DNA of 64,000 nucleotides, from assembly GCA_905182575.1 (NCBI GenBank), contig CAJJCA010000002.1, positions 35,124 to 99,123 of the forward strand. Direction: 5' to 3'. The DNA comes from an uncultured Flavobacteriaceae bacterium (GTDB lineage Bacteria > Bacteroidota > Bacteroidia > Flavobacteriales > Flavobacteriaceae). Under the pieces are notes generated by a model. The model ran no database searches, was not told where the DNA came from, and saw only the letters and a program-made list of their open reading frames with translations. Shown here piece by piece: positions 1 to 64,000 of the stretch; within the stretch, counting starts at the first letter, position 1, and each line of letters opens with the position of its first letter. A program made the translations under genes and the position numbers.

Positions 1-1348
1 GATGACGCTATTTCTTTTAAGAAACTAGAGAATAATAAAACTGAAATTGGAATTCATATTGCAGACGTTTCACATTACATCAAGCCAGACACGATTTTAG
101 AAGACGAAGCACTCAGCAGGGCTACTTCTGTATACTTAGTTGACCGAGTGGTTCCAATGTTGCCAGAGATCCTCTCTAACGGAGCGTGTTCACTTCGACC
201 TAATGAAGAAAAATATACTTTCTCATCTGTTTTTATTGTAAATGAAAGAATGGAGGTTGAAAAAGAATGGTTTGGTAAAACAATAATAAATTCAGATAAA
301 AGGTTTTCTTATGAAGAAGTTCAATATATTTTAGATTCGGAATCTCCTTTGGTCTCTGAAACCGTTTCGTTAACCGAAGAAAGCTATACCGTTTCAGATG
401 ATATCTTTAATGCCATCACAAACCTAGATAGGTTTGCTAAGATTCTTAGAGAAAAAAGAATGCGTAAAGGTGCACTTTCATTTGATCGTGTTGAAATTAA
501 ATTTAATCTTGATAAAGAAAATAATCCAGAAAGTGTTTTTTTTAAAAGTTCACAAGATGCGCACAAACTCGTGGAGGAATTTATGCTACTGGCCAATAGA
601 AAAGTTGCGGAATTTATTGGTAAACAAAAACCAATAAAACCATTTGTTTATAGAATTCACGATTTACCTGACGAAGATAAATTGATAAATTTAAAAGGAG
701 TGGCTTTAAAGTTTGGTTATGATTTGAATTTAGATTCAAAAGGATTAAATAAATCTTTAAATAAATTATTATCAGAAAGTTCGGGTCAAAATGAACAGCA
801 ACTTATAGACACGTTGGCCATTCGGTGTATGAGCAAGGCAGTATATACTACAAAAAATATTGGTCATTACGGACTTGGCTTTCGAATATTATACTCATTT
901 TACCTCGCCGATCAGAAGGTATCCCGATGTCATGGTACATCGTTTATTAGAGTCTTATTTGTCAGGAAGCACTACAGCCAATAAAGAAACGATTGAAGAA
1001 GCCTGTCATCACTCCTCTCAAAGAGAAATACTAGCGACAAAGGCTGAGCGTGATTCTGTTAAGTATATGCAGGTTAAGTTCATGCAAGACAAGATAGATC
1101 AAGCTTTTGAAGGCGTAATTTCAGGCGTCACTGACCGTGGTATTTATGTTGAAATAATCGAAAATAAATGTGAAGGTTTAGTTAGAGTCTCCGAAATAAA
1201 AGGAGATTACTATAATTATGATAACGAAAACCATTGCTTGGTTGGAGAAAAACACAAGAAGGTTTACCAATTAGGTGGAACTGTTAGTGTTGCCGTCAAA
1301 AAGGCAGACTTATTAAAAAGACAATTGGATTTTATTTTAGTGGATTAA
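1..1348 (+). CDS. rnr: Ribonuclease R, 5' truncated by the window edge; frameshift near 875-885
   Basis: Open from base 1 (DDAISFKKLENNKTEIGIHIADVSHYIKPDTILEDEALSRATSVYLVDRVVPMLPEILSNGACSL); continues in a second frame as LAFEYYTHFTSPIRRYPDVMVHRLLESYL plus an S1-like domain. Confidence 0.95.
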
Positions 1349-1386
1349 ATTAATAATTAATTAATTTTGATAAAAAATAATAGTTT

Positions 1387-2100
1387 ATGTTGATTAGAAT
1401 TAATACCCTCTCCCTTCTTCTTGTTTTTATGTTAAACACTACTCTCGCTCAGGAAAGAATCGAAAACCTAGAAGCTCCTGCTGAAAGAGTACTTAATGTC
1501 GACGCCTTTTTTAATTTAAAACTCTATTCAGGAATTGAACTTAAATTAATTAAATCAACTGAAAACAAGTTGGTTATAATAGGAGAAAATAGAATGGATG
1601 TTGTTGTAAAAAACAAAGGAAACACTCTAAAAATCCGCCATTCTTTCCAGCACCTTTTAGATCGTTCTTTCACCTATATTGAATTGCACCACACTGAAAA
1701 TCTCGACAGAATCCACACTTATCAAGGGAGCAAGCTCGAGACCACTAGTGTGAATAAACAGATCAGTATCACACTCAAAGTGCAAGAAGGATCTACAGTC
1801 AATTTTTCTTTTGACGGAGAAAAGTTAACATCCCGTGTGGCCTCTGGAGGTAAATTATTTCTTAAAGGTAAATCTACAAATCACGAACTAACGGTATTCA
1901 GCGGCGGTGTTTGTGAGGCAGAAATATTTGAAACACAACAGACAAAAGTAAGCGTTACCGCAGGGGGCCTTTCTTATGTTAAAGCGTCTGAGCTTATCGA
2001 CGCCAAAGTAACAGCAGGGGGTACCATTCGTATACACGGAAGACCCAAAAAGCTAGTCACTCAAAAGAATATAGGCGGGAAAATAATAGAGATGAATTAA
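1387..2100 (+). CDS. DUF2807 (head GIN domain) secreted protein
   Basis: Signal peptide followed by repeated beta-type GG motifs (SGGVCEAEIF, TAGGLSYVKASELIDAKVTAGGTIRIHG). Confidence 0.8.
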   Translation: MLIRINTLSLLLVFMLNTTLAQERIENLEAPAERVLNVDAFFNLKLYSGIELKLIKSTENKLVIIGENRMDVVVKNKGNTLKIRHSFQHLLDRSFTYIELHHTENLDRIHTYQGSKLETTSVNKQISITLKVQEGSTVNFSFDGEKLTSRVASGGKLFLKGKSTNHELTVFSGGVCEAEIFETQQTKVSVTAGGLSYVKASELIDAKVTAGGTIRIHGRPKKLVTQKNIGGKIIEMN

Positions 2101-2125
2101 AAAATCCCGCACAAAGACGGGATTT
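2097..2125 (-). terminator. Intrinsic terminator downstream of tRNA-Cys
   Basis: Perfect AAATCCCG / CGGGATTT stem with an 8-nt loop; followed by TTTTTT on the minus strand. Confidence 0.75.
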
Positions 2126-2127
2126 AG

Positions 2128-2198
2128 AGGCATCGAGCGGATTCGAACCGCTGTACGAGCTTTTGCAGAGCTCTGCCTAGCCACTCGGCCACGATGCC
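2128..2198 (-). tRNA. tRNA-Cys (GCA)
   Basis: Minus strand GGCATCGTGGCCGAGTGGCTAGGCAGAGCTCTGCAAAAGCTCGTACAGCGGTTCGAATCCGCTCGATGCCT; complementary acceptor stem; anticodon GCA. Confidence 0.95.
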
Positions 2199-2236
2199 AT
2201 TCGGCAAAAGTAACAAATTTTGATCTTTAGTAAAGC

Positions 2237-2593
2237 TTAACGACATCCTTTTCTTATAATACTTACTTCTCCTACATTTCCACCCATAGGAGGGTTTTGT
2301 TTTGAAACCATAACCCATACTTTTTGAACAGTAGACATACTTTTCAAAATCCGCCTTACAATCCTGTCGGCCACATTTTCGAGTAGCTTAGAGCGAACTG
2401 CCATTTCTTCTTCGACAATTTGATAAAGCGTAACGTAGTCTAAAGCGTCGTTGAGATCGTCACTTTTAGCAGGTACATCTAGGTTTGCACTAACTTTCAA
2501 GTTAACGATGTAATCGCTTCCAATCTTTTTTTCTTCCTCTAGGCAACCATGGTAGGCATAGATTCGTATGTCCGTCAGTTTTATCTGTCCCAT
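2237..2593 (-). CDS. folB: Dihydroneopterin aldolase
   Basis: MGQIKLTDIRIYAYHGCLEEEKKIGSDYIVNLKV...DYVTLYQIVEEEM...KQNPPMGGNVGEVSI. Confidence 0.93.
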   Translation of the reverse strand: MGQIKLTDIRIYAYHGCLEEEKKIGSDYIVNLKVSANLDVPAKSDDLNDALDYVTLYQIVEEEMAVRSKLLENVADRIVRRILKSMSTVQKVWVMVSKQNPPMGGNVGEVSIIRKGCR

Positions 2594-2655
2594 TTTTTTA
2601 CTTTGTGCAAAGATATAATAACACGATTATTTTATTCATACCCATAAGCTTTTAA

Positions 2656-2663
2656 TATATTTG
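2656..2663 (+). promoter_or_regulatory. Bacteroidetes-type -7 element (TATATTTG) upstream of glnS
   Basis: Matches TAnnTTTG 14 nt before the glnS ATG; the -33 element is not clear. Confidence 0.45.
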
Positions 2664-2677
2664 TCAAAATCTAAATC

Positions 2678-4344
2678 ATGTCAGAAAAGGCATTAAACTT
2701 TATCGAGCACATCATTGAGGAAGACCTTAAAGAGGGCTTATCCCAAGAAAATTTACGTTTTCGTTTTCCTCCAGAGCCTAATGGTTTTTTGCACGTTGGC
2801 CACATTAAGGCGCTTTCATTAAATTTTAATTTAGGAAAACGCTATAAAGCTCCAGTAAACCTTCGTTTTGACGACACCAATCCCGCTAAAGAAGAAACGC
2901 AATTTGTTGAGGCAATTAAAGACGATATTAAATGGCTTGGTTTTGAATGGGACAAGGAGTGCTACGCTTCTGACTATTTTCAACAACTCTATGATTGGGC
3001 ACATCTTTTGATTGACAAAGGCCTTGCTTATGTTGATTCTCAAGGTTCTGAAACCATTGCCGAACAGAAGGGAACCCCGACGAAACCTGGACAAAACAGT
3101 CCTTTTCGTGAAAGATCCGTGGTAGAGAATAAGGCACTTTTTTCTGAAATGAAAGACGGGAAATTTGAAGCTGGTGCACATGTTTTGCGTGCCAAAATTG
3201 ACATGGCTGCTCCAAACATGTTGCTGAGAGACCCCGTTATTTATAGAATTCTTTACAAAACACATCACCGCACTGAAGACGTCTGGTGCATCTATCCGAT
3301 GTATGATTGGACTCACGGCGAGTCTGATTATATAGAAAACATCTCGCATTCATTTTGTTCATTAGAGTTTAAACCCCATAGAGATTTATACGATTGGTTT
3401 TTAGATTCTCTTTCTCCTCTTAAAGGCATAAGACCCAAACAAAGAGAATTTGCAAGATTGAACCTTTCTTATACTGTTACAAGTAAAAGAAAACTAAAAA
3501 ACATTAATATCAAGGGCATGTAACTGGTTGGGATGACCCTCGAATGCCAACCGTCAGTGGCTTACGAAGAAGAGGTTATACACCGGAGTCGTTGCAAAGT
3601 TTTGTAAACACAGCTGGTGTAGCAAAAAGAGATAACGTGATTGACGTGTCTCTTTTAGAATTCTGCGTTAGAGATCATTTAAATCAAGTTGCCCCTAGGG
3701 TAATGGCGGTTCTTGACCCGATTAAACTAACCATCAAAAATTATCCTGAAGGTGAGGACGAAATCCTTATGGGAGAAAACAATCCAGAAGACGAAAGCGC
3801 AGGTACCCGAGAAATTCCATTTTCAAGGGATTTATATATAGAAAGAGAAGATTTTAGAGAAGAAGCCAATCGTAAGTTTTTCCGTTTGACATTAGGCAAA
3901 GAAGTTCGTTTAAAAAACGCCTATATAATTAAAGGTGAAGAAGTTATAAAGGATGACGCTGGTAATGTCTTGGAGATCATTTGTTCTTATGACCCTTTAA
4001 GTAAAAGTGGATCTGGAACGGAGGAAAGCCAGCGGAAAGTCAAAGGAACACTTCATTGGGTCTCACGGACTCATTCCAAGGCAATATCAGTAAACCTTTA
4101 CGATCGACTTTTTTCCGTACCTGAACCAGATAAAAACAAAGATGAAGATCCGAGTAACCACATCAACCCTGACTCCTTAAAAACAGTTAAAGGTTTTATT
4201 GAGCCTAATTTGGTTAACACTAATTCTGGAACCCATTTCCAATTTCAACGTTTGGGTTATTTTATTGTTGATACGGAAAGTTCAGATCAAAACTTAATTT
4301 TTAATAGAACCGTGGGTCTTAGGGACACTTGGCAGAAGAAGTAA
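2678..4344 (+). CDS. glnS: Glutaminyl-tRNA synthetase; frameshift near 3510
   Basis: RFPPEPNGFLHVGHIKALSLNF (HIGH motif) and SKRK in frame 1; VTGWDDPRMPTVSGLRRRGYTPESL in frame 2. Confidence 0.95.
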
Positions 4345-4366
4345 ACTTTATTCTTTAGGTTTACTT
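4339..4366. terminator. Bidirectional terminator between convergent glnS and SPFH genes, overlapping both stop codons
   Basis: AAGTAAAC / GTTTACTT inverted repeat with a 12-nt loop; TTTC on the plus side. Confidence 0.55.
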
Positions 4367-5281
4367 TTTCAAATTTTTCTTTTTCATTTCCTCTCCTATT
4401 TGATTGCTTGCTGAAAAGGAAGCAACCATGTTGTTAAGCATGTCACTACCCGCTTGTGGAGAGTTAGGAAGTAGAATCAAATTAGCTGTTTGTCGACTCT
4501 CCTATTGATTGTAATGTGTCCCATATTAAACTACCACGATTAGGGCTGAAGCCTCCTGAGAGTTTATTCCTACACCATTTAGCACATCAACAGACTCCTC
4601 CAGACCTCTTGCGATTTCACGTCTTTGGTCGGCGATACCTTGTCCTTGCAAGCGCTTGCTCTCTGCTTCTGCTTTTGCTTTTTCGACGATCAATATTCTT
4701 GCTGCATCTCCTTCATATTGAGCAGCAACTTTTTGTCTTTCAGCCGCATTAATTTTATTCATTGCAGTTTTTACTTCAGAATCAGGGTCAATATCGGTTA
4801 CCAAGGCTTTTATGATGTCGTAACCATAATTAATCATGGCTTCATTAAGCTCTCCCTTAACTGCGTTCGCAATTTCGTTTTTCTTTTCAAAAACGTCATC
4901 CAGCTTCATTTTAGGAACAACAGCCCTTACAACATCAAATACATAAGAGGTAATTTGATCCTGAGGAAAATCTAATTTGTAGTAATGCATCAAAGACCTT
5001 TTCAACCAGTATTTTATATTGAACAGACACTTTCAATTTAACAAAAACGTCATCTATTGTTTTGGTCTCTACGATCACATCAAGTTGAAGAATTCTTAAA
5101 CTAACCCTTCCTGCGATTCTGTCTACTAAAGGAATTTTTATGTGTAGCCCTGATTGTCTGATGCCAAGAAATTTTCCAAAACGCTTTCAACAATTGCAGC
5201 CGTTTGTTGTTTGACAACAAAGATTCCTGATAAAATTGCAAATAGTAAAAGAAAAAACAGAATAATTGAAATAACGTCCAT
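4361..5281 (-). CDS. SPFH/band-7 (stomatin-like) membrane protein; multiple frameshifts
   Basis: MDVISIILFFLLLFAILSGIFVVKQQTAAIVE...YKLDFPQDQITSYVFDVVRAVVPKMKLDDVFEKKNEIANAVKGEL...; C-terminus recoverable in other frames (NLILLPNSPQAGSDMLNNMVASFSASNQIGEEMKKKNLKK). Confidence 0.85.
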
Positions 5282-5290
5282 GGTTTATTA

Positions 5291-6786
<1,496 letters not shown>

Positions 6787-6861
6787 TTAAAGATACTATA
6801 TGATTTCCTTGAATGAAATTATTTGTTTTTTCTTTATCCTATATTTGCAATAAAATTTATT

Positions 6862-7278
6862 TTGATAAGGTTTTTTCACAACAAATTCTTGACGCTAAAT
6901 GAAGATGCCCTCGCGATGTGGTTGGAAAAAATTGCTCATGCGGAAGATTATAAAATTGATAAAATGGATTATAATTTTATTGATGCGAAGGATTTGTTAA
7001 AGCTAAACGAAAGACATTTGGACCACGACACCTATACTGACATTATAACCTTTGACTATAGCGAGGGAAATACTGTTCTTGCGGAAGCATTTATTAGTAC
7101 AGATGCACTAAATGAAAATGCAAGCAAGTTCTGTCAAAGTATTGCAAATGAGTCTCTTAGGCTTATTGTTCATGCTTTATTGCATTGTGTTGGTTACAAT
7201 GACAAGACAGATCAAGATAAAAAGGTAATGCGTGAAAAGGAGTCTTTTTACATTGACTTGTTCCACGTGAAACAATAA
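6862..7278 (+). CDS. ybeY: Endoribonuclease YbeY (start probably TTG at 6862, not 6823)
   Basis: HxxxH-like motif [20 protein letters not shown]; a TATATTTG promoter-like element at 6840-6847 argues against the longer ORF start. Confidence 0.9.
7259..7274. promoter_or_regulatory. Putative parS (ParB-binding) site
   Basis: TGTTCCACGTGAAACA matches the broadly conserved TGTTNCACGTGAAACA consensus at every position. Confidence 0.8.
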
Positions 7279-7282
7279 TAAT

Positions 7283-9154
7283 ATGTTCGACGGAATTTAT
7301 GATGTAGTTGTTGTTGGAGGCGGACATGCTGGTGCTGAAGCAGCTGCTGCAGCAGCGAACATGGGGTCTAGGACCCTCTTGGTTACGATGAACCTTCAAA
7401 CTATTGGGCAGATGTCTTGCAATCCAGCAATGGGCGGAATTGCAAAAGGTCAAATTATTAGAGAGATTGATGCTCTTGGAGGAGGCTAGTGGTATTGTTT
7501 CTGACAAAAGCGCGATTCAGTTTAAAATGCTAAATCAATCTAAAGGACCCGCAATGTGGAGCCCACGAGTTCAATCCGATCGAATGATGTTCGCAAAGAT
7601 TGGAGAGACAATGCTAGAGCAAACGCCTAATCTTGATTTTTATCAAGACATGATACAAGACATAATTGTTAAGGATGGTCAAGTCAAGGGCGTGATGACT
7701 TCCTTAGGAATTTCTATTCACGCCCATACTGTAGTTCTTACAAATGGCACCTTTCTTAATGGACTCATCCATATTGGCGAAAAAAATTATGGAGGCGGTC
7801 GTGCAGGTGAAAAAGCATCAACGGGTTTGACTCAAAGTTTGGAATCCCTAGGCTTCGAATCTGGAAGAATGAAAACCGGAACTCCTCCAAGGGTAGACGG
7901 TCGCTCTTTAGATTACAGCGTTATGGACGAACAGCCGGGAGACGCTAATCCCTCCAAGTTTAGTTACACCAACACCAAGTCGTTGGTCGAGCAACGAAGT
8001 TGTCACATAACTTATACGAGTCTTGAAGTTCACGACATGTCTAAGAACAGGTTTTGATCGTTCACCAATGTTTAATGGAAACATTCAAAGTACAGGGCCT
8101 CGTTATTGCCCTTCCATAGAAGATAAGATTGATCGCTTTGCGGATAAATCCCGTCATCAAATTTTTGTTGAGCCTGAAGGCTGGAAGTACCGTTGAGGTT
8201 TATGTTAATGGTTTTTCAACGTCCCTACCAGAAGACATTCAGTTTAAAGCCCTGCGAGCAGTTAAGGGTTTTGAAAAGGTCAAGTTTTTTCGCCCTGGAT
8301 ATGCCATTGAATATGACTATTTCCCTCCCACCCAATTATCAAATTCCTTAGAGACTAAGCTAATAAAAGGTTTGTTTTTTGCAGGACAGATTAATGGAAC
8401 AACGGGTTACGAAGAAGCTGCCTCCCAAGGGTTGATGGCTGGAATCAATGCCCATTTAAAAACGAAGGAAGAACCTGCCTTTGTTTTAAAAAGGAATGAA
8501 GCCTATATTGGTGTTCTCATTGATGACTTAATTACCAAAGGAACCGATGAGCCTTACAGGATGTTTACATCTCGTGCGGAATACAGAACCTTATTGCGGC
8601 AAGACAATGCAGACATTCGGCTAACCTCATTGTCCTACGAACTTGGACTTGCAGATGTTAATCGATTAAAAGCTGTAGATTATAAGGTTGCTAAAACCGA
8701 AAAGCTAATCTCTTTTCTTAAGAATCAAAGCTATACGGCGGCTGAGGTTAATCCAATTTTAACAAATAAAGATTCTGCGCCGGTTAAGCAATCTGATAAA
8801 ATTAGTAAAATATTCTCGCGCCCAAATGTTGATCGAAATGATATTGTTCAAATTAAAACAGTCTATGATTTCTTAGTAGCTGAGCAAATTGATGATACAA
8901 TTTTCGAACAAGCTGAGATTCAAATAAAGTATTCGGGTTATATTGAAAAGGAAATGATTAACGCTGAGAAACTCAATAAGCTTGATAACATCAAGATTCC
9001 ATCAAGCTTTGACTATGATGTCCTTGTCATCACTTTCTCACGAGGCCAAAGAGAAACTGAATAAGATCAAGCCCAGTAATCTTTCACAGGCTTCAAGAAT
9101 CAGCGGAATTAAACCGAGCGACATAAGTGTTTTATTAGTAAAGCTGGGAAGATA
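7283..9154 (+). CDS. mnmG: tRNA uridine-5-carboxymethylaminomethyl modification enzyme MnmG/GidA; several frameshifts
   Basis: [88 protein letters not shown]-terminus ...[19 protein letters not shown] ending 9154. Confidence 0.96.
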
Positions 9155-9155
9155 A

Positions 9156-10028
9156 ATGTTCCACGTGGAACTTATGATGAAAAAAAACAAATCCAAATTA
9201 CTTTATAAGGTGAGAGACCACTTGGTTTCTCAAGAATCTTTTGATGTTTATTGGGATGAAAAGGAGCAATTTGGATGGACAGACTTTAAAAACACTTCCG
9301 ACTTGTCAGCGTATTATCAGTCAGAAGAATATTATTCTCATCAAGAGCAGCCGAAGACTTTTATTCAAAAAATTTATTCTTTTGCCAGAGGTTTAATGTT
9401 TCATTATAAGCATAATATAATTTCACCATTTTTATTTAAAGGCGCAAGTATTCTAGATGTAGGATCAGGTACTGGAGACTTCTTGTCTTTTATGAATTCA
9501 AAAGGATATGAAGTAACTGGAGTTGAAAACAATCCTAAAGCAAGCCTCATCAGCCAAAAAAATGACATAAAGATTCATGAAAACATAAGCAAATTATCCG
9601 ATAATTCTTTTGATTTGATTACACTGTGGCATGTATTGGAACACCTACCAGATCCCGAGGAAACCTTTAAGAACACATTCAACTTATTAAGTAATTCAGG
9701 TCACTTAATTGTTGCAGTTCCAAATATTTACAGTCTTGATAAAGATTATTATTGTGAAAATTGGGCAGGATTCGACGTCCCACGACATTTATGGCACTTT
9801 TCAACCCCTTTCTTAATCAACTTTGCAAGTAAATATAACTTTGAATTGATTAGAACAAAACCTCTTTTGTTAGATGCTCTGTACATTAGTTTTCTTTCAG
9901 AGAAGCACAAAGGAAGGCGCTTTTCTTTTTTAAGAGGTATGGTTAAAGGAGTGTATTTTAATCTTCGCGCCTTGAGATCAAGACGTTATTCTTCTCTTGT
10001 TTTTGTGTTTAAGAAGCAAGTTCTTTAA
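9156..10028 (+). CDS. Class I SAM-dependent methyltransferase (true start may be 9174 or 9177)
   Basis: [52 protein letters not shown]. Confidence 0.85.
9157..9172. promoter_or_regulatory. Second putative parS-like site
   Basis: TGTTCCACGTGGAACT contains the perfect 14-bp palindrome GTTCCACGTGGAAC. Confidence 0.65.
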
Positions 10029-11156
10029 CGTTCAATAAGCGCGTCATTTCCAAAGAAAAACTACTAAAAAGTATTTTCGGATTTGCATTTCTTTCTAAAT
10101 GATAGAGCGATTTTTCAATCAACCTAACAATCTGCATTATGTTCCCGCCATGTATATAAGGTGCAAGCTTTTTAAGATCAAAACCCGTGTATAGTTTAAG
10201 ATCACTCAATGGGTTTGCGCCATAGGAAATCATTAAGGTTTGTCTTACAAATTCAAGAGCATACTGAAGAAAAGCTTTTTGTTCCTCTCTTTGAAGTCCT
10301 GCAACTTTATCTGCCCAGGTCATTAGCTCAATCACTACAGACTTATTAGACTTTGCCTTGAACGCAGACCTTAAACAACCAATCCAAAGGTTTTCAAACA
10401 ACAGGGTGTTTTCGTGATTGGATGATATTTCCATTGCTTTTCTCCAACTACCATTTGACCCATTTACTGCTCCTGATATTTCCCCCTCTGGGATTAAATT
10501 TTTTAAACCAATTTCGATTTTATCAATCTTAATTGGAGGAACTGAGATTTCTTGACAGCGTGAAATTAATGTTGGTAAAAGTTTTTCAGTTTGTTCAGCA
10601 ATAAGAATAAAAAAAGAATTTTTTGGAGGCTCCTCAAACAGTTTTAGAAGTTTGTTTGTTGCATCCGTATTTAACTTATCCGCACCAAAAATCACCATTA
10701 CTTTATTACCACCACTATGTGATTTAAGGTTCATCTTATGATGAATTTTTTGGACTTCTTCTACTCCGATTATTCCTTGCTTGTTTCCCGCGTCAAGTCT
10801 TTTCACCCAATCGAAAACGTTACCATAAGGTTGCTCTGTCAAAAACTCCTCTCCATACCACCCTAAAATCATCAGAAGTCGACTTTGAGCTCTTGAGTAG
10901 AAGTATTTACAATCGGATAAACAAAATGAATGTCAGGATGATCCAATAACCTTTTAGAATCAACACCATTATTCTCTTTGATCTTTAGTTGATCAAATCC
11001 ATAAATAAGGCCCAACGAACACCCTAATGCCAAAGGAAGTCCTCCACGACCGTCTCTATCTATAAAAAGCTGAGAATGAGGGACTTGTCTCTCTGAAACC
11101 ATCACCCTAAAATGATTTTTTAGTCTATCTTGACCGATTATTTCATCGAAAAACAT
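10009..11156 (-). CDS. holB: DNA polymerase III subunit delta'; frameshift near 10872
   Basis: [31 protein letters not shown]...; [50 protein letters not shown]. Confidence 0.9.
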
Positions 11157-11293
11157 TAGCGAATAAATGAATTATTTGTATTAAAAGTAAACAATCTTAA
11201 TCGACTTTAGTTTTGATAAGTTAAATTTAGATTATGGAGTTTTAATGTGCGCATACCATTTTAAAAATTGTTATTTTTGAAAAAATTTATTCC

Positions 11294-12481
11294 ATGAAAA
11301 CCCTCTCACAAAAAGACTTTACCAACAAACGTGCAGTGATTCGCGTTGATTTTAACGTCCCTTTGGATGAAAACTTTAAGGTTACAGACAACACCAGAAT
11401 AATTGCTGCCAAGGAAACGATAGAACTTGTTTTGAAAGGTGGCGGAAGCTGTGTTCTTATTTCTCATCTTGGAAGACCCAAAGGAAAAGATGCTCAATTT
11501 TCACTTTCACATATTCTTGAGGAAGTTAAACAAGTATTGAACGTTCCCGTTGAGTTTTGTGACGACTGTGTTGGACCTGAAGCAGAAAAAGTAACTGGAG
11601 ATCTTAAGCCGGGGTCAGTAATTTTGATGGAAAACCTACGCTATTATTCAGAGGAGACTGCAGGAGATATAGGTTTTGCAGCGCAACTTTCCAAATTAGG
11701 GGATTGTTATATTAATGATGCTTTTGGAACGGCGCACCGAGCGCACGCTTCAACGACGATAATTGCAAAGTTTTTTAAAGACGAAAAATATTTTGGAAAA
11801 CTTCTTGAAAAAGAAGTTACAGCAATAAAGAAAGTTATGGAGACAGGAGAAAAACCTGTTTTGGCCATTTTGGGAGGTGCGAAAGTTTCCTCTAAAATCA
11901 CCATCATTGAAAACATGTTAGACAAAATCGATCATTTAATTATTGGTGGAGGGATGGTTTATACTTTTGTAAAGGCAATGGGCGGTTCTGTTGGACAATC
12001 CATTTGTGAAGATGAATTTTGTGATTATGCTTTGGAATTAATTGAAAAAGCAAAAGCCAAAGGAGTTCAAATTCATTTGCCTACGGATGTTATTATTGCC
12101 GATGATTTTTCAAATGATGCGAATAAAAGACCTTGTGACGTTTACAAGATACCAGAAGATTGGCAGGGATTAGATGCAGGACCCGAAACCCTAAAACAAT
12201 TTGAATCGGTCGTTTTAGAAAGCAAAACAATATTATGGAATGGACCATTAGGTGTTTTTGAGTTCAGTTCATTTGCAACAGGAACAATAACCCTTGGAGA
12301 ACACATTTCGAAAAGCACTGCCAATGGCGCTTTTTCACTCGTGGGCGGAGGAGATTCTGTCGCTGCAGTTAAGCAGTTTGGCTTCGAGTCTAAAATGAGT
12401 TATATTTCTACTGGCGGTGGTGCGATGCTGGAGAGTCTTGAAGGAAAAACCCTCCCTGGAATTGCTGCTTTAATGGAATAG
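11294..12481 (+). CDS. pgk: Phosphoglycerate kinase (intact)
   Basis: RVDFNVPLDENFKVTDNTRI; VLISHLGRPKG; LAILGGAKVSSKI; WNGPLGVFE. Confidence 0.98.
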   Translation: MKTLSQKDFTNKRAVIRVDFNVPLDENFKVTDNTRIIAAKETIELVLKGGGSCVLISHLGRPKGKDAQFSLSHILEEVKQVLNVPVEFCDDCVGPEAEKVTGDLKPGSVILMENLRYYSEETAGDIGFAAQLSKLGDCYINDAFGTAHRAHASTTIIAKFFKDEKYFGKLLEKEVTAIKKVMETGEKPVLAILGGAKVSSKITIIENMLDKIDHLIIGGGMVYTFVKAMGGSVGQSICEDEFCDYALELIEKAKAKGVQIHLPTDVIIADDFSNDANKRPCDVYKIPEDWQGLDAGPETLKQFESVVLESKTILWNGPLGVFEFSSFATGTITLGEHISKSTANGAFSLVGGGDSVAAVKQFGFESKMSYISTGGGAMLESLEGKTLPGIAALME

Positions 12482-12491
12482 CCTTAAAATC

Positions 12492-13463
12492 ATGTCTAAA
12501 TCAGTTTTCGTAACCCTATTGCTTGTTCTAACTCCAATAATTTCTTGTAAGGAAGGACCTAAAAGCAGATACCTTACGGATTCGAACGGAAACATGAATC
12601 ACCTAACAGTGGTCATGGAAAAAAGTGACTGGATCGGCGAGTTAGGAAAAACAACGAGAAAGCTATTGGAAGCACCATATGAAGGACTTCCACTTATTGA
12701 ACCACAGTTTTCTTTAAAACACCTTTCCCCTAAGGTTTTTTCAGGTTTTGCGCGAAATAGTCGTAACGTCCTTTGGTTTCAAAAAGATACTATTGCCAGG
12801 TTTCAACTTATAGAAAACTATTATGCGCGTCCTCAAATCGTAGCGATTGTAAAAGGTGAAGACCGAGAAGTACAAGCTGTCTTTTTGGAAGAAAACATCA
12901 AGCTTCTTAGGGCCACACTATCAGAAAACGAGCAAAAAGAAAAATTAAGAAGGATTAAAAAATCGCCAAGCAGAGACAAGGAGCTATGTGATCGGTTTAA
13001 AGTGCGATTGGTTTATCCTACAGCATATAAAACGGTAAAGGACACGACAAACTTTATTTGGATTCAAAAACTGGTACAGAAAGGTCATTTAAACATTATA
13101 GCTTATTCACTCCCTGAAAACGAACTTATTGGAAACACAAAGAAGAGGATAATTGAAATAAGAGATTCTATTGGGAAAGTATATGTTCCTGGCAGACTCA
13201 ACGGAAGTTTCATGATAACGGAAAAGGCTTATCGCCCGTATTTTTACAAGACTAAATCGGACAACAAATTTTGCTATTTGACTAAGGGAACCTGGGAAGT
13301 TGAAAATGATTTTATGGCGGGACCCTTCGTAAATTATATGATAAAAGACACAGTCAACAAAAGATGGATGGTTCTCGAAGGATTTAGCTTTGCACCCTCA
13401 ATAAGCAAGCGGGACTATATGTTTGAATTAAACACAATCCTAAGCTCAATAAGATTTGAGTAA
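12492..13463 (+). CDS. DUF4837 family lipoprotein
   Basis: Lipoprotein-like signal (TPIISCKEG) and overall resemblance to the Bacteroidetes DUF4837 family. Confidence 0.7.
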   Translation: MSKSVFVTLLLVLTPIISCKEGPKSRYLTDSNGNMNHLTVVMEKSDWIGELGKTTRKLLEAPYEGLPLIEPQFSLKHLSPKVFSGFARNSRNVLWFQKDTIARFQLIENYYARPQIVAIVKGEDREVQAVFLEENIKLLRATLSENEQKEKLRRIKKSPSRDKELCDRFKVRLVYPTAYKTVKDTTNFIWIQKLVQKGHLNIIAYSLPENELIGNTKKRIIEIRDSIGKVYVPGRLNGSFMITEKAYRPYFYKTKSDNKFCYLTKGTWEVENDFMAGPFVNYMIKDTVNKRWMVLEGFSFAPSISKRDYMFELNTILSSIRFE

Positions 13464-13468
13464 AACTT

Positions 13469-13663
13469 TTACTTAATTTCTTCTTTAGAATCTGAAGTTT
13501 CTTCCTCCTCTTTGGTTGCTTTTTTAAATTCTTTGATACCACTTCCCAAACCTTTCATTAATTCAGGAATTTTTCTACCACCAAACAACAAAAGAACCGC
13601 AACAACGATAAGCACTACTTGAGGAGCGCCAATCATACCTAATAAAATATTTATTGATAACAT
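13469..13663 (-). CDS. tatA: Sec-independent translocase subunit TatA/E
   Basis: [37 protein letters not shown]. Confidence 0.92.
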
Positions 13664-13751
13664 TGTTCTAAATTTTAAACAAATGTATGAAATATTATGG
13701 TCAATTTAAATTTGTTTCTTTGAGCAACAAATTATTTTTATCCTTAATGCC

Positions 13752-13759
13752 TATCTTTG
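13752..13759 (+). promoter_or_regulatory. Bacteroidetes -7 element (TATCTTTG) upstream of the M23 peptidase
   Basis: Matches TAnnTTTG just before the start at 13765. Confidence 0.45.
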
Positions 13760-13764
13760 TTTAA

Positions 13765-14637
13765 ATGGTGAAGAAGTATAGAAAAACAAGACCTTGGATT
13801 CAAAAGTTGTTGAACCGCTACCGTTTGGTAGTCATCAACGAAAAAACTTTTGAAGAACGCTTTTATTTTAGACTTTCTAGACTCAACATTATTATTGTTG
13901 TTTTTCTATTTATTTCCCTAATAACCACCGCTGCCATTTTGTCCATCGCTTATTCCCCCCTTAAAGAATTTATTCCAGGCTATACCTCAACAAAGCTCAG
14001 AAAAGACGCCGTAGAAAACAGTTTTGCATTGGACTCGATCTCGCGTCTTTTTCAGAAACAAGACAACTATATAAAGTCAATTAAAAGAGCATTGATGGGA
14101 GACACTGAGTGGGATAGTGTCTCAAAAATAAAATATAATCCAACCCCAACCAATCAGCCGATAAATTTGCCAGAAACAGTAGCAGTAGACTCCATTCTCA
14201 GGGCCGAAGTTTTGCAAGAGGACAAATATAATGTTGTTGAAAACCCCAACGGAAACGTAAAATTTCTTTTATACCCTCCCGCCAAGGGTCCAATTTCTCA
14301 GGGATATAATCCTGAATTAAAACATTTTGCGATAGATGTAGTGTTAGAAAAAAACACGCCGATAAAATCTGTTGCAGAAGGAACCGTTATTTTTTCCGAA
14401 TGGTCAGCTGAAACCGGTTATGTCATCATCGTGGAGCACGCTCACGATCTTTTAACAGTCTACAAGCACAATTCTTCTTTAAACAAAGAACAGGGCGACA
14501 TCGTAAGTGCTGGCGAAGTAATTGCCGCCGCCGGGAATACCGGAGAACTTTCTACAGGCTGGCATTTGCATTTTGAATTGTGGGCGAACGGATATCCTAT
14601 GGATCCAACAAATTTTATTGATTTTTCAGAAGAATAA
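13765..14637 (+). CDS. M23 family metallopeptidase
   Basis: KHFAIDVVLEKNTPIKSVAEGTVIFSEWSAETGYVIIVEHAHDLLTVYKH...GNTGELSTGWHLHFELW. Confidence 0.9.
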   Translation: MVKKYRKTRPWIQKLLNRYRLVVINEKTFEERFYFRLSRLNIIIVVFLFISLITTAAILSIAYSPLKEFIPGYTSTKLRKDAVENSFALDSISRLFQKQDNYIKSIKRALMGDTEWDSVSKIKYNPTPTNQPINLPETVAVDSILRAEVLQEDKYNVVENPNGNVKFLLYPPAKGPISQGYNPELKHFAIDVVLEKNTPIKSVAEGTVIFSEWSAETGYVIIVEHAHDLLTVYKHNSSLNKEQGDIVSAGEVIAAAGNTGELSTGWHLHFELWANGYPMDPTNFIDFSEE

Positions 14638-14639
14638 AA

Positions 14640-16116
14640 ATGAAATCTACAGGAGCAAAAATTTTCGCTGCGGCCATCCATCTTAAGAACAAAGCATGGA
14701 TTTCGGACCCCTTGAAATATCAAAAAAAAACATTTAGTAATCTCATCAAAAAGCCAAAAACACGTCTTTTGGAAAAGATCATTTTTTCGAAAATATTTCT
14801 AATTATGAAGACTTTAAAGAAGAAATATTAATCTATGAAGGACTGAGGCCTTATGTTGATAAAATGCTAGAAGGAAATTCGGATGTCTTGTGGCCTGGAA
14901 AACCACTCTATTATGCCAAAACCAGCGGAACCACCTCTGGGGTAAAACACATTCCCATCAGCAAGGAATCCATGCCTGCTCATATTCAAGCGGCGAGAGA
15001 TGCCTTGTTAAATTATATTCATCAAACCGGGAACACGGATTTTGTTAAAGGCAAACAAATTTTTCTTCAAGGAAGTCCAATCTTAGACAAAAAAGGAGAC
15101 AGCACATTTGGAAGATTGTCAGGAATCGTTGCACATTATGTACCCAAATATTTACAGAAAAGCAGAATGCCCTCTTGGGACACTAACTGCATTGAGGATT
15201 GGGAAACAAAAGTAGATGCAGTTGTTGAGGAAACAATAGCTGAAAACATGACCCTCATCGCAGGGATTCCTTCTTGGGTACAAATGTATTTTGAGAAATT
15301 GATTGAAAAATCAATAAAAGCCTGTAGGAGAATTATTCAAAAACTTTTCTTTATTTGTTTATGGCGGTGTTAACTATGAACCCTATCGGCCACTATTTGA
15401 AGAACTTATCGGAAAAAAGGTAGACAGCATTGAGTTATTCCCAGCTTCAGAAGGCTTTTTCGCCTATCAAGATCAGCAAAACAACAAGGGCCTTTTGCTT
15501 CTCGTCAACCATGGAATTTTTTATGAATTCATTCGAAGCAGCACACTTCTCTGAAGAAAACCCTAAAAGAATTTCTTTGGAAGAGGTGAAGCTAGATGTT
15601 AATTATGTTTTGATCATTACCACCACTGCAGGACTTTGGGCATACAACATTGGCGACACAGTTAAATTTGTCTCCCTAACTCCCTATAGAATTGTGGTAA
15701 CAGGAAGAATTAAGCATTTTATTTCTGCATTTGGAGAACACGTTATCGGTAAAGAAGTTGAAACGGCAATGGAAAAAGTTTGCCTTGGCACATCAATTCA
15801 AGTCAAAGAATTCACCGTTGCTCCTCAGATAAAACCCGAGAATGGTTTGCCCTATCACGAATGGTTTGTTGATTTTGTGAACCCACCCAAAGACTTCAAT
15901 AAATTTGCAGAAGACTTAGACACCGAAATGCAGATCCAAAACGTCTATTATGAAGATTTGATTAAAGGAAAAGTATTAAAACAACTGGTAGTAACTCAGG
16001 TAGCAAGTGGAGGTTTTCAAACCTACATGAAAAGCATCGGCAAACTGGGAGGGCAAAACAAGATTCCAAGATTGTCTGACGACAGAAAGATTTGCAATCA
16101 ATTGCCTTTAAAATAG
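14640..16116 (+). CDS. GH3 auxin-responsive promoter-like acyl-adenylating family protein; several frameshifts
   Basis: LWPGKPLYYAKTSGTTSGVKHIPISKESM; YNIGDTVKFVSLTPYRIVVTGRIKHFISAFGEHVIGKEVETAM. Confidence 0.88.
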
Positions 16117-16122
16117 GAGCTT

Positions 16123-16648
16123 ATGTATAAAAAAACTTCTCATAAAAAAAGGTACCAAAGAACGTTTTCATTTTTAAAAACACATATTTCTAAAGAATCT
16201 AAAATCTTAGATTTGGGCGTTGAAAACCCGTTCTCTGATTTCCTTAAAAGCGAAGGGTTTAAGATTGAAAACACCAATGGAGAGGATTTGGACGAAGACC
16301 TTTCGGCGGTTCTAGACTACTGACGCAGCAGTAATTACGGCTTTCGAAATCTTAGAGCACTTGTTATCGCCCTACGTGCTTTTAAAAGAAATTAAAGCTA
16401 AAAAATTATTGATAAGCGTTCCTTTAAAATTGTGGTTTTCTCCCGCTTACAGAAGCTCAACGGATTTGAGAGACAGACACTACCATGAGTTTGAATCTTG
16501 GCAATTGGATTGGCTTTTAGAAAAAACAGGCTGGACAATTATTGCCTCTGACAAATGGACCAACCCAACAAAAAAAATTGGATTCAGAACGCTGTTTAGG
16601 TTTTTTGTGCCCAGGTACTACATTGTTTACGCGGAAAAAAGAGATTAG
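16123..16648 (+). CDS. SAM-dependent methyltransferase-like protein; frameshift near 16320
   Basis: SKILDLGVENPFSDFLKSEGFKIENTNGEDLDEDL ... ITAFEILEHLLSPYVLLKEIKAKKLLISVPLKLW. Confidence 0.7.
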
Positions 16649-16654
16649 ATTATT

Positions 16655-17509
16655 TTGAAATTTTACGTCATCATACCGGCGCATAACGAAGAAGAAAACA
16701 TCGGTTTGACTTTAGATTCGCTTGCGGGTCAAACCGTAATTCCGGATCAACTGATTGTTGTTAACGACAACTCTTCAGACAACACGAAAATGATCGTTGA
16801 AACCTTTGTCCAAAAACATTCTTGGATCAGACTTATTAATAAACAATCAACAGACAAACACCTCCCAGGAGCAAAAATAATAGATGCTTTCAAGACAGGC
16901 TATGAGGAATTAGACGAGCACTTTGATGTAATCTGTAAGTTTGATGCCGACATGGTTTTTGAGTCTAATTATTTAGAAAAATTAGCAAAACATTTTAAAA
17001 CAAACCCTAAGCTCGGAATGGCGGCAGGCTTCTGTTATATTAAAAAAAATAACGCTTGGGTTTTAGAAAACCTCACCCAAAAAGATCACATAAGAGGGGC
17101 CTTAAAAGCTTATAAAAAAGAATGTTTTTTGCAAATAGGTAAATTAAGATCATCCATCGGCTGGGACACCATTGATGAATTGTTGGCACAATACTATCAA
17201 TGGGATATTTTAACCGATGAAACATTAAAGGTAAAGCACCTCAAACCAACGGGGCAAAATTATAGCGCAGGCGCTCAACTTTTGCAGGGAGTCGCGACTT
17301 ACCGCATGCGATTGGGCTTGGTATTGACCCTTATCATTGGTTTTAAAATGGCAATTAAGAAAAGAAAACCATTACTTTTTTTAGACTTTATCAAAGGATA
17401 TTTTAAGGCCAAAAAAGAAGAACAAACCTATTTAGTTGATCCAAAACAAGGAAAATTTATAAGAGATTTGAGATGGAATGGTATTTTAAAAAAGATTAAA
17501 CTTAATTAA
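16655..17509 (+). CDS. Glycosyltransferase family 2
   Basis: FYVIIPAHNEEENIGLTLDSLAGQTVIPDQLIVVNDNSSDNT...VICKFDADMVF. Confidence 0.9.
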   Translation: MKFYVIIPAHNEEENIGLTLDSLAGQTVIPDQLIVVNDNSSDNTKMIVETFVQKHSWIRLINKQSTDKHLPGAKIIDAFKTGYEELDEHFDVICKFDADMVFESNYLEKLAKHFKTNPKLGMAAGFCYIKKNNAWVLENLTQKDHIRGALKAYKKECFLQIGKLRSSIGWDTIDELLAQYYQWDILTDETLKVKHLKPTGQNYSAGAQLLQGVATYRMRLGLVLTLIIGFKMAIKKRKPLLFLDFIKGYFKAKKEEQTYLVDPKQGKFIRDLRWNGILKKIKLN

Positions 17510-17546
17510 GAAATCACTTGATTATCTTTACACCAAAGGCAAAAGA

Positions 17547-18776
17547 ATGAATGTATTAGTATTAGGAAGTGGAGGTCGAGAACACACTTTTTGTTGGAAA
17601 CTTGCACAAAGTAAAATTGTAGAAGGGCTTTATGCTGCTCCGGGGAACGCGGGAACTGCATTAATAGCAAACAACCTAGACTTTGGGGTCAATGATTTTG
17701 CCGCAGTCAAAAAAGCGGCACTGTTACACAACATCGATTTGGTTGTTGTCGGCCCTGAAGATCCGCTTGTGAATGGAATTCATGATTTCTTTTTAGACGA
17801 TATCAAACTAAAACACATACCCGTTATAGGTCCTCAAAAACTCGCTGCAACCCTCGAAGGAAGTAAAGAATTTGCTAAAGAGTTCATGATGCGCCATAAC
17901 ATCCCGACGGCAAAATACGGAAGTTTTTCTCCCGAAAACATTGAAGAAGGCTATCAGTTTTTAGATCAACTTTCCCCTCCTTATGTTTTAAAGGCTGACG
18001 GTTTGGCCGCAGGAAAAGGCGTTCTCATTATTGAAGATCTTTTGGAAGCAAAAAAGGAATTGTCTAATATGTTGTTGGACAAAAAATTTGGAGCAGCATC
18101 TGCCAAGGTTGTGATCGAAGAGTTTTTGACAGGAATAGAGCTTTCTTGCTTTGTTTTAACAGACGGAAAATCATTTGTCACCTTTCCGATGGCCAAAGAT
18201 TACAAACGAATAGGAGAGGGAGATACGGGACTCAACACAGGCGGTATGGGAGCGGTTTCACCCGTTCCGTTTGCCGACGAAGCTTTTACAGAAAAAATCC
18301 ATCAACAAGTTGTTGTTCCAACAATTAATGGATTAGCAAAGGATAACATTCCTTATGTTGGATTTGTTTTTATAGGTTTAATCAAAATCGGAGAAGACCC
18401 TTTTGTCATTGAATACAATGTTAGAATGGGAGATCCAGAAACAGAAGTTGTTTTACCTAGAATAAAAAACGATTTTGGAGAAATACTTATGGCCGTTGGA
18501 GCGCAAAGGCTGTCTGAAATTAAGTTGGAAATTGACACTCGTGCAGTGACAACAGTAGTGGCCGTCTCTGGAGGATATCCTGAGGATTACCAAAAGGGTA
18601 AGGTCATTTTAGGGCTGGATCGAGTTGAAGAAAGTCAAGTTTTTCATGCGGGCACAATTAATGACGCTCATGAAATAAAGACCAATGGTGGACGTGTTTT
18701 GGCCGTAACTTCTTTTGGTAAAAACCACCAAGAAGCGATCGATCAATCGTTTAGTCAACTAGAAAAAATTCAGTAG
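17547..18776 (+). CDS. purD: Phosphoribosylamine--glycine ligase (intact)
   Basis: MNVLVLGSGGREHTFCWKLAQS; VLKADGLAAGKGVLI; GDTGLNTGGMGAVSPVPF. Confidence 0.97.
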   Translation: MNVLVLGSGGREHTFCWKLAQSKIVEGLYAAPGNAGTALIANNLDFGVNDFAAVKKAALLHNIDLVVVGPEDPLVNGIHDFFLDDIKLKHIPVIGPQKLAATLEGSKEFAKEFMMRHNIPTAKYGSFSPENIEEGYQFLDQLSPPYVLKADGLAAGKGVLIIEDLLEAKKELSNMLLDKKFGAASAKVVIEEFLTGIELSCFVLTDGKSFVTFPMAKDYKRIGEGDTGLNTGGMGAVSPVPFADEAFTEKIHQQVVVPTINGLAKDNIPYVGFVFIGLIKIGEDPFVIEYNVRMGDPETEVVLPRIKNDFGEILMAVGAQRLSEIKLEIDTRAVTTVVAVSGGYPEDYQKGKVILGLDRVEESQVFHAGTINDAHEIKTNGGRVLAVTSFGKNHQEAIDQSFSQLEKIQ

Positions 18777-18813
18777 TGAGGGAATTTATTACAGAAAAGA
18801 CATAGGTTTTGAC

Positions 18814-19047
18814 CTATAGAAAAGAATGTGCAGAAGTGTCTTTGTCTTCTTCTTCGTTCTTATCGAAAGATCTAAGTTGAAGGATCCAGTAAACTCCAGC
18901 AGCAAGGCCAATTGCCATGAAAAACCAACTCATAAAATTTGCGGCCCACCAGCTCTGTAGCTCGATATCGGTAAGAATATTATAAGGAACTAACAGTAAT
19001 TCTTCGAATAGTCTGGCTATGGCTTCAAAAAAATTTTTCATCAACAA
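18814..19047 (-). CDS. Small membrane protein, DUF6341-like
   Basis: MKNFFEAIARLFEELLLVPYNILTDIELQSWWAANFMSWFFMAIGLAAGVYWILQLRSF; position next to purD and a DUF6427-like gene. Confidence 0.6.
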   Translation of the reverse strand: MLMKNFFEAIARLFEELLLVPYNILTDIELQSWWAANFMSWFFMAIGLAAGVYWILQLRSFDKNEEEDKDTSAHSFL

Positions 19048-19083
19048 GGGTTTATTTATATTGCAAAAATAACAAAAAGGAAC

Positions 19084-20010
19084 ATGATTGCCAATCTTTT
19101 TAAAAAATCTAACTATCTAAATTATTTTATCTCAGGACTTCTGATTTTATTAGGATCTTTTTTGAATCAATTTGAAGCGGTTAGTGCGGAAGGAAGTCTT
19201 TCTCAAACGTACGCCTCAATAATTATTTTTCTAATTGCTTTTTCAGTCATGATTTTCATGGATATTTATCTTAAGCAACAGAATTTTTTTAAAAAAAGTA
19301 GTGATTATAAAATGTTTTATGCACTACTCTTTATCGCAATTCCAAGGTATTAAAATCAACCTTTATATTCTTTTAGCCCCTTTTCTATTATTTTTTTCGA
19401 TCTATAACATGAACCTATCTTTTGCCTCAAAAACCAATTTTAAACCTTTTTTTGACACAGGTCTTTTTATTGCTTTTACCACATTACTTTATCCTTTTAA
19501 TGCGCTATTCTTCATCATCCCTTTTCTGTTAATGCTTAACCAGCAATGGAAATCAACTTAAAAGATTGTTTTTGCTATTTCTACCACCATTGGTTATTGC
19601 TTTTATTGCTTATCCTATTTTCAGCATTTTAGAAATCGACAGGATTCAAGAGGATTTAAGAAAATGGACTTGGGAATTAAAACCATTTGATCTACCTCTG
19701 GGAACACAATTTTTTTGGTACGTAACCATTGGATTTGGCCTGTTGATGTTAATCGTTGATTTATCTGAAGGGGAAAGATCTTTTTGGGTATCAAAAGCAA
19801 AATCACTCATGGATAATTCTGTTTTTTTTAATTGTTCTTTTTATGATTTACGGGACAAATAACTCAACGCTGTTATTCTATCTTCTATTTCCAATCTCCA
19901 TTTTTGTCGGTAGAGTTACTCATAGGATGAAGAGTGATTTTTCAAGAAATATTCTACCAACGCTCATCATCTTCGGAATTTTACTTTTAAAATTCCCACT
20001 TTTTAATTGA
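19084..20010 (+). CDS. Polytopic membrane protein, DUF6427-like; several frameshifts
   Basis: Four consecutive overlapping hydrophobic ORFs (19084, 19301, 19566, 19756) read as one protein. Confidence 0.55.
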
Positions 20011-20021
20011 TCTCCAAATCG

Positions 20022-20029
20022 TATCTTTG
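20022..20029 (+). promoter_or_regulatory. Bacteroidetes -7 element (TATCTTTG) upstream of the DUF4254 gene
   Basis: Matches TAnnTTTG. Confidence 0.4.
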
Positions 20030-20070
20030 AAAAAACAATGAGAAAATAGCCAAAAAACATATTCATACGA

Positions 20071-20643
20071 ATGAATGATAATAAAATAAGTAAAACTTTA
20101 ATACGGATTTTTAAGGAAAGTATTGACAAGTATCACTTGCTTGACACTGTTGATCAGCCTTTTAGCAACCCCTACCCGTCGGGCACCGTAGCACATCTAC
20201 TATACAGAAAAAACTGGATTGATACTGTTCAGTGGCATTTTGAAGATTTGATTAGAGACCCTGAAATTGAACCAGTTTCTGGAATGCAACTCAAAAGAAA
20301 GATTGATGCTTCCAACCAAGACAGAACGGATATGGTTGAATACATAGACAGTTTTTTCTTAGATAAACACAAAAAAGTCAATGCACTTGAAAATGCTACG
20401 ATAAATTCAGAAAGTCCAGCCTGGGCCATTGATCGCTTGTCAATTTTAGAGTTGAAAATCTATCACATGGAAGAGGAGGTCAATCGCGAAAGCGCCTCTG
20501 CAGCTCACAAAGAGAGCTGCAATATTAAATTAAGTATTCTGCTGGACCAACGCATAGACTTGTGCGGTGCAATTGATCAGCTTTTGGAAGACATTGCTGG
20601 GGCAAAAATACATGAAAGTTTACAAACAAATGAAAATGTATAA
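20071..20643 (+). CDS. DUF4254 domain protein
   Basis: NPYPSGTVAHLLYRKNWIDTVQWHFEDLIRDPEI...RIDLCGAIDQLLEDI. Confidence 0.8.
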   Translation: MNDNKISKTLIRIFKESIDKYHLLDTVDQPFSNPYPSGTVAHLLYRKNWIDTVQWHFEDLIRDPEIEPVSGMQLKRKIDASNQDRTDMVEYIDSFFLDKHKKVNALENATINSESPAWAIDRLSILELKIYHMEEEVNRESASAAHKESCNIKLSILLDQRIDLCGAIDQLLEDIAGAKIHESLQTNENV

Positions 20644-20692
20644 TGATGATTCTTTGAATCCGGTCTTGTATAAAGACAAATCATAGAACCAA

Positions 20693-21725
20693 ATGAAGAA
20701 TCCGCATCACTTGTTGCTAATTCGTTTTTCGGCGCTAGGCGATGTGGCGATGCTGGTTCCTGTGATCCGTTGCCTCTATCAAACGTATCCCGGTTTAATA
20801 ATCACTTTCCTCGGGAGGCCTTTTACAAAATCATTATTTAGAGAGTTTGAAAACTTCAATTTTCACCCAGTAGATTTTGGTGAAAAGCACAAGGGAATCA
20901 AAGGGTTGTGGCTCCTTTTTAAGGAACTTAAAACCATTCCGTTTTCTGGAATAGCAGATTTACATTCGGTTTTGAGAACTCATTTATTGTCTTTGTTTTT
21001 TAAATTAACTTTTTTTAAAGTAAAAAAAATTGATAAAGGCCGTCGGGAGAAACGCTTATTGACTAGAAGTTCAAACAAGAAATTTCAACCCCTGACGCCA
21101 ACAATCTATCGTTATACAGACGTCTTTAAGGAAGCTTGGTTTTCCAGTTGAATTAGATTCTCATGAGTTTTCATTTAAAAGAGAATTCCCCAAAAGCATT
21201 CTAACACATTTTGAAGCCAAAAATAAAAAATGGATCGGGATCGCTCCTTTTACTTCCTTTCAAGGTAAAATGTACCCTTTGGATCAAATGCAGCAAGTGA
21301 TTGCTTCCCTTGAAAAGGAATTTCAAATTTTTTTATTTGGTGCTGGAGCGATCGAAAAAGAGCGATTAGAGGTTTGGGAGAGGTCTTATGAAAACGTTTA
21401 TTCTACTGCTGGACGTATTTCTTTTGAAGACCAGCTCGACCTTATGCCACATTTGGATTTAATGATTTCTATGGATTCTGCCAATGGTCACTTGGCGGCA
21501 AATTATGGAACTCCAGTGCTAACTTTGTGGGGGCTTACACATCCTTTTTGTGGTTTTTCTCCGTTCAATCAACCCGCAACAAATGCCTTGCTTTTGGACA
21601 GAAAAAAATACCCCAAAATCCCAACTTCTGTTTTCGGGAATAAAATCCCAAAAGGATATGAAGAGGCTTTTAGGTCATTAACTCCTTTGACCGTAATTGA
21701 AAAAACTTTAGAAATTATTAATTAG
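20693..21725 (+). CDS. Glycosyltransferase family 9 (heptosyltransferase-like); frameshift near 21145
   Basis: HHLLLIRFSALGDVAMLVPVIRCLYQTYP; LMPHLDLMISMDSANGHLAANYGTPVLTLWGLTHP. Confidence 0.9.
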
Positions 21726-21734
21726 TTTTAAAAA

Positions 21735-22778
21735 CTAGACGTCGTCGTAATCTACTTTAAGGTGTGAACTGCTAATGTGAGCTTGACAAGTCAGAATCAA
21801 TCCTTCTTCTATTTCTTCGTCAGTTAAAACCTGATTGTTATCCATTGTGACAGTTCCTTCCTTAATTCTAGCAATACAACTGCTACAAACACCTCCTTGA
21901 CAAGAATAGGGGACGTCAATTTTGTTCTGAAGGGCAACGTCTAAAACACTTTTCCCCTTCGCGTTTTCAAACGTATAGGATTCTTCATCGTAAATAATTT
22001 CTAATGACGCTTTTCCTGAATTGCTTTCGACAGCTGCAACCTCTTTTTTTTCAGAAGCAGTAAATAATTCAAAATGAATTTTTTCTTTTAAAACAGCTTT
22101 TTCGACGAGCGTATCAGAAACAGTATTGATCATTTGTTTAGGACCGCAGAGGTAAAAATGATCGACGGGCTTATCATAGTTGTTTAAAAAGTTTTTCACC
22201 ACCGGGGCTTCGATTCGTCCAAAAAAGCTGTTTTCTTCGTTTGATTGACTGAAAACCCAAGTGACTTTGAATCGTGATTCGCACGTTTTTTCTAGCTCCT
22301 TAAGTTCGTTAAGAAACATGGTGTCTTCAGGAGTTTTGTTTCCATAGACCAAAGAAAATTCATTCTCAGGATGACTTGAAAGCACTGTTTTAATCATTGA
22401 CATGATTGGCGTAATACCACTTCCGGCAGCAAAAGCAACTATTTTTTCTGAAGCGCCATTAGGATCATATAAAAACCGGCCTTGCGGAGAACCGACTAAG
22501 ACGCTATCTTTAATCTGAAGCACGTTATTGGCAAAAGAAGAAAAGACCCCTTCTGGAATTTGTTTGATCCCGACTTGAAGCGCTTCGTTCGGCATGCTAC
22601 AGATTGAATAAGACCGCCTAACTTTTTGGTCGTTAACCACCGCTTCAAGGGTAAGGTATTGGCCTGATTTGAAACTAAATTTTTCTTTTTTATCAGAAGG
22701 AACCTCAAATGATAAGATAACTGAATTTGAGGTATTTTGTTCAATATTTGAAATGACCAATGAAAAGAAGTCTGACAT
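21735..22778 (-). CDS. 2Fe-2S ferredoxin / NAD(P)H flavin oxidoreductase (PaaE-like)
   Basis: RRSYSICSMPNE; AAGSGITPIMSMIKTVL; C-terminal ferredoxin CysxxxxCxxC (PYSCQGGVCSSCIARI). Confidence 0.9.
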   Translation of the reverse strand: MSDFFSLVISNIEQNTSNSVILSFEVPSDKKEKFSFKSGQYLTLEAVVNDQKVRRSYSICSMPNEALQVGIKQIPEGVFSSFANNVLQIKDSVLVGSPQGRFLYDPNGASEKIVAFAAGSGITPIMSMIKTVLSSHPENEFSLVYGNKTPEDTMFLNELKELEKTCESRFKVTWVFSQSNEENSFFGRIEAPVVKNFLNNYDKPVDHFYLCGPKQMINTVSDTLVEKAVLKEKIHFELFTASEKKEVAAVESNSGKASLEIIYDEESYTFENAKGKSVLDVALQNKIDVPYSCQGGVCSSCIARIKEGTVTMDNNQVLTDEEIEEGLILTCQAHISSSHLKVDYDDV

Positions 22779-23018
22779 GTGTTTTTAGTTTAAATTTTAA
22801 GCTTATTTATTACAAAGATATTTTAAAAACACTGGATGACAACAATAAAATTTTGGAGATTTAGCACAAATTTTGTTCAAACATTTAAATTTATGGGTGT
22901 TATTTACTACAGTGAGGAATGCCTTGTAAAAACCATTAAAGGATTGAGAATAATATTTTATTCATCAATCACATACTAAAACCCTTGTTTATCAGTTATT
23001 ACAATTAAACTTTCCTAC

Positions 23019-25494
23019 TTGAAAAACAGCTGTAGACTTTTCATTTTATTTATTTTGATCTCGGTGTTGCTATCTGCTTGCGCTACTGAGAAGAATAGAT
23101 TTGTTAATCGGCAGTATCATTTCATTACGACCAAATACAATGTTTTGTTTAATGGTAAAGAAGCCTTTGCCATCGGCACCTCTATTTTAGATCAGGTATA
23201 CGACGACAATTTTTTTGAAATCCTCCCGGTTGAGCCCTATTGCCATTAATGGCGAAAACATTGATAATACAACCATAATTCCAGGTTTTGCAAAGGCTGA
23301 GGAGAAGGCGGTAAAAGCCATTCAAAAACACTCCATGAACATCAAAGGCGTTCAACGCAATGGTAAAATTGATGAAGCCTATCTGCTTTTGGGGAAGGCG
23401 CGATATTATGACCGTAGGTTTTTCCCGGCGCTGGAAGCGTTCAATTATCTACTTGAAAATTATGCAGATCCCAAAACATACGTTGAAGGAAGAATCTGGA
23501 GAGAAAAAACCAACCTTCGTTTAAAAAACGAAGAATTGGCGATAAAGAATTTGAGGAGTTTGGCTTTAAACCTAAATCCTAACGGTAAATTCCACAGTCC
23601 CTCAAATTCAACCATTGCCCAGGCTTTTATAAACACAAAACAATTAGATTCTGCGTTATATTACATCAAACGCGCAGCTGTAACCGCAAAATCGAAGGCA
23701 AAAAAAGGCCGCTTTCTTTTTATTACTGGACAGCTTTTCGAATCACTTCAAAAAACCGATTCCGCTGCATGGGCCTATAGCGAAGTCGTCAACCTTAAAA
23801 GGAAAAGCCCAAGGAAATATTGGATAAATGCTGAAATAAAAAGGCTGCAGATTCGATACCAACGCGACAGTATTTCTCCAATTCCTGAGTTTCTAAAACT
23901 TGACAATAATTACGAAAACAAACCATTTGAGCACTGGATTAAAAGAGCAATGGGTCAATATTATCTTAAACAAAGCCAAGACAGTTTGGGGAGATACTAT
24001 TTAGTTCAATCAAATCGCTCGGAATACATCGACTTTCCAACAGGGAAAGCCAACTATAGAGACTTGGTAGATTATCATTTTAACAATGGAGAATATCCAT
24101 CTGCAGGCGCCTATTTGGACAGTTTGATTGCCTTGTACCCAGAAGGAACCAGCGACAGAAAAAGAACCCAACGGGAGCGGGATAATCTAAACGGGGTTAT
24201 TAAATACGAAAGAATCGTTGCGACCACTGACAGTTTACTTTATTTAACTTCATTAAGTGATTCCGCTCAAATAAAATATTTTGAAGATTTTATTAAACAA
24301 AAAGAATTAAAGGCACTTGCTGCTGTTAAAGAAGAAGAAAAAGGTGCATTTTCATTTCTGTCGAGATCAAAAGCATCCAATCAGTTTTATTTTAACAACC
24401 CGACACTTGTTATTCTGGGGCAACAAAAGTTTCAATCCAGTTGGGGAAACCGCCCGAATGTTGACAATTGGCGAATAGCAGCCGGTTTAAGTAATCTCAG
24501 AAATACCCAAGATCAAACTGTAACAGCTTCTTCAGAAGAAGAGATTTTTGTGCAAACTCCCGAAAGCTATGTTGCTTCCCTTCCGAGTACTGAAAAGGAA
24601 AAAGACAGTATCAAGAGCCTAAACGACAATTCCTATCTTCAATTGGGGATGATTTACAAAGAAAACTTTCAAAATCTGGTTCTAGCTAGAAATCGTTTAG
24701 AACATCTGATTGACCAAAACCCACCTCCAGAGATAATGGCTCCCGCTCTTTACCACCTTTATAAAACTTATGAGGATACCTTTCCAGTATTGGCAAACAT
24801 CTATTTTGACCGGATTGTAAAGGATTATCCCGAAACAGCTTATGGAAAGATGCTAAGCAATCCAGAAGGATTTAAATTATCAGAAATTGATTCTCCAGAG
24901 GGAATCTATGAAAGCATCTTAGAGGACTACCTGTCTGGCGACTTTTCCAGCTTTAAAGAAAAGATTGAGGCATCCTCAATTCTTTTGGGAAGCACCAACT
25001 TTGCTCCAAAACTCGAACTTTTAATGGCCAACATGGAGGGAAGGTTGAAGGGAATTCCGGAATGGGAGGCGGCGCTAAATAAAATTCAAAGCAAATACCC
25101 TGAAACTCCCGAAGCCATTAAGGCGGCGGAAATGATAGCTCAGATCTCAAGACCAGACTTTATTAATAAAAAAAATAAGATTTATAAAAATTACAAATGG
25201 ATTTTTAAATACAACACTAAAGATTCTTTAAGTTTAAATTTAACCAAAACAAACCTTCAAGCCGAATTAGAGCGCAATCCAAAAGCGAACTGGTTTTTTT
25301 CTCAAGACCGATTTGATGAAGACCATGTTTTTTTAGTTTTACATGGAATAAGAGATCGAAGAGACCTGAATGTGTGGAAAGAAAATTTTATTCCGGAAAA
25401 CAAGGAAATCATAACTACAAATAATTTTGTAATTTTGTCTACCCAATATCAGAAACTTTTAAAAGACAAAAATTTGACACCCTATGAAAAATAG
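23019..25494 (+). CDS. porW: TPR lipoprotein of the T9SS/gliding machinery, PorW/SprE-like (TTG start); frameshift near 23220
   Basis: Lipobox LLSACATEKNRFVNRQYHFITTKYNVLFNGKEAF; tetratricopeptide-type helices; ~800 aa across two frames. Confidence 0.8.
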
Positions 25495-25867
25495 TGATAT
25501 AAGTGGACAATACAGTAGACTAGAAAACACAACGTCTGTTAAAGGAGATATTATCTCTGAGGGAGATTTCCGTATTGACGGCGTCTTGGAAGGTTCCATA
25601 AAAACCAAAGGCAAAGTTGTTATTGGCAAAGAAGGTTTTGTCAACGGATCTGTTAATTGTTTATGTGCAGATGTAGAAGGAAAAATTCAAGGAAAAATTT
25701 ATGTTTCTGAAGTTCTAAACCTTAGATCGACCAGTGACATCAACGGAGAGGTTGTTATTGGTAAACTTATCGTCGAATCTGGAGCGAAATTTAATGCGTC
25801 TTGTTCGATGAAATCTGATAAAAACCGAGAGGAGGTTAAAGTACTTCAGGTAAATCAAGCGACATGA
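25484..25867 (+). CDS. Bactofilin (polymer-forming cytoskeletal) protein
   Basis: NTTSVKGDIISEGDFRIDGVLEGSIKTKGKVVIGKEGFVNGSVNCLCADVEGKIQGKI. Confidence 0.9.
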   Translation: MKNSDISGQYSRLENTTSVKGDIISEGDFRIDGVLEGSIKTKGKVVIGKEGFVNGSVNCLCADVEGKIQGKIYVSEVLNLRSTSDINGEVVIGKLIVESGAKFNASCSMKSDKNREEVKVLQVNQAT

Positions 25868-26064
25868 AAAAAAGGCCTAAAAATTGGCTGATTTTTTCTG
25901 GACTTGCATTTCAAATTGCAATCATAATGTACCTCATGATCCAACTGGGAAAGTGGATCGAAGTTAAGATGACATTAACCAACAATGTGCCAACACTAAT
26001 ATGCGCTCTTCTGGGGATGATTATCATTTTGGTTTTAATTCAAAGGCAAAATAAAAACTTGTGA
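25864..26064 (+). CDS. AtpZ/AtpI family protein
   Basis: Two-TM small protein immediately upstream of the ATP synthase genes. Confidence 0.7.
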   Translation: MKKRPKNWLIFSGLAFQIAIIMYLMIQLGKWIEVKMTLTNNVPTLICALLGMIIILVLIQRQNKNL

Positions 26065-26455
26065 CCCTTTATGATAATATAGATTTTAAGTTTTCTTTAA
26101 TCCTGACTTTGTCAAGCTTCTTTGTGTTTGGGATTCATTTGGGTTTTCTTTTTTTTATTGAATATCCAATTTGGGGACACTACATTATACCATCTTACTT
26201 ATTTAACGTACTCACCGCACTATTTTTTTATTTGTCGCTGGCCTATGTCTCCAGAAAAGATGAAACGCAAATGGGTTGGTTTTTTTTACTGTTTAGTGGG
26301 CTGCATTTTTACTTTTTTTTGCGTTGATTTACCCACTATTTAAAACCGATGGCGTTTTGGAACGTCAAGAATTTATCACGTTTTTTGTCCCGTATGTCTC
26401 TTGTCTTTTTATTGAAATCAGTCAGCTAATAAAGTTTTTAAATTCAAGCAGTTGA
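26061..26455 (+). CDS. Small membrane protein, DUF6168-like; frameshift in a poly-T tract near 26320
   Basis: MTLYDNIDFKFSLILTLSSFFVFGIHLGFLFFIEYPIWGHYIIPSYLFNVL...; continues as ALIYPLFKTDGVLERQEFITFFVPYVSCLFIEISQLIKFLNSSS. Confidence 0.55.
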
Positions 26456-26518
26456 ACGATTGAAACGAATTTGTCAAAATATGTTCCGAAAGTCCTTTAT
26501 TTTATTTTTTGAATAACT

Positions 26519-26526
26519 TACATTTG
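26519..26526 (+). promoter_or_regulatory. Bacteroidetes -7 element (TACATTTG) upstream of atpB
   Basis: Matches TAnnTTTG 38 nt before the atpB ORF start. Confidence 0.5.
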
Positions 26527-26564
26527 CACCAAATTTAAACGCTTTTAATGGTTTAATAATCGGT

Positions 26565-27650
26565 ATGCCAAAAAAACTATATTCGAAATTTTTCATTTTT
26601 TTCCTTTTAGGTCTAACTTCTATTAGCGCAAAAGAAACTGTAAAAGAATCAGCAAGCGTGGACAACCTCAAAGCTGAAATCAAAGAATATATTCTCCACC
26701 ATCTTCAAGATAATCACGACTTTAATTTGCTGTCCTATACAAACAAGCTAGGAGAAAAGGTTCATATTGGGGCTCCGCTCCCAGTGATCCTTTGGGACGA
26801 AGGGTTAAAAATATTTTCTTCTTCAAAACTTAATCACGGTAAAAGTGTAGCGCATGTTGGAGAAAACTATTATAAATTAGATCACGGTAAAATTTACAAG
26901 ACCGATGCAGCTGGAACAATAAATTATGATGACTCGCATCACGCCACGAACATTGCACCTTTAGATTTATCAATTACCAAAGGAGTGGTTAGTTTATTAT
27001 TTACAGCACTAATTATGTTTTTTCTTTTTAAAGGATTAGCCGATTCTTACAAAAAAAATGGAATGGTGGCAAAGGGAATCGGTCGCTTTTTCGAACCAAT
27101 TGTAATTTACATCCGCGATGAAATTGCAATTCCTAATATCGGAGAAAAACACCACAGAAGGTTTATGGGATATCTTTTAACCTTATTTTTCTTTGTTTGG
27201 TTTTTAAACCTTTTGGGATTAACACCACTCGGAATCAATGCGACAGGAAATATCGCCGTTACATTCTGTTTGGCACTTATCACATTTGTCATTACCAATG
27301 TATCCGGTAAAAAAGAATATTGGAAACACATCTTTTGGATGCCAGGAGTGCCGTGGCCGATGAAAATAGTTTTGGCTCCTATCGAATTGCTAGGTGTCCT
27401 TATTAAGCCTTTTTCCTTAATGATTCGTTTGTATGCAAACATATCTGCAGGTCACATTGTATTAATGAGCTTAATATCATTAATATTTGTATTTAAAAAC
27501 TGGTTTGGATCAAGTCTTTCATTTATGTTGGCCTTTTCCATCTCAATCATAGAAATCCTAGTCGCAGCTTTACAGGCTTATATTTTCACAGTCTTGTCAG
27601 CATTGTATTTTGGTTTCGCAGTAGAAGAACATGATCACGATGATCATTAA
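26565..27650 (+). CDS. atpB: F0F1 ATP synthase subunit A
   Basis: LTLFFFVWFLNLLGLTPLGINATGNIAVTF; LIKPFSLMIRLYANISAGHIV. Confidence 0.96.
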   Translation: MPKKLYSKFFIFFLLGLTSISAKETVKESASVDNLKAEIKEYILHHLQDNHDFNLLSYTNKLGEKVHIGAPLPVILWDEGLKIFSSSKLNHGKSVAHVGENYYKLDHGKIYKTDAAGTINYDDSHHATNIAPLDLSITKGVVSLLFTALIMFFLFKGLADSYKKNGMVAKGIGRFFEPIVIYIRDEIAIPNIGEKHHRRFMGYLLTLFFFVWFLNLLGLTPLGINATGNIAVTFCLALITFVITNVSGKKEYWKHIFWMPGVPWPMKIVLAPIELLGVLIKPFSLMIRLYANISAGHIVLMSLISLIFVFKNWFGSSLSFMLAFSISIIEILVAALQAYIFTVLSALYFGFAVEEHDHDDH

Positions 27651-27677
27651 GTAATGAATGTATAATTTAATAAATAA

Positions 27678-27875
<198 letters not shown>

Positions 27876-27940
27876 TAACCAACGATAGCCTGACCTTGGA
27901 ATGGTTTTCAAGGGCAGTATATTGATTAAAAACTTTTCAA

Positions 27941-28438
27941 ATGGAAAAATTAATCAGTGAATTTTCTTTTGGGTTATTTTTTTGGCAATTCTTTATTTTT
28001 ATAGGGTTAATACTCTTATTAAAAAAGTTTGCTTGGAAGCCAATCTTGGATGCGGTTAATGAAAGAGAGACGTCTATTAAAGATGCACTTTCTTCAGCAG
28101 ACGAAGCCAGGAAAGAAATGGCTTTTTTACAAGAAGAAAATAATTTGATTTTACAAGAGGCCAGAGCAGAAAGAGAAGCTTTGTTAAAAGAAGCCCGAAC
28201 ATCCGGTGCGGATTTATTGGCCAAGGCCAAAGAAGATGCCAAATTAGAAGCTGATAAGATCTTGTCACAAGCCCAAGACGCCATTCAAAACGAAAAGCGT
28301 GCTGCGATTAATGAACTTAAAAATCAAGTAGCTCAGATTTCATTAGAAATAGCTGAAAAAGTGATTGAAGGGGAGTTAGAAGACAAAGACAAACAGACCA
28401 GCTTGGTTGAAAAATTATTAAAGGACGCTTCTTTATAA
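27941..28438 (+). CDS. atpF: ATP synthase subunit B
   Basis: N-terminal TM then long coiled-coil; position in the operon. Confidence 0.95.
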   Translation: MEKLISEFSFGLFFWQFFIFIGLILLLKKFAWKPILDAVNERETSIKDALSSADEARKEMAFLQEENNLILQEARAEREALLKEARTSGADLLAKAKEDAKLEADKILSQAQDAIQNEKRAAINELKNQVAQISLEIAEKVIEGELEDKDKQTSLVEKLLKDASL

Positions 28439-28445
28439 ATAGCTT

Positions 28446-28982
28446 ATGAAATCTAGTCGCGCAGCATTGAGATACGCCAAAGCACTTTTAAACTTTGCTT
28501 TGGAAAACAAACAAGAGGAAGTAGTTGCAAAAGAAATGCAAACAGTGCTTTCAATAATCAATGATAGTACTGAACTAGAAGCTGCGCTTGACAATCCTAT
28601 ATTATCAGGATCTAAAAAGAGCACAATAATGGCTGAGGTTTTCAAGAGTAACTCAAAAACAACACAAAGTCTTTTTTTGTTATTGTCAACAAACAAAAGA
28701 GAAGGGATTCTTGGATCAGTAGCCGCTCAGTATTTGGCGCTATACGATAGGCACCAGGGAATTGTCGAGGCAACCGTGATTACGGCAGTTGCATTGACCC
28801 AAGAGGTGGAAAAGAAAGTTTTGGAAAAAGCCTCTCTTTTAACTTCGTTGAAAGTGCAACTTAAGAATATTATCGATCCTACGATTAAAGGTGGTTTTAT
28901 TCTTAGGGTTGGAGATTTACAATACAATGCAAGCGTTTTAGATCGTTTGGAAAGACTAAAAAGAGAATTGATTACATCCTAA
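28446..28982 (+). CDS. atpH: ATP synthase subunit delta
   Basis: [19 protein letters not shown]...[33 protein letters not shown]. Confidence 0.95.
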
Positions 28983-29004
28983 TAAATTTTTAAAATACAA
29001 TAAG

Positions 29005-30582
29005 ATGGCAGAAGTTAAGCCCGCTGAAGTATCAGCAATATTAAAAAATCAATTAGCAGGATTCGAAGCTACAGCATCTTTGGATGAGGTAGGGACGGTA
29101 CTTCAAGTAGGAGATGGGATTGCCCGTGTTTATGGACTTACTCATGCTGAATATGGAGAATTGGTAACCTTCGAAAATGGAGTTGATGGAATGGTACTCA
29201 ACTTGGAAGAGGACAATGTGGGGGTTGTATTATTAGGCCCTTCAAAAGAAATTAAAGAAGGAGATACTGTCAAACGAACCAAACAAATTGCTTCTATTAA
29301 CGTAGGAGAAGGTATTGTTGGTCGTGTGGTAAACACTTTAGGTATTCCAATTGACGGAAAAGGTCCTATCGAAGGAGAAACCTATCAAATGCCATTGGAG
29401 CGTAAAGCGCCAGGGGTAATTTTTAGACAACCCGTAAATGAACCATTACAGACAGGCATAAAATCAATCGATGCAATGATTCCTGTTGGAAGGGGACAAA
29501 GGGAATTGGTTATTGGTGATCGTCAGACTGGTAAAACTACTGTTTGTATTGATACAATTTTAAATCAAAAAGAATTTTATGATGCTGGCGAACCAGTATA
29601 TTGTATTTATGTTGCAATAGGGCAAAAAGCTTCTACTGTAGCAGGAATTGCAAAAACACTCGAAGACAAAGGAGCTTTGGCTTACACGACAATTGTCGCT
29701 GCCAACGCATCCGATCCAGCGCCAATGCAGGTATACGCACCTTTCGCAGGAGCAGCCATTGGGGAATATTTTAGAGACACAGGCCGTCCAGCCTTGATTA
29801 TATATGATGACCTTTCCAAACAAGCTGTAGCTTATCGTGAGGTATCACTTTTATTAAGAAGACCTCCAGGAAGGGAAGCTTACCCTGGAGATGTATTTTA
29901 TTTACACTCTAGATTACTAGAGCGTGCTGCAAAAGTAATTGCGAATGATGAAATCGCCAAAGGGATGAATGACCTTCCCGATTCATTAAAACCCATCGTT
30001 AAAGGTGGAGGATCGCTAACAGCACTTCCTATTATAGAAACACAAGCAGGAGATGTATCTGCCTATATACCTACTAACGTAATTTCGATTACGGATGGAC
30101 AGATTTTCCTTGAGTCTGACCTTTTTAACTCTGGAGTTCGTCCCGCAATTAATGTTGGGATATCTGTATCAAGAGTAGGAGGATCAGCACAAATTAAATC
30201 CATGAAAAAAGTCGCTGGAACATTGAAGTTAGACCAAGCACAGTTCCGTGAATTGGAAGCATTTGCTAAATTTGGATCTGACTTAGATGCTGCAACCTTG
30301 AATGTGATTGAAAAAGGAAGACGAAATGTTGAGATTCTAAAACAAGCTCAAAATGATCCTTTTACTGTAGAAGATCAAGTAGCGATCATCTATGCAGGAT
30401 TGAAAAACTTATTGAGAAAAGTTCCTGTTAATAAGGTAAAAGAATTTGAAAGAGATTTTTTGGAAGCGCTCAAAAAGAATCACCCTAAAACATTGACCTC
30501 TTTAAAGGCAGGGAAATTAACAGATGACGTTTTGGACGCTTTGAATTCAACAGCAGCCGAAACCTCAAAATTATTTGAATAG
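29005..30582 (+). CDS. atpA: ATP synthase subunit alpha
   Basis: [20 protein letters not shown] Walker A and full-length alpha subunit. Confidence 0.98.
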
Positions 30583-30585
30583 CCC

Positions 30586-31449
30586 ATGGCAAACCTGAAA
30601 GAAATACGAAATCGTATTGCTTCGGTCTCATCGACCATGCAGATAACTAGTGCCATGAAAATGGTATCCGCTGCAAAGCTAAAAAAAGCTCAGGATGCAA
30701 TTACGGCGATGCGACCTTATTCGGACAAACTCACGGAGTTGATCCAGAACTTAAGCGGATCTATCGATACTGATCAGCCCAACCCTTACACTGTAGTCCG
30801 TCAGGAAGAGAAAATTCTATTGGTCGCCATTACTTCCAATCGTGGACTTTGTGGCGCCTTTAACACCAATGTTATTAAAGAGACATTGCGTTTGTCAAAA
30901 GAGGAATTTGAGGGTAAAACGGTCGAATTGGTCACTATCGGAAAAAAAGGAAGCGATATTCTTTCAAAATCATTGCCGTTTAAAAGCAGTCATGATGATG
31001 TGTTTGATGACTTAACCTTTGATAACACGGCAAAGGTTGCGGAAAGCATTATGGAGGCATTTGCCAGTGCAGAATATGATAAGGTTGTATTGATATACAA
31101 TCGTTTTAAAAATGCGGCAACTCAGCTAATTACTGTCGAGCCATTTCTTCCTATAGTTTCCGAATCATCTGAGGAAGAAACGAGCAATGGGGATTATATC
31201 TTCGAGCCATCACAGGCAGAAATCATTAATGAGTTATTACCCAAATCATTAAAAATCCAATTGTTTAAAGCAATTCGTGATTCTTTGGCCAGCGAGCATG
31301 GTGCAAGAATGACTGCAATGCATAAAGCAACAGATAATGCAACAGAGCTGAGAGATCAACTTAAATTGACTTATAACAAAGCACGTCAAGCAGCCATTAC
31401 CAATGAAATACTCGAAATTGTTGGCGGGGCGGAAGCCTTAAAAGGATAG
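30586..31449 (+). CDS. atpG: ATP synthase subunit gamma
   Basis: NLKEIRNRIASVSSTMQITSAMKMVSAAKLKKAQ; ITNEILEIVGGAEAL. Confidence 0.98.
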   Translation: MANLKEIRNRIASVSSTMQITSAMKMVSAAKLKKAQDAITAMRPYSDKLTELIQNLSGSIDTDQPNPYTVVRQEEKILLVAITSNRGLCGAFNTNVIKETLRLSKEEFEGKTVELVTIGKKGSDILSKSLPFKSSHDDVFDDLTFDNTAKVAESIMEAFASAEYDKVVLIYNRFKNAATQLITVEPFLPIVSESSEEETSNGDYIFEPSQAEIINELLPKSLKIQLFKAIRDSLASEHGARMTAMHKATDNATELRDQLKLTYNKARQAAITNEILEIVGGAEALKG

Positions 31450-31462
31450 ATTTTAAATCACT

Positions 31463-31490
31463 AAACCTCCTTATTTAAGGAGGTTTTTTT
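31463..31490 (+). terminator. Intrinsic terminator after atpG
   Basis: AAACCTCC TTATTTAA GGAGGTTT followed by a T tract. Confidence 0.9.
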
Positions 31491-31547
31491 ACTATATGTT
31501 TTCCTCACCAATTTTGATTAATTTTGGATGACTCGAATTAATCCTAC

Positions 31548-33779
31548 ATGTCTCCTAAAACCTGTCTTCTTCTTTTCCTTTATATCACGAACTTCTATTG
31601 TTTAAAAGGACAAGAAAACGAAAATAATGATCTAAAGGTAGGCTTATTACTTAGCGGGGGTGGTGCAAAAGGGTTGGCTCACATTGGTGTTCTTAAAGAA
31701 ATTGAGGCTGCTGGCGTTAGGATTGATTATGTTGCTGGGACTAGTATCGGAGCAGTTATTGGTGGCTTATATGCTTCAGGTTATTCTGCCAATGAAATCG
31801 AAGAATTAATTCTAGCAGCGGATTTACAAAATTTAATTACAGATGACTACCCCAGAAGAAGTAAGTCTTTTCATGAAAAAGAAGATTCTGAGCGTTATGT
31901 CTTGACACTTCCGTTCTACAATTATAAGTTCCAATTTCCCTCTTCAATATCAAAGGGGTATAATTTTTATGATCAATTGGTCCAACTTACTGCGCATGTA
32001 CATCATATTGATGATTTTAAAAAACTTGCCGAAAGTTTTTTTTGTATGACTACCGACCTTGAAACTGGTAAACCATTGTTGCTCGAATCAGGGTTTTTAC
32101 CCCTTGCGATTAATGCAAGCAGCGCACTACCAACGCTTTTTGATCCTGTTCAAATTGATGGATCACTTTATGTTGATGGTGGGGTTGCGAACAATTATCC
32201 ATTCGATGAGCTTAAAGAAAAAGGAGTTGATTTTATTATTGGAGTTGATGTTCAGAGTCAATTAGGTAAACGATCATCATTACTCAGCGCCTCGGACATT
32301 CTAATGCAAATCAATCAATTTTCAATCACGAAAGACATTACAAGAAAGAGCGCGCTCACTGATCTTTATTTAAAACCAGATATTGAAGAATTTTCGATAG
32401 TCTCCTTTAAGGATTCAGAAAAAATTATACAAAAAGGGCTAATTACAGGTCAAAAGTATCGTTCTAACTTTGAAAAGATAGCGGCGCTTCAAGCCCCAAT
32501 CAACACGATTAAAAAGAAGGTGAAACCTATAGAAGAAATAACCCTTTCCGGGTTAAGTTTTTATGGAAACACTAAATATGGACTTAGTTATCTTAAAGGT
32601 AAAATGCGCCTTAAGCCCCCAGGTTCAGTCTCTTTTGAGAAAATTCAAGAAGGGGTTAATAACTTGGCCTCAACAAATAATTTTAGTCGTTTTAGATACA
32701 CACTTGACAAAGAGGAAGATGCCTATCGTCTAAAAATGACTTTAGAAGATAGACCCTACAATACCAGTGTCGGTATCGGAATTCATTATGACAACCTATA
32801 CAAAACTGCAGCCTTAATAAATGTTACACAAAAGCAACTACTTTTTGATAATGATGTTGCTTCCTTTGATTTTATTCTTGGAGACAATTTTAGATATAAA
32901 TTCAACTATTATATAGACAAAGGATTTCACTGGAGCATAGGGTTTGAGTCTCTTTTCAACCAATTTGAGTCTCCTTTAAACTCAGAAGGGTCGGAAAGTC
33001 CAGATGACGCAAAATATTTTTACGACTCGTCAATTGTCAAATATTTTGATTTTACCAACTGTTTCTATATCGAAACGCTATTCCGCGAAGAATTCGCATT
33101 TGGGATCGGACTTGAGCATAAAAAATTAATCATAAGGTCAAGAGCAACCATTCTTGAGTCTGGTGGCTTTGAATATTTTGATGATGCAAACTATTTTAAC
33201 GCTTATTCTTTTTTAAAATTCGACAGTCGTGATCACGTTTATTTCCCTACAAAAGGATTTTTTTTTAATGGGAACTTAACACTTTACTTAGACGACAGCA
33301 CTAAGCGTTTTTCAGAAAAACACAAATTTTTCTATACTGTAAAGTCTGATCTTGGATATACATTTTCTTTGAACAAACTCCTTTCGATTAGTGTTGAAGC
33401 AAGTCTAGGAGTGCTTATAAATGACCCCAATCGTTATTCTTTTTCCTTTTTCCTTGGCGGATATAGAAATCAGAACATTAATAATTTCACAACTTTCATT
33501 GGCTACAGCGCACTAGATGTTTTCGCGTTTAGCTTTTTAAAAACCTCTGTTGGAATGGACTTTTCGTTATCGAAAAATCATTATTTAAGACTCAAAGGAA
33601 ACATTGCAACTGTTAGCGACAAACCATTTGATGCCCATGAATGGTCAGAAAAAAGATACAGTGGTTATGGAGTTGGCTATGGGATCAACTCTTTCTTAGG
33701 CCCAATAGAACTTACTTATTCTTTTTCTCCCGAAACAAAGAGTCCCCTTTGGTATTTTAATTTGGGATGGTCTTTTTAA
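31548..33779 (+). CDS. Patatin-like phospholipase fused to POTRA/BamA-type outer-membrane barrel
   Basis: GLLLSGGGAKGLAHIGVLKEIEAAGVRIDYVAGTSIGAVIGGLYASGY; DGGVANNYP; C-terminal barrel ending YFNLGWSF. Confidence 0.9.
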   Translation: MSPKTCLLLFLYITNFYCLKGQENENNDLKVGLLLSGGGAKGLAHIGVLKEIEAAGVRIDYVAGTSIGAVIGGLYASGYSANEIEELILAADLQNLITDDYPRRSKSFHEKEDSERYVLTLPFYNYKFQFPSSISKGYNFYDQLVQLTAHVHHIDDFKKLAESFFCMTTDLETGKPLLLESGFLPLAINASSALPTLFDPVQIDGSLYVDGGVANNYPFDELKEKGVDFIIGVDVQSQLGKRSSLLSASDILMQINQFSITKDITRKSALTDLYLKPDIEEFSIVSFKDSEKIIQKGLITGQKYRSNFEKIAALQAPINTIKKKVKPIEEITLSGLSFYGNTKYGLSYLKGKMRLKPPGSVSFEKIQEGVNNLASTNNFSRFRYTLDKEEDAYRLKMTLEDRPYNTSVGIGIHYDNLYKTAALINVTQKQLLFDNDVASFDFILGDNFRYKFNYYIDKGFHWSIGFESLFNQFESPLNSEGSESPDDAKYFYDSSIVKYFDFTNCFYIETLFREEFAFGIGLEHKKLIIRSRATILESGGFEYFDDANYFNAYSFLKFDSRDHVYFPTKGFFFNGNLTLYLDDSTKRFSEKHKFFYTVKSDLGYTFSLNKLLSISVEASLGVLINDPNRYSFSFFLGGYRNQNINNFTTFIGYSALDVFAFSFLKTSVGMDFSLSKNHYLRLKGNIATVSDKPFDAHEWSEKRYSGYGVGYGINSFLGPIELTYSFSPETKSPLWYFNLGWSF

Positions 33780-33833
33780 AAAACAGGTTTATTTTTTATA
33801 TGTTTAATTGCTTTGGCGTTAAACAAATTATAA

Positions 33834-35014
33834 ATGAAAAACCTTAAATTACTTTACTCGCTATCTTTTTTGTTCTTAACTTTTAGCTGCGTGCAGCCTA
33901 AAAAAAATCTTTATAATGACACGGTCAGTATTCTTAAAGACTCCCTACTGCTTAAAGCACAGAAAAATCCTTCAGAGCCTCCGATTACCCTCACGGCTGC
34001 TACTTCGGCTAGAAGCATAGGGGCGCCAAATGAATTTTTTCCGGAAGGCGATTATTGGTGGCCAGACCCTCAAAACCCTTCAGGACCCTATGTCAGAAAG
34101 GATGGCATGACCAATCCAGATAACTTTACCGCTCACAGAAAAGCATTGATGCGCCTTAGTGAAATATGTGGAAGTTTAACTTCTGCGTTTTTAATTACAA
34201 AAGACACCCATACTCAAATGCAGCGAAGAAGCATCTAAATGCTTGGTTTGTGAATGATCAAACAAAGATGGCCCCTCATCTCCTATACGCCCAGGCCATA
34301 AAGGGGAGGCATACGGGAAGAGGTATTGGAATAATCGATGCCATTCACTTTATCGACGTTGTTCAGTCGGTAAGACAACTTGAAAAACACGATAAAATTT
34401 CTAGTCAAGAATTAACAGAAATCAAAAAATGGTTTGCTTCTTTTTTAAAATGGTTGACGACTCATAAATATGGATTAGATGAAAAAGTACACCCAAACAA
34501 TCATGGGAATTGGTGGAATACCCAAGTTGCCCTTTATGCAAAATTCACAAATAACGATAGCATCCTCGATTTTTGCAGAGACAATTTTAAAAACAAAATC
34601 CTACCCAGTCAGCTTTCTACAACGGGAAGTTTCCCTTTGGAGTTAGCGCGGACTAAGCCCTACAGTTATTCGTTATTTAACCTTGATGGGATTGTAATTG
34701 GAGCACAAATAATGTCGGATGAAGATCACGATCTCTGGAGCTTTACAACGGCAGACGGCAAGAGTGTCGCGAAAGCATTAGAATACATGGCGCCATTTGT
34801 TGCGGACAAATCCAAATGGTTTTTAAAACCGGATGTTATGTATTGGGAAGACTTCCCGGTAGCGCAACCCGCCTATATTTTAGGTGCTTTTAGATTTAAA
34901 CGAACAGACTATTATGACCTTTGGAAACAACGAAAACACTTTTTAGAAGTAGAAGAAGTAAAAAGAAACGTTCCTTTAAAGTTCCCTCTCTTGTGGTTAG
35001 CCGAAAACAAATAA
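33834..35014 (+). CDS. Alginate lyase family lipoprotein (PL5-like fold); frameshift near 34200
   Basis: LTFSCVQPK lipobox; PEGDYWWPDPQNPSGPYVRKDGMTNPDNFTAHRKAL; NNHGNWWNTQVALYAKFTN. Confidence 0.82.
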
Positions 35015-35129
35015 CCCATTTTAAAAGCTTACTATTTGTTTTTTTTAATTTGAAAAGGGAAAAACTTGCCTTGTCCATAAAAAGGGAGTAACAAGGGAAT
35101 AATAAAGTTAAGATTCAGCATCGTTTTTG

Positions 35130-35137
35130 TATTTTTG
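35130..35137 (+). promoter_or_regulatory. Bacteroidetes -7 element (TATTTTTG) upstream of dut
   Basis: Matches TAnnTTTG 17 nt before the dut start. Confidence 0.45.
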
Positions 35138-35154
35138 ATTAAATCATAAAACAC

Positions 35155-35592
35155 ATGATAAAAATTCCTGTTATTTATTCCGGAAAAGGTGAATTGCCAA
35201 CTTATGCGACAGCAGCATCTGCTGGAATGGACTTAAGGGCAGCGATCGAAGAATCAATTTCACTCGCACCCATGGAGCGAAAAATTATTCCAACGGGCAT
35301 GTCTATTGCGCTCCCAGAAGGACATGAAGCACAAGTTAGGCCCAGAAGTGGTCTTGCTGTTAAACATGGCATAACCGTTCTCAATTCCCCAGGCACGATT
35401 GATGCAGACTATCGCGGTGAGATCGGTGTGATTTTGATTAACCTCTCTAACGAAGTGTTTACAGTTGCACCTGAAGACAGGATTGCTCAGTTGGTTATTG
35501 CTGAATACACACAAATTGTTTGGGAGCCAACGCAAACCCTAGAGGAATCTGAAAGAGGAAGCGGAGGATTTGGGAGTACTGGTAAAAAATAA
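35155..35592 (+). CDS. dut: dUTP diphosphatase
   Basis: [57 protein letters not shown]. Confidence 0.97.
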
Positions 35593-35629
35593 ACTTAAAT
35601 AATAAGATTAATTTTAAATATATAATTTA

Positions 35630-36647
35630 TTGAAAATCATTGTACCCATGGCAGGAAGAGGCTCACGTCTTCGCCCGCACAGCCTTACGGTTCCAAAACC
35701 GATGTTACCAGTTGCTGGAGCACCGATCGTAGCTCAATTAGTCAATGAAATCGCAAGAGTCGTGGCGCAGCCCATTGAGGAGGTTGCCTTTATTTTAGGG
35801 GAACCTGCATATTTTGGAAAAGAAATTGAAAGAGAACTTATTGAAGTGGCCAAGAATCTTGGTGCCAAAGCAACTATATATCGGCAACTGGAGCCATTGG
35901 GAACAGGACATGCCGTCATGTGTGCTGCTGATTCTCTTTCTGGACCGATTATCGTCGCTTATGCCGACACCTTGATTCGAACCGATTTGACACTTGACCC
36001 TAAAGTGGATGGAATGATTTGGGTTAAAAAAGTTGCACAGCCAGAAGCCTATGGGGTGGTCAGCCTGAATGATCAACAATGAAATTACTGCTTTGGTCGA
36101 AAAGCCAAAAACTTTCGTTTCAGATCTAGCAGTGATTGGAATTTATTATTTCAAACAAGGTGAGGTTATTAAATCTGAATTAGAAAAGACTTTGAGTCAA
36201 ACTCTTGCCGCTGGTGAAGAATATTTGCTAAATGAGGGGATTCTGGCAATGATGGCAAAAGGAGCACGCTTTGTTCCTGGAACCGTTAATGAATGGATGG
36301 ACTGTGGCAATCCAAAGATTACTTTGGAAACCAATAAGAAAATGCTTGAGATTCTCACAGAAGAGGGCAATAAACTTGTCGCTACTGATGTTATACTCGA
36401 TAATGCGAAGATTATTCCTCCTTGCTATATTGGATCTAACGTGGTTATTAAAAACGCCATTGTGGGCCCTTTCGCATCGATTGGAGAGAACACGACGATT
36501 GAGAATTCAACAATCGTTAATAGCTTGGTTCAAAAACATACGAAAATTAAAAATGCTAACTTAGATGGATCAATGATCGGAAATCACGTAAAATATGATG
36601 GAGAGTATAAGCACTTGAGTATTGGAGATTATTCCGTATTAGAATAA
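35630..36647 (+). CDS. Sugar-phosphate nucleotidyltransferase (glucose-1-phosphate thymidylyltransferase-like); frameshift near 36070
   Basis: KIIVPMAGRGSRLRPHSLTVPKPMLPVAGAPIVAQLV; C-terminal left-handed beta-helix repeats. Confidence 0.92.
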
Positions 36648-36650
36648 AAA

Positions 36651-37443
36651 ATGAGATTTATAAGTAAAATTATCACTTTAAAAGCGTTCTTAATTCTTAC
36701 CGTTTTGGCTTTGTTGTGTGGATGTAAATCCACAGTGATTTTACCAAGTAAAAAACCAGCGCAAAATATTGATCTGAGTGATCTGACCAAAGCAATTGCC
36801 AAAAACCAGCTGCGATTATAAAAAGTTTCGTTCCCGAGTAAAAGCGACTTACAATGACGGAAAAAGAAAACAGCAAATCATGGTTAACATGAGGATTGAA
36901 AACACCAAATCCATTTGGATGAGTGCGACCATGTTAGTTCCTATTGCGAAAGTATTGATCACACCAGACAAGGTGTCTTTTTACGAAAAGTTTCAAAGAA
37001 CTTTCTTTGAAGGGGATGTTTCCTTTTTAAACAAACAATTTAACACAGATTTTGAGTTTAAGGATTTACAGAACCTTTTGATGGGCTTGCCTTTGTCAGA
37101 TCTTAAAAAAGGAGATTGGGAAAGAATTTCTCATCCTAAATATTATTTACTCGTTCCTAAATCCAAGGACATGGCCTTCCGGCCGACTTACTTTTTTGAC
37201 CCCAACACTTTTCTCCTAAAGGAGCAACGTTTTTTAGTTCCTGGGTCACAACAATCTTTGACGGTTAAATATCTAAACCACCAACGTCTTGACGGAGAGT
37301 TGATCCCGGGAGAAGTTCAAATTTCTTTGTTCGACGGGAAGGATTTAAAAACAGTTACCTTGGTATACAACCGCATAGAATTTCCAAGCCGAATGAGTCT
37401 ACCTTTCGATATTCCCGAAGGATATAAACCAATTGAATTATAA
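36651..37443 (+). CDS. DUF4292 lipoprotein; frameshift near 36815
   Basis: MRFISKIITLKAFLILTVLALLCGCKSTVILPSKKPAQ then CDYKKFRSRVKATYNDGKRKQQIMVNMRIENTKSIWMSATMLVPIAKVLITPDKV. Confidence 0.75.
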
Positions 37444-38660
37444 TGCGAAGTGCTGCTAGGCTCTTGAGTATTTTATTTTTATTGAGCAGCTTCAGTGCTT
37501 TGGCACAAAAAAGTATCGGCAACAAAACCTTGAAAACCAGCGTAAGCGCTTGCAACAAGAGATTAAGCAAATCAATAAACTTCTATTTAAAAACACCAAG
37601 AAGAAAAAGGATGTGCTTTCTGAGGTGGAGGATTTGAATTTAAAAATATCTGTTCGTTCTCAACTGGTCAATGTAAACAATCAACAAGCCAATTTATTGA
37701 CAAGGCAAATCAGCGTCAATGAAAGAGATATTGGGAACCTCAGAAAAGAACTCACAGCCCTTAAAAAGGATTATGCTGAAATGATTCGAAAATCCTATAA
37801 AAGCAAATCCTCTCAAAACCGATTGATGTTTTTGTTTTCTTCGGAAAGCTTGCTGCAAGCCTACAAAAGGATTCAATACATGAAGCAATACGCAAGCTTT
37901 AGAAAAAAACAAGGAGATGAAATCGCTGCTAAAACCACCACGCTTCAGACGCTAACCACCACCTTAATTAATCAGAAACGAAAAAAAGAGGTATTAGTTT
38001 CTGAAAACCGAAAAGTCCAACAAACACTTGAAGGAGAAAGAAAATCACAAGAGGTGTTGATTCGTTCTTTAAAGAAGAGAGCATCTTCTTTAGCGACTTC
38101 GATTAAGCAAAAACAAAAGAAAGCGGCAGCGATTGACCGAGAAATTGAAAGATTAATTCGCGAAGCAATTGCAGCTTCAAATAAGGCAGCAGGGAAAAAG
38201 TCAAGCAAGGCATTTGCCTTAACCCCAGAGGCTAAACTTTTGGCTAAGAACTTTACTGCCAACAAGGGTCGCTTTGCCTTGGCCCGTTGAGAAGGGAGTG
38301 GTCACCCAGCGATTTGGAACCCAACCTCATCCTGTAGTTAGAACGACCATGATTAAAAGCAATGGAGTCACCATTGCTACGAGTCCCAACGCAATTGCCA
38401 GAGCCGTTTTTGAAGGAGAAGTCATGACTATTTTAAGCTTCAAAGGAAGCAATCCTACAGTCTTGATTAAACATGGGAATTATATCACCACCTATAAGAA
38501 CATAGGGAAACTGTATGTGAAAAAGGGAGATAAGGTTAAGGCGAAACAAGCAATAGGAGAAATATTTACACATCCTCAAACGGGTAAAACAATACTTCAG
38601 TTCAGTGTTTTTAATGAATTTACACCTCAGGATCCTAAAAGCTGGATTTATAGAATGTAA
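37443..38660 (+). CDS. EnvC-like murein hydrolase activator (coiled coil + LytM); frameshifts near 37550 and 38275
   Basis: Coiled-coil QQEIKQINKLLFKNTKKKKDVL...; PWPVEKGVVTQRFGTQPHPVVRT...VLIKHGNYITTYKNIGKLYVKKGDKVKAKQAIGEI. Confidence 0.88.
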
Positions 38661-38663
38661 AGC

Positions 38664-39661
38664 TTATTTTTCTTCCAAATACCAAGCCTCTTGCTCAAGA
38701 GCATAAATGATGTAGTCATGTAAGCTTAGCGCCTCTCTTTTAGAAGTAAATCGACCATAAGCAACTCGGAACAAACCAGAAGGGTTTCTTTCAGTCAATT
38801 CGGCTTCGTATTCAGCTTCTTTAAGGGCTGCTATTTCTATTGGGTGGCATTTTCCATTGATCTGAAAGAGCCAGCAATTACACTATAGTAAGGAACGCTT
38901 AACGCATTCGCTTCACTTTCAGCGATAGTTACTTCAGCTTCATTTGATTCAAGATTCAAGGATATTTTTGATAATGATCCCAAATTAAAAGTTGCTTTTT
39001 GAACATTACTTTTAATTTTTTTCTGAGCCAATTCCATTGACTTTGCTTTTTCGTTAGTTGCATACTCATTACCAAAATAAAATAAAGTACTCGCCAATGC
39101 AATGGCAATGACCCCTATGGCTGCAAAACGCAAGATAGGTGAGCGGTCTTTATTTTTTTTCTCGGGAGTAAACATCAAGTCTTCTTTGTTTTCATTTTCC
39201 ATAGTTGTAAAGATTTGTGGTTCTGAATTTAATTCATTTGATACAAGGGAGTGTTTTTGGAATGGGATTAATCCAAAGGATTCTAAATCAAAATTTATTT
39301 TTCCAAAAGGTAGAAACTCGATCTTTTTGAATGAATTAAAACGCATTTCACCAATCCCTGCAAATGTAAGGTGTTGGGTGTTGAGCCTTTGTTTCCAAAC
39401 AACAACTTCTTTTTCAATCCCCCTTAATGCCTGTTCGTAAGAGGAGTTTTCTTTTTGCGCAATATAATGCGCCAAAACACCATCATTACTTTTTAGAAGG
39501 CTGTTAAAGCCAATTTCTTTTTTGGGCGGAACAAATCGTCCCTCGATAGGAAGAATTGTTGCACTTACTGAATGAGAAAGGAATGCTCCAAAATTTGGAA
39601 TGGTAACGCACTCGTGCTGAAAAAGCAGCTCTTGTATGTATTGTTGAATCAACATACTCAC
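38664..39661 (-). CDS. HU/CCDC81 + SPOR domain protein; frameshift near 38840
   Basis: IQELLFQHECVTIPNFGAFLSHSVSA; C-terminal SPOR segment (YSVIAGSFRSMENA...LFRVAYGRFTSKREALSL) in another frame. Confidence 0.8.
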
Positions 39662-39747
39662 AAAAGTAACAATTTTCTTCTCTTTAATTTACTACAATTT
39701 AAAAGTTAGTATATTTAATTTCATCAATTATTTTATTATTCTTTAAT

Positions 39748-40837
39748 ATGAATCGCTTAAAAGCTTGTCCTGCTTTAAGACTATTGCCAAGTTTTGGTAA
39801 CATTCGGGGACGAAAACTTCTTGAATTTTGTAAAACTCCAGAAGCGGTATTTGATGCCAATCCTAAAGATTTTTTAAGCATATACGGAATTGGCGCTTTT
39901 CATTTATTGCATTTTAAAAAATGGGAAACACATCTAAAAGAGGTTGAAAAGGAAATTGCGTTTATAGAAAAACATCAAATCCAAACCATTTTTCTGGGGG
40001 ATCTAAATTATCCTAAAACACTAGAATATTGCCCTGACGCTCCCCTGGTTTTGTTTGCCAAAGGGGACTTTAGTTTCGAAAAAAGAATTACCAATATTGT
40101 CGGAACACGTAAAATGACTTTTATGGTCAGGATTTTTGTCAGGAGTTAATCAAAGATTTGGCCGTGATTGATCCCATTATTGTTCCTGGATTTGCTTACG
40201 GAATTGATGTTATTGCACACAAGCAAGCATTAAAATTAGGCCTTGATAAGGTGGGTTGTTTGGCGTACGTATTTGATAAAACCTATAGGAAAGATAAAAA
40301 GAAATATATTAGAGACTTCGAAAAAAAAGGGGTTTTGTTACTGATTTCACCTCAAGTGAAGTTTTTGATCGGAATAACTTATTAAGAAGAAACCTAATCA
40401 TTGCTGGTCTGACGAATGATACAGTGGTGATCCAATCTAATTTTAAAGGCGGGAGCATGAACATGGAGATTATGCTCACCAGTTCACGAGATTTATTTGC
40501 GCTTCCGGGCTTGGTTACTAATAAATTGAGTGGTGGGTGTCATCAATTGATAAGAAATCAAAAGGCGCAGATCATTACCAGCGCAAACGATCTTATGTAT
40601 GCGATGGGCTGGGAGTCAGACGATGTGAAAAAGGGAGTTCAAAAACAACTTTTTGTTGAATTGAATAAGTAAATAATAATAATTTTTAATCACCTACAAA
40701 ACATCTCATAAGACAATTTGGATAACACCTCTTTAAGCACTAAGTTTTCAATCAGCAAGGCGACAACTCTTTTGATACAATTGGAAATGAGAGGCTGTAT
40801 TCCAACTTTGCCAGGAAAGCATTTTGAATGGATTTAA
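39748..40837 (+). CDS. dprA: DNA-processing protein DprA; several frameshifts
   Basis: Split ORFs 39748, 40158, 40424 plus C-terminal winged-helix-like DNTSLSTKFSISKATTLLIQLEMRGCIPTLPGKHFEWI ending 40837. Confidence 0.88.
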
Positions 40838-41803
40838 TACCCGAGTTTGCGTCTGACTCGATGTAGCACACTATCGGCTACTTCGCTTGCTCTTGCGGCT
40901 CCTTTTTCCAAAGCAACTTCTACCTCTTCGGGATGTGCATAATAGTAATCGAATTTTTTTCTTTCGGTTTGAAATTTCTTTAAAATCAATTCGAAAAGCT
41001 CTTGTTTTGCATGACCATATCCCATGCCTCCCTCTAGGTATTTTTGTCTCAGGGCATTCACCTGATCAGGACTTGCCATCAATTTATAAAGTCTAAAAAC
41101 CGAGCAGGCATCTGGATCTTTCGGATCCTCAAGAGGAGTACTGTCCGTTTTAATTCCCATGATTTGTTTTCTCAACTTTTTTTCTGGAAGAAAAATATTG
41201 ATCGTATTTTTTTTTGACTTACTCATTTTTTGACCATCAGTTCCTGTAACGTACTGCGTCTCTTCTTGAATTTTAGCCTTGGGTAAAACAAAAGTTTCTC
41301 CCATCAGGTGGTTAAAGCGAGCGGCAACGTCTCGGGTCATTTCAAGGTGTTGCAGTTGATCTTTACCAACGGGAACAAGTTCCGCATCATAGATTAAAAT
41401 ATCAGCAGCCATCAACATCGGGTAGGAAAACAATCCAGCGTTTACGTCCTCAAGTTGTTCGGCTTTATCTTTAAAAGAATGAGCCAAAGTGAGTCTTTGA
41501 TAAGGAAAAAAACAACTTAAAAACCAAGAAAGTTCGGTCACCTGACTTACATCGCTTTGTCTGTAAAAAACAGTATTCTCGGGGTTTAGTCCGCAAGCCA
41601 ACCACACAGAAGCAGTAGCGAACGTATTGTCTCGCAGTATCTTGCCATCTTTAATTTGAGTAATCGAATGCAGATCTGCAATAAATAAAAAAGATTCTTC
41701 TTTATTGTTTTTAGTCATTGCTATTGCCGGAAGCACAGCACCCAAGAGGTTTCCCAAGAGAATTTCCATAACTTGATTGAATACCGGTTAATATTCTTGC
41801 CAT
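40834..41803 (-). CDS. trpS: Tryptophanyl-tRNA synthetase; frameshift near 41765 removes the native start
   Basis: MARILTGIQSS at 41803 in one frame, LGNLLGAVLPAIA in the next; GQKMSKSKKNTI. Confidence 0.95.
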
Positions 41804-41909
41804 GGTTGGGAAATTGATTCCCTGCAAAGATATTTTATTTCCTCGTTTGGGCAAATTTTGAGTGCACCGCTTGCTTTTGGAAGGCAAAAAATAATGTATT
41901 TTTACGCCT

Positions 41910-42684
41910 GTGAGAAAACTATTATTGAAAATTTGGCGGATTTGGTTTTATTTGCTCGCAGGAATTACTTTCCTCGTTGTCTCCCCATTAATGGCAGCTT
42001 CTTTATTATTTCCAAATGGATATCGTTATGTTTTTTGGTTAGGGAAAAACATATGGGCGAGGCTTACTTTATTAGGAATGGGTTTTTGGGTAAAAACAGA
42101 ATTTAAAACCCAATTAGGGAGAAAGTTATATGTTTGTTGCCAATCATTCGAGCTTTATCGATATTATGCTAATGATTTGGGCTTCAAAACATCCCTTCGT
42201 ATTTGTAGGCAAAAAAGAGTTGGTAAAGATTCCGATTTTTGGATCTTTATATAAGCGTACGGCTATTATGGTCGATCGCACGAGCTCTAAAAGTCGTTAC
42301 GAGGTTTATAAACGTGCCCAAGAAGTCCTGGATAAAGGTTATAGTGTTTGTATTTTTCCAGAAAAGGAATATTCGGATGAGACTGTTTTACTTAACTCTT
42401 TTAAAACAGGTGCTTTTAAAATCGCCATAGCACATCAGTTGCCCATATGCCCAATGGTATTTCTAGATTGTAAAAGAAAATACCCCTGGGGCACTTCCCA
42501 TGGCCATCCAGGTTTGCTGAGGGTTTCAGTCTTGCCCCCTATAGCAACAGCTGGGTTAAAAAGCGAGGATGCTTTAGTGCTTTTACAAAAGACCTACGAT
42601 ACGATTCACACTGAATTGTTGAATGATAAGAAACAAGCTGCAGTAAATGCCATTAAAGTTTGGAAGCGGTACAATTTAAATTGA
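41910..42684 (+). CDS. plsC: 1-acyl-sn-glycerol-3-phosphate acyltransferase; frameshift near 42125
   Basis: MFVANHSSFIDIMLM (HxxxxD-type motif); FVGKKELVKIPIFGSLYKRTAIMVDRTSSKSR; IFPEKEYS. Confidence 0.9.
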
Positions 42685-42689
42685 AGTGT

Positions 42690-43298
42690 TCATAAAAGAA
42701 TGTTTTCAATAGGAATCATTTTTTGCTCTAAATCTCGCATTGCGTTTATCACTTTTACACCTTTAAAACTTTTCAAATGCTCGACTTTTATTACTTGTTC
42801 TCTCGCCTTTCCATCTGAAATTAGTCTTGCCCTACAGGTTCCTTTTAGCAGTGGATTTTTCGGTGTAATCCAATTCTTACCATCAAAAAAAATATTTTCT
42901 TCAAATGAGGTGTCTGTGATTTCATCATTCTTTACGATCAAAACATCATCACAATTTTCTTTGAGAGAAAACAATTCGTTCAACGTTTGACGTTCACTAT
43001 ACTTGAGTGAATAATCGAGTTCATTGTGATGAACTATTTTCAACGTTTCGATTTTTTGAGTTTTGTAGTGTTGAAAAGAAAACTCTTTTTGGTTTTGGCC
43101 GTAAATTATTTTGAGTTTTACTTTCCCAGATTCGAATTCTATCGGAATTTGCAAGCCAGCTAAGATACTTTTCTTCGGAGATTCGCCGAATAGTTCCGAG
43201 TAAGCAAAATGATGCCTTAATTTGTGCCATTTAGAATTTAGAACACGACCATTTAGTACACAAATAGATTCAAACAACAGGGACATAAATCTTTTCAA
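42690..43298 (-). CDS. Aminotransferase class IV (4-amino-4-deoxychorismate lyase-like)
   Basis: DVLIVKNDEITDTSFEENIFFDGKNWITPKNPLLKGTCRARLI. Confidence 0.8.
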   Translation of the reverse strand: MKRFMSLLFESICVLNGRVLNSKWHKLRHHFAYSELFGESPKKSILAGLQIPIEFESGKVKLKIIYGQNQKEFSFQHYKTQKIETLKIVHHNELDYSLKYSERQTLNELFSLKENCDDVLIVKNDEITDTSFEENIFFDGKNWITPKNPLLKGTCRARLISDGKAREQVIKVEHLKSFKGVKVINAMRDLEQKMIPIENILL

Positions 43299-44299
43299 TA
43301 AGTTCTTTGTACTCTTCTTCCTCAGCGCTTAAAAAAGTAATTCCTCCTCCGCTTCTGTACCACAGTTTGTCTTCTTTCTTTTCAAGGTATCGAATGCTAA
43401 TAGCGCTTTCGAGATTTTCACCGTCAAAGTAACCAAAGACCCCTGTGTAATAACCTCTTTCTTGACCTTCTACTTGTTGAATAATATCGACGGTCTTTTC
43501 CTTTGGTGCGCCACAAATCGAACCCGCAGGCAACATATCCATTAAAATATCACCAATATTTTCTTTCCAATTTTCAGGAAGTTTTCCACGAATTTCAGAA
43601 CTGGTATGAAAAATCTCGTTTTTTTGTGTTTTAATTTTATCAAGGTACCTAAAACGAGTTACGGTAACTTCTTTCGCTTTTTTGGAGAGGTCATTTCTGA
43701 TCAGGTCAACGATGGTATTGTGCTCATTGATTTCTTTTTGATTTTTCTCAAGCAGATTTTCAGCATCCGGCACATTAGCATCAATAGTTCCCTTCATTGG
43801 ATAGGAATAAACATATCCATCTTTTATTTTAACAAAGCATTCGGGTGAATAAACAACAAACTTATCTTCGCTGTAGAGCTTATAGGGCGCTTTTGCTAGA
43901 TGAAAAATATCTTTTAAAGAAGTATCTGTTTTTATCTCGGATGGGAAAGTCAAATTTAAAAGGAAGGTATTCCCTTTATGAATTTCATCGATCACACGAT
44001 CATAGGCTTTTGAGTACTTCTTTCGACTCACAGGGTCGATTTCAATAGTGAACAAATAAATCGCCTAATTTTTTTTGATCAAAATTCCTAAAACCTTTTA
44101 TTTCGAAAAAATATCCCAACGCACTGGCCTGATCCAAAGTACAGAGAACTGGTTTTTGAAGTTCAAAATCAACAAGAAAAAAAAAGGGAGTTTGCTTAAC
44201 AGCAAAATCCGACATCTTTTTTTTAAAAGCTGATAATTCCAATGGAAATGAATCGTTAAATGATTTAGGCACGGTTTTTAATAAACGCTTATTACTCAA
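43270..44299 (-). CDS. pabB: Aminodeoxychorismate synthase component I / anthranilate synthase component I family; frameshift near 44050
   Basis: [89 protein letters not shown]. Confidence 0.9.
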
Positions 44300-45296
44300 T
44301 CGCTTTTATGGTCTCTCGAATCTTAGCTTCTAATTCGTCCATCAAATCAGGATTATCGAGAAAAAGAGTTTTTACTCCATCTCTTCCTTGTCCTAATTTG
44401 GTTTCACCATAGCTGAACCATGAGCCACTTTTTTTAATGATTTCGTAGTTAACTCCAAGATCTATGATCTCTCCCACTTTTGAAATCCCTTCTCCATACA
44501 TGATGTCGAATTCTGTAGTTCTAAACGGTGGAGCAACTTTGTTTTTAACAACTTTCACACGGGTTTTGTTTCCTAAAACCTCAGCATCAGCGTTTTTAAT
44601 TTGTGTTGATCTACGAATATCTAGACGCACAGAAGCATAAAATTTAAGTGCATTTCCACCCGTTGTTGTTTCTGGATTTCCAAACATTACACCAATTTTT
44701 TCACGGAGCTGATTGATGAAAAATACAGTACAGTTTGTTTTGCTAATAGAACCAGTAAGCTTTCTAAGTGCTTGAGACATCAAACGAGCATGAAGCCCCA
44801 TTTTTGAATCACCCATTTCTCCTTCAATTTCACTTTTTGGAGTAAGGGCAGCTACGGAATCGATCACGACGATGTCGATTGCTCCAGAGCGAATTAAATT
44901 ATCTGCAATTTCTAATGCCTGTTCTCCATGATCGGGTTGCGAAATGATTAATTCATTTACATCAACGCCTAGATTTTCTGCATAAAAACGGTCAAAGGCA
45001 TGCTCAGCATCAATAAACGCAGCGATACCTCCTGCTTTTTGACATTCAGCAATAGCATGAAGGGTTAAGGTTGTTTTTCCTGAGGATTCAGGACCGTAGA
45101 TTTCAACAACACGTCCTCTAGGATATCCGCCAACACCCAACGCGATGTCTAGGCCCAAAGAACCTGAGGAAATGGATTCTACTTCAACAATGGCTTGATC
45201 GCCTAGTCTCATTACAGCTCCTTTGCCGTAAGTTTTATCTAGCTTATCCAATGTAAGCTGTAATGCTTTGTTTTTGGGATTTTTAGGATCGGACAT
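44292..45296 (-). CDS. recA: Recombinase RecA (intact)
   Basis: [57 protein letters not shown]. Confidence 0.99.
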
Positions 45297-45380
45297 AATT
45301 CTGTGTTTTAAGCGAATTTACCATTTATATAGGTGGAGCACAATAGTGCTTAAAAAGGATTATTAACAAATTTCTTTTTG

Positions 45381-45388
45381 TAATTTTG
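45381..45388 (+). promoter_or_regulatory. Bacteroidetes -7 element (TAATTTTG) upstream of trhO
   Basis: Matches TAnnTTTG 31 nt before the start. Confidence 0.45.
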
Positions 45389-45419
45389 AAACATCTTTCA
45401 CCTTAAAAACAAGTATAGC

Positions 45420-46448
45420 ATGCAACTGTACAACAAGTTAAGCGCGAAGGAGCGTGCGCACCTCATCGAAACCGCCGGAAAAGAACGGCTGACGCTCTCC
45501 TTTTACCAATATACCCAAATTGGTAATCCAAACCTATTTAGGGATTATTTATTTTTACATTGGAATCCGATGGAAGTTTTGGGGAGAATTTATGTCGCCA
45601 AAGAAGGGATTAATGGACAGTTGTCTCTGCCTGCAGAAAATTTCGAAACCTTTAAGGAGCATCTTGACCAGATTGATTTCCTTAAGGACATCCGACTTAA
45701 TATCGCTGTAGAACAAGACAATAAATCGTTTCTAAAGCTCACCGTAAAAGTGAGAGATAAGATTGTTGCCGATGGACTTGACGATGAAACTTTCGATGTC
45801 ACCCAGAAAGGAAAACATGTTAATGCAGACGAATTCAACAAACTTCTCGAAAACGAAAACACGATTTGTGTTGACATGCGAAATCATTATGAAAGTGAAA
45901 TTGGTCATTTCCAAAACGCTGTAACACCCGACGTGGATACTTTTCGAGATTCCTTACCGCTTATCGGAAATGACTTAAAGCCGGCGGAAGACAAAAATAT
46001 ATTGATCAATTGCACAGGAGGGATTCGTTGTGAAAAAGCAAGTGCATATTTTAAGCACAAAGGATTTAAAAAAGTTTTTCAGCTTGAAGGAGGCATTATT
46101 GAATATGCCAGACAGGTTAAAGCGGAGGATTTGGAAAACAAATTTTTAGGCAAGAATTTCGTTTTTGACGAACGTAAAGGAGAACGAATTTCGGAAGAAA
46201 TTATTTCAAAATGTCATCAATGTGGTGCTCAATCTGACGTTCATGTAAACTGCGACAACCAGGCTTGTCATTTGCTGTTTATCCAGTGCGAATCTTGTCA
46301 AGAGAAAATGCAAACGTGCTGCTCTTCAGATTGTCAAGACATCATCAATTTGCCTGAAGAAGAACAAAAAGCCTTGAGAAAAGGCAAATACAACAGCAAT
46401 AAAATATTTAAGAAGGGAAGATCCGAAGTGCTAAAATTTAAACAATAA
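45420..46448 (+). CDS. trhO: Rhodanese-domain tRNA uridine(34) hydroxylase TrhO (YceA)
   Basis: YVAKEGINGQLSLP; INCTGGIRCEKASAYFKHKGFKKVFQLEGGIIEY; C-terminal CHQCGAQSDVHVNCDNQACHLLFIQCESC. Confidence 0.93.
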   Translation: MQLYNKLSAKERAHLIETAGKERLTLSFYQYTQIGNPNLFRDYLFLHWNPMEVLGRIYVAKEGINGQLSLPAENFETFKEHLDQIDFLKDIRLNIAVEQDNKSFLKLTVKVRDKIVADGLDDETFDVTQKGKHVNADEFNKLLENENTICVDMRNHYESEIGHFQNAVTPDVDTFRDSLPLIGNDLKPAEDKNILINCTGGIRCEKASAYFKHKGFKKVFQLEGGIIEYARQVKAEDLENKFLGKNFVFDERKGERISEEIISKCHQCGAQSDVHVNCDNQACHLLFIQCESCQEKMQTCCSSDCQDIINLPEEEQKALRKGKYNSNKIFKKGRSEVLKFKQ

Positions 46449-46511
46449 TTAAGATTTTCTATTCTGAGTTCTTTTGGAAATAGCATTATCTTTAAATTTT
46501 AAAATTAACAA

Positions 46512-47685
46512 ATGAGTTGTGCAAGTTGTTCAAATAGTGGGTCTGGTGAACCAAGAGGTTGCAAAAGCAACGGTACTTGTGGCACAGATAGTTGTAATAA
46601 GCTAACAGTTTTTGACTGGTTAGGAAACATGCAGTTGCCGCAAGGCGAAAAGCGATTCAACATTGTTGAGGTTCGTTTTAAAAACAGCAGAAAAGAATTT
46701 TTCACCTTACCCGACCAACTGGAAGTTGCCGTTGGGGATTTGGTGATCACTCAGCTTGAAAATGGCTATGACCTAGGAAAGGTTACTTTAACTGGAGAGT
46801 TGGTTCGTTTTCAGATGAAAAAGAAAAAAGTCACATCTCGATAGCGAAGAGGTTAAGAACATCCTGAGAAAGGCCAACCAAAAAGAAATTGATAAATGGC
46901 AGTCTTTTAGGGATCGAGAACCCGAAATTCAAAAAAGAGCGAGGCAACTTGCGATTGCCTTAAAACTTGAAATGAAACTATCCGATGTTGAGTTTCAAGG
47001 TGATGGACGAAAGGCTACTTTTTATTATACAGCTGAGCAGCGCGTTGACTTTAGGCAGTTAATAAAAGACATGGCACAAGCGTTTAATATTCGGATAGAA
47101 ATGCGGCAAATCGGACTTAGGCAAGAAGCTTCTCGTTTGGGAGGAATCGGATCTTGTGGTCGCGAGTTGTGCTGTTCTACTTGGTTAACGGATTATAGAT
47201 CGGTGTCAACTTCTGCCGCAAGGTATCAGTTACTCTCCTTGAATCCCCAAAAATTAGCGGGTCAGTGTGGTAAATTAAAATGTTGTCTCAATTATGAGCT
47301 GGACGCTTATCGTTCTGCCCTTAAAAATTTCCCAAAAACTGACACCCAGTTGCAAACAGAAAAAGGAATAGCTGTTTTTCAAAAAATGGATATTTTTAAG
47401 GAACAAATTTGGTATACTTACAAAGGAGATTGGATGAATTGGCATCAGTTGAGCCTTAGTTCTGTGAATGAAATAATTGCTAAAAATAAGAAAAACGAAA
47501 AGGTGGCAAGCCTAGAGGAATTCAGTTTAGAATTAAAAGCAACCGCTACCGCTACCAAAGATCTTATTTTTGAAAATGTAGTCGGTCAAGACAGCTTGAA
47601 TCGATTTGACCAACAAAAGAATAAGACTAATAAAAACAAAAAGAGGAGAAACAGAAATAAAAAAAAGCCTAGAAATAATGCTTAA
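46512..47685 (+). CDS. ricT: PSP1-domain RicT-like protein; frameshift near 46835
   Basis: GDLVITQLENGYDLGKVTLTGELV; RLGGIGSCGRELCCSTWLTDY; LAGQCGKLKCCLNYELDAY. Confidence 0.92.
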
Positions 47686-48163
47686 AAACCTGATTGTTTT
47701 GGGGATCTGTTTTTTAGGTTTACAATCCTGTCAAAATTCAGATTTGTATTTGAATTATCATGACTTTAAAGATCAATGGGAAGTAAATGAAAAAGTTGTT
47801 TTTGAGTTGAACCTCGAACCAACCGAACCCGTTAATCTCATGATCTATTTGAGAAACGACAATCCGTATATTTTTTCAAATATTTTTCTGATTGCAACTA
47901 TAAAAGATGGTGACAAAACCCTATCCTGTGACACTCTAGAATATGCAATGACAGACCCGAAAGGGGAGTGGTTGGGAGCGGGTTTTTTAGAGTTAAAAGA
48001 AAGTAAACTTTGGTGGAAAGAAGATTTTGATTTTCCTCAAGGAGAAAATATTATCGCAACGTTCGAACATGCGGTTCGTCATTCCGGTTCTGAAGAAGGG
48101 ATTAAAGATTTGGAAGGAATTGTTGGGGTTGGACTTTCCATCGAAAAAACAAGGGATGAATAA
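47678..48163 (+). CDS. gldH: Gliding motility lipoprotein GldH
   Basis: LQSCQNSDLYLNYHDFKDQWEVNEKVVFELNLEPTEPVNLMIYLRNDNPYIFSNIFLI; position between ricT and PBP1A. Confidence 0.88.
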   Translation: MLKNLIVLGICFLGLQSCQNSDLYLNYHDFKDQWEVNEKVVFELNLEPTEPVNLMIYLRNDNPYIFSNIFLIATIKDGDKTLSCDTLEYAMTDPKGEWLGAGFLELKESKLWWKEDFDFPQGENIIATFEHAVRHSGSEEGIKDLEGIVGVGLSIEKTRDE

Positions 48164-50481
48164 AAAGAGCACAAAAAAAGAAAACGTCAAAAAGCCCTAT
48201 GTGACTTTTGTAAAAGTCTTCTGGGGAGTTTTTTTATTTGGGTTAATTACTCTTATCGGTATTTTTGGACTTTCTGCGCTTGGGTTGTTAGGCCCAATGC
48301 CTCCTTTAGAGCAGCTTGAAAACCCAAAAACGAATTTAGCGACTCAAATTATTTCTTCTGACGGAATGGTTTTAGGAAAGTTTTATTTCAATGACAACAG
48401 AACTCCTATTTCATTTGAAGAATTACCTAAAAATATTGTTGATGCATTAATAGCGACAGAAGATGAAAGGTATTTTGACCATTCTGGAATCGACTGGAGG
48501 GGATTTCTCAGGGCCGTGTTTTATTTGGGAAAAAAGGGAGGCGCTAGCACCATTACTCAGCAATTGGCGCGCCAGTTGTCAGATGGATTTTTCGGAAATC
48601 AATCATACAAAAAATTAAAGAATGGGTTGCAAGGTCAATTAGAACGAAGCTATACCAAAAAAGAAATCATAGCGCATGTACCTTAATATTTATGATTTTG
48701 GATACAATGCTGATGGGATAAGGTCTGCAGCTAAAATTTACTTTGACACCACACCGCAAGCACTTAGCATCGAACAGTCGGCCACCTTAGTTGGAATGCT
48801 TAAAAACTCTTCTTATTACAATCCCATTAGAAGGCCCAATAATAGTAGAACAAAGAAGAAATGTCGTTTTTCAGCAAATGTTACGTAACGGATTGATTAA
48901 CAAAGAAGAAAAGGATTCGTTGAGTTCAATTCCATTAAAAATAACTTATTCTCCTGAGTCTCACAGAGAAGGAATGGCGACCTATTTTCGTGCTTATTTG
49001 CAAGAGTTCATGAAGAAATGGACTCGAGAAAACCCAAGACAAGACGGTACAAATTATAATATTTATCGCGATGGGTTGAACATTTATACCACCATCGATT
49101 CTAGGTTACAAGGGATTGCAGAAACGGCTGTTTCAACCCATATGAAGAACTTACAGAATGAGTTTTTCAGTCAAAATACAAAAAGAAGAAACCCGACGGC
49201 TCCTTTTTTAGATCTTCGGGATGGAGAAATTGATACCCTTTTAGAACGAACAGCCTACAGAACCGAGCGCTGGAGAAAAATGAGAAATGCAGGCGTTGAA
49301 AAAGAGACCATTCTCGCCAGTTTTCATAAAAAAACTTCAATGCAAGTCTTTAGCTGGAAAGGGGAAATAGATACGGTGATGACTCCAATGGATTCTATTC
49401 GTTATTACAAGCATTTTTTAAGAAGCGCTATGATGTCAATGGAGCCTCAAACAGGTCACGTGAAAGCCTGGGTTGGAGGACTTAACTACAAGCACTTTCA
49501 ATATGATCAGGTCAAGCAAGGAAGGCGACAAATTGGGTCTACATTTAAGCCTTTTTTATATGCTACGGCAATTGATCAGCTTAAGCTTTCGCCTTGTGAT
49601 TCGCTTCCAGATGCGCTTTTCTGTATAGAGCCAATGAAACACGGAAACGTTGACGCTTGGTGTCCAAAAAACTCAGGCGATAAGTATGGCAGAACCCGAA
49701 CCTTAAAAAACGCCTTAGCTAATCTCTGTCAACACCGTAAGCGCCAGAATCATGGACATGGTAGGGCCAAAACCTGTCATTGAATTAATTAGAAAAATGG
49801 GGGTTACCTCGCCGATTCCAGCACTTCCAGCTATTGCACTTGGGACCCCTGAAATTAGTCTCTTTGAATTGGTGGGTGCCTATGGAACTTTTGCCAACCA
49901 GGGGATCTATATCAAGCCAATTATGATTACCCGTATTGAAGACAAGAATGGAATGGTTTTGTTTGAAGTTGTGCCTGAAACAAAAGATGTTATCAGCGAA
50001 GAAGCGGCTTATGTAACGGTCAACCTTATGCAGGGGGTAACAGAACACGGCTCGGGAGCAAGATTAAGACACGCAGGGCTAGAAAAAACAAATTATATTT
50101 ATAAGAATGTAGTTTCTGGTTATCCTTATGTTTTTGAAAATGCTATTGCTGGAAAAACAGGAACCACTCAGAATCAAAGTGATGGTTGGTTTATGGGAAT
50201 GGTACCCAATTTAGTTACAGGAGTTTGGGTTGGAGGAGAAGACCGTTCAGTTCATTTTAAAGACATTGGTTTTGGTCAGGGAGCTACGATGGCATTGCCC
50301 ATATGGGGAATGTACATGAAAGGGGCTTATGAAATACCCCGAACTAGAAATTTCTATTGAAGATTTCATTGCACCAGAAACTGTTTCAATTAACTTGGAT
50401 TGTGACAATTCAAAAAGCAAGTCTGATTTGGATGAGCTTTGGGAGAAACCCAAGGCTAATTTGAAGGAGTTAGGTTTTTAA
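48156..50481 (+). CDS. Penicillin-binding protein 1A (bifunctional transglycosylase/transpeptidase); several frameshifts
   Basis: ATEDERYFDHSGIDWRGFLRAVFYLGKKGGASTITQQLARQL; RRQIGSTFKPFLYATAI; IAGKTGTTQNQSDGWFMGMVP. Confidence 0.95.
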
Positions 50482-50482
50482 A

Positions 50483-50935
50483 TTAGTTGTCTTCAGCAAA
50501 CCATTGAGCGAAAGCAGTTTCTGTTTCCCTTAATTTTAACGAATGTAATTTAATTTGTTTGGGCAGTTGTGCATTAATTTTTTCAGCAAAATTTACGATC
50601 ATCATTTCACTTGTAGGCTGGTAATTTACTTTTACAATTTTGTGTCCTCTGCTTTCCATTTCATCCGCAATCGATTTGTGAGGCGAACTTACATTCAACA
50701 CCGTCGCATGATCAAAGGGGTTGACAACTTCTTGTTTAACGATTTTTTTTAAGTCACTAAAATCAATTACCATCCCATTTTTTACATGAGTGTTGTCCTC
50801 AATCGGGCTTCCGATGACCGTTACATCTAGTTTATAGCTGTGTCCATGTACGTTTTTGCACAGACCGTCGTAGCCATATAGGGCATGTCCTGTTTCAAAA
50901 GTAAATTGTTTGGTTACTCGAACTTTCTTATTCAT
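50483..50935 (-). CDS. queD: 6-pyruvoyl-tetrahydropterin synthase / 6-carboxytetrahydropterin synthase family
   Basis: FTFETGHALYGYDGLCKNVHGHSYKLDVTVIG; PFDHATVLN. Start reassigned to 50935; the longer ORF start (51109) runs into the neighbouring gene. Confidence 0.88.
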   Translation of the reverse strand: MNKKVRVTKQFTFETGHALYGYDGLCKNVHGHSYKLDVTVIGSPIEDNTHVKNGMVIDFSDLKKIVKQEVVNPFDHATVLNVSSPHKSIADEMESRGHKIVKVNYQPTSEMMIVNFAEKINAQLPKQIKLHSLKLRETETAFAQWFAEDN

Positions 50936-50939
50936 AAAT

Positions 50940-51726
50940 TCAAAGTGATTTAATAAAATTTTGAGTAAAATCTGAAAGCGCAAGTTTAGCGGTAATTTCA
51001 GCATTTTTAGGAAGTAATTCCTCCCATTGATCTGTGTTTTTCCAGTGTAATTTTCGAAGCGCTTTGCAGGCTTCTGGAGCATAAGACGCATAAAGCATTG
51101 CTTTTTCATTTAAAGCAGCGTCAAGGGCTTCAGTATCGTTGCTTAAGTGGGAGTAAAGACCCTTTTCAGTGGCCCATGATGCAGTTTTCCAAGTTTTACT
51201 GTCAAGAGATAATTGAGTAAAAGCTGTGACGCCTATTTTTCTACTCACAGCAGGCTCAATTACGTAAGGCCCAATTCCAATCGATAATTCCGAAAGTTTT
51301 ATGGCTGCCTTTTCATTTGCAAAAGCGTAATCACAAGCAGCGACAAGGCCAACACCTCCACCGACAACTTTTCCATGAACACGTGCAATGACAAATTTTC
51401 GTCATCTTTCGAATGGTGTTTATCAATCGGGCAAAACCCATAAAAAAAGCAGTCCCTTGTTCAAGTGTTTTCACTTCTTTTAAAGCATGGAGAGATGCGC
51501 CAGCACAAAATGCGCCTTCACCTTCACTTGTGATAATTACAACACGAACGGCGGTGTCATTTTCAGCTTGAACCATTAATTTCGCTAGCTGATCTAATAG
51601 TTCAGGCGGCACACTGTTTCCTTGAGGGTGTCCAAAACATATTTTGGCGATTCCTTCTTTTTTTTCTAAATGAATGGATCCTTTCATACTTGGATCAAAA
51701 ATAGCCATTCTATTTTGTTTTGTCAT
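50940..51726 (-). CDS. Enoyl-CoA hydratase/isomerase family protein; frameshifts ~51250-51400
   Basis: GSIHLEKKEGIAKICFGHPQGNSVPPELLDQLAKL; VVIITSEGEGAFCAGASLHALKEV. Confidence 0.88.
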
Positions 51727-51832
51727 TATTTTTATGGTTTAACTTTAATTGGTTTAATATTAAGAAGTATAAACCCTTGTTTTTCACAAAAAAGGGAGTT
51801 AAATTAGAAAACTACATTTAATCTTTTACAGC

Positions 51833-52730
51833 GTGAGGGGGGGCTTTATTTTATGCTTATTGATGATTTCAGTAATGGGAACTGCTCAAGAATACATCGA
51901 ATTGCATGTTGACAACGACCTCTATTTTAATACGGACTGGTATTATTCTAGTGGAATCTTTATTGGCACCGGAAAACAAAGGGTTAAGAGTTCTGAAGGG
52001 GATAAAGCTTCAAAAAAACAATTTATTCATTGGACCCTGGGGCAAGAAATCTATAACCCTAAAATGCGTTACAGTAAGGATGAATCAACATTTGATTACC
52101 CATTTGGTGGGTGGTTGTTTTTAGAAAGAAAACTTCAGACTTATATAGATTCAGTTTCAACATTCGAATGGTCGGTAAAATTTGGAGTTACAGGAAAAGC
52201 ATCTTTAGCGCCTTATATTCAAAACTTATATCATAGTAAAGTCTTAGGCCTTAAAGATTTAAGTTGGGAAAAAGCAGTTCCCCAGAGCACTCACCTTAAT
52301 ATAAATTTTCATTACCGTAAACGATTTTATATTACGAATCAAATCTCATTATTAACAAGTGGATTTTCGAATTTAGGGACTCAACGAACGGGTTTAGGGG
52401 TAAGGCTTGGAGCTTTGATAGGGACTTCTAAGGTTATTTCATTTATCGGAAACCCTTTGGAGGCAAGAGGCAAAGCTTATGCTTTTTATCTTGGAACAAG
52501 ACAGGAATATCGTTTTCATGATTATATGGTTTCAGGAAGTTTATTTAATGACAATGCTCGCTTTTGTAATGAATAGCATTCATTACAAAAATAGTTTTGA
52601 ATTGGGTTACGTTTTTCATACTGAGCAATGGAAAGTAACTTCTGTATTTAATATGATTTCCAGAGATGTTGAAAAACAGTACATCAAGAGTCATCAATAT
52701 TTAAGTTTTGCGATAACACGTTATTTCTAA
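51833..52730 (+). CDS. LpxR-like lipid A deacylase family (DUF2219) outer-membrane protein; frameshift near 52555
   Basis: EYIELHVDNDLYFNTDWYYSSGIFIGTGKQR; FDYPFGGWLFLERKLQ; DNARFCNE/LAFVMNSIHYKNSFELGYVFHTEQWKVTSVFN. Confidence 0.75.
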
Positions 52731-52742
52731 TTTTGTAAATAA

Positions 52743-53213
52743 GTGAAAATAAATTTTCTTAAAATGAAAACTAAAGCTCCAATCCTATTGATTTTTTTTC
52801 TTTTCACCTCTTGTTTTGTAATTAAAGTTTATGAAAATGATGTAGAGGAAATCTCTGGCATTAAACCCAGGCAGTTAAGAAAAGAAATGATTCGTTCAGG
52901 AAAAGTGATTGAGTTGCCTTCTGGCAAAAAATCCGAATTGTTGTTTTATGGTAAAGACTATTCCCCTGTTGATTCTTATTTTCTTCAGGACTCCATTGTC
53001 TTTAAGCCTATTGATTCGATCGGCGCAAATGATATTTCCAATAGCAATCGTTCCATTTTTAAATCTAATTGGAATTGTCCTGTTGTGATTCTCAATGGTA
53101 AAGTTATTTCTAACGATAGTTTAGAAATTATTTATAATGAAGCACAGAAAGCGCTCACCAAGTGTGGTGATGAAGCTCAAAAGAGAACTGTGGAGCTATT
53201 TATCGCTGATTAA
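52743..53213 (+). CDS. Uncharacterised lipoprotein
   Basis: LFTSCFVIKVYENDVEEISGIKPRQLRKEM; no recognisable domain. Confidence 0.6.
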   Translation: MKINFLKMKTKAPILLIFFLFTSCFVIKVYENDVEEISGIKPRQLRKEMIRSGKVIELPSGKKSELLFYGKDYSPVDSYFLQDSIVFKPIDSIGANDISNSNRSIFKSNWNCPVVILNGKVISNDSLEIIYNEAQKALTKCGDEAQKRTVELFIAD

Positions 53214-53860
53214 ATTGGTTTTTTCCTAGGATTAAATATAAAGTAATGTACCCCAAGCAGTAAACCATTAAAGTTGTTTTTTTGAATTGAAAATGCATCC
53301 GAAGATTTCTTGATAAACCGATATTGAACTGAAATGTTGAGTCTTTTCCAGACGTTGTATTGTACAGAAAAAAGCCAGCCTAAGGTGTTTTTAAAAACTC
53401 CATCTTCATAAACATTTGACTTATTGCTTAGGTTTACAATTTCAGAGTTTTTAGCTTTTAATAAGAAATGATAGATCGCTCCAGTTTCTAGGATCAAATT
53501 TCGAGAAGGAGAAACCCTAACTGTTAAAGGGAGGGTGAGGTAGCTGAGTTTGTCTGTCGAGGTGTTGGTTGAGAGTTCATATTGATAATGAATATTAAAG
53601 AATCCGATTCCGCTTGTAAATCCAAGGGTCTTGGAGAACTTATATTGAACATTGCTCCCCACAGCATAAGTAATTCCCGGTTTTGAATAATCTTCGTTTA
53701 AATTGATCCGAACGGCAAATGCATGTAGGTCAAAATTCCAGGTTCTGTAAAATGCATCAGGGTCTGGACCTTTGTTGTATTGAAGCAATAAGTTTGCATC
53801 TCCTTGTGCCAGTATTACTCCAGCAAACAGACTACAGAAAATAACTGCGATTTTTTTCAT
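53210..53860 (-). CDS. Outer-membrane beta-barrel protein
   Basis: Signal peptide (IAVIFCSLFAGVILAQ) and alternating amphipathic strands. Confidence 0.6.
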   Translation of the reverse strand: MKKIAVIFCSLFAGVILAQGDANLLLQYNKGPDPDAFYRTWNFDLHAFAVRINLNEDYSKPGITYAVGSNVQYKFSKTLGFTSGIGFFNIHYQYELSTNTSTDKLSYLTLPLTVRVSPSRNLILETGAIYHFLLKAKNSEIVNLSNKSNVYEDGVFKNTLGWLFSVQYNVWKRLNISVQYRFIKKSSDAFSIQKNNFNGLLLGVHYFIFNPRKKPI

Positions 53861-53974
53861 CAGGAAACTTTAAAAATGGTAAATTATTCCTATTTAATGA
53901 TGAATTTACCAACTACAATGATGCGCCTATTGGCATAAAAACAATTAAATTATTAAATAAACTAGGCTATCAAG

Positions 53975-54706
53975 TTGTTATCTTTTATGACCCAACAATG
54001 TGCCCCACCCATCCACCCACTGGTAATTGGTCATCGAGGCGCTCGAGGACATGTTGCCGAAAACACTTTACCTTCGATTAAAAAGGCGATGGAGCTCGGG
54101 GTTGATGGCATAGAGATTGATGTTTTTCGCTGTGCTTCGGGAGAATTGGTTGTTTTTCACGACAGGACACTAGATCGGCTGACGGACAAAAAAGGCCCTA
54201 TCGAAAACTTGACATTAGACGACATAAGAAAGATCGACGTATTGGAGGGGTACTCAATTCCTACGCTTGATGAGGTCTTGGATTTGATCGCGGGTCAAGT
54301 CTTTTTAAACATAGAATTGAAGGGAATTAATACGGCCATTTTAACGGATAGCCTTTTAAAAACAAAATTTGAAAAAGGAATTTGGAATTCAGATAAAATC
54401 ATCATTTCCAGTTTTAATTGGAAGGAGCTCGAAATCTTTTATGAGGTGAACAAGCAAGTTCCGATTGCCATATTAACAGACGATGATCCTTTGGATGCGC
54501 TTCAAATTGCGCAGCAAGTAGCTGCTGCTGCAATCAATCCAAATTACAAAACCTTGACAGCAGAAAATGTTTCTAAAATTCAAAAAGAAGGGTACAAGGT
54601 ATATCCTTGGACGGTGAATGAAAAAGAAGCGATCCATGCAATGATTGCTTTTGGCGTGGAGGGAATTATCACGGACTTTCCAGAGCGAGTGCGCACGAGC
54701 AAATAA
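53975..54706 (+). CDS. Glycerophosphodiester phosphodiesterase
   Basis: VIGHRGARGHVAENTLPSIKKAMELGVDGIEIDVFRCASGELVVFHDRTLDRLTD. Confidence 0.95.
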   Translation: MLSFMTQQCAPPIHPLVIGHRGARGHVAENTLPSIKKAMELGVDGIEIDVFRCASGELVVFHDRTLDRLTDKKGPIENLTLDDIRKIDVLEGYSIPTLDEVLDLIAGQVFLNIELKGINTAILTDSLLKTKFEKGIWNSDKIIISSFNWKELEIFYEVNKQVPIAILTDDDPLDALQIAQQVAAAAINPNYKTLTAENVSKIQKEGYKVYPWTVNEKEAIHAMIAFGVEGIITDFPERVRTSK

Positions 54707-54717
54707 GGTTTAAAACG

Positions 54718-54843
54718 TTATTTACCTCTTCCTACTTTTTTCACTTGTGTTGATTTTCCAAATCCTTTTGAAGATTGTTTCCCCTTTATTTTAGGAGTTT
54801 CGGTATTCTTAACTTTGCTGTTTCCAAAAAACTTGCTGCTCAT
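54718..54843 (-). CDS. Small basic 41-aa protein (not in supplied ORF track)
   Basis: MSSKFFGNSKVKNTETPKIKGKQSSKGFGKSTQVKKVGRGK*; complete ATG-to-TAA ORF. Confidence 0.5.
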   Translation of the reverse strand: MSSKFFGNSKVKNTETPKIKGKQSSKGFGKSTQVKKVGRGK

Positions 54844-54958
54844 TGTTTTATTTTTTATAAAGCTAATTAAGATAAATTAAACTTCCTATTGATTTAACCT
54901 TTATGGCAAATGCTGATTCAATAATCAACGCGAACGCTGCATCTCATGTTTTCGGCTT

Positions 54959-55312
54959 CTAGTTTCTATAAGAAAACAGAAAGTTATTGTAAAAAAGAAA
55001 TGCATTGACCAAAGCATAAAAAATTGCGGGTAACATTTTAAATAAATCGTCCTGAATTTTAATCCTAACAAGAACAGCCACCATCATCATTGCCGTTAAT
55101 GCAAACGAAGCGACCAGCATTATGCTGGGTAGAAACAGCCCCACAATCAAGCCCAATCCGCCAAGAAACTGAAGACTCCCAATGGAATACCGATGTTTTA
55201 GATAGCCCCAACGATCATATTCGGCGATCATTTTTTTGGACTTAAAAGAAGCGATACCGTAAAAAATAAATGAAATCCCTGAAAAAAAACTTAGTATAAT
55301 GTTTATGGTCAT
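54959..55312 (-). CDS. DoxX-like small membrane protein
   Basis: Four predicted TM segments: YSIGSLQFLGGLGLIVGLFLPSIMLVASFALTAMMMVAVLVRIKIQDDLFKMLPAIFYALVNAFLF. Confidence 0.6.
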   Translation of the reverse strand: MTINIILSFFSGISFIFYGIASFKSKKMIAEYDRWGYLKHRYSIGSLQFLGGLGLIVGLFLPSIMLVASFALTAMMMVAVLVRIKIQDDLFKMLPAIFYALVNAFLFYNNFLFSYRN

Positions 55313-55328
55313 TGGCTAAATTAGCTTC

Positions 55329-55661
55329 TCAATTGACAGCGGCAATAAACAACGATAAAATTAAAAAAACTAAAGAAGGAATGTATTTAGTCAAAGGGTT
55401 TTTCACTTTTACGTGCGCCAATTGTGCACAAAACATAAAAAAAGCCATGCCTAATGAAGAAAAAAGAACCAAACCAGGGTAGAAAACCCCTGCAATTAAT
55501 AAAGCAGAAAGAGAAATTTTAGAAGCTCCAACCATATTTCTGACCAAATCAGAAAGGCCATATTGTTTGAATTCCTTTATGATGTTGTCAAACCTAAAAA
55601 CCCAAACGTAAAGTACTGATAGTGATACAACTAATTGGGCTGCGATTGTAATTTTATCCAT
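55329..55661 (-). CDS. DoxX-like small membrane protein (tandem neighbour)
   Basis: VYVWVFRFDNIIKEFKQYGLSDLVRNMVGASKISLSALLIAGVFYPGLVLFSSLGMAFFMFCAQLAHVKVKNPLTKYIPSLVFLILSLF. Confidence 0.6.
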   Translation of the reverse strand: MDKITIAAQLVVSLSVLYVWVFRFDNIIKEFKQYGLSDLVRNMVGASKISLSALLIAGVFYPGLVLFSSLGMAFFMFCAQLAHVKVKNPLTKYIPSLVFLILSLFIAAVN

Positions 55662-55862
55662 GATTTAAAAATAAATATCATACCTAAGATACAACAATTT
55701 GGCATAGTAAGCAGTGGTAATAGTTTTTGATGACTTAAAAACAAACAACCACGACAAAACTTTTGAAGAAAAAGAAAAAAACTGATCCTGACCCAACTAT
55801 TTTTTAGCGCCAAAGAATCTTATTTTTGTGATTAACTAACACATAAGTGATTAGATTTTAAC

Positions 55863-55870
55863 TAAATTTG
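55863..55870 (+). promoter_or_regulatory. Bacteroidetes -7 element (TAAATTTG) upstream of tRNA-Ala
   Basis: Matches TAnnTTTG; a second such element (TATTTTTG) lies at 55821-55828. Confidence 0.45.
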
Positions 55871-55909
55871 TCGAAATTAATAAGCACAATAAGTTATACA
55901 TCTTATTAC

Positions 55910-55983
55910 GGGGATGTAGCTCAGTTGGCTAGAGCGCTTGACTGGCAGTCAAGAGGTCGTGGGTTCGAATCCCATCTTCTCCA
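55910..55983 (+). tRNA. tRNA-Ala (GGC)
   Basis: GGGGATGTAGCTCAGTTGGCTAGAGCGCTTGACTGGCAGTCAAGAGGTCGTGGGTTCGAATCCCATCTTCTCCA; anticodon loop CTGGCAG. Confidence 0.93.
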
Positions 55984-56069
55984 CTCAAGTAATCACCGCT
56001 ACACTACAGACTTTAAATCAAAGGTCGTGCCACCTTAATTTAAGTTTGTGAGACATTTTACATACCTTT

Positions 56070-56102
56070 TTTGTGAGAATTATGTGAGAATGTATAACTT
56101 TG
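56070..56102 (+). promoter_or_regulatory. Candidate promoter for the integrase
   Basis: TTTG (56070-56073), 21-nt spacer, TAACTTTG (56095-56102), matching Bacteroidetes TTTG-N19-21-TAnnTTTG. Confidence 0.5.
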
Positions 56103-56105
56103 GAT

Positions 56106-57468
56106 ATGGCAATTCAAAAAGATGCATTATCAATTAAGTGGTATTTAGATGATCGGAAGATTAGATTTGAGGCCAGATTCTGCATTTTGTACAGCTCCTC
56201 TTAAAATTACACTCTATCACAGAAAGACTGGCGCGCGAAAACATATTCATGCAAATGAGTTTTTTACACGTGGGGAATGGGATAGCATAAGCCAGATAAA
56301 TACTTCTGCCCCTCCAAATGATGCAACTAAAAAACAGATTCAGCGTAAAGCCAACCTTGATGCTACAATTTCTAGGGTTAGATCTTTCAACAGCCCTGAC
56401 ATTCAAAGCTTGAGTCAGTTCATGCAGTTACTGACCGGCCCCGTTCTTTCCAACAGCTTAGGCCCGGCATATTTGTTTCAAATCTTTGACGCTTTTACAC
56501 AAACAAAAAACAATCCCTCCACTCGAGTCTGGTATGAAAGTGCGCGGAAAAAGTTTTATGAGTTTACAATGGTTCACATAAAAGGTAAAGACCCCTCCAA
56601 GTTTTTGGTAGCGGATCTTAATAAACGCTATATAGATTCTTTTAAATATTGGTATCAAGACCAGGATAAAAATAATTCAAGGGATGCTGCCTATTCATAT
56701 TTAAGAGGATTAAGGGGCGCTTTAAACTGGGCTATGAGACCCAAAACCAATAATAAGCCGAAGTACATTAAAAGGAGTCAAAACATTTTTTATACTGATA
56801 AAATAGTAATTCCAGAAGCTAAGAGGAGAGCTGAAAAACTTACTTTAAGTGAGTTTGAGTTTAAGCTGTTTCTTACAGTTGAAGCTTTATCTAAAGAAGA
56901 AGAAAGAGCTAAGGATCTTCAATTATTTATGTTCTTGTTTGACGGGATCCGGATCGGGGATGTAATGCGCTTGGAGCGAAGTGAAATTGAGGTACGCGAT
57001 GGTATTACATATTTAAATTTTAATCCTAAGAAAACGGATCAATACAATAAAGATGCAAGGGTTGAGATAACACCACAGCTGCAACATATAATGGATAGAT
57101 GGCCTGGAGACGATAAATATGTTTTTGATATTCTTTCACAGGACATGAACGAAGAAACGATTAGCAGAAAAATAAAGTCTAAAACAAGTACAATCAATAG
57201 AAACCTAAAAAAACTAAGCGATAGATGCGGATTAGAAAGGCGAATTTCAACCTATTCTGCTAGATACTCAATGAACCACTATTTATTGAGTAAAGGCTAC
57301 GCAACTAAAGGGCAACTATCCGCAATGATGGTAAACTCTCCAAAGGTTAGCGAAGGGTATTTTTCAGCTCGAGAGGAGAAATTTGGAATTCAAAGAAAGC
57401 TCGGAAACATTCTTGAACCAGAAGATGATGAAAAGATTAAAAAACAAAAAAGTGGAAGCAACCCGTGA
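56106..57468 (+). CDS. int: Tyrosine site-specific recombinase (phage integrase, SAM-like N-terminal domain); possible 5' frameshift near 56150-56200
   Basis: MAIQKDALSIKWYLDDRK in one frame then TAPLKITLYHRKTGARKHIHANEFFTRGEW; LQLFMFLFDGIRIGDVMRLERSEI; STYSARYSMNHYLLSKGY. Confidence 0.9.
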
Positions 57469-57762
57469 GTAGTGAATACTACTAGTAGACGAGTTATAAA
57501 CAAAAAATAAAGTTTATTAACATGATTTTTTTTAATTGATATGGATAAACTTTGAAGCGAATCCTTTTGCAAAACAAATAAAATAATGAGATTAGCAGCA
57601 TGAAATGTGACTTTTAAAATCACAGCATAAAAAAAGGTGGAAGCAACCCGTAAGGAAACCAACACCCTTAGTATCTAAATTTTGACGGTCTAGATACTCA
57701 AAGGTAAAAAAAGTTTTTTGAAGGTTGCCAAAGCAATTCATTAATTTAATTTTTTTTACAAA

Positions 57763-58101
57763 ATGAGTAAAGTAATTACAACAATCGAAACCACTCCTGA
57801 GGAGTTAGTTTCAAAACTAGCAAAAGTCATCGATCAGAGGATCGAGACACTTCACAATCAAAACAATGTTGCCGAGAAGCCGGTTAAAGTGCCGGAGGTT
57901 TCTCAGTTCCTGGGGAACTCTCAAAATTGGACAAGACGAGAAGCTAAAGCCGGTCGCCTTCCCGCGCACCGGAATACCATCCACGGAGATTTTTATTTCT
58001 TTTTCAGTGAGATCGTTGCTTGGATTAAAAAGGGAAGAATTGTTTCAACCGCTGAGATTAAGGAAAAAGCAGAAATGTATGCTAACTCTAAAACCTTTTA
58101 A
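57763..58101 (+). CDS. Helix-turn-helix DNA-binding protein (excisionase/AlpA-like)
   Basis: KVPEVSQFLGNSQNWTRREAKAGRLPAHRNTIHGDFYFFFSEIVAWIKKGRI. Confidence 0.75.
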   Translation: MSKVITTIETTPEELVSKLAKVIDQRIETLHNQNNVAEKPVKVPEVSQFLGNSQNWTRREAKAGRLPAHRNTIHGDFYFFFSEIVAWIKKGRIVSTAEIKEKAEMYANSKTF

Positions 58102-58103
58102 TC

Positions 58104-58271
58104 ATGGAAAAGACATTATTTAGACTACAATTTGACACTTCAGATCAACTAGAAGACATTAAAAAAGAGACACTTTTTAAAATCATATACATTACCGAAC
58201 CTAGACACAATTTAGGGTATTACCAACCAGGCGAAGTCATTTGCGCGCTCAATCAAACAACTGCGGCATGA
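58104..58271 (+). CDS. Small 55-aa ORF between HTH and ATPase genes (not in ORF track)
   Basis: MEKTLFRLQFDTSDQLEDIKKETLFKIIYITEPRHNLGYYQPGEVICALNQTTAA*; stop overlaps the ATPase start (ATGA). Confidence 0.5.
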   Translation: MEKTLFRLQFDTSDQLEDIKKETLFKIIYITEPRHNLGYYQPGEVICALNQTTAA

Positions 58272-59269
58272 GCGATAAAAACAAAACTCCAGAGGCTGTA
58301 AATCAGTTTCTGGAGGATAAACAGACCATCGCTGAAAAAGAAGTATATGAAACTCCAGAGGGTTGGGTTAGCGCATATGAACTTTACAAAAGAAAAACAA
58401 AGGACTATGATTATTTAATAGATGACTTGTTTTTAAAATCTGGTATAAGTACAGTCTATGGTGTAGAGGACACTGGGAAATCACAATTAGCATTATTTCT
58501 GCTTTTAAGCGTGGTTTCTGGCAAAGACTTTCTAGGACTTAAGATTAACGCTAAACATAAGCGAGCACTGCTTATAACTACCGAGGATCAAGAAGAAGAT
58601 GTCGCGGTAAGGCTTAATAATATGGTAGATAATTCAGATTATTTAGCAGAGAATTTATCTAGAATTGATACCAGGTACACCGCCAAGGACATTACAAAAA
58701 GTCTTGAGGATTATATTAAAACAAGAAAAGTTGATTTGGTGGTCATTGACTGTTTCGGTGATATTTTCCCACATGACATGAAGATGCTCAATCACACAAG
58801 GGTTTGGCTTCAGGATTTCTACGAGTTAACCACTAAGCATAAGTTTCATTTGATGTTCGTGCATCACTCAAAGAAAGACTCTGAAGATAAATTACCACAC
58901 AAAAGTAATTGCTCCGGTGTCGGTTTAACTGCTAAAGGAAGAACTGCTATTGAGTTTAGAAAAGATCCTGAGGATTTGGACAAAAGACATATCTGTATTG
59001 TTAAGGCAAATTTTCTGTCTGAAGAAAAAAAACAAGACAGTATTGAAATCAAATTTGATCATGGGAATTTTATAAAAACTGGAAATAAACAGTTCGATAT
59101 GTTACTCGTTTCTAAAGATGAAAAGGACATACTTCAAAACAATGTTTTGGAGATGAAAAACAAGGGAAAGAACCAAGATGAAATAGCCGAAAAATTGGAC
59201 TTAAAACAGTACCAAGTTTCCAGGATTTTAAAGCGCGCTAAACATCAAGAAAAATACAGTGAAAAATAG
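58268..59269 (+). CDS. RepA-like AAA/RecA-fold ATPase with C-terminal HTH
   Basis: Walker A GVEDTGKSQLALFLLL; ALLITTEDQEEDVAVRL; VDLVVIDCFGDIF; C-terminal NQDEIAEKLDLKQYQVSRILKRA. Confidence 0.85.
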   Translation: MSDKNKTPEAVNQFLEDKQTIAEKEVYETPEGWVSAYELYKRKTKDYDYLIDDLFLKSGISTVYGVEDTGKSQLALFLLLSVVSGKDFLGLKINAKHKRALLITTEDQEEDVAVRLNNMVDNSDYLAENLSRIDTRYTAKDITKSLEDYIKTRKVDLVVIDCFGDIFPHDMKMLNHTRVWLQDFYELTTKHKFHLMFVHHSKKDSEDKLPHKSNCSGVGLTAKGRTAIEFRKDPEDLDKRHICIVKANFLSEEKKQDSIEIKFDHGNFIKTGNKQFDMLLVSKDEKDILQNNVLEMKNKGKNQDEIAEKLDLKQYQVSRILKRAKHQEKYSEK

Positions 59270-59285
59270 CTAAAAAAGGCAAAAT

Positions 59286-59410
59286 ATGCAGTATGCAGAC
59301 TCCTAGGGGAATGCATATTGCATATGCACCTGCATATGCACTTGCATATAATTGAAATACAGCAAGTTACAAAGTATGCAGTGCTTGCATAAAAAACACC
59401 CCCTATGCAT
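59286..59410. repeat. Iteron-like TGCATAT / TATGCA cluster, with a core 12-bp tandem repeat at 59319-59352
   Basis: TGCATATGCACC TGCATATGCACT TGCATATAAT; TGCATAT at 59312, 59319, 59331, 59343, and further TATGCA copies on both sides. Confidence 0.7.
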
Positions 59411-60484
59411 AATTTAAATCACTCAGAAAATAACGACCAAAAAGAGGCAAATATTCGACAACTTTTTGACTCTATTTTGACAGGAAAAATCACGAAATCT
59501 GGAGCTCTAAAAAATGGAGTTAAATGGTACAAATCAAATTGTCCTTTACCGGGTCATTTAGACAAAAATCCGAGCTTCAATTTTAACTACTCTGGAGGAT
59601 GGACTTGTTTCGCTTGCAACAAAAAAGGAGATGCTGTTTTACTTGCAAAAGAGTTAAATCTTGATCCAAAACCATATTACAATAATTCAACTGATCAAAT
59701 GGGCTTGATAAGCCTACCTAGATTTGACGATAGAGGCCCTTTAAAGGTTGCTCACAGAAACGAATATAAATATGTAGAGGATATAACATATTTTAGAAAA
59801 ACGCTTAATAAAGAGCTTTACAATAAGAATAATTTAGCACTCTATTACAAGAAAAAATTTGGTAAAAATGCAGCGCTTTTAATTCTTGGTCAATACCTTA
59901 TTGGAACTGGAAATAATGGATCAGCGATATATTGGTACGCGGATTATAACAATAACCTTTGCCTAAGTAAAACCATGCAATACGACCGAAATGGTCATAA
60001 AAACGGCCTTGTCACTACTGACTATTATGGCATACCAGACAGGAATCGAAAAAAACCTTTGTATGGCGAATGGCTTGCAAGAAAATATAAAAAGTCTATC
60101 TGTATTCACGAATCAGAAAAGACAGCGAGCGTCATGAGTATTTATGATCGATCCAAAGTTCATTTAGCGACAGGCGGTGTTTCATACCTAGATCTAGAGG
60201 CATTGAATGTTTATGGAAACAGGGAGCTCATTTTTTATCCAGATGTTGATGCTCATCAAAAATGGTGTGACCTAGTAAAAAAGATTAAACCCAAGAAAGG
60301 TCAAAACATTGAAGTACAAGACACCTCGATGTTATGGGAGTTAGATAATTTAGATGTTCCACCAAAAGGAGATTGTGCAGACTACCATTTTGATAATGTG
60401 GACATAAGGTATGATCCAGAGTGGAACAATTGGCTAAAAGAAAACCAACATTTAGTTGGGCCTATGGGGTTGAGTAGGAATTAG
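59405..60484 (+). CDS. CHC2 zinc-finger primase-like protein with Toprim-like C-terminal region (DUF6371-like)
   Basis: SNCPLPGHLDKNPSFNFNYSGGWTCFACNKKGDAVLLAKEL; KSICIHESEKTASVMSIYDRSKVHLATGG...LIFYPDVDAHQKW. Confidence 0.85.
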   Translation: MHNLNHSENNDQKEANIRQLFDSILTGKITKSGALKNGVKWYKSNCPLPGHLDKNPSFNFNYSGGWTCFACNKKGDAVLLAKELNLDPKPYYNNSTDQMGLISLPRFDDRGPLKVAHRNEYKYVEDITYFRKTLNKELYNKNNLALYYKKKFGKNAALLILGQYLIGTGNNGSAIYWYADYNNNLCLSKTMQYDRNGHKNGLVTTDYYGIPDRNRKKPLYGEWLARKYKKSICIHESEKTASVMSIYDRSKVHLATGGVSYLDLEALNVYGNRELIFYPDVDAHQKWCDLVKKIKPKKGQNIEVQDTSMLWELDNLDVPPKGDCADYHFDNVDIRYDPEWNNWLKENQHLVGPMGLSRN

Positions 60485-60579
60485 CCACGGTTGTAGATTA
60501 GCTTGTAATCGTATAATTGTGTTGCTACTAAAATATCACTATTATATTCTCTAACCGAATGAATTAAACCATCCTTCAT
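60481..60579 (-). CDS. 32-aa micro-ORF, overlapping the primase stop codon
   Basis: MKDGLIHSVREYNSDILVATQLYDYKLIYNRG*. Confidence 0.3.
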   Translation of the reverse strand: MKDGLIHSVREYNSDILVATQLYDYKLIYNRG

Positions 60580-60597
60580 TTTAAATTAGTTTTGAGC

Positions 60598-60687
60598 TTA
60601 ATAAGCTATTGAAAGATAAATCCTGTAGGCGAGATAAACTCCTGTTACTCCCCATATCCACCAACGGTTTTTTATGTACCATTCCAT
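60598..60687 (-). CDS. 29-aa aromatic-rich hydrophobic micro-ORF
   Basis: MEWYIKNRWWIWGVTGVYLAYRIYLSIAY*; single TM-like segment. Confidence 0.35.
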   Translation of the reverse strand: MEWYIKNRWWIWGVTGVYLAYRIYLSIAY

Positions 60688-60834
60688 TACACTAATATAT
60701 AAACTTTATGAAGAACCACAACTATAGAAAAAATATGTTTACAATGTGTTACACTATGCATTCATATACAATATTGACTTGACTTGAGGTGGGGTTGTGT
60801 CGTATCTTAATGGTTATAATTTAAAAGATAACCA

Positions 60835-60966
60835 ATGGAATATTTAGATGAAATAATTAGCATGAGGGTCAAGCCTTCTGAAAAAGAAAAGATCAAATTA
60901 AAGGCAGCTGAACAACAAATGAAGGTCTCTTCATATATAAGGCTCAAACTCTCTGAGGACCTCTAA
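60835..60966 (+). CDS. 43-aa ribbon-helix-helix-like protein (not in ORF track)
   Basis: MEYLDEIISMRVKPSEKEKIKLKAAEQQMKVSSYIRLKLSEDL*, with the ISMRVxPSEKEKIKLKAxEQxMxVSSYIR pattern. Confidence 0.65.
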   Translation: MEYLDEIISMRVKPSEKEKIKLKAAEQQMKVSSYIRLKLSEDL

Positions 60967-61025
60967 TCATATTAAAATAATATAAAATAATATGCTCAAT
61001 AGAATGCATTATAAGAAAATTAAAG

Positions 61026-61310
61026 ATGCCGTTTAAATCTGGACACAAACTCTCGAAAGGAAGGCCAAAGGGATCAGGAAACAAAGTGTCTGAAGATCTA
61101 AAAAAACACATTGCAGATTTACTTGCCTATAAGACTGAGCGAGATTTTTCAGATCTTGATACGATGTCTCCCTATGAACGGCAGAGGTTAAAAAATGAGC
61201 TACGGAAGTACGTACACCCTACGATGAAATCTATAGAAATTGATCCGAATCCAGTAAACGAAGACGAGCCTAAAATGAGTTTAGATGAGTTCTTTAAATG
61301 GAAAGACTAG
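61026..61310 (+). CDS. GRPKGS-motif protein (terminase-small-subunit-like / DUF5681-like)
   Basis: FKSGHKLSKGRPKGSGNKVSEDLKKHIADLL...LDTMSPYERQRLKNELRKYVHPTMKSIEI. Confidence 0.6.
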   Translation: MPFKSGHKLSKGRPKGSGNKVSEDLKKHIADLLAYKTERDFSDLDTMSPYERQRLKNELRKYVHPTMKSIEIDPNPVNEDEPKMSLDEFFKWKD

Positions 61311-61443
61311 GTGTTTTCTGAAATATCCGCAACTGTTGGTGACACTCTTAATTTAAATCACTCAACCGACACTGGAGAAGTAGCTTTTTCATCTAATCTA
61401 ATTTATTCATACAATATACAAAACTGCTTTTAAAGCTTGTTTT

Positions 61444-61692
61444 CTATTCTCCTTTTAGCATTTTTTTAAATGCTTCTAAATCAAATTCATTACCATAAAA
61501 TAAAGTGCTCATTTTCATTATATCAGCAGCAATAAGAACCGCAGTTTTTATTTCATCTTCAGACGCTCCTAGCCTCTTTAATTCAGAAATATGATAAGGA
61601 ATACAGTATTGACATTTGGTAGCTGCAGAAGTCCCAAGTGCTATTAAATGAGCTTCTTTTTCAGCTATTACACCTTCTTTATATAGACCCAT
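61444..61692 (-). CDS. Carboxymuconolactone decarboxylase (AhpD-like) family protein
   Basis: MGLYKEGVIAEKEAHLIALGTSAATKCQYCIPYHISELKRLGASEDEIKTAVLIAADIMKMS with CxxC. The reading frame stays open upstream without an ATG. Confidence 0.8.
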   Translation of the reverse strand: MGLYKEGVIAEKEAHLIALGTSAATKCQYCIPYHISELKRLGASEDEIKTAVLIAADIMKMSTLFYGNEFDLEAFKKMLKGE

Positions 61693-61853
61693 CTGAGCTT
61701 TAAAATATGCGTCAGCACTTTTCAGAATTGATGAAGGATAAACTGAATTAAACGCCTCGCTGGAGTAGTTTGCGGAGGTTTAAAAACGAATAAGTGGTTT
61801 ATTGAGAATTCAAGAATTCATGCGGAACAAATTGTAACAGCGATTTCGAAATC

Positions 61854-62309
61854 CTAAACTAACTTTGCCAAAGCCAAAACAGACCCTATGTGCACTCCGT
61901 CATGGAATAAGACAAAAGGGAAAGCGGTAGCAAACGAGTTCAATTCCATTTTAGTAGAAGTAGTGTAAGGCTGATAGTTTTCAAAAATACCTGCTTCGAT
62001 ATCTTTTTTCAACTGTTCCATCGTCGCCATTAATGCGGCATCAATGGCATCAACAAACTCTTGACTAACATCCCCTTCAGGTTTAGTGCCTTTTCGGTAG
62101 CCATCGATCCAAGACTGAGGAACTACAGGCTTTAAGTCAGACAACGTGTACATTATCGATTGTTGAGTAGCAAGAGCATGTGCAACATTCCAAATGATAT
62201 TATTATTAAAACCCTCGGGTACGGTATTGAGCTGTTCCAAAGAAAAATTCTTTAAGAAACGAGAATATATTGCGCGATTATGGGCAAGTATGGATAAATG
62301 TTCTTTCAT
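61854..62309 (-). CDS. DinB family protein
   Basis: NNIIWNVAHALATQQSIMYTLSDLKPVVPQSWIDGYRKGTKPEGDVS...FPFVLFHDGVHIGSVLAL. Confidence 0.88.
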   Translation of the reverse strand: MKEHLSILAHNRAIYSRFLKNFSLEQLNTVPEGFNNNIIWNVAHALATQQSIMYTLSDLKPVVPQSWIDGYRKGTKPEGDVSQEFVDAIDAALMATMEQLKKDIEAGIFENYQPYTTSTKMELNSFATAFPFVLFHDGVHIGSVLALAKLV

Positions 62310-62402
62310 GATGTAGTTTTTTTAAAGGTAAAGAAATTATAAAATAGATACCTGTACTTAGAGCCTTATTTAAAGAAACACTAAAACATTACACACAACT
62401 TT

Positions 62403-62436
62403 AAGGAATGGGCCAACAACTCATTCCTTTTTTTAT
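62403..62436 (+). terminator. Intrinsic terminator hairpin 1
   Basis: AAGGAATG GGCCAACAACT CATTCCTT followed by TTTTTT; perfect 8-bp stem. Confidence 0.8.
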
Positions 62437-62471
62437 GTCCTAAACTTAATCTAAAAGTACCTACCTAGAGG

Positions 62472-62502
62472 AACCCTCTGGTGAGTTCGGAGGGTTTTTT
62501 TA
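62472..62502 (+). terminator. Intrinsic terminator hairpin 2
   Basis: AACCCTC TGGTGAGTTCG GAGGGTT followed by TTTTT. Confidence 0.8.
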
Positions 62503-62598
62503 TGTGAAAAAGATTATTTTCATTATCTGACGTTTTTTGAAGATTTAGACGGTTTTGAGGAAGATTCATCCCTGAACTCACTCAAGATGATGCCTGTA

Positions 62599-64000
62599 TT
62601 AAGGACAAGTCCCCCACACCGGTCTGTTAACGTTTATTAAGGATGAACCTGGTGCAAAAGCAGTTGGTTCAGTTGTAATATTTGTGACACACCAACCTGT
62701 TAGGTCTTGATCGAAATGCTGTTGCACCGACTAAACATATTACTCCATATCAGTCACCGCTGCAGGTATTCCAAGAGCCTATATCTTGATTGAATGCTGA
62801 GTTGCACCAAGAAACACAGCCTCCATATTAGTAGACTGCTGCAGTATTCCAAGAGCTTATATTCTTGATTGAATGCATTGCATGAAAACATAATGATGCC
62901 ATATTAGTAACTGCTGCAGTATTCCAAGAGCTTATATTTTGATTAAATGCTCCGGCACCTCTAAACATACTATCCATATTAGTAACTGCTGCAATATTCC
63001 AATTTCCTATATCTTGATTGAACGCAATAGCAAATTGAAACATACCTCCCATATTAGTAACTGCTGCAGTATTCCAAGAGCTTATATTTTGATTAAATAC
63101 AGTTGCACTATAAAACAGGTCACCCATATTAGTAACTGCTGCGGTATTCCAACTTCCTATGTCTTGATTAAATGCTGTAGCTATATAAAACATAGCTGCA
63201 TATTAGTAACTGCTGCAGTATTCCAGACCCTATATTTTGATCAAATGCAGTTGCTGAATTAAACATAGCCTTCATATCAGTCACACTAGAAGTATCCCAA
63301 CTTCCTATGTCTTGATTGAATGCTGTTGCATCGTTAAACATCCATTCATATTAGTCACACTTAGAGGTATTCCAACTTCCAATATCTTGATTGAATGCTG
63401 TTGCTAGATAAAACATAGCATACATATTAGTCACACTAGAAGTATTCCAATTCCTATGTCTTGATTGAATGCATACGCTTGTAAAAGCATAGCATCATAT
63501 TAGTCACACTTGAAGTATTCCAACTTCCAATATCTTGATTGAATACTGCTGCACCTAAACATACTCGCATATTAGTCACATCTAGAAGTATCCCAAAAAC
63601 CAATATCAGAGTTAAAAGAGGTATTATTTAGAAATAAATTACTCATATTAGTCACCTGCGTAGTACATAAATTATAATTAGCTGCTGCAACTTGAGTTTT
63701 TATAGATGTATCATCCACCACCGTATAGGTTACTCCATTAATCACTTCTGTGTCTCCTACTGTTGCAGTAGGACATTTACAGATCTCATTATCAAAATAA
63801 ATTGACAACGCTACACCTACAAATAGGTTTGTTGGCTTCAGCTAAAGCTGACTCATTGCTAAAAAGAGAAGGTTCGAGAGTAATATTAGTAACACACCAT
63901 TTAGTTAAATCTTGGTTAAATACAATAGCTATTCTAAACATATGGCTCATAGTAGTCACCTTACTCACATCCCAACTCCCAATATCTTGATTAAAAGCAT
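62599..64000 (-). CDS. BspA-family leucine-rich repeat surface protein, continues off the right edge; many frameshifts
   Basis: ~25-aa repeats ([25 protein letters not shown]); terminal [37 protein letters not shown] stop at 62599-62601. Confidence 0.88.
62750..63660 (-). repeat. ~75-bp tandem repeats encoding BspA/DUF285 LRR units
   Basis: Recurring (ca)tattagtaactgctgcagtattccaa...cttatattttgattaaatgc and a second subtype with tcacactagaagtattcc. Confidence 0.85.

Follow-up and report, generated by a model that had tools for sequence, protein, structure and literature searches.

A tRNA-Ala(GGC) gene toward the right end of the window (the whole 64-kb stretch of DNA that was analyzed) is followed on the same strand by genes for a tyrosine integrase, an HTH_17 protein, an AAA_25 RepA, a CHC2/DUF6371 primase, an RHH protein and a GRPKGS protein. 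All of these genes are present as the original prediction had described them, on the evidence of ARAGORN, Pfam and PHROGs and, for the GRPKGS protein, of its ORF. The PICI-like gene order that it proposed (integrase, HTH/AlpA-like protein, ATPase, primase, RHH, GRPKGS) was borne out, and the same order recurs in att-bounded relatives from other genera. The features of the locus are as follows.

55910..55984, + strand: tRNA-Ala (GGC) (ARAGORN), the integration target, with an empty site in sister genome G020
55933..55984, + strand: attL core, the 3' part of tRNA-Ala, with a 94% copy at G000:C3:8214-8265
56047..56089, + strand: TGTGAGA in three copies, which may be arm-type sites for the integrase
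56149..57468, + strand: tyrosine integrase int1 (Phage_int_SAM_5, E 3e-8; PHROG integrase, E 3e-9)
57763..58101, + strand: HTH_17 protein, excisionase/AlpA-like regulator (PF12728, E 1e-6; phrog_66, E 9e-6)
58104..58271, + strand: 55-aa ORF with no family match (ORF only)
58241..59269, + strand: RepA-like ATPase (AAA_25) with a C-terminal HTH (PF13481, E 1e-20)
59405..60484, + strand: CHC2 zinc ribbon/DUF6371 primase (PF19898, E 4e-25; PF01807, E 1e-5)
60599..60723, - strand: 125-bp repeat containing a hydrophobic ORF of 29 codons; it recurs on contigs C5 (100% identity) and C13 (93%) of the source genome
60835..60966, + strand: RHH protein, 43 aa, NikA/MobC-like (PF21983, E 3e-8)
61020..61373, + strand: block with 92-96% identity to HUH mini-elements on contigs C4 and C26 of the source genome
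61026..61310, + strand: GRPKGS protein, a small terminase (TerS) candidate (its relatives precede TerL in phage contigs; profile match 99.1%)
62599..64000, - strand: BspA-like repeat array (ORFs), cut off by the contig end, with an array of like type where C3 begins

The label of phrog_66 is 'excisionase and transcriptional regulator', and the RHH protein also matched MobA/MbpA models. Frame inspection placed the possible true start of int1 at 56106 in a different frame, and this gene may be frameshifted. The TGTGAGA motif has one further + strand copy in the whole 64-kb window. Close relatives of the primase were found neither in IMG/VR nor in genome_contigs.

The block at 61020..61373 is probably the right part of the int1 element. 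A truncated gene lies at 61444-61692, the BspA-like array is island content and possibly cargo, and the source genome holds many repeated fragments of such elements. The BspA arrays are broken into frames, which suggests that some frameshifts may be sequencing errors. In the HUH protein, the HxH and YxxK motifs are conserved in three diverged sequences; an IS200-type transposase was rejected because there was no Pfam transposase match and these motifs fit a rolling-circle Rep better. Close relatives of this protein were absent from IMG/VR, and its AlphaFold model (pLDDT 41) was too weak for fold comparison. An HUH-type element is complete at 5.1 kb in L181.

Integration site and extent of the island

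Integration at tRNA-Ala had been proposed, together with a search of related genomes for the empty site. That search succeeded in sister genome G020, and the sequence downstream of tRNA-Ala varies across the genus, as at an integration hotspot. Furthermore, no convincing RepA match was found in the 21 other genomes of the genus (one weak match, E 4e-4). Because RepA is missing from the rest of the genus and the site is empty in the sister genome, the element is more than a chance gene cluster.

The data did not support a minimal element with its end at 61310. Within the window, a seed search to the right of the element detected no repeat of at least 10 bp of the 3' end of the tRNA gene, and local alignment near 61310 gave scores at the level of shuffled sequence, so that an attR at or near this position was rejected. 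Instead, a 52-bp attR (94% identity) was located outside the window, at 8214-8265 of contig C3 of the source genome, where it is adjoined by a second integrase (int2) and a second GRPKGS gene. This placement indicates that the element is one part of a larger island, with a length of at least 16 kb. Of the att sites whose definition had been proposed, the outer pair was located, while a right boundary belonging to int1 alone was not found. The right edge of the window is the contig end and falls inside the BspA-like array. We conclude that the tRNA-Ala gene is a hotspot occupied by a tandem island, of which the block forms part, and that this island crosses an inferred join between C2, the contig of the window, and C3.

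The GRPKGS protein and its relatives

The guess that the GRPKGS protein is TerS-like gained from the position of its relatives, which lie directly upstream of the gene for the terminase large subunit (TerL) in 10 of 12 IMG/VR loci and are kept in order in the att-bounded elements. The relative in a Rhizobium phage overlaps TerL, that in Bacteroides phage BF1-TP2 lies away from it, and the profile match reached 99.1% (E 1.5e-18). This adjacency holds for the relatives, the window protein itself being divergent, with no Pfam match of its own, no DUF5681 match and a phrog_15261 match at E 0.006. It had no close relatives in IMG/VR, and distant ones were reached only through alignments A3 and A4. 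Judged by position and profile similarity, GRPKGS is a candidate TerS with real support. The last two thirds of its gene are DNA-identical to the C4 copy, suggesting recent exchange.

Nine att-bounded relatives of 5-10 kb were found in other genera at tRNA or tmRNA genes. All nine carry an integrase, eight carry GRPKGS, and HTH_17 and a replication gene are usual; most lack the RHH gene, GRPKGS directly following the primase. The 7.4-kb element of Flaviramulus basaltis is bounded by a 48-bp exact repeat with nearly the same att core; Wocania arenilitoris and Gramella sp. KN1008 likewise have whole elements of about 7 kb. Relaxase, capsid, portal and TerL families were absent from the 25 most frequent Pfam families among 86 proteins of the relatives, and their cargo includes type I restriction, NACHT-type, Fic and surface proteins. 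In IMG/VR, the circular 6.2-kb contig L222 has the gene order of the window element, and L196, L213, L221 and L226 are further circular contigs there. DUF5906 is present in relative L188. A circular IMG/VR relative, L236, carries a capsid protein, a prohead protease and a canonical Terminase_2 (TerS) beside the same int-HTH-RepA-primase set, with no TerL or portal recognised.

A probable phage satellite and its alternatives

As first noted, Pfam recognised no relaxase, conjugation, capsid or tail genes in the window. Relaxase PF03432, TraG PF19044 and Terminase_6N PF03237 were absent from the whole genome assembly (71% complete); PF03432 was the relaxase family covered by this search, and the results apply to the sequence outside the C2-C3 gap. 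The block was not a core sequence lacking integration variability, nor was it flanked by relaxase, T4SS or phage structural genes. No helper phage with a GRPKGS-type TerS was found in the genus. Its one TerL contig (G205:C119) was rejected as a helper, having T4-like neighbours and no GRPKGS.

Integration at the tRNA, the empty site, the gene content, the lack of transfer and structural genes and the phage loci in which relatives of GRPKGS occupy the place of TerS were all observed, and together they make it probable that the block is a TerS-bearing, PICI-type phage satellite, or a remnant of one, in the tandem island. As it has no exit genes of its own and encodes a phage-packaging-like protein, it probably hitch-hikes in phage particles. 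The integrase would insert the circular form into the 3' end of the tRNA gene, excision or regulation would fall to the HTH_17 protein, and RepA and the DUF6371 primase would replicate the excised circle. As small terminase, GRPKGS would bind satellite DNA via its AT-hook-like head and direct the TerL and procapsids of a helper phage onto it. Excision, helper dependence and packaging are what this reading would predict, and this copy may still be active.

An island that was formerly a satellite or integrated replicon and is now immobile would account for the possible int1 frameshift, the short RHH protein, the truncated gene and the abundance of element fragments in the genome. We consider such decay unlikely, since neither GRPKGS nor the genes for replication are damaged, the identity to the C4 copy suggests recent exchange, and the broken frames of the BspA arrays may partly be sequencing errors. 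It is also unlikely that GRPKGS is instead an AT-hook regulator travelling with replication or early phage genes: 10 of the 12 IMG/VR relatives directly precede TerL, and a canonical TerS and capsid lie near the same place in L236. However, the only PDB match of the GRPKGS profile was no terminase but an HMG-I/Y AT-hook peptide, at an insignificant E of 0.24, the AlphaFold model (pLDDT 66, pTM 0.26) was too weak for fold comparison and so shows no terminase fold, and the BF1-TP2 relative is not beside TerL.

Quite improbable, in our view, is an integrative mobilizable element carrying only oriT, with the RHH protein as a relaxosome accessory and the relaxase and mating pore supplied by another element. 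The NikA-like and MobA/MbpA matches fit this reading, as do Bacteroides plasmid records in which int, HTH, ATPase and DUF6371 genes are followed by MobC and relaxase. However, the island has no relaxase, PF03432 (the relaxase family searched) and TraG are absent from the genome, the RHH gene is missing from most relatives, and GRPKGS neighbours phage packaging rather than mobilization genes.

Significance and comparison with known systems

Flavobacteriia are major degraders of marine algal matter. In the literature searched, we found no description of satellites in this class or of a phage hitch-hiking lifestyle in Bacteroidota. We tentatively raise the possibility of an undescribed, Bacteroidota-wide satellite family marked by the AT-hook-type TerS, in which the replication module (AAA_25 plus DUF6371 primase, D5- or DUF3987-type helicases, or a small HUH Rep) is freely exchanged and recombination replaces the head of the terminase, changing the DNA packaged. 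If so, few satellites of tailed phages would be smaller than the HUH type, and GRPKGS, lying before TerL in phages and after Rep in islands, would be a marker revealing satellites throughout the phylum. Satellites would also be a likely carrier of the cargo seen in the relatives, and helper hijacking would become directly testable in named strains, e.g., Flaviramulus basaltis and Wocania arenilitoris.

PICIs have been reported from Firmicutes and Gammaproteobacteria, and further satellite families are known from a few other groups (PMC10803314, PMC11389934). PMC11389934 also mentions VEIMEs and tycheposons. Those elements are recognised by typical gene sets and by packaging in marine virions or vesicles. 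With PICIs, including SaPIs, the element shares att-bounded integration (int1/int2, attL, attR and the empty site, int1's own boundary not being found), a predicted AlpA- or Stl-type regulator (HTH_17; PF12728, phrog_66), a primase-replication module (AAA_25 and CHC2/DUF6371), and a TerS candidate, and its att-bounded relatives resemble them in size (5-10 kb); no complete phage structural set and no conjugation genes were seen outside the C2-C3 gap. It differs in its Bacteroidota hosts, AT-hook-type TerS candidate and DUF6371 primase, and no capsid-remodelling gene was seen and no helper is known. The minimalist PICMI islands of Vibrionaceae, whose hallmark is integration at fis (PMC10803314), are likewise about 6 kb, carry int, an HTH_17-type AlpA and a primase, and lack capsid remodelling; a Wocania relative of the window element also has their DUF5906 helicase. 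However, the window primase is of the DUF6371 rather than the DUF3987/DUF5906 type, the sites are tRNA/tmRNA genes (here tRNA-Ala) instead of fis, a GRPKGS TerS candidate is added, and the hosts are unrelated. Archaeal Charybdis elements (PMC12324425) were rejected, as their genes are different.

L236 resembles capsid-forming PICIs (cf-PICIs): next to its int, HTH, RepA and primase genes it encodes a capsid protein, a prohead protease and a TerS. It has no recognised TerL or portal, and capsid genes are absent from the window element. Finally, Bacteroides mobilizable elements with a DUF6371 primase (e.g., in NZ_OY725936 and NZ_OY725959) share the order of int, HTH, ATPase or DUF3987, and DUF6371, with RHH/MobC after the primase; they carry a relaxase, whereas here GRPKGS stands in its place.

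Gene block and insertion at tRNA-Ala

All six genes that the original prediction had named in a minimal PICI-like element (PICI, phage-inducible chromosomal island) at tRNA-Ala were found where predicted, on a single strand, by analysis with ORF calls, ARAGORN, Pfam and PHROGs:

55910-55984, plus strand, tRNA-Ala(GGC) (ARAGORN)
56149-57468, plus strand, tyrosine integrase int1 (Pfam, PHROGs)
57763-58101, plus strand, HTH_17 protein (Pfam, PHROGs)
58241-59269, plus strand, AAA_25 ATPase, RepA (Pfam)
59405-60484, plus strand, CHC2/DUF6371 primase (Pfam)
60835-60966, plus strand, NikA-like RHH protein (Pfam)
61026-61310, plus strand, GRPKGS protein

A 55-aa ORF lies between the HTH_17 and ATPase genes. 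Frame inspection revealed an integrase-like N-terminus beginning at 56106 in another frame, upstream of the int1 call, and the start of int1 may be damaged. The gap between tRNA-Ala and int1 contains three TGTGAGA repeats, which fit putative arm-type integrase sites. A 125-bp segment (60599-60723, minus strand) with a 29-codon hydrophobic ORF has copies on contigs C5 (100%) and C13 (93%) of the same genome.

The integration variability anticipated at this site was borne out: the 13 genus genomes compared mostly have different sequences following tRNA-Ala, RepA had no convincing match in any of 21 other genus genomes, and one genome (G213) carries two additional tRNA-Ala fragments, one adjoining an integrase-like gene. 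These comparisons mark the tRNA-Ala site as an integration hotspot rather than core sequence. A phage contig (G205:C119, L299) with a large terminase and a tail-sheath-like gene, T4-like by its neighbours, is binned into another genome of the genus.

Neither seed search nor local alignment found the tRNA 3' end repeated to the right of the element within the window, which covers G000:C2:35124-99123 and whose final base coincides with the end of contig C2. A 52-bp copy (94%), without a tRNA gene, is located on contig C3 (C3:8214-8265). Another tyrosine integrase, int2 (L009:6754-7743, minus strand), starts 471 bp away from it, and a diverged second GRPKGS gene (L009:6167-6382) lies at a distance of 1.8 kb. 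The sister genome G020 matches the left flank and tRNA at 91-92% and has CATTATTAATAGGGGTTCAC directly 3' of the tRNA; the same sequence comes after the C3 copy, and G020 therefore provides the empty site that was sought in related genomes. Together, the empty site and the C3 copy indicate an insertion of at least 16 kb that takes in the end of C2 and reaches 8.2 kb into C3. BspA-like repeat arrays lie in the same orientation at the end of C2 and the beginning of C3, and we can only infer the join, since the barrel partner gene and similar arrays occur several times in the genome. The presence of two integrases suggests tandem elements, one with int1 and the window genes, the other with int2, the second GRPKGS gene and attR. 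Where relatives have att repeats, their integrase adjoins a tRNA fragment, as does int2; int1, unlike int2, adjoins an intact tRNA.

The BspA-like surface genes next to the block may be cargo. Such arrays, many broken into frames, occur in the source genome at window 62599-64000, at C3:1-1901 and on C26, C17, C13 and C20; several are paired with an outer-membrane barrel gene, and the arrays often lie no more than a few kb from tRNA genes (Ala, Ser, Val, Arg, His).

Relatives in cellular genomes and IMG/VR

Primase relatives were present in 27 of 200 other family genomes (mostly ~30% identity). Many of them belong to integrase - HTH - ATPase - primase blocks, some of which continue into type I restriction genes and one into a NACHT-type gene. 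In three other Flavobacteriaceae loci (L044, L047, L055) a complete type I restriction-modification system follows int - HTH - RepA - primase; L041 has a NACHT-type protein in that place.

GRPKGS relatives were found in 12 other genomes out of 400, and nearly all those examined adjoin a tRNA or tmRNA gene. Att repeats, only 13-15 bp at tmRNA sites, bound elements of 5.1-10.1 kb at nine loci. Eight carry a GRPKGS gene; in the ninth (L052, tRNA-Asn), composed of int - HTH - RepA - primase, none was detected. The closest by site, in Flaviramulus basaltis (L178/L296), has tRNA-Ala(GGC) and an exact 48-bp repeat whose core is nearly the same as in the window. Wocania and Gramella use the tmRNA site with the order int - x - HTH_17 - y - Rep - primase - GRPKGS - small ORF. 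At L187:5008-10653, an integrase sits beside a 49-bp copy of the 5' part of tRNA-Met, an att site at a tRNA 5' end being unusual; the 5.6 kb between tRNA-Met and copy encode a YadA-like protein, GRPKGS and an HUH homologue.

The source genome has two further GRPKGS genes, near-identical to that of the window and preceded by a 150-aa protein with HxH and YxxK motifs:

G000:C4:340-1503, HUH mini-element L159, HUH Rep - RHH - GRPKGS, beside tRNA-Thr(GGT)
G000:C26:3735-4895, HUH mini-element L145, HUH Rep - GRPKGS, beside tRNA-Ser

No integrase was found within the C4 and C26 stretches examined, the former starting at the contig end. A 5.1-kb locus from another genus (L181: int2-like integrase - HUH - RHH - 183 aa - GRPKGS), also at tRNA-Thr(GGT), represents a complete form. 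The three GRPKGS copies (window 61026-61310, L159:403-693, L145:3798-4085) are nearly identical outside the first ~20 codons, a pattern compatible with exchange of the AT-hook (DNA-binding) head by recombination.

IMG/VR was scanned with the primase alignment A4, which gave 91 loci, and with A3, a core subset of the GRPKGS family. Exact terminal repeats of 114-127 bp, which indicate circular assembly, are present on seven of the contigs found with A4 and A3; one of the seven, L249, is phage-like. L222 (6,180 bp; int - 224 aa - HTH_17 - AAA_25 - DUF6371 primase - GRPKGS - lipoprotein) follows the gene order of the window and lacks structural genes. L196 (5,576 bp) encodes a serine recombinase, HTH_17, a VapE/DUF5906 helicase and GRPKGS. 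In the circular L236 (IMGVR_UViG_3300012942_000311; 8,791 bp), genes for a prohead protease, a phage capsid and Terminase_2 adjoin int, HTH, RepA and DUF6371 primase; the contig resembles a small capsid-forming Bacteroidota satellite. This set, and a weak Sf6-TerS-like protein two genes 3' of the primase in L226 (E 0.0016), indicate that at least one relative uses the region after the primase as a packaging slot.

The GRPKGS protein as a small-terminase candidate

Members of the GRPKGS family (15 in alignment A1) combine an AT-hook-like head with a helical part. A3 relatives occurred at 12 IMG/VR loci, in 10 of which the gene immediately precedes, or overlaps, that for a ~408-aa protein (two cut by the contig end). 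The three such proteins tested are large terminases (phrog_2 E ~1e-50, Terminase_6N), and a model derived from that set matches the others. By gene order, GRPKGS relatives occupy the small-terminase position in these phage loci. Profile comparison of A1 with the phage proteins A5 gave 99.1% (E 1.5e-18, 76 columns), a score that the clear DUF5681 member L179 in A1 may raise; both sets matched phrog_15261, which the window's own protein reached at E 0.006 only. DUF5681-like relatives overlap the large terminase (TerL) gene in Rhizobium phage RHph_N3_2 and lie three genes upstream of it in phiPMW; in Bacteroides phage BF1-TP2 the relative is located away from TerL. The window protein is thus far a plausible candidate for a small terminase.

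Proposed lifestyle and known systems

Integrated at tRNA-Ala and carrying the genes listed, the block is most likely a PICI-like satellite. Its integrase and HTH_17 protein would direct integration and excision, RepA and primase would support replication, and GRPKGS would direct packaging into the particles of a helper, on which the element would depend. The main rivals are an oriT-only mobilizable element and a dead remnant. Bacteroides plasmid relatives, in which MobC and a relaxase come after the primase, lend support to the first of these rivals. Among 86 proteins of the nine bounded elements and L222, Pfam matched 37 families; none of the 25 most frequent is a relaxase, capsid, portal or large-terminase family, and the remaining 12 each match at most one protein.

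PICIs have been placed in Firmicutes and Gammaproteobacteria (PMC10803314). No such satellites in Flavobacteria or Bacteroidota were described in the literature searched; since much of the subscription literature, and with it the primary work on VEIMEs and tycheposons, was outside its scope, the novelty of a Bacteroidota satellite is provisional. The window block shares the integrase, regulator and replication module of PICIs. The minimalist islands of Vibrionaceae (PICMI) are close in logic, and the block is set apart from that family because its integration site differs (PMC10803314).
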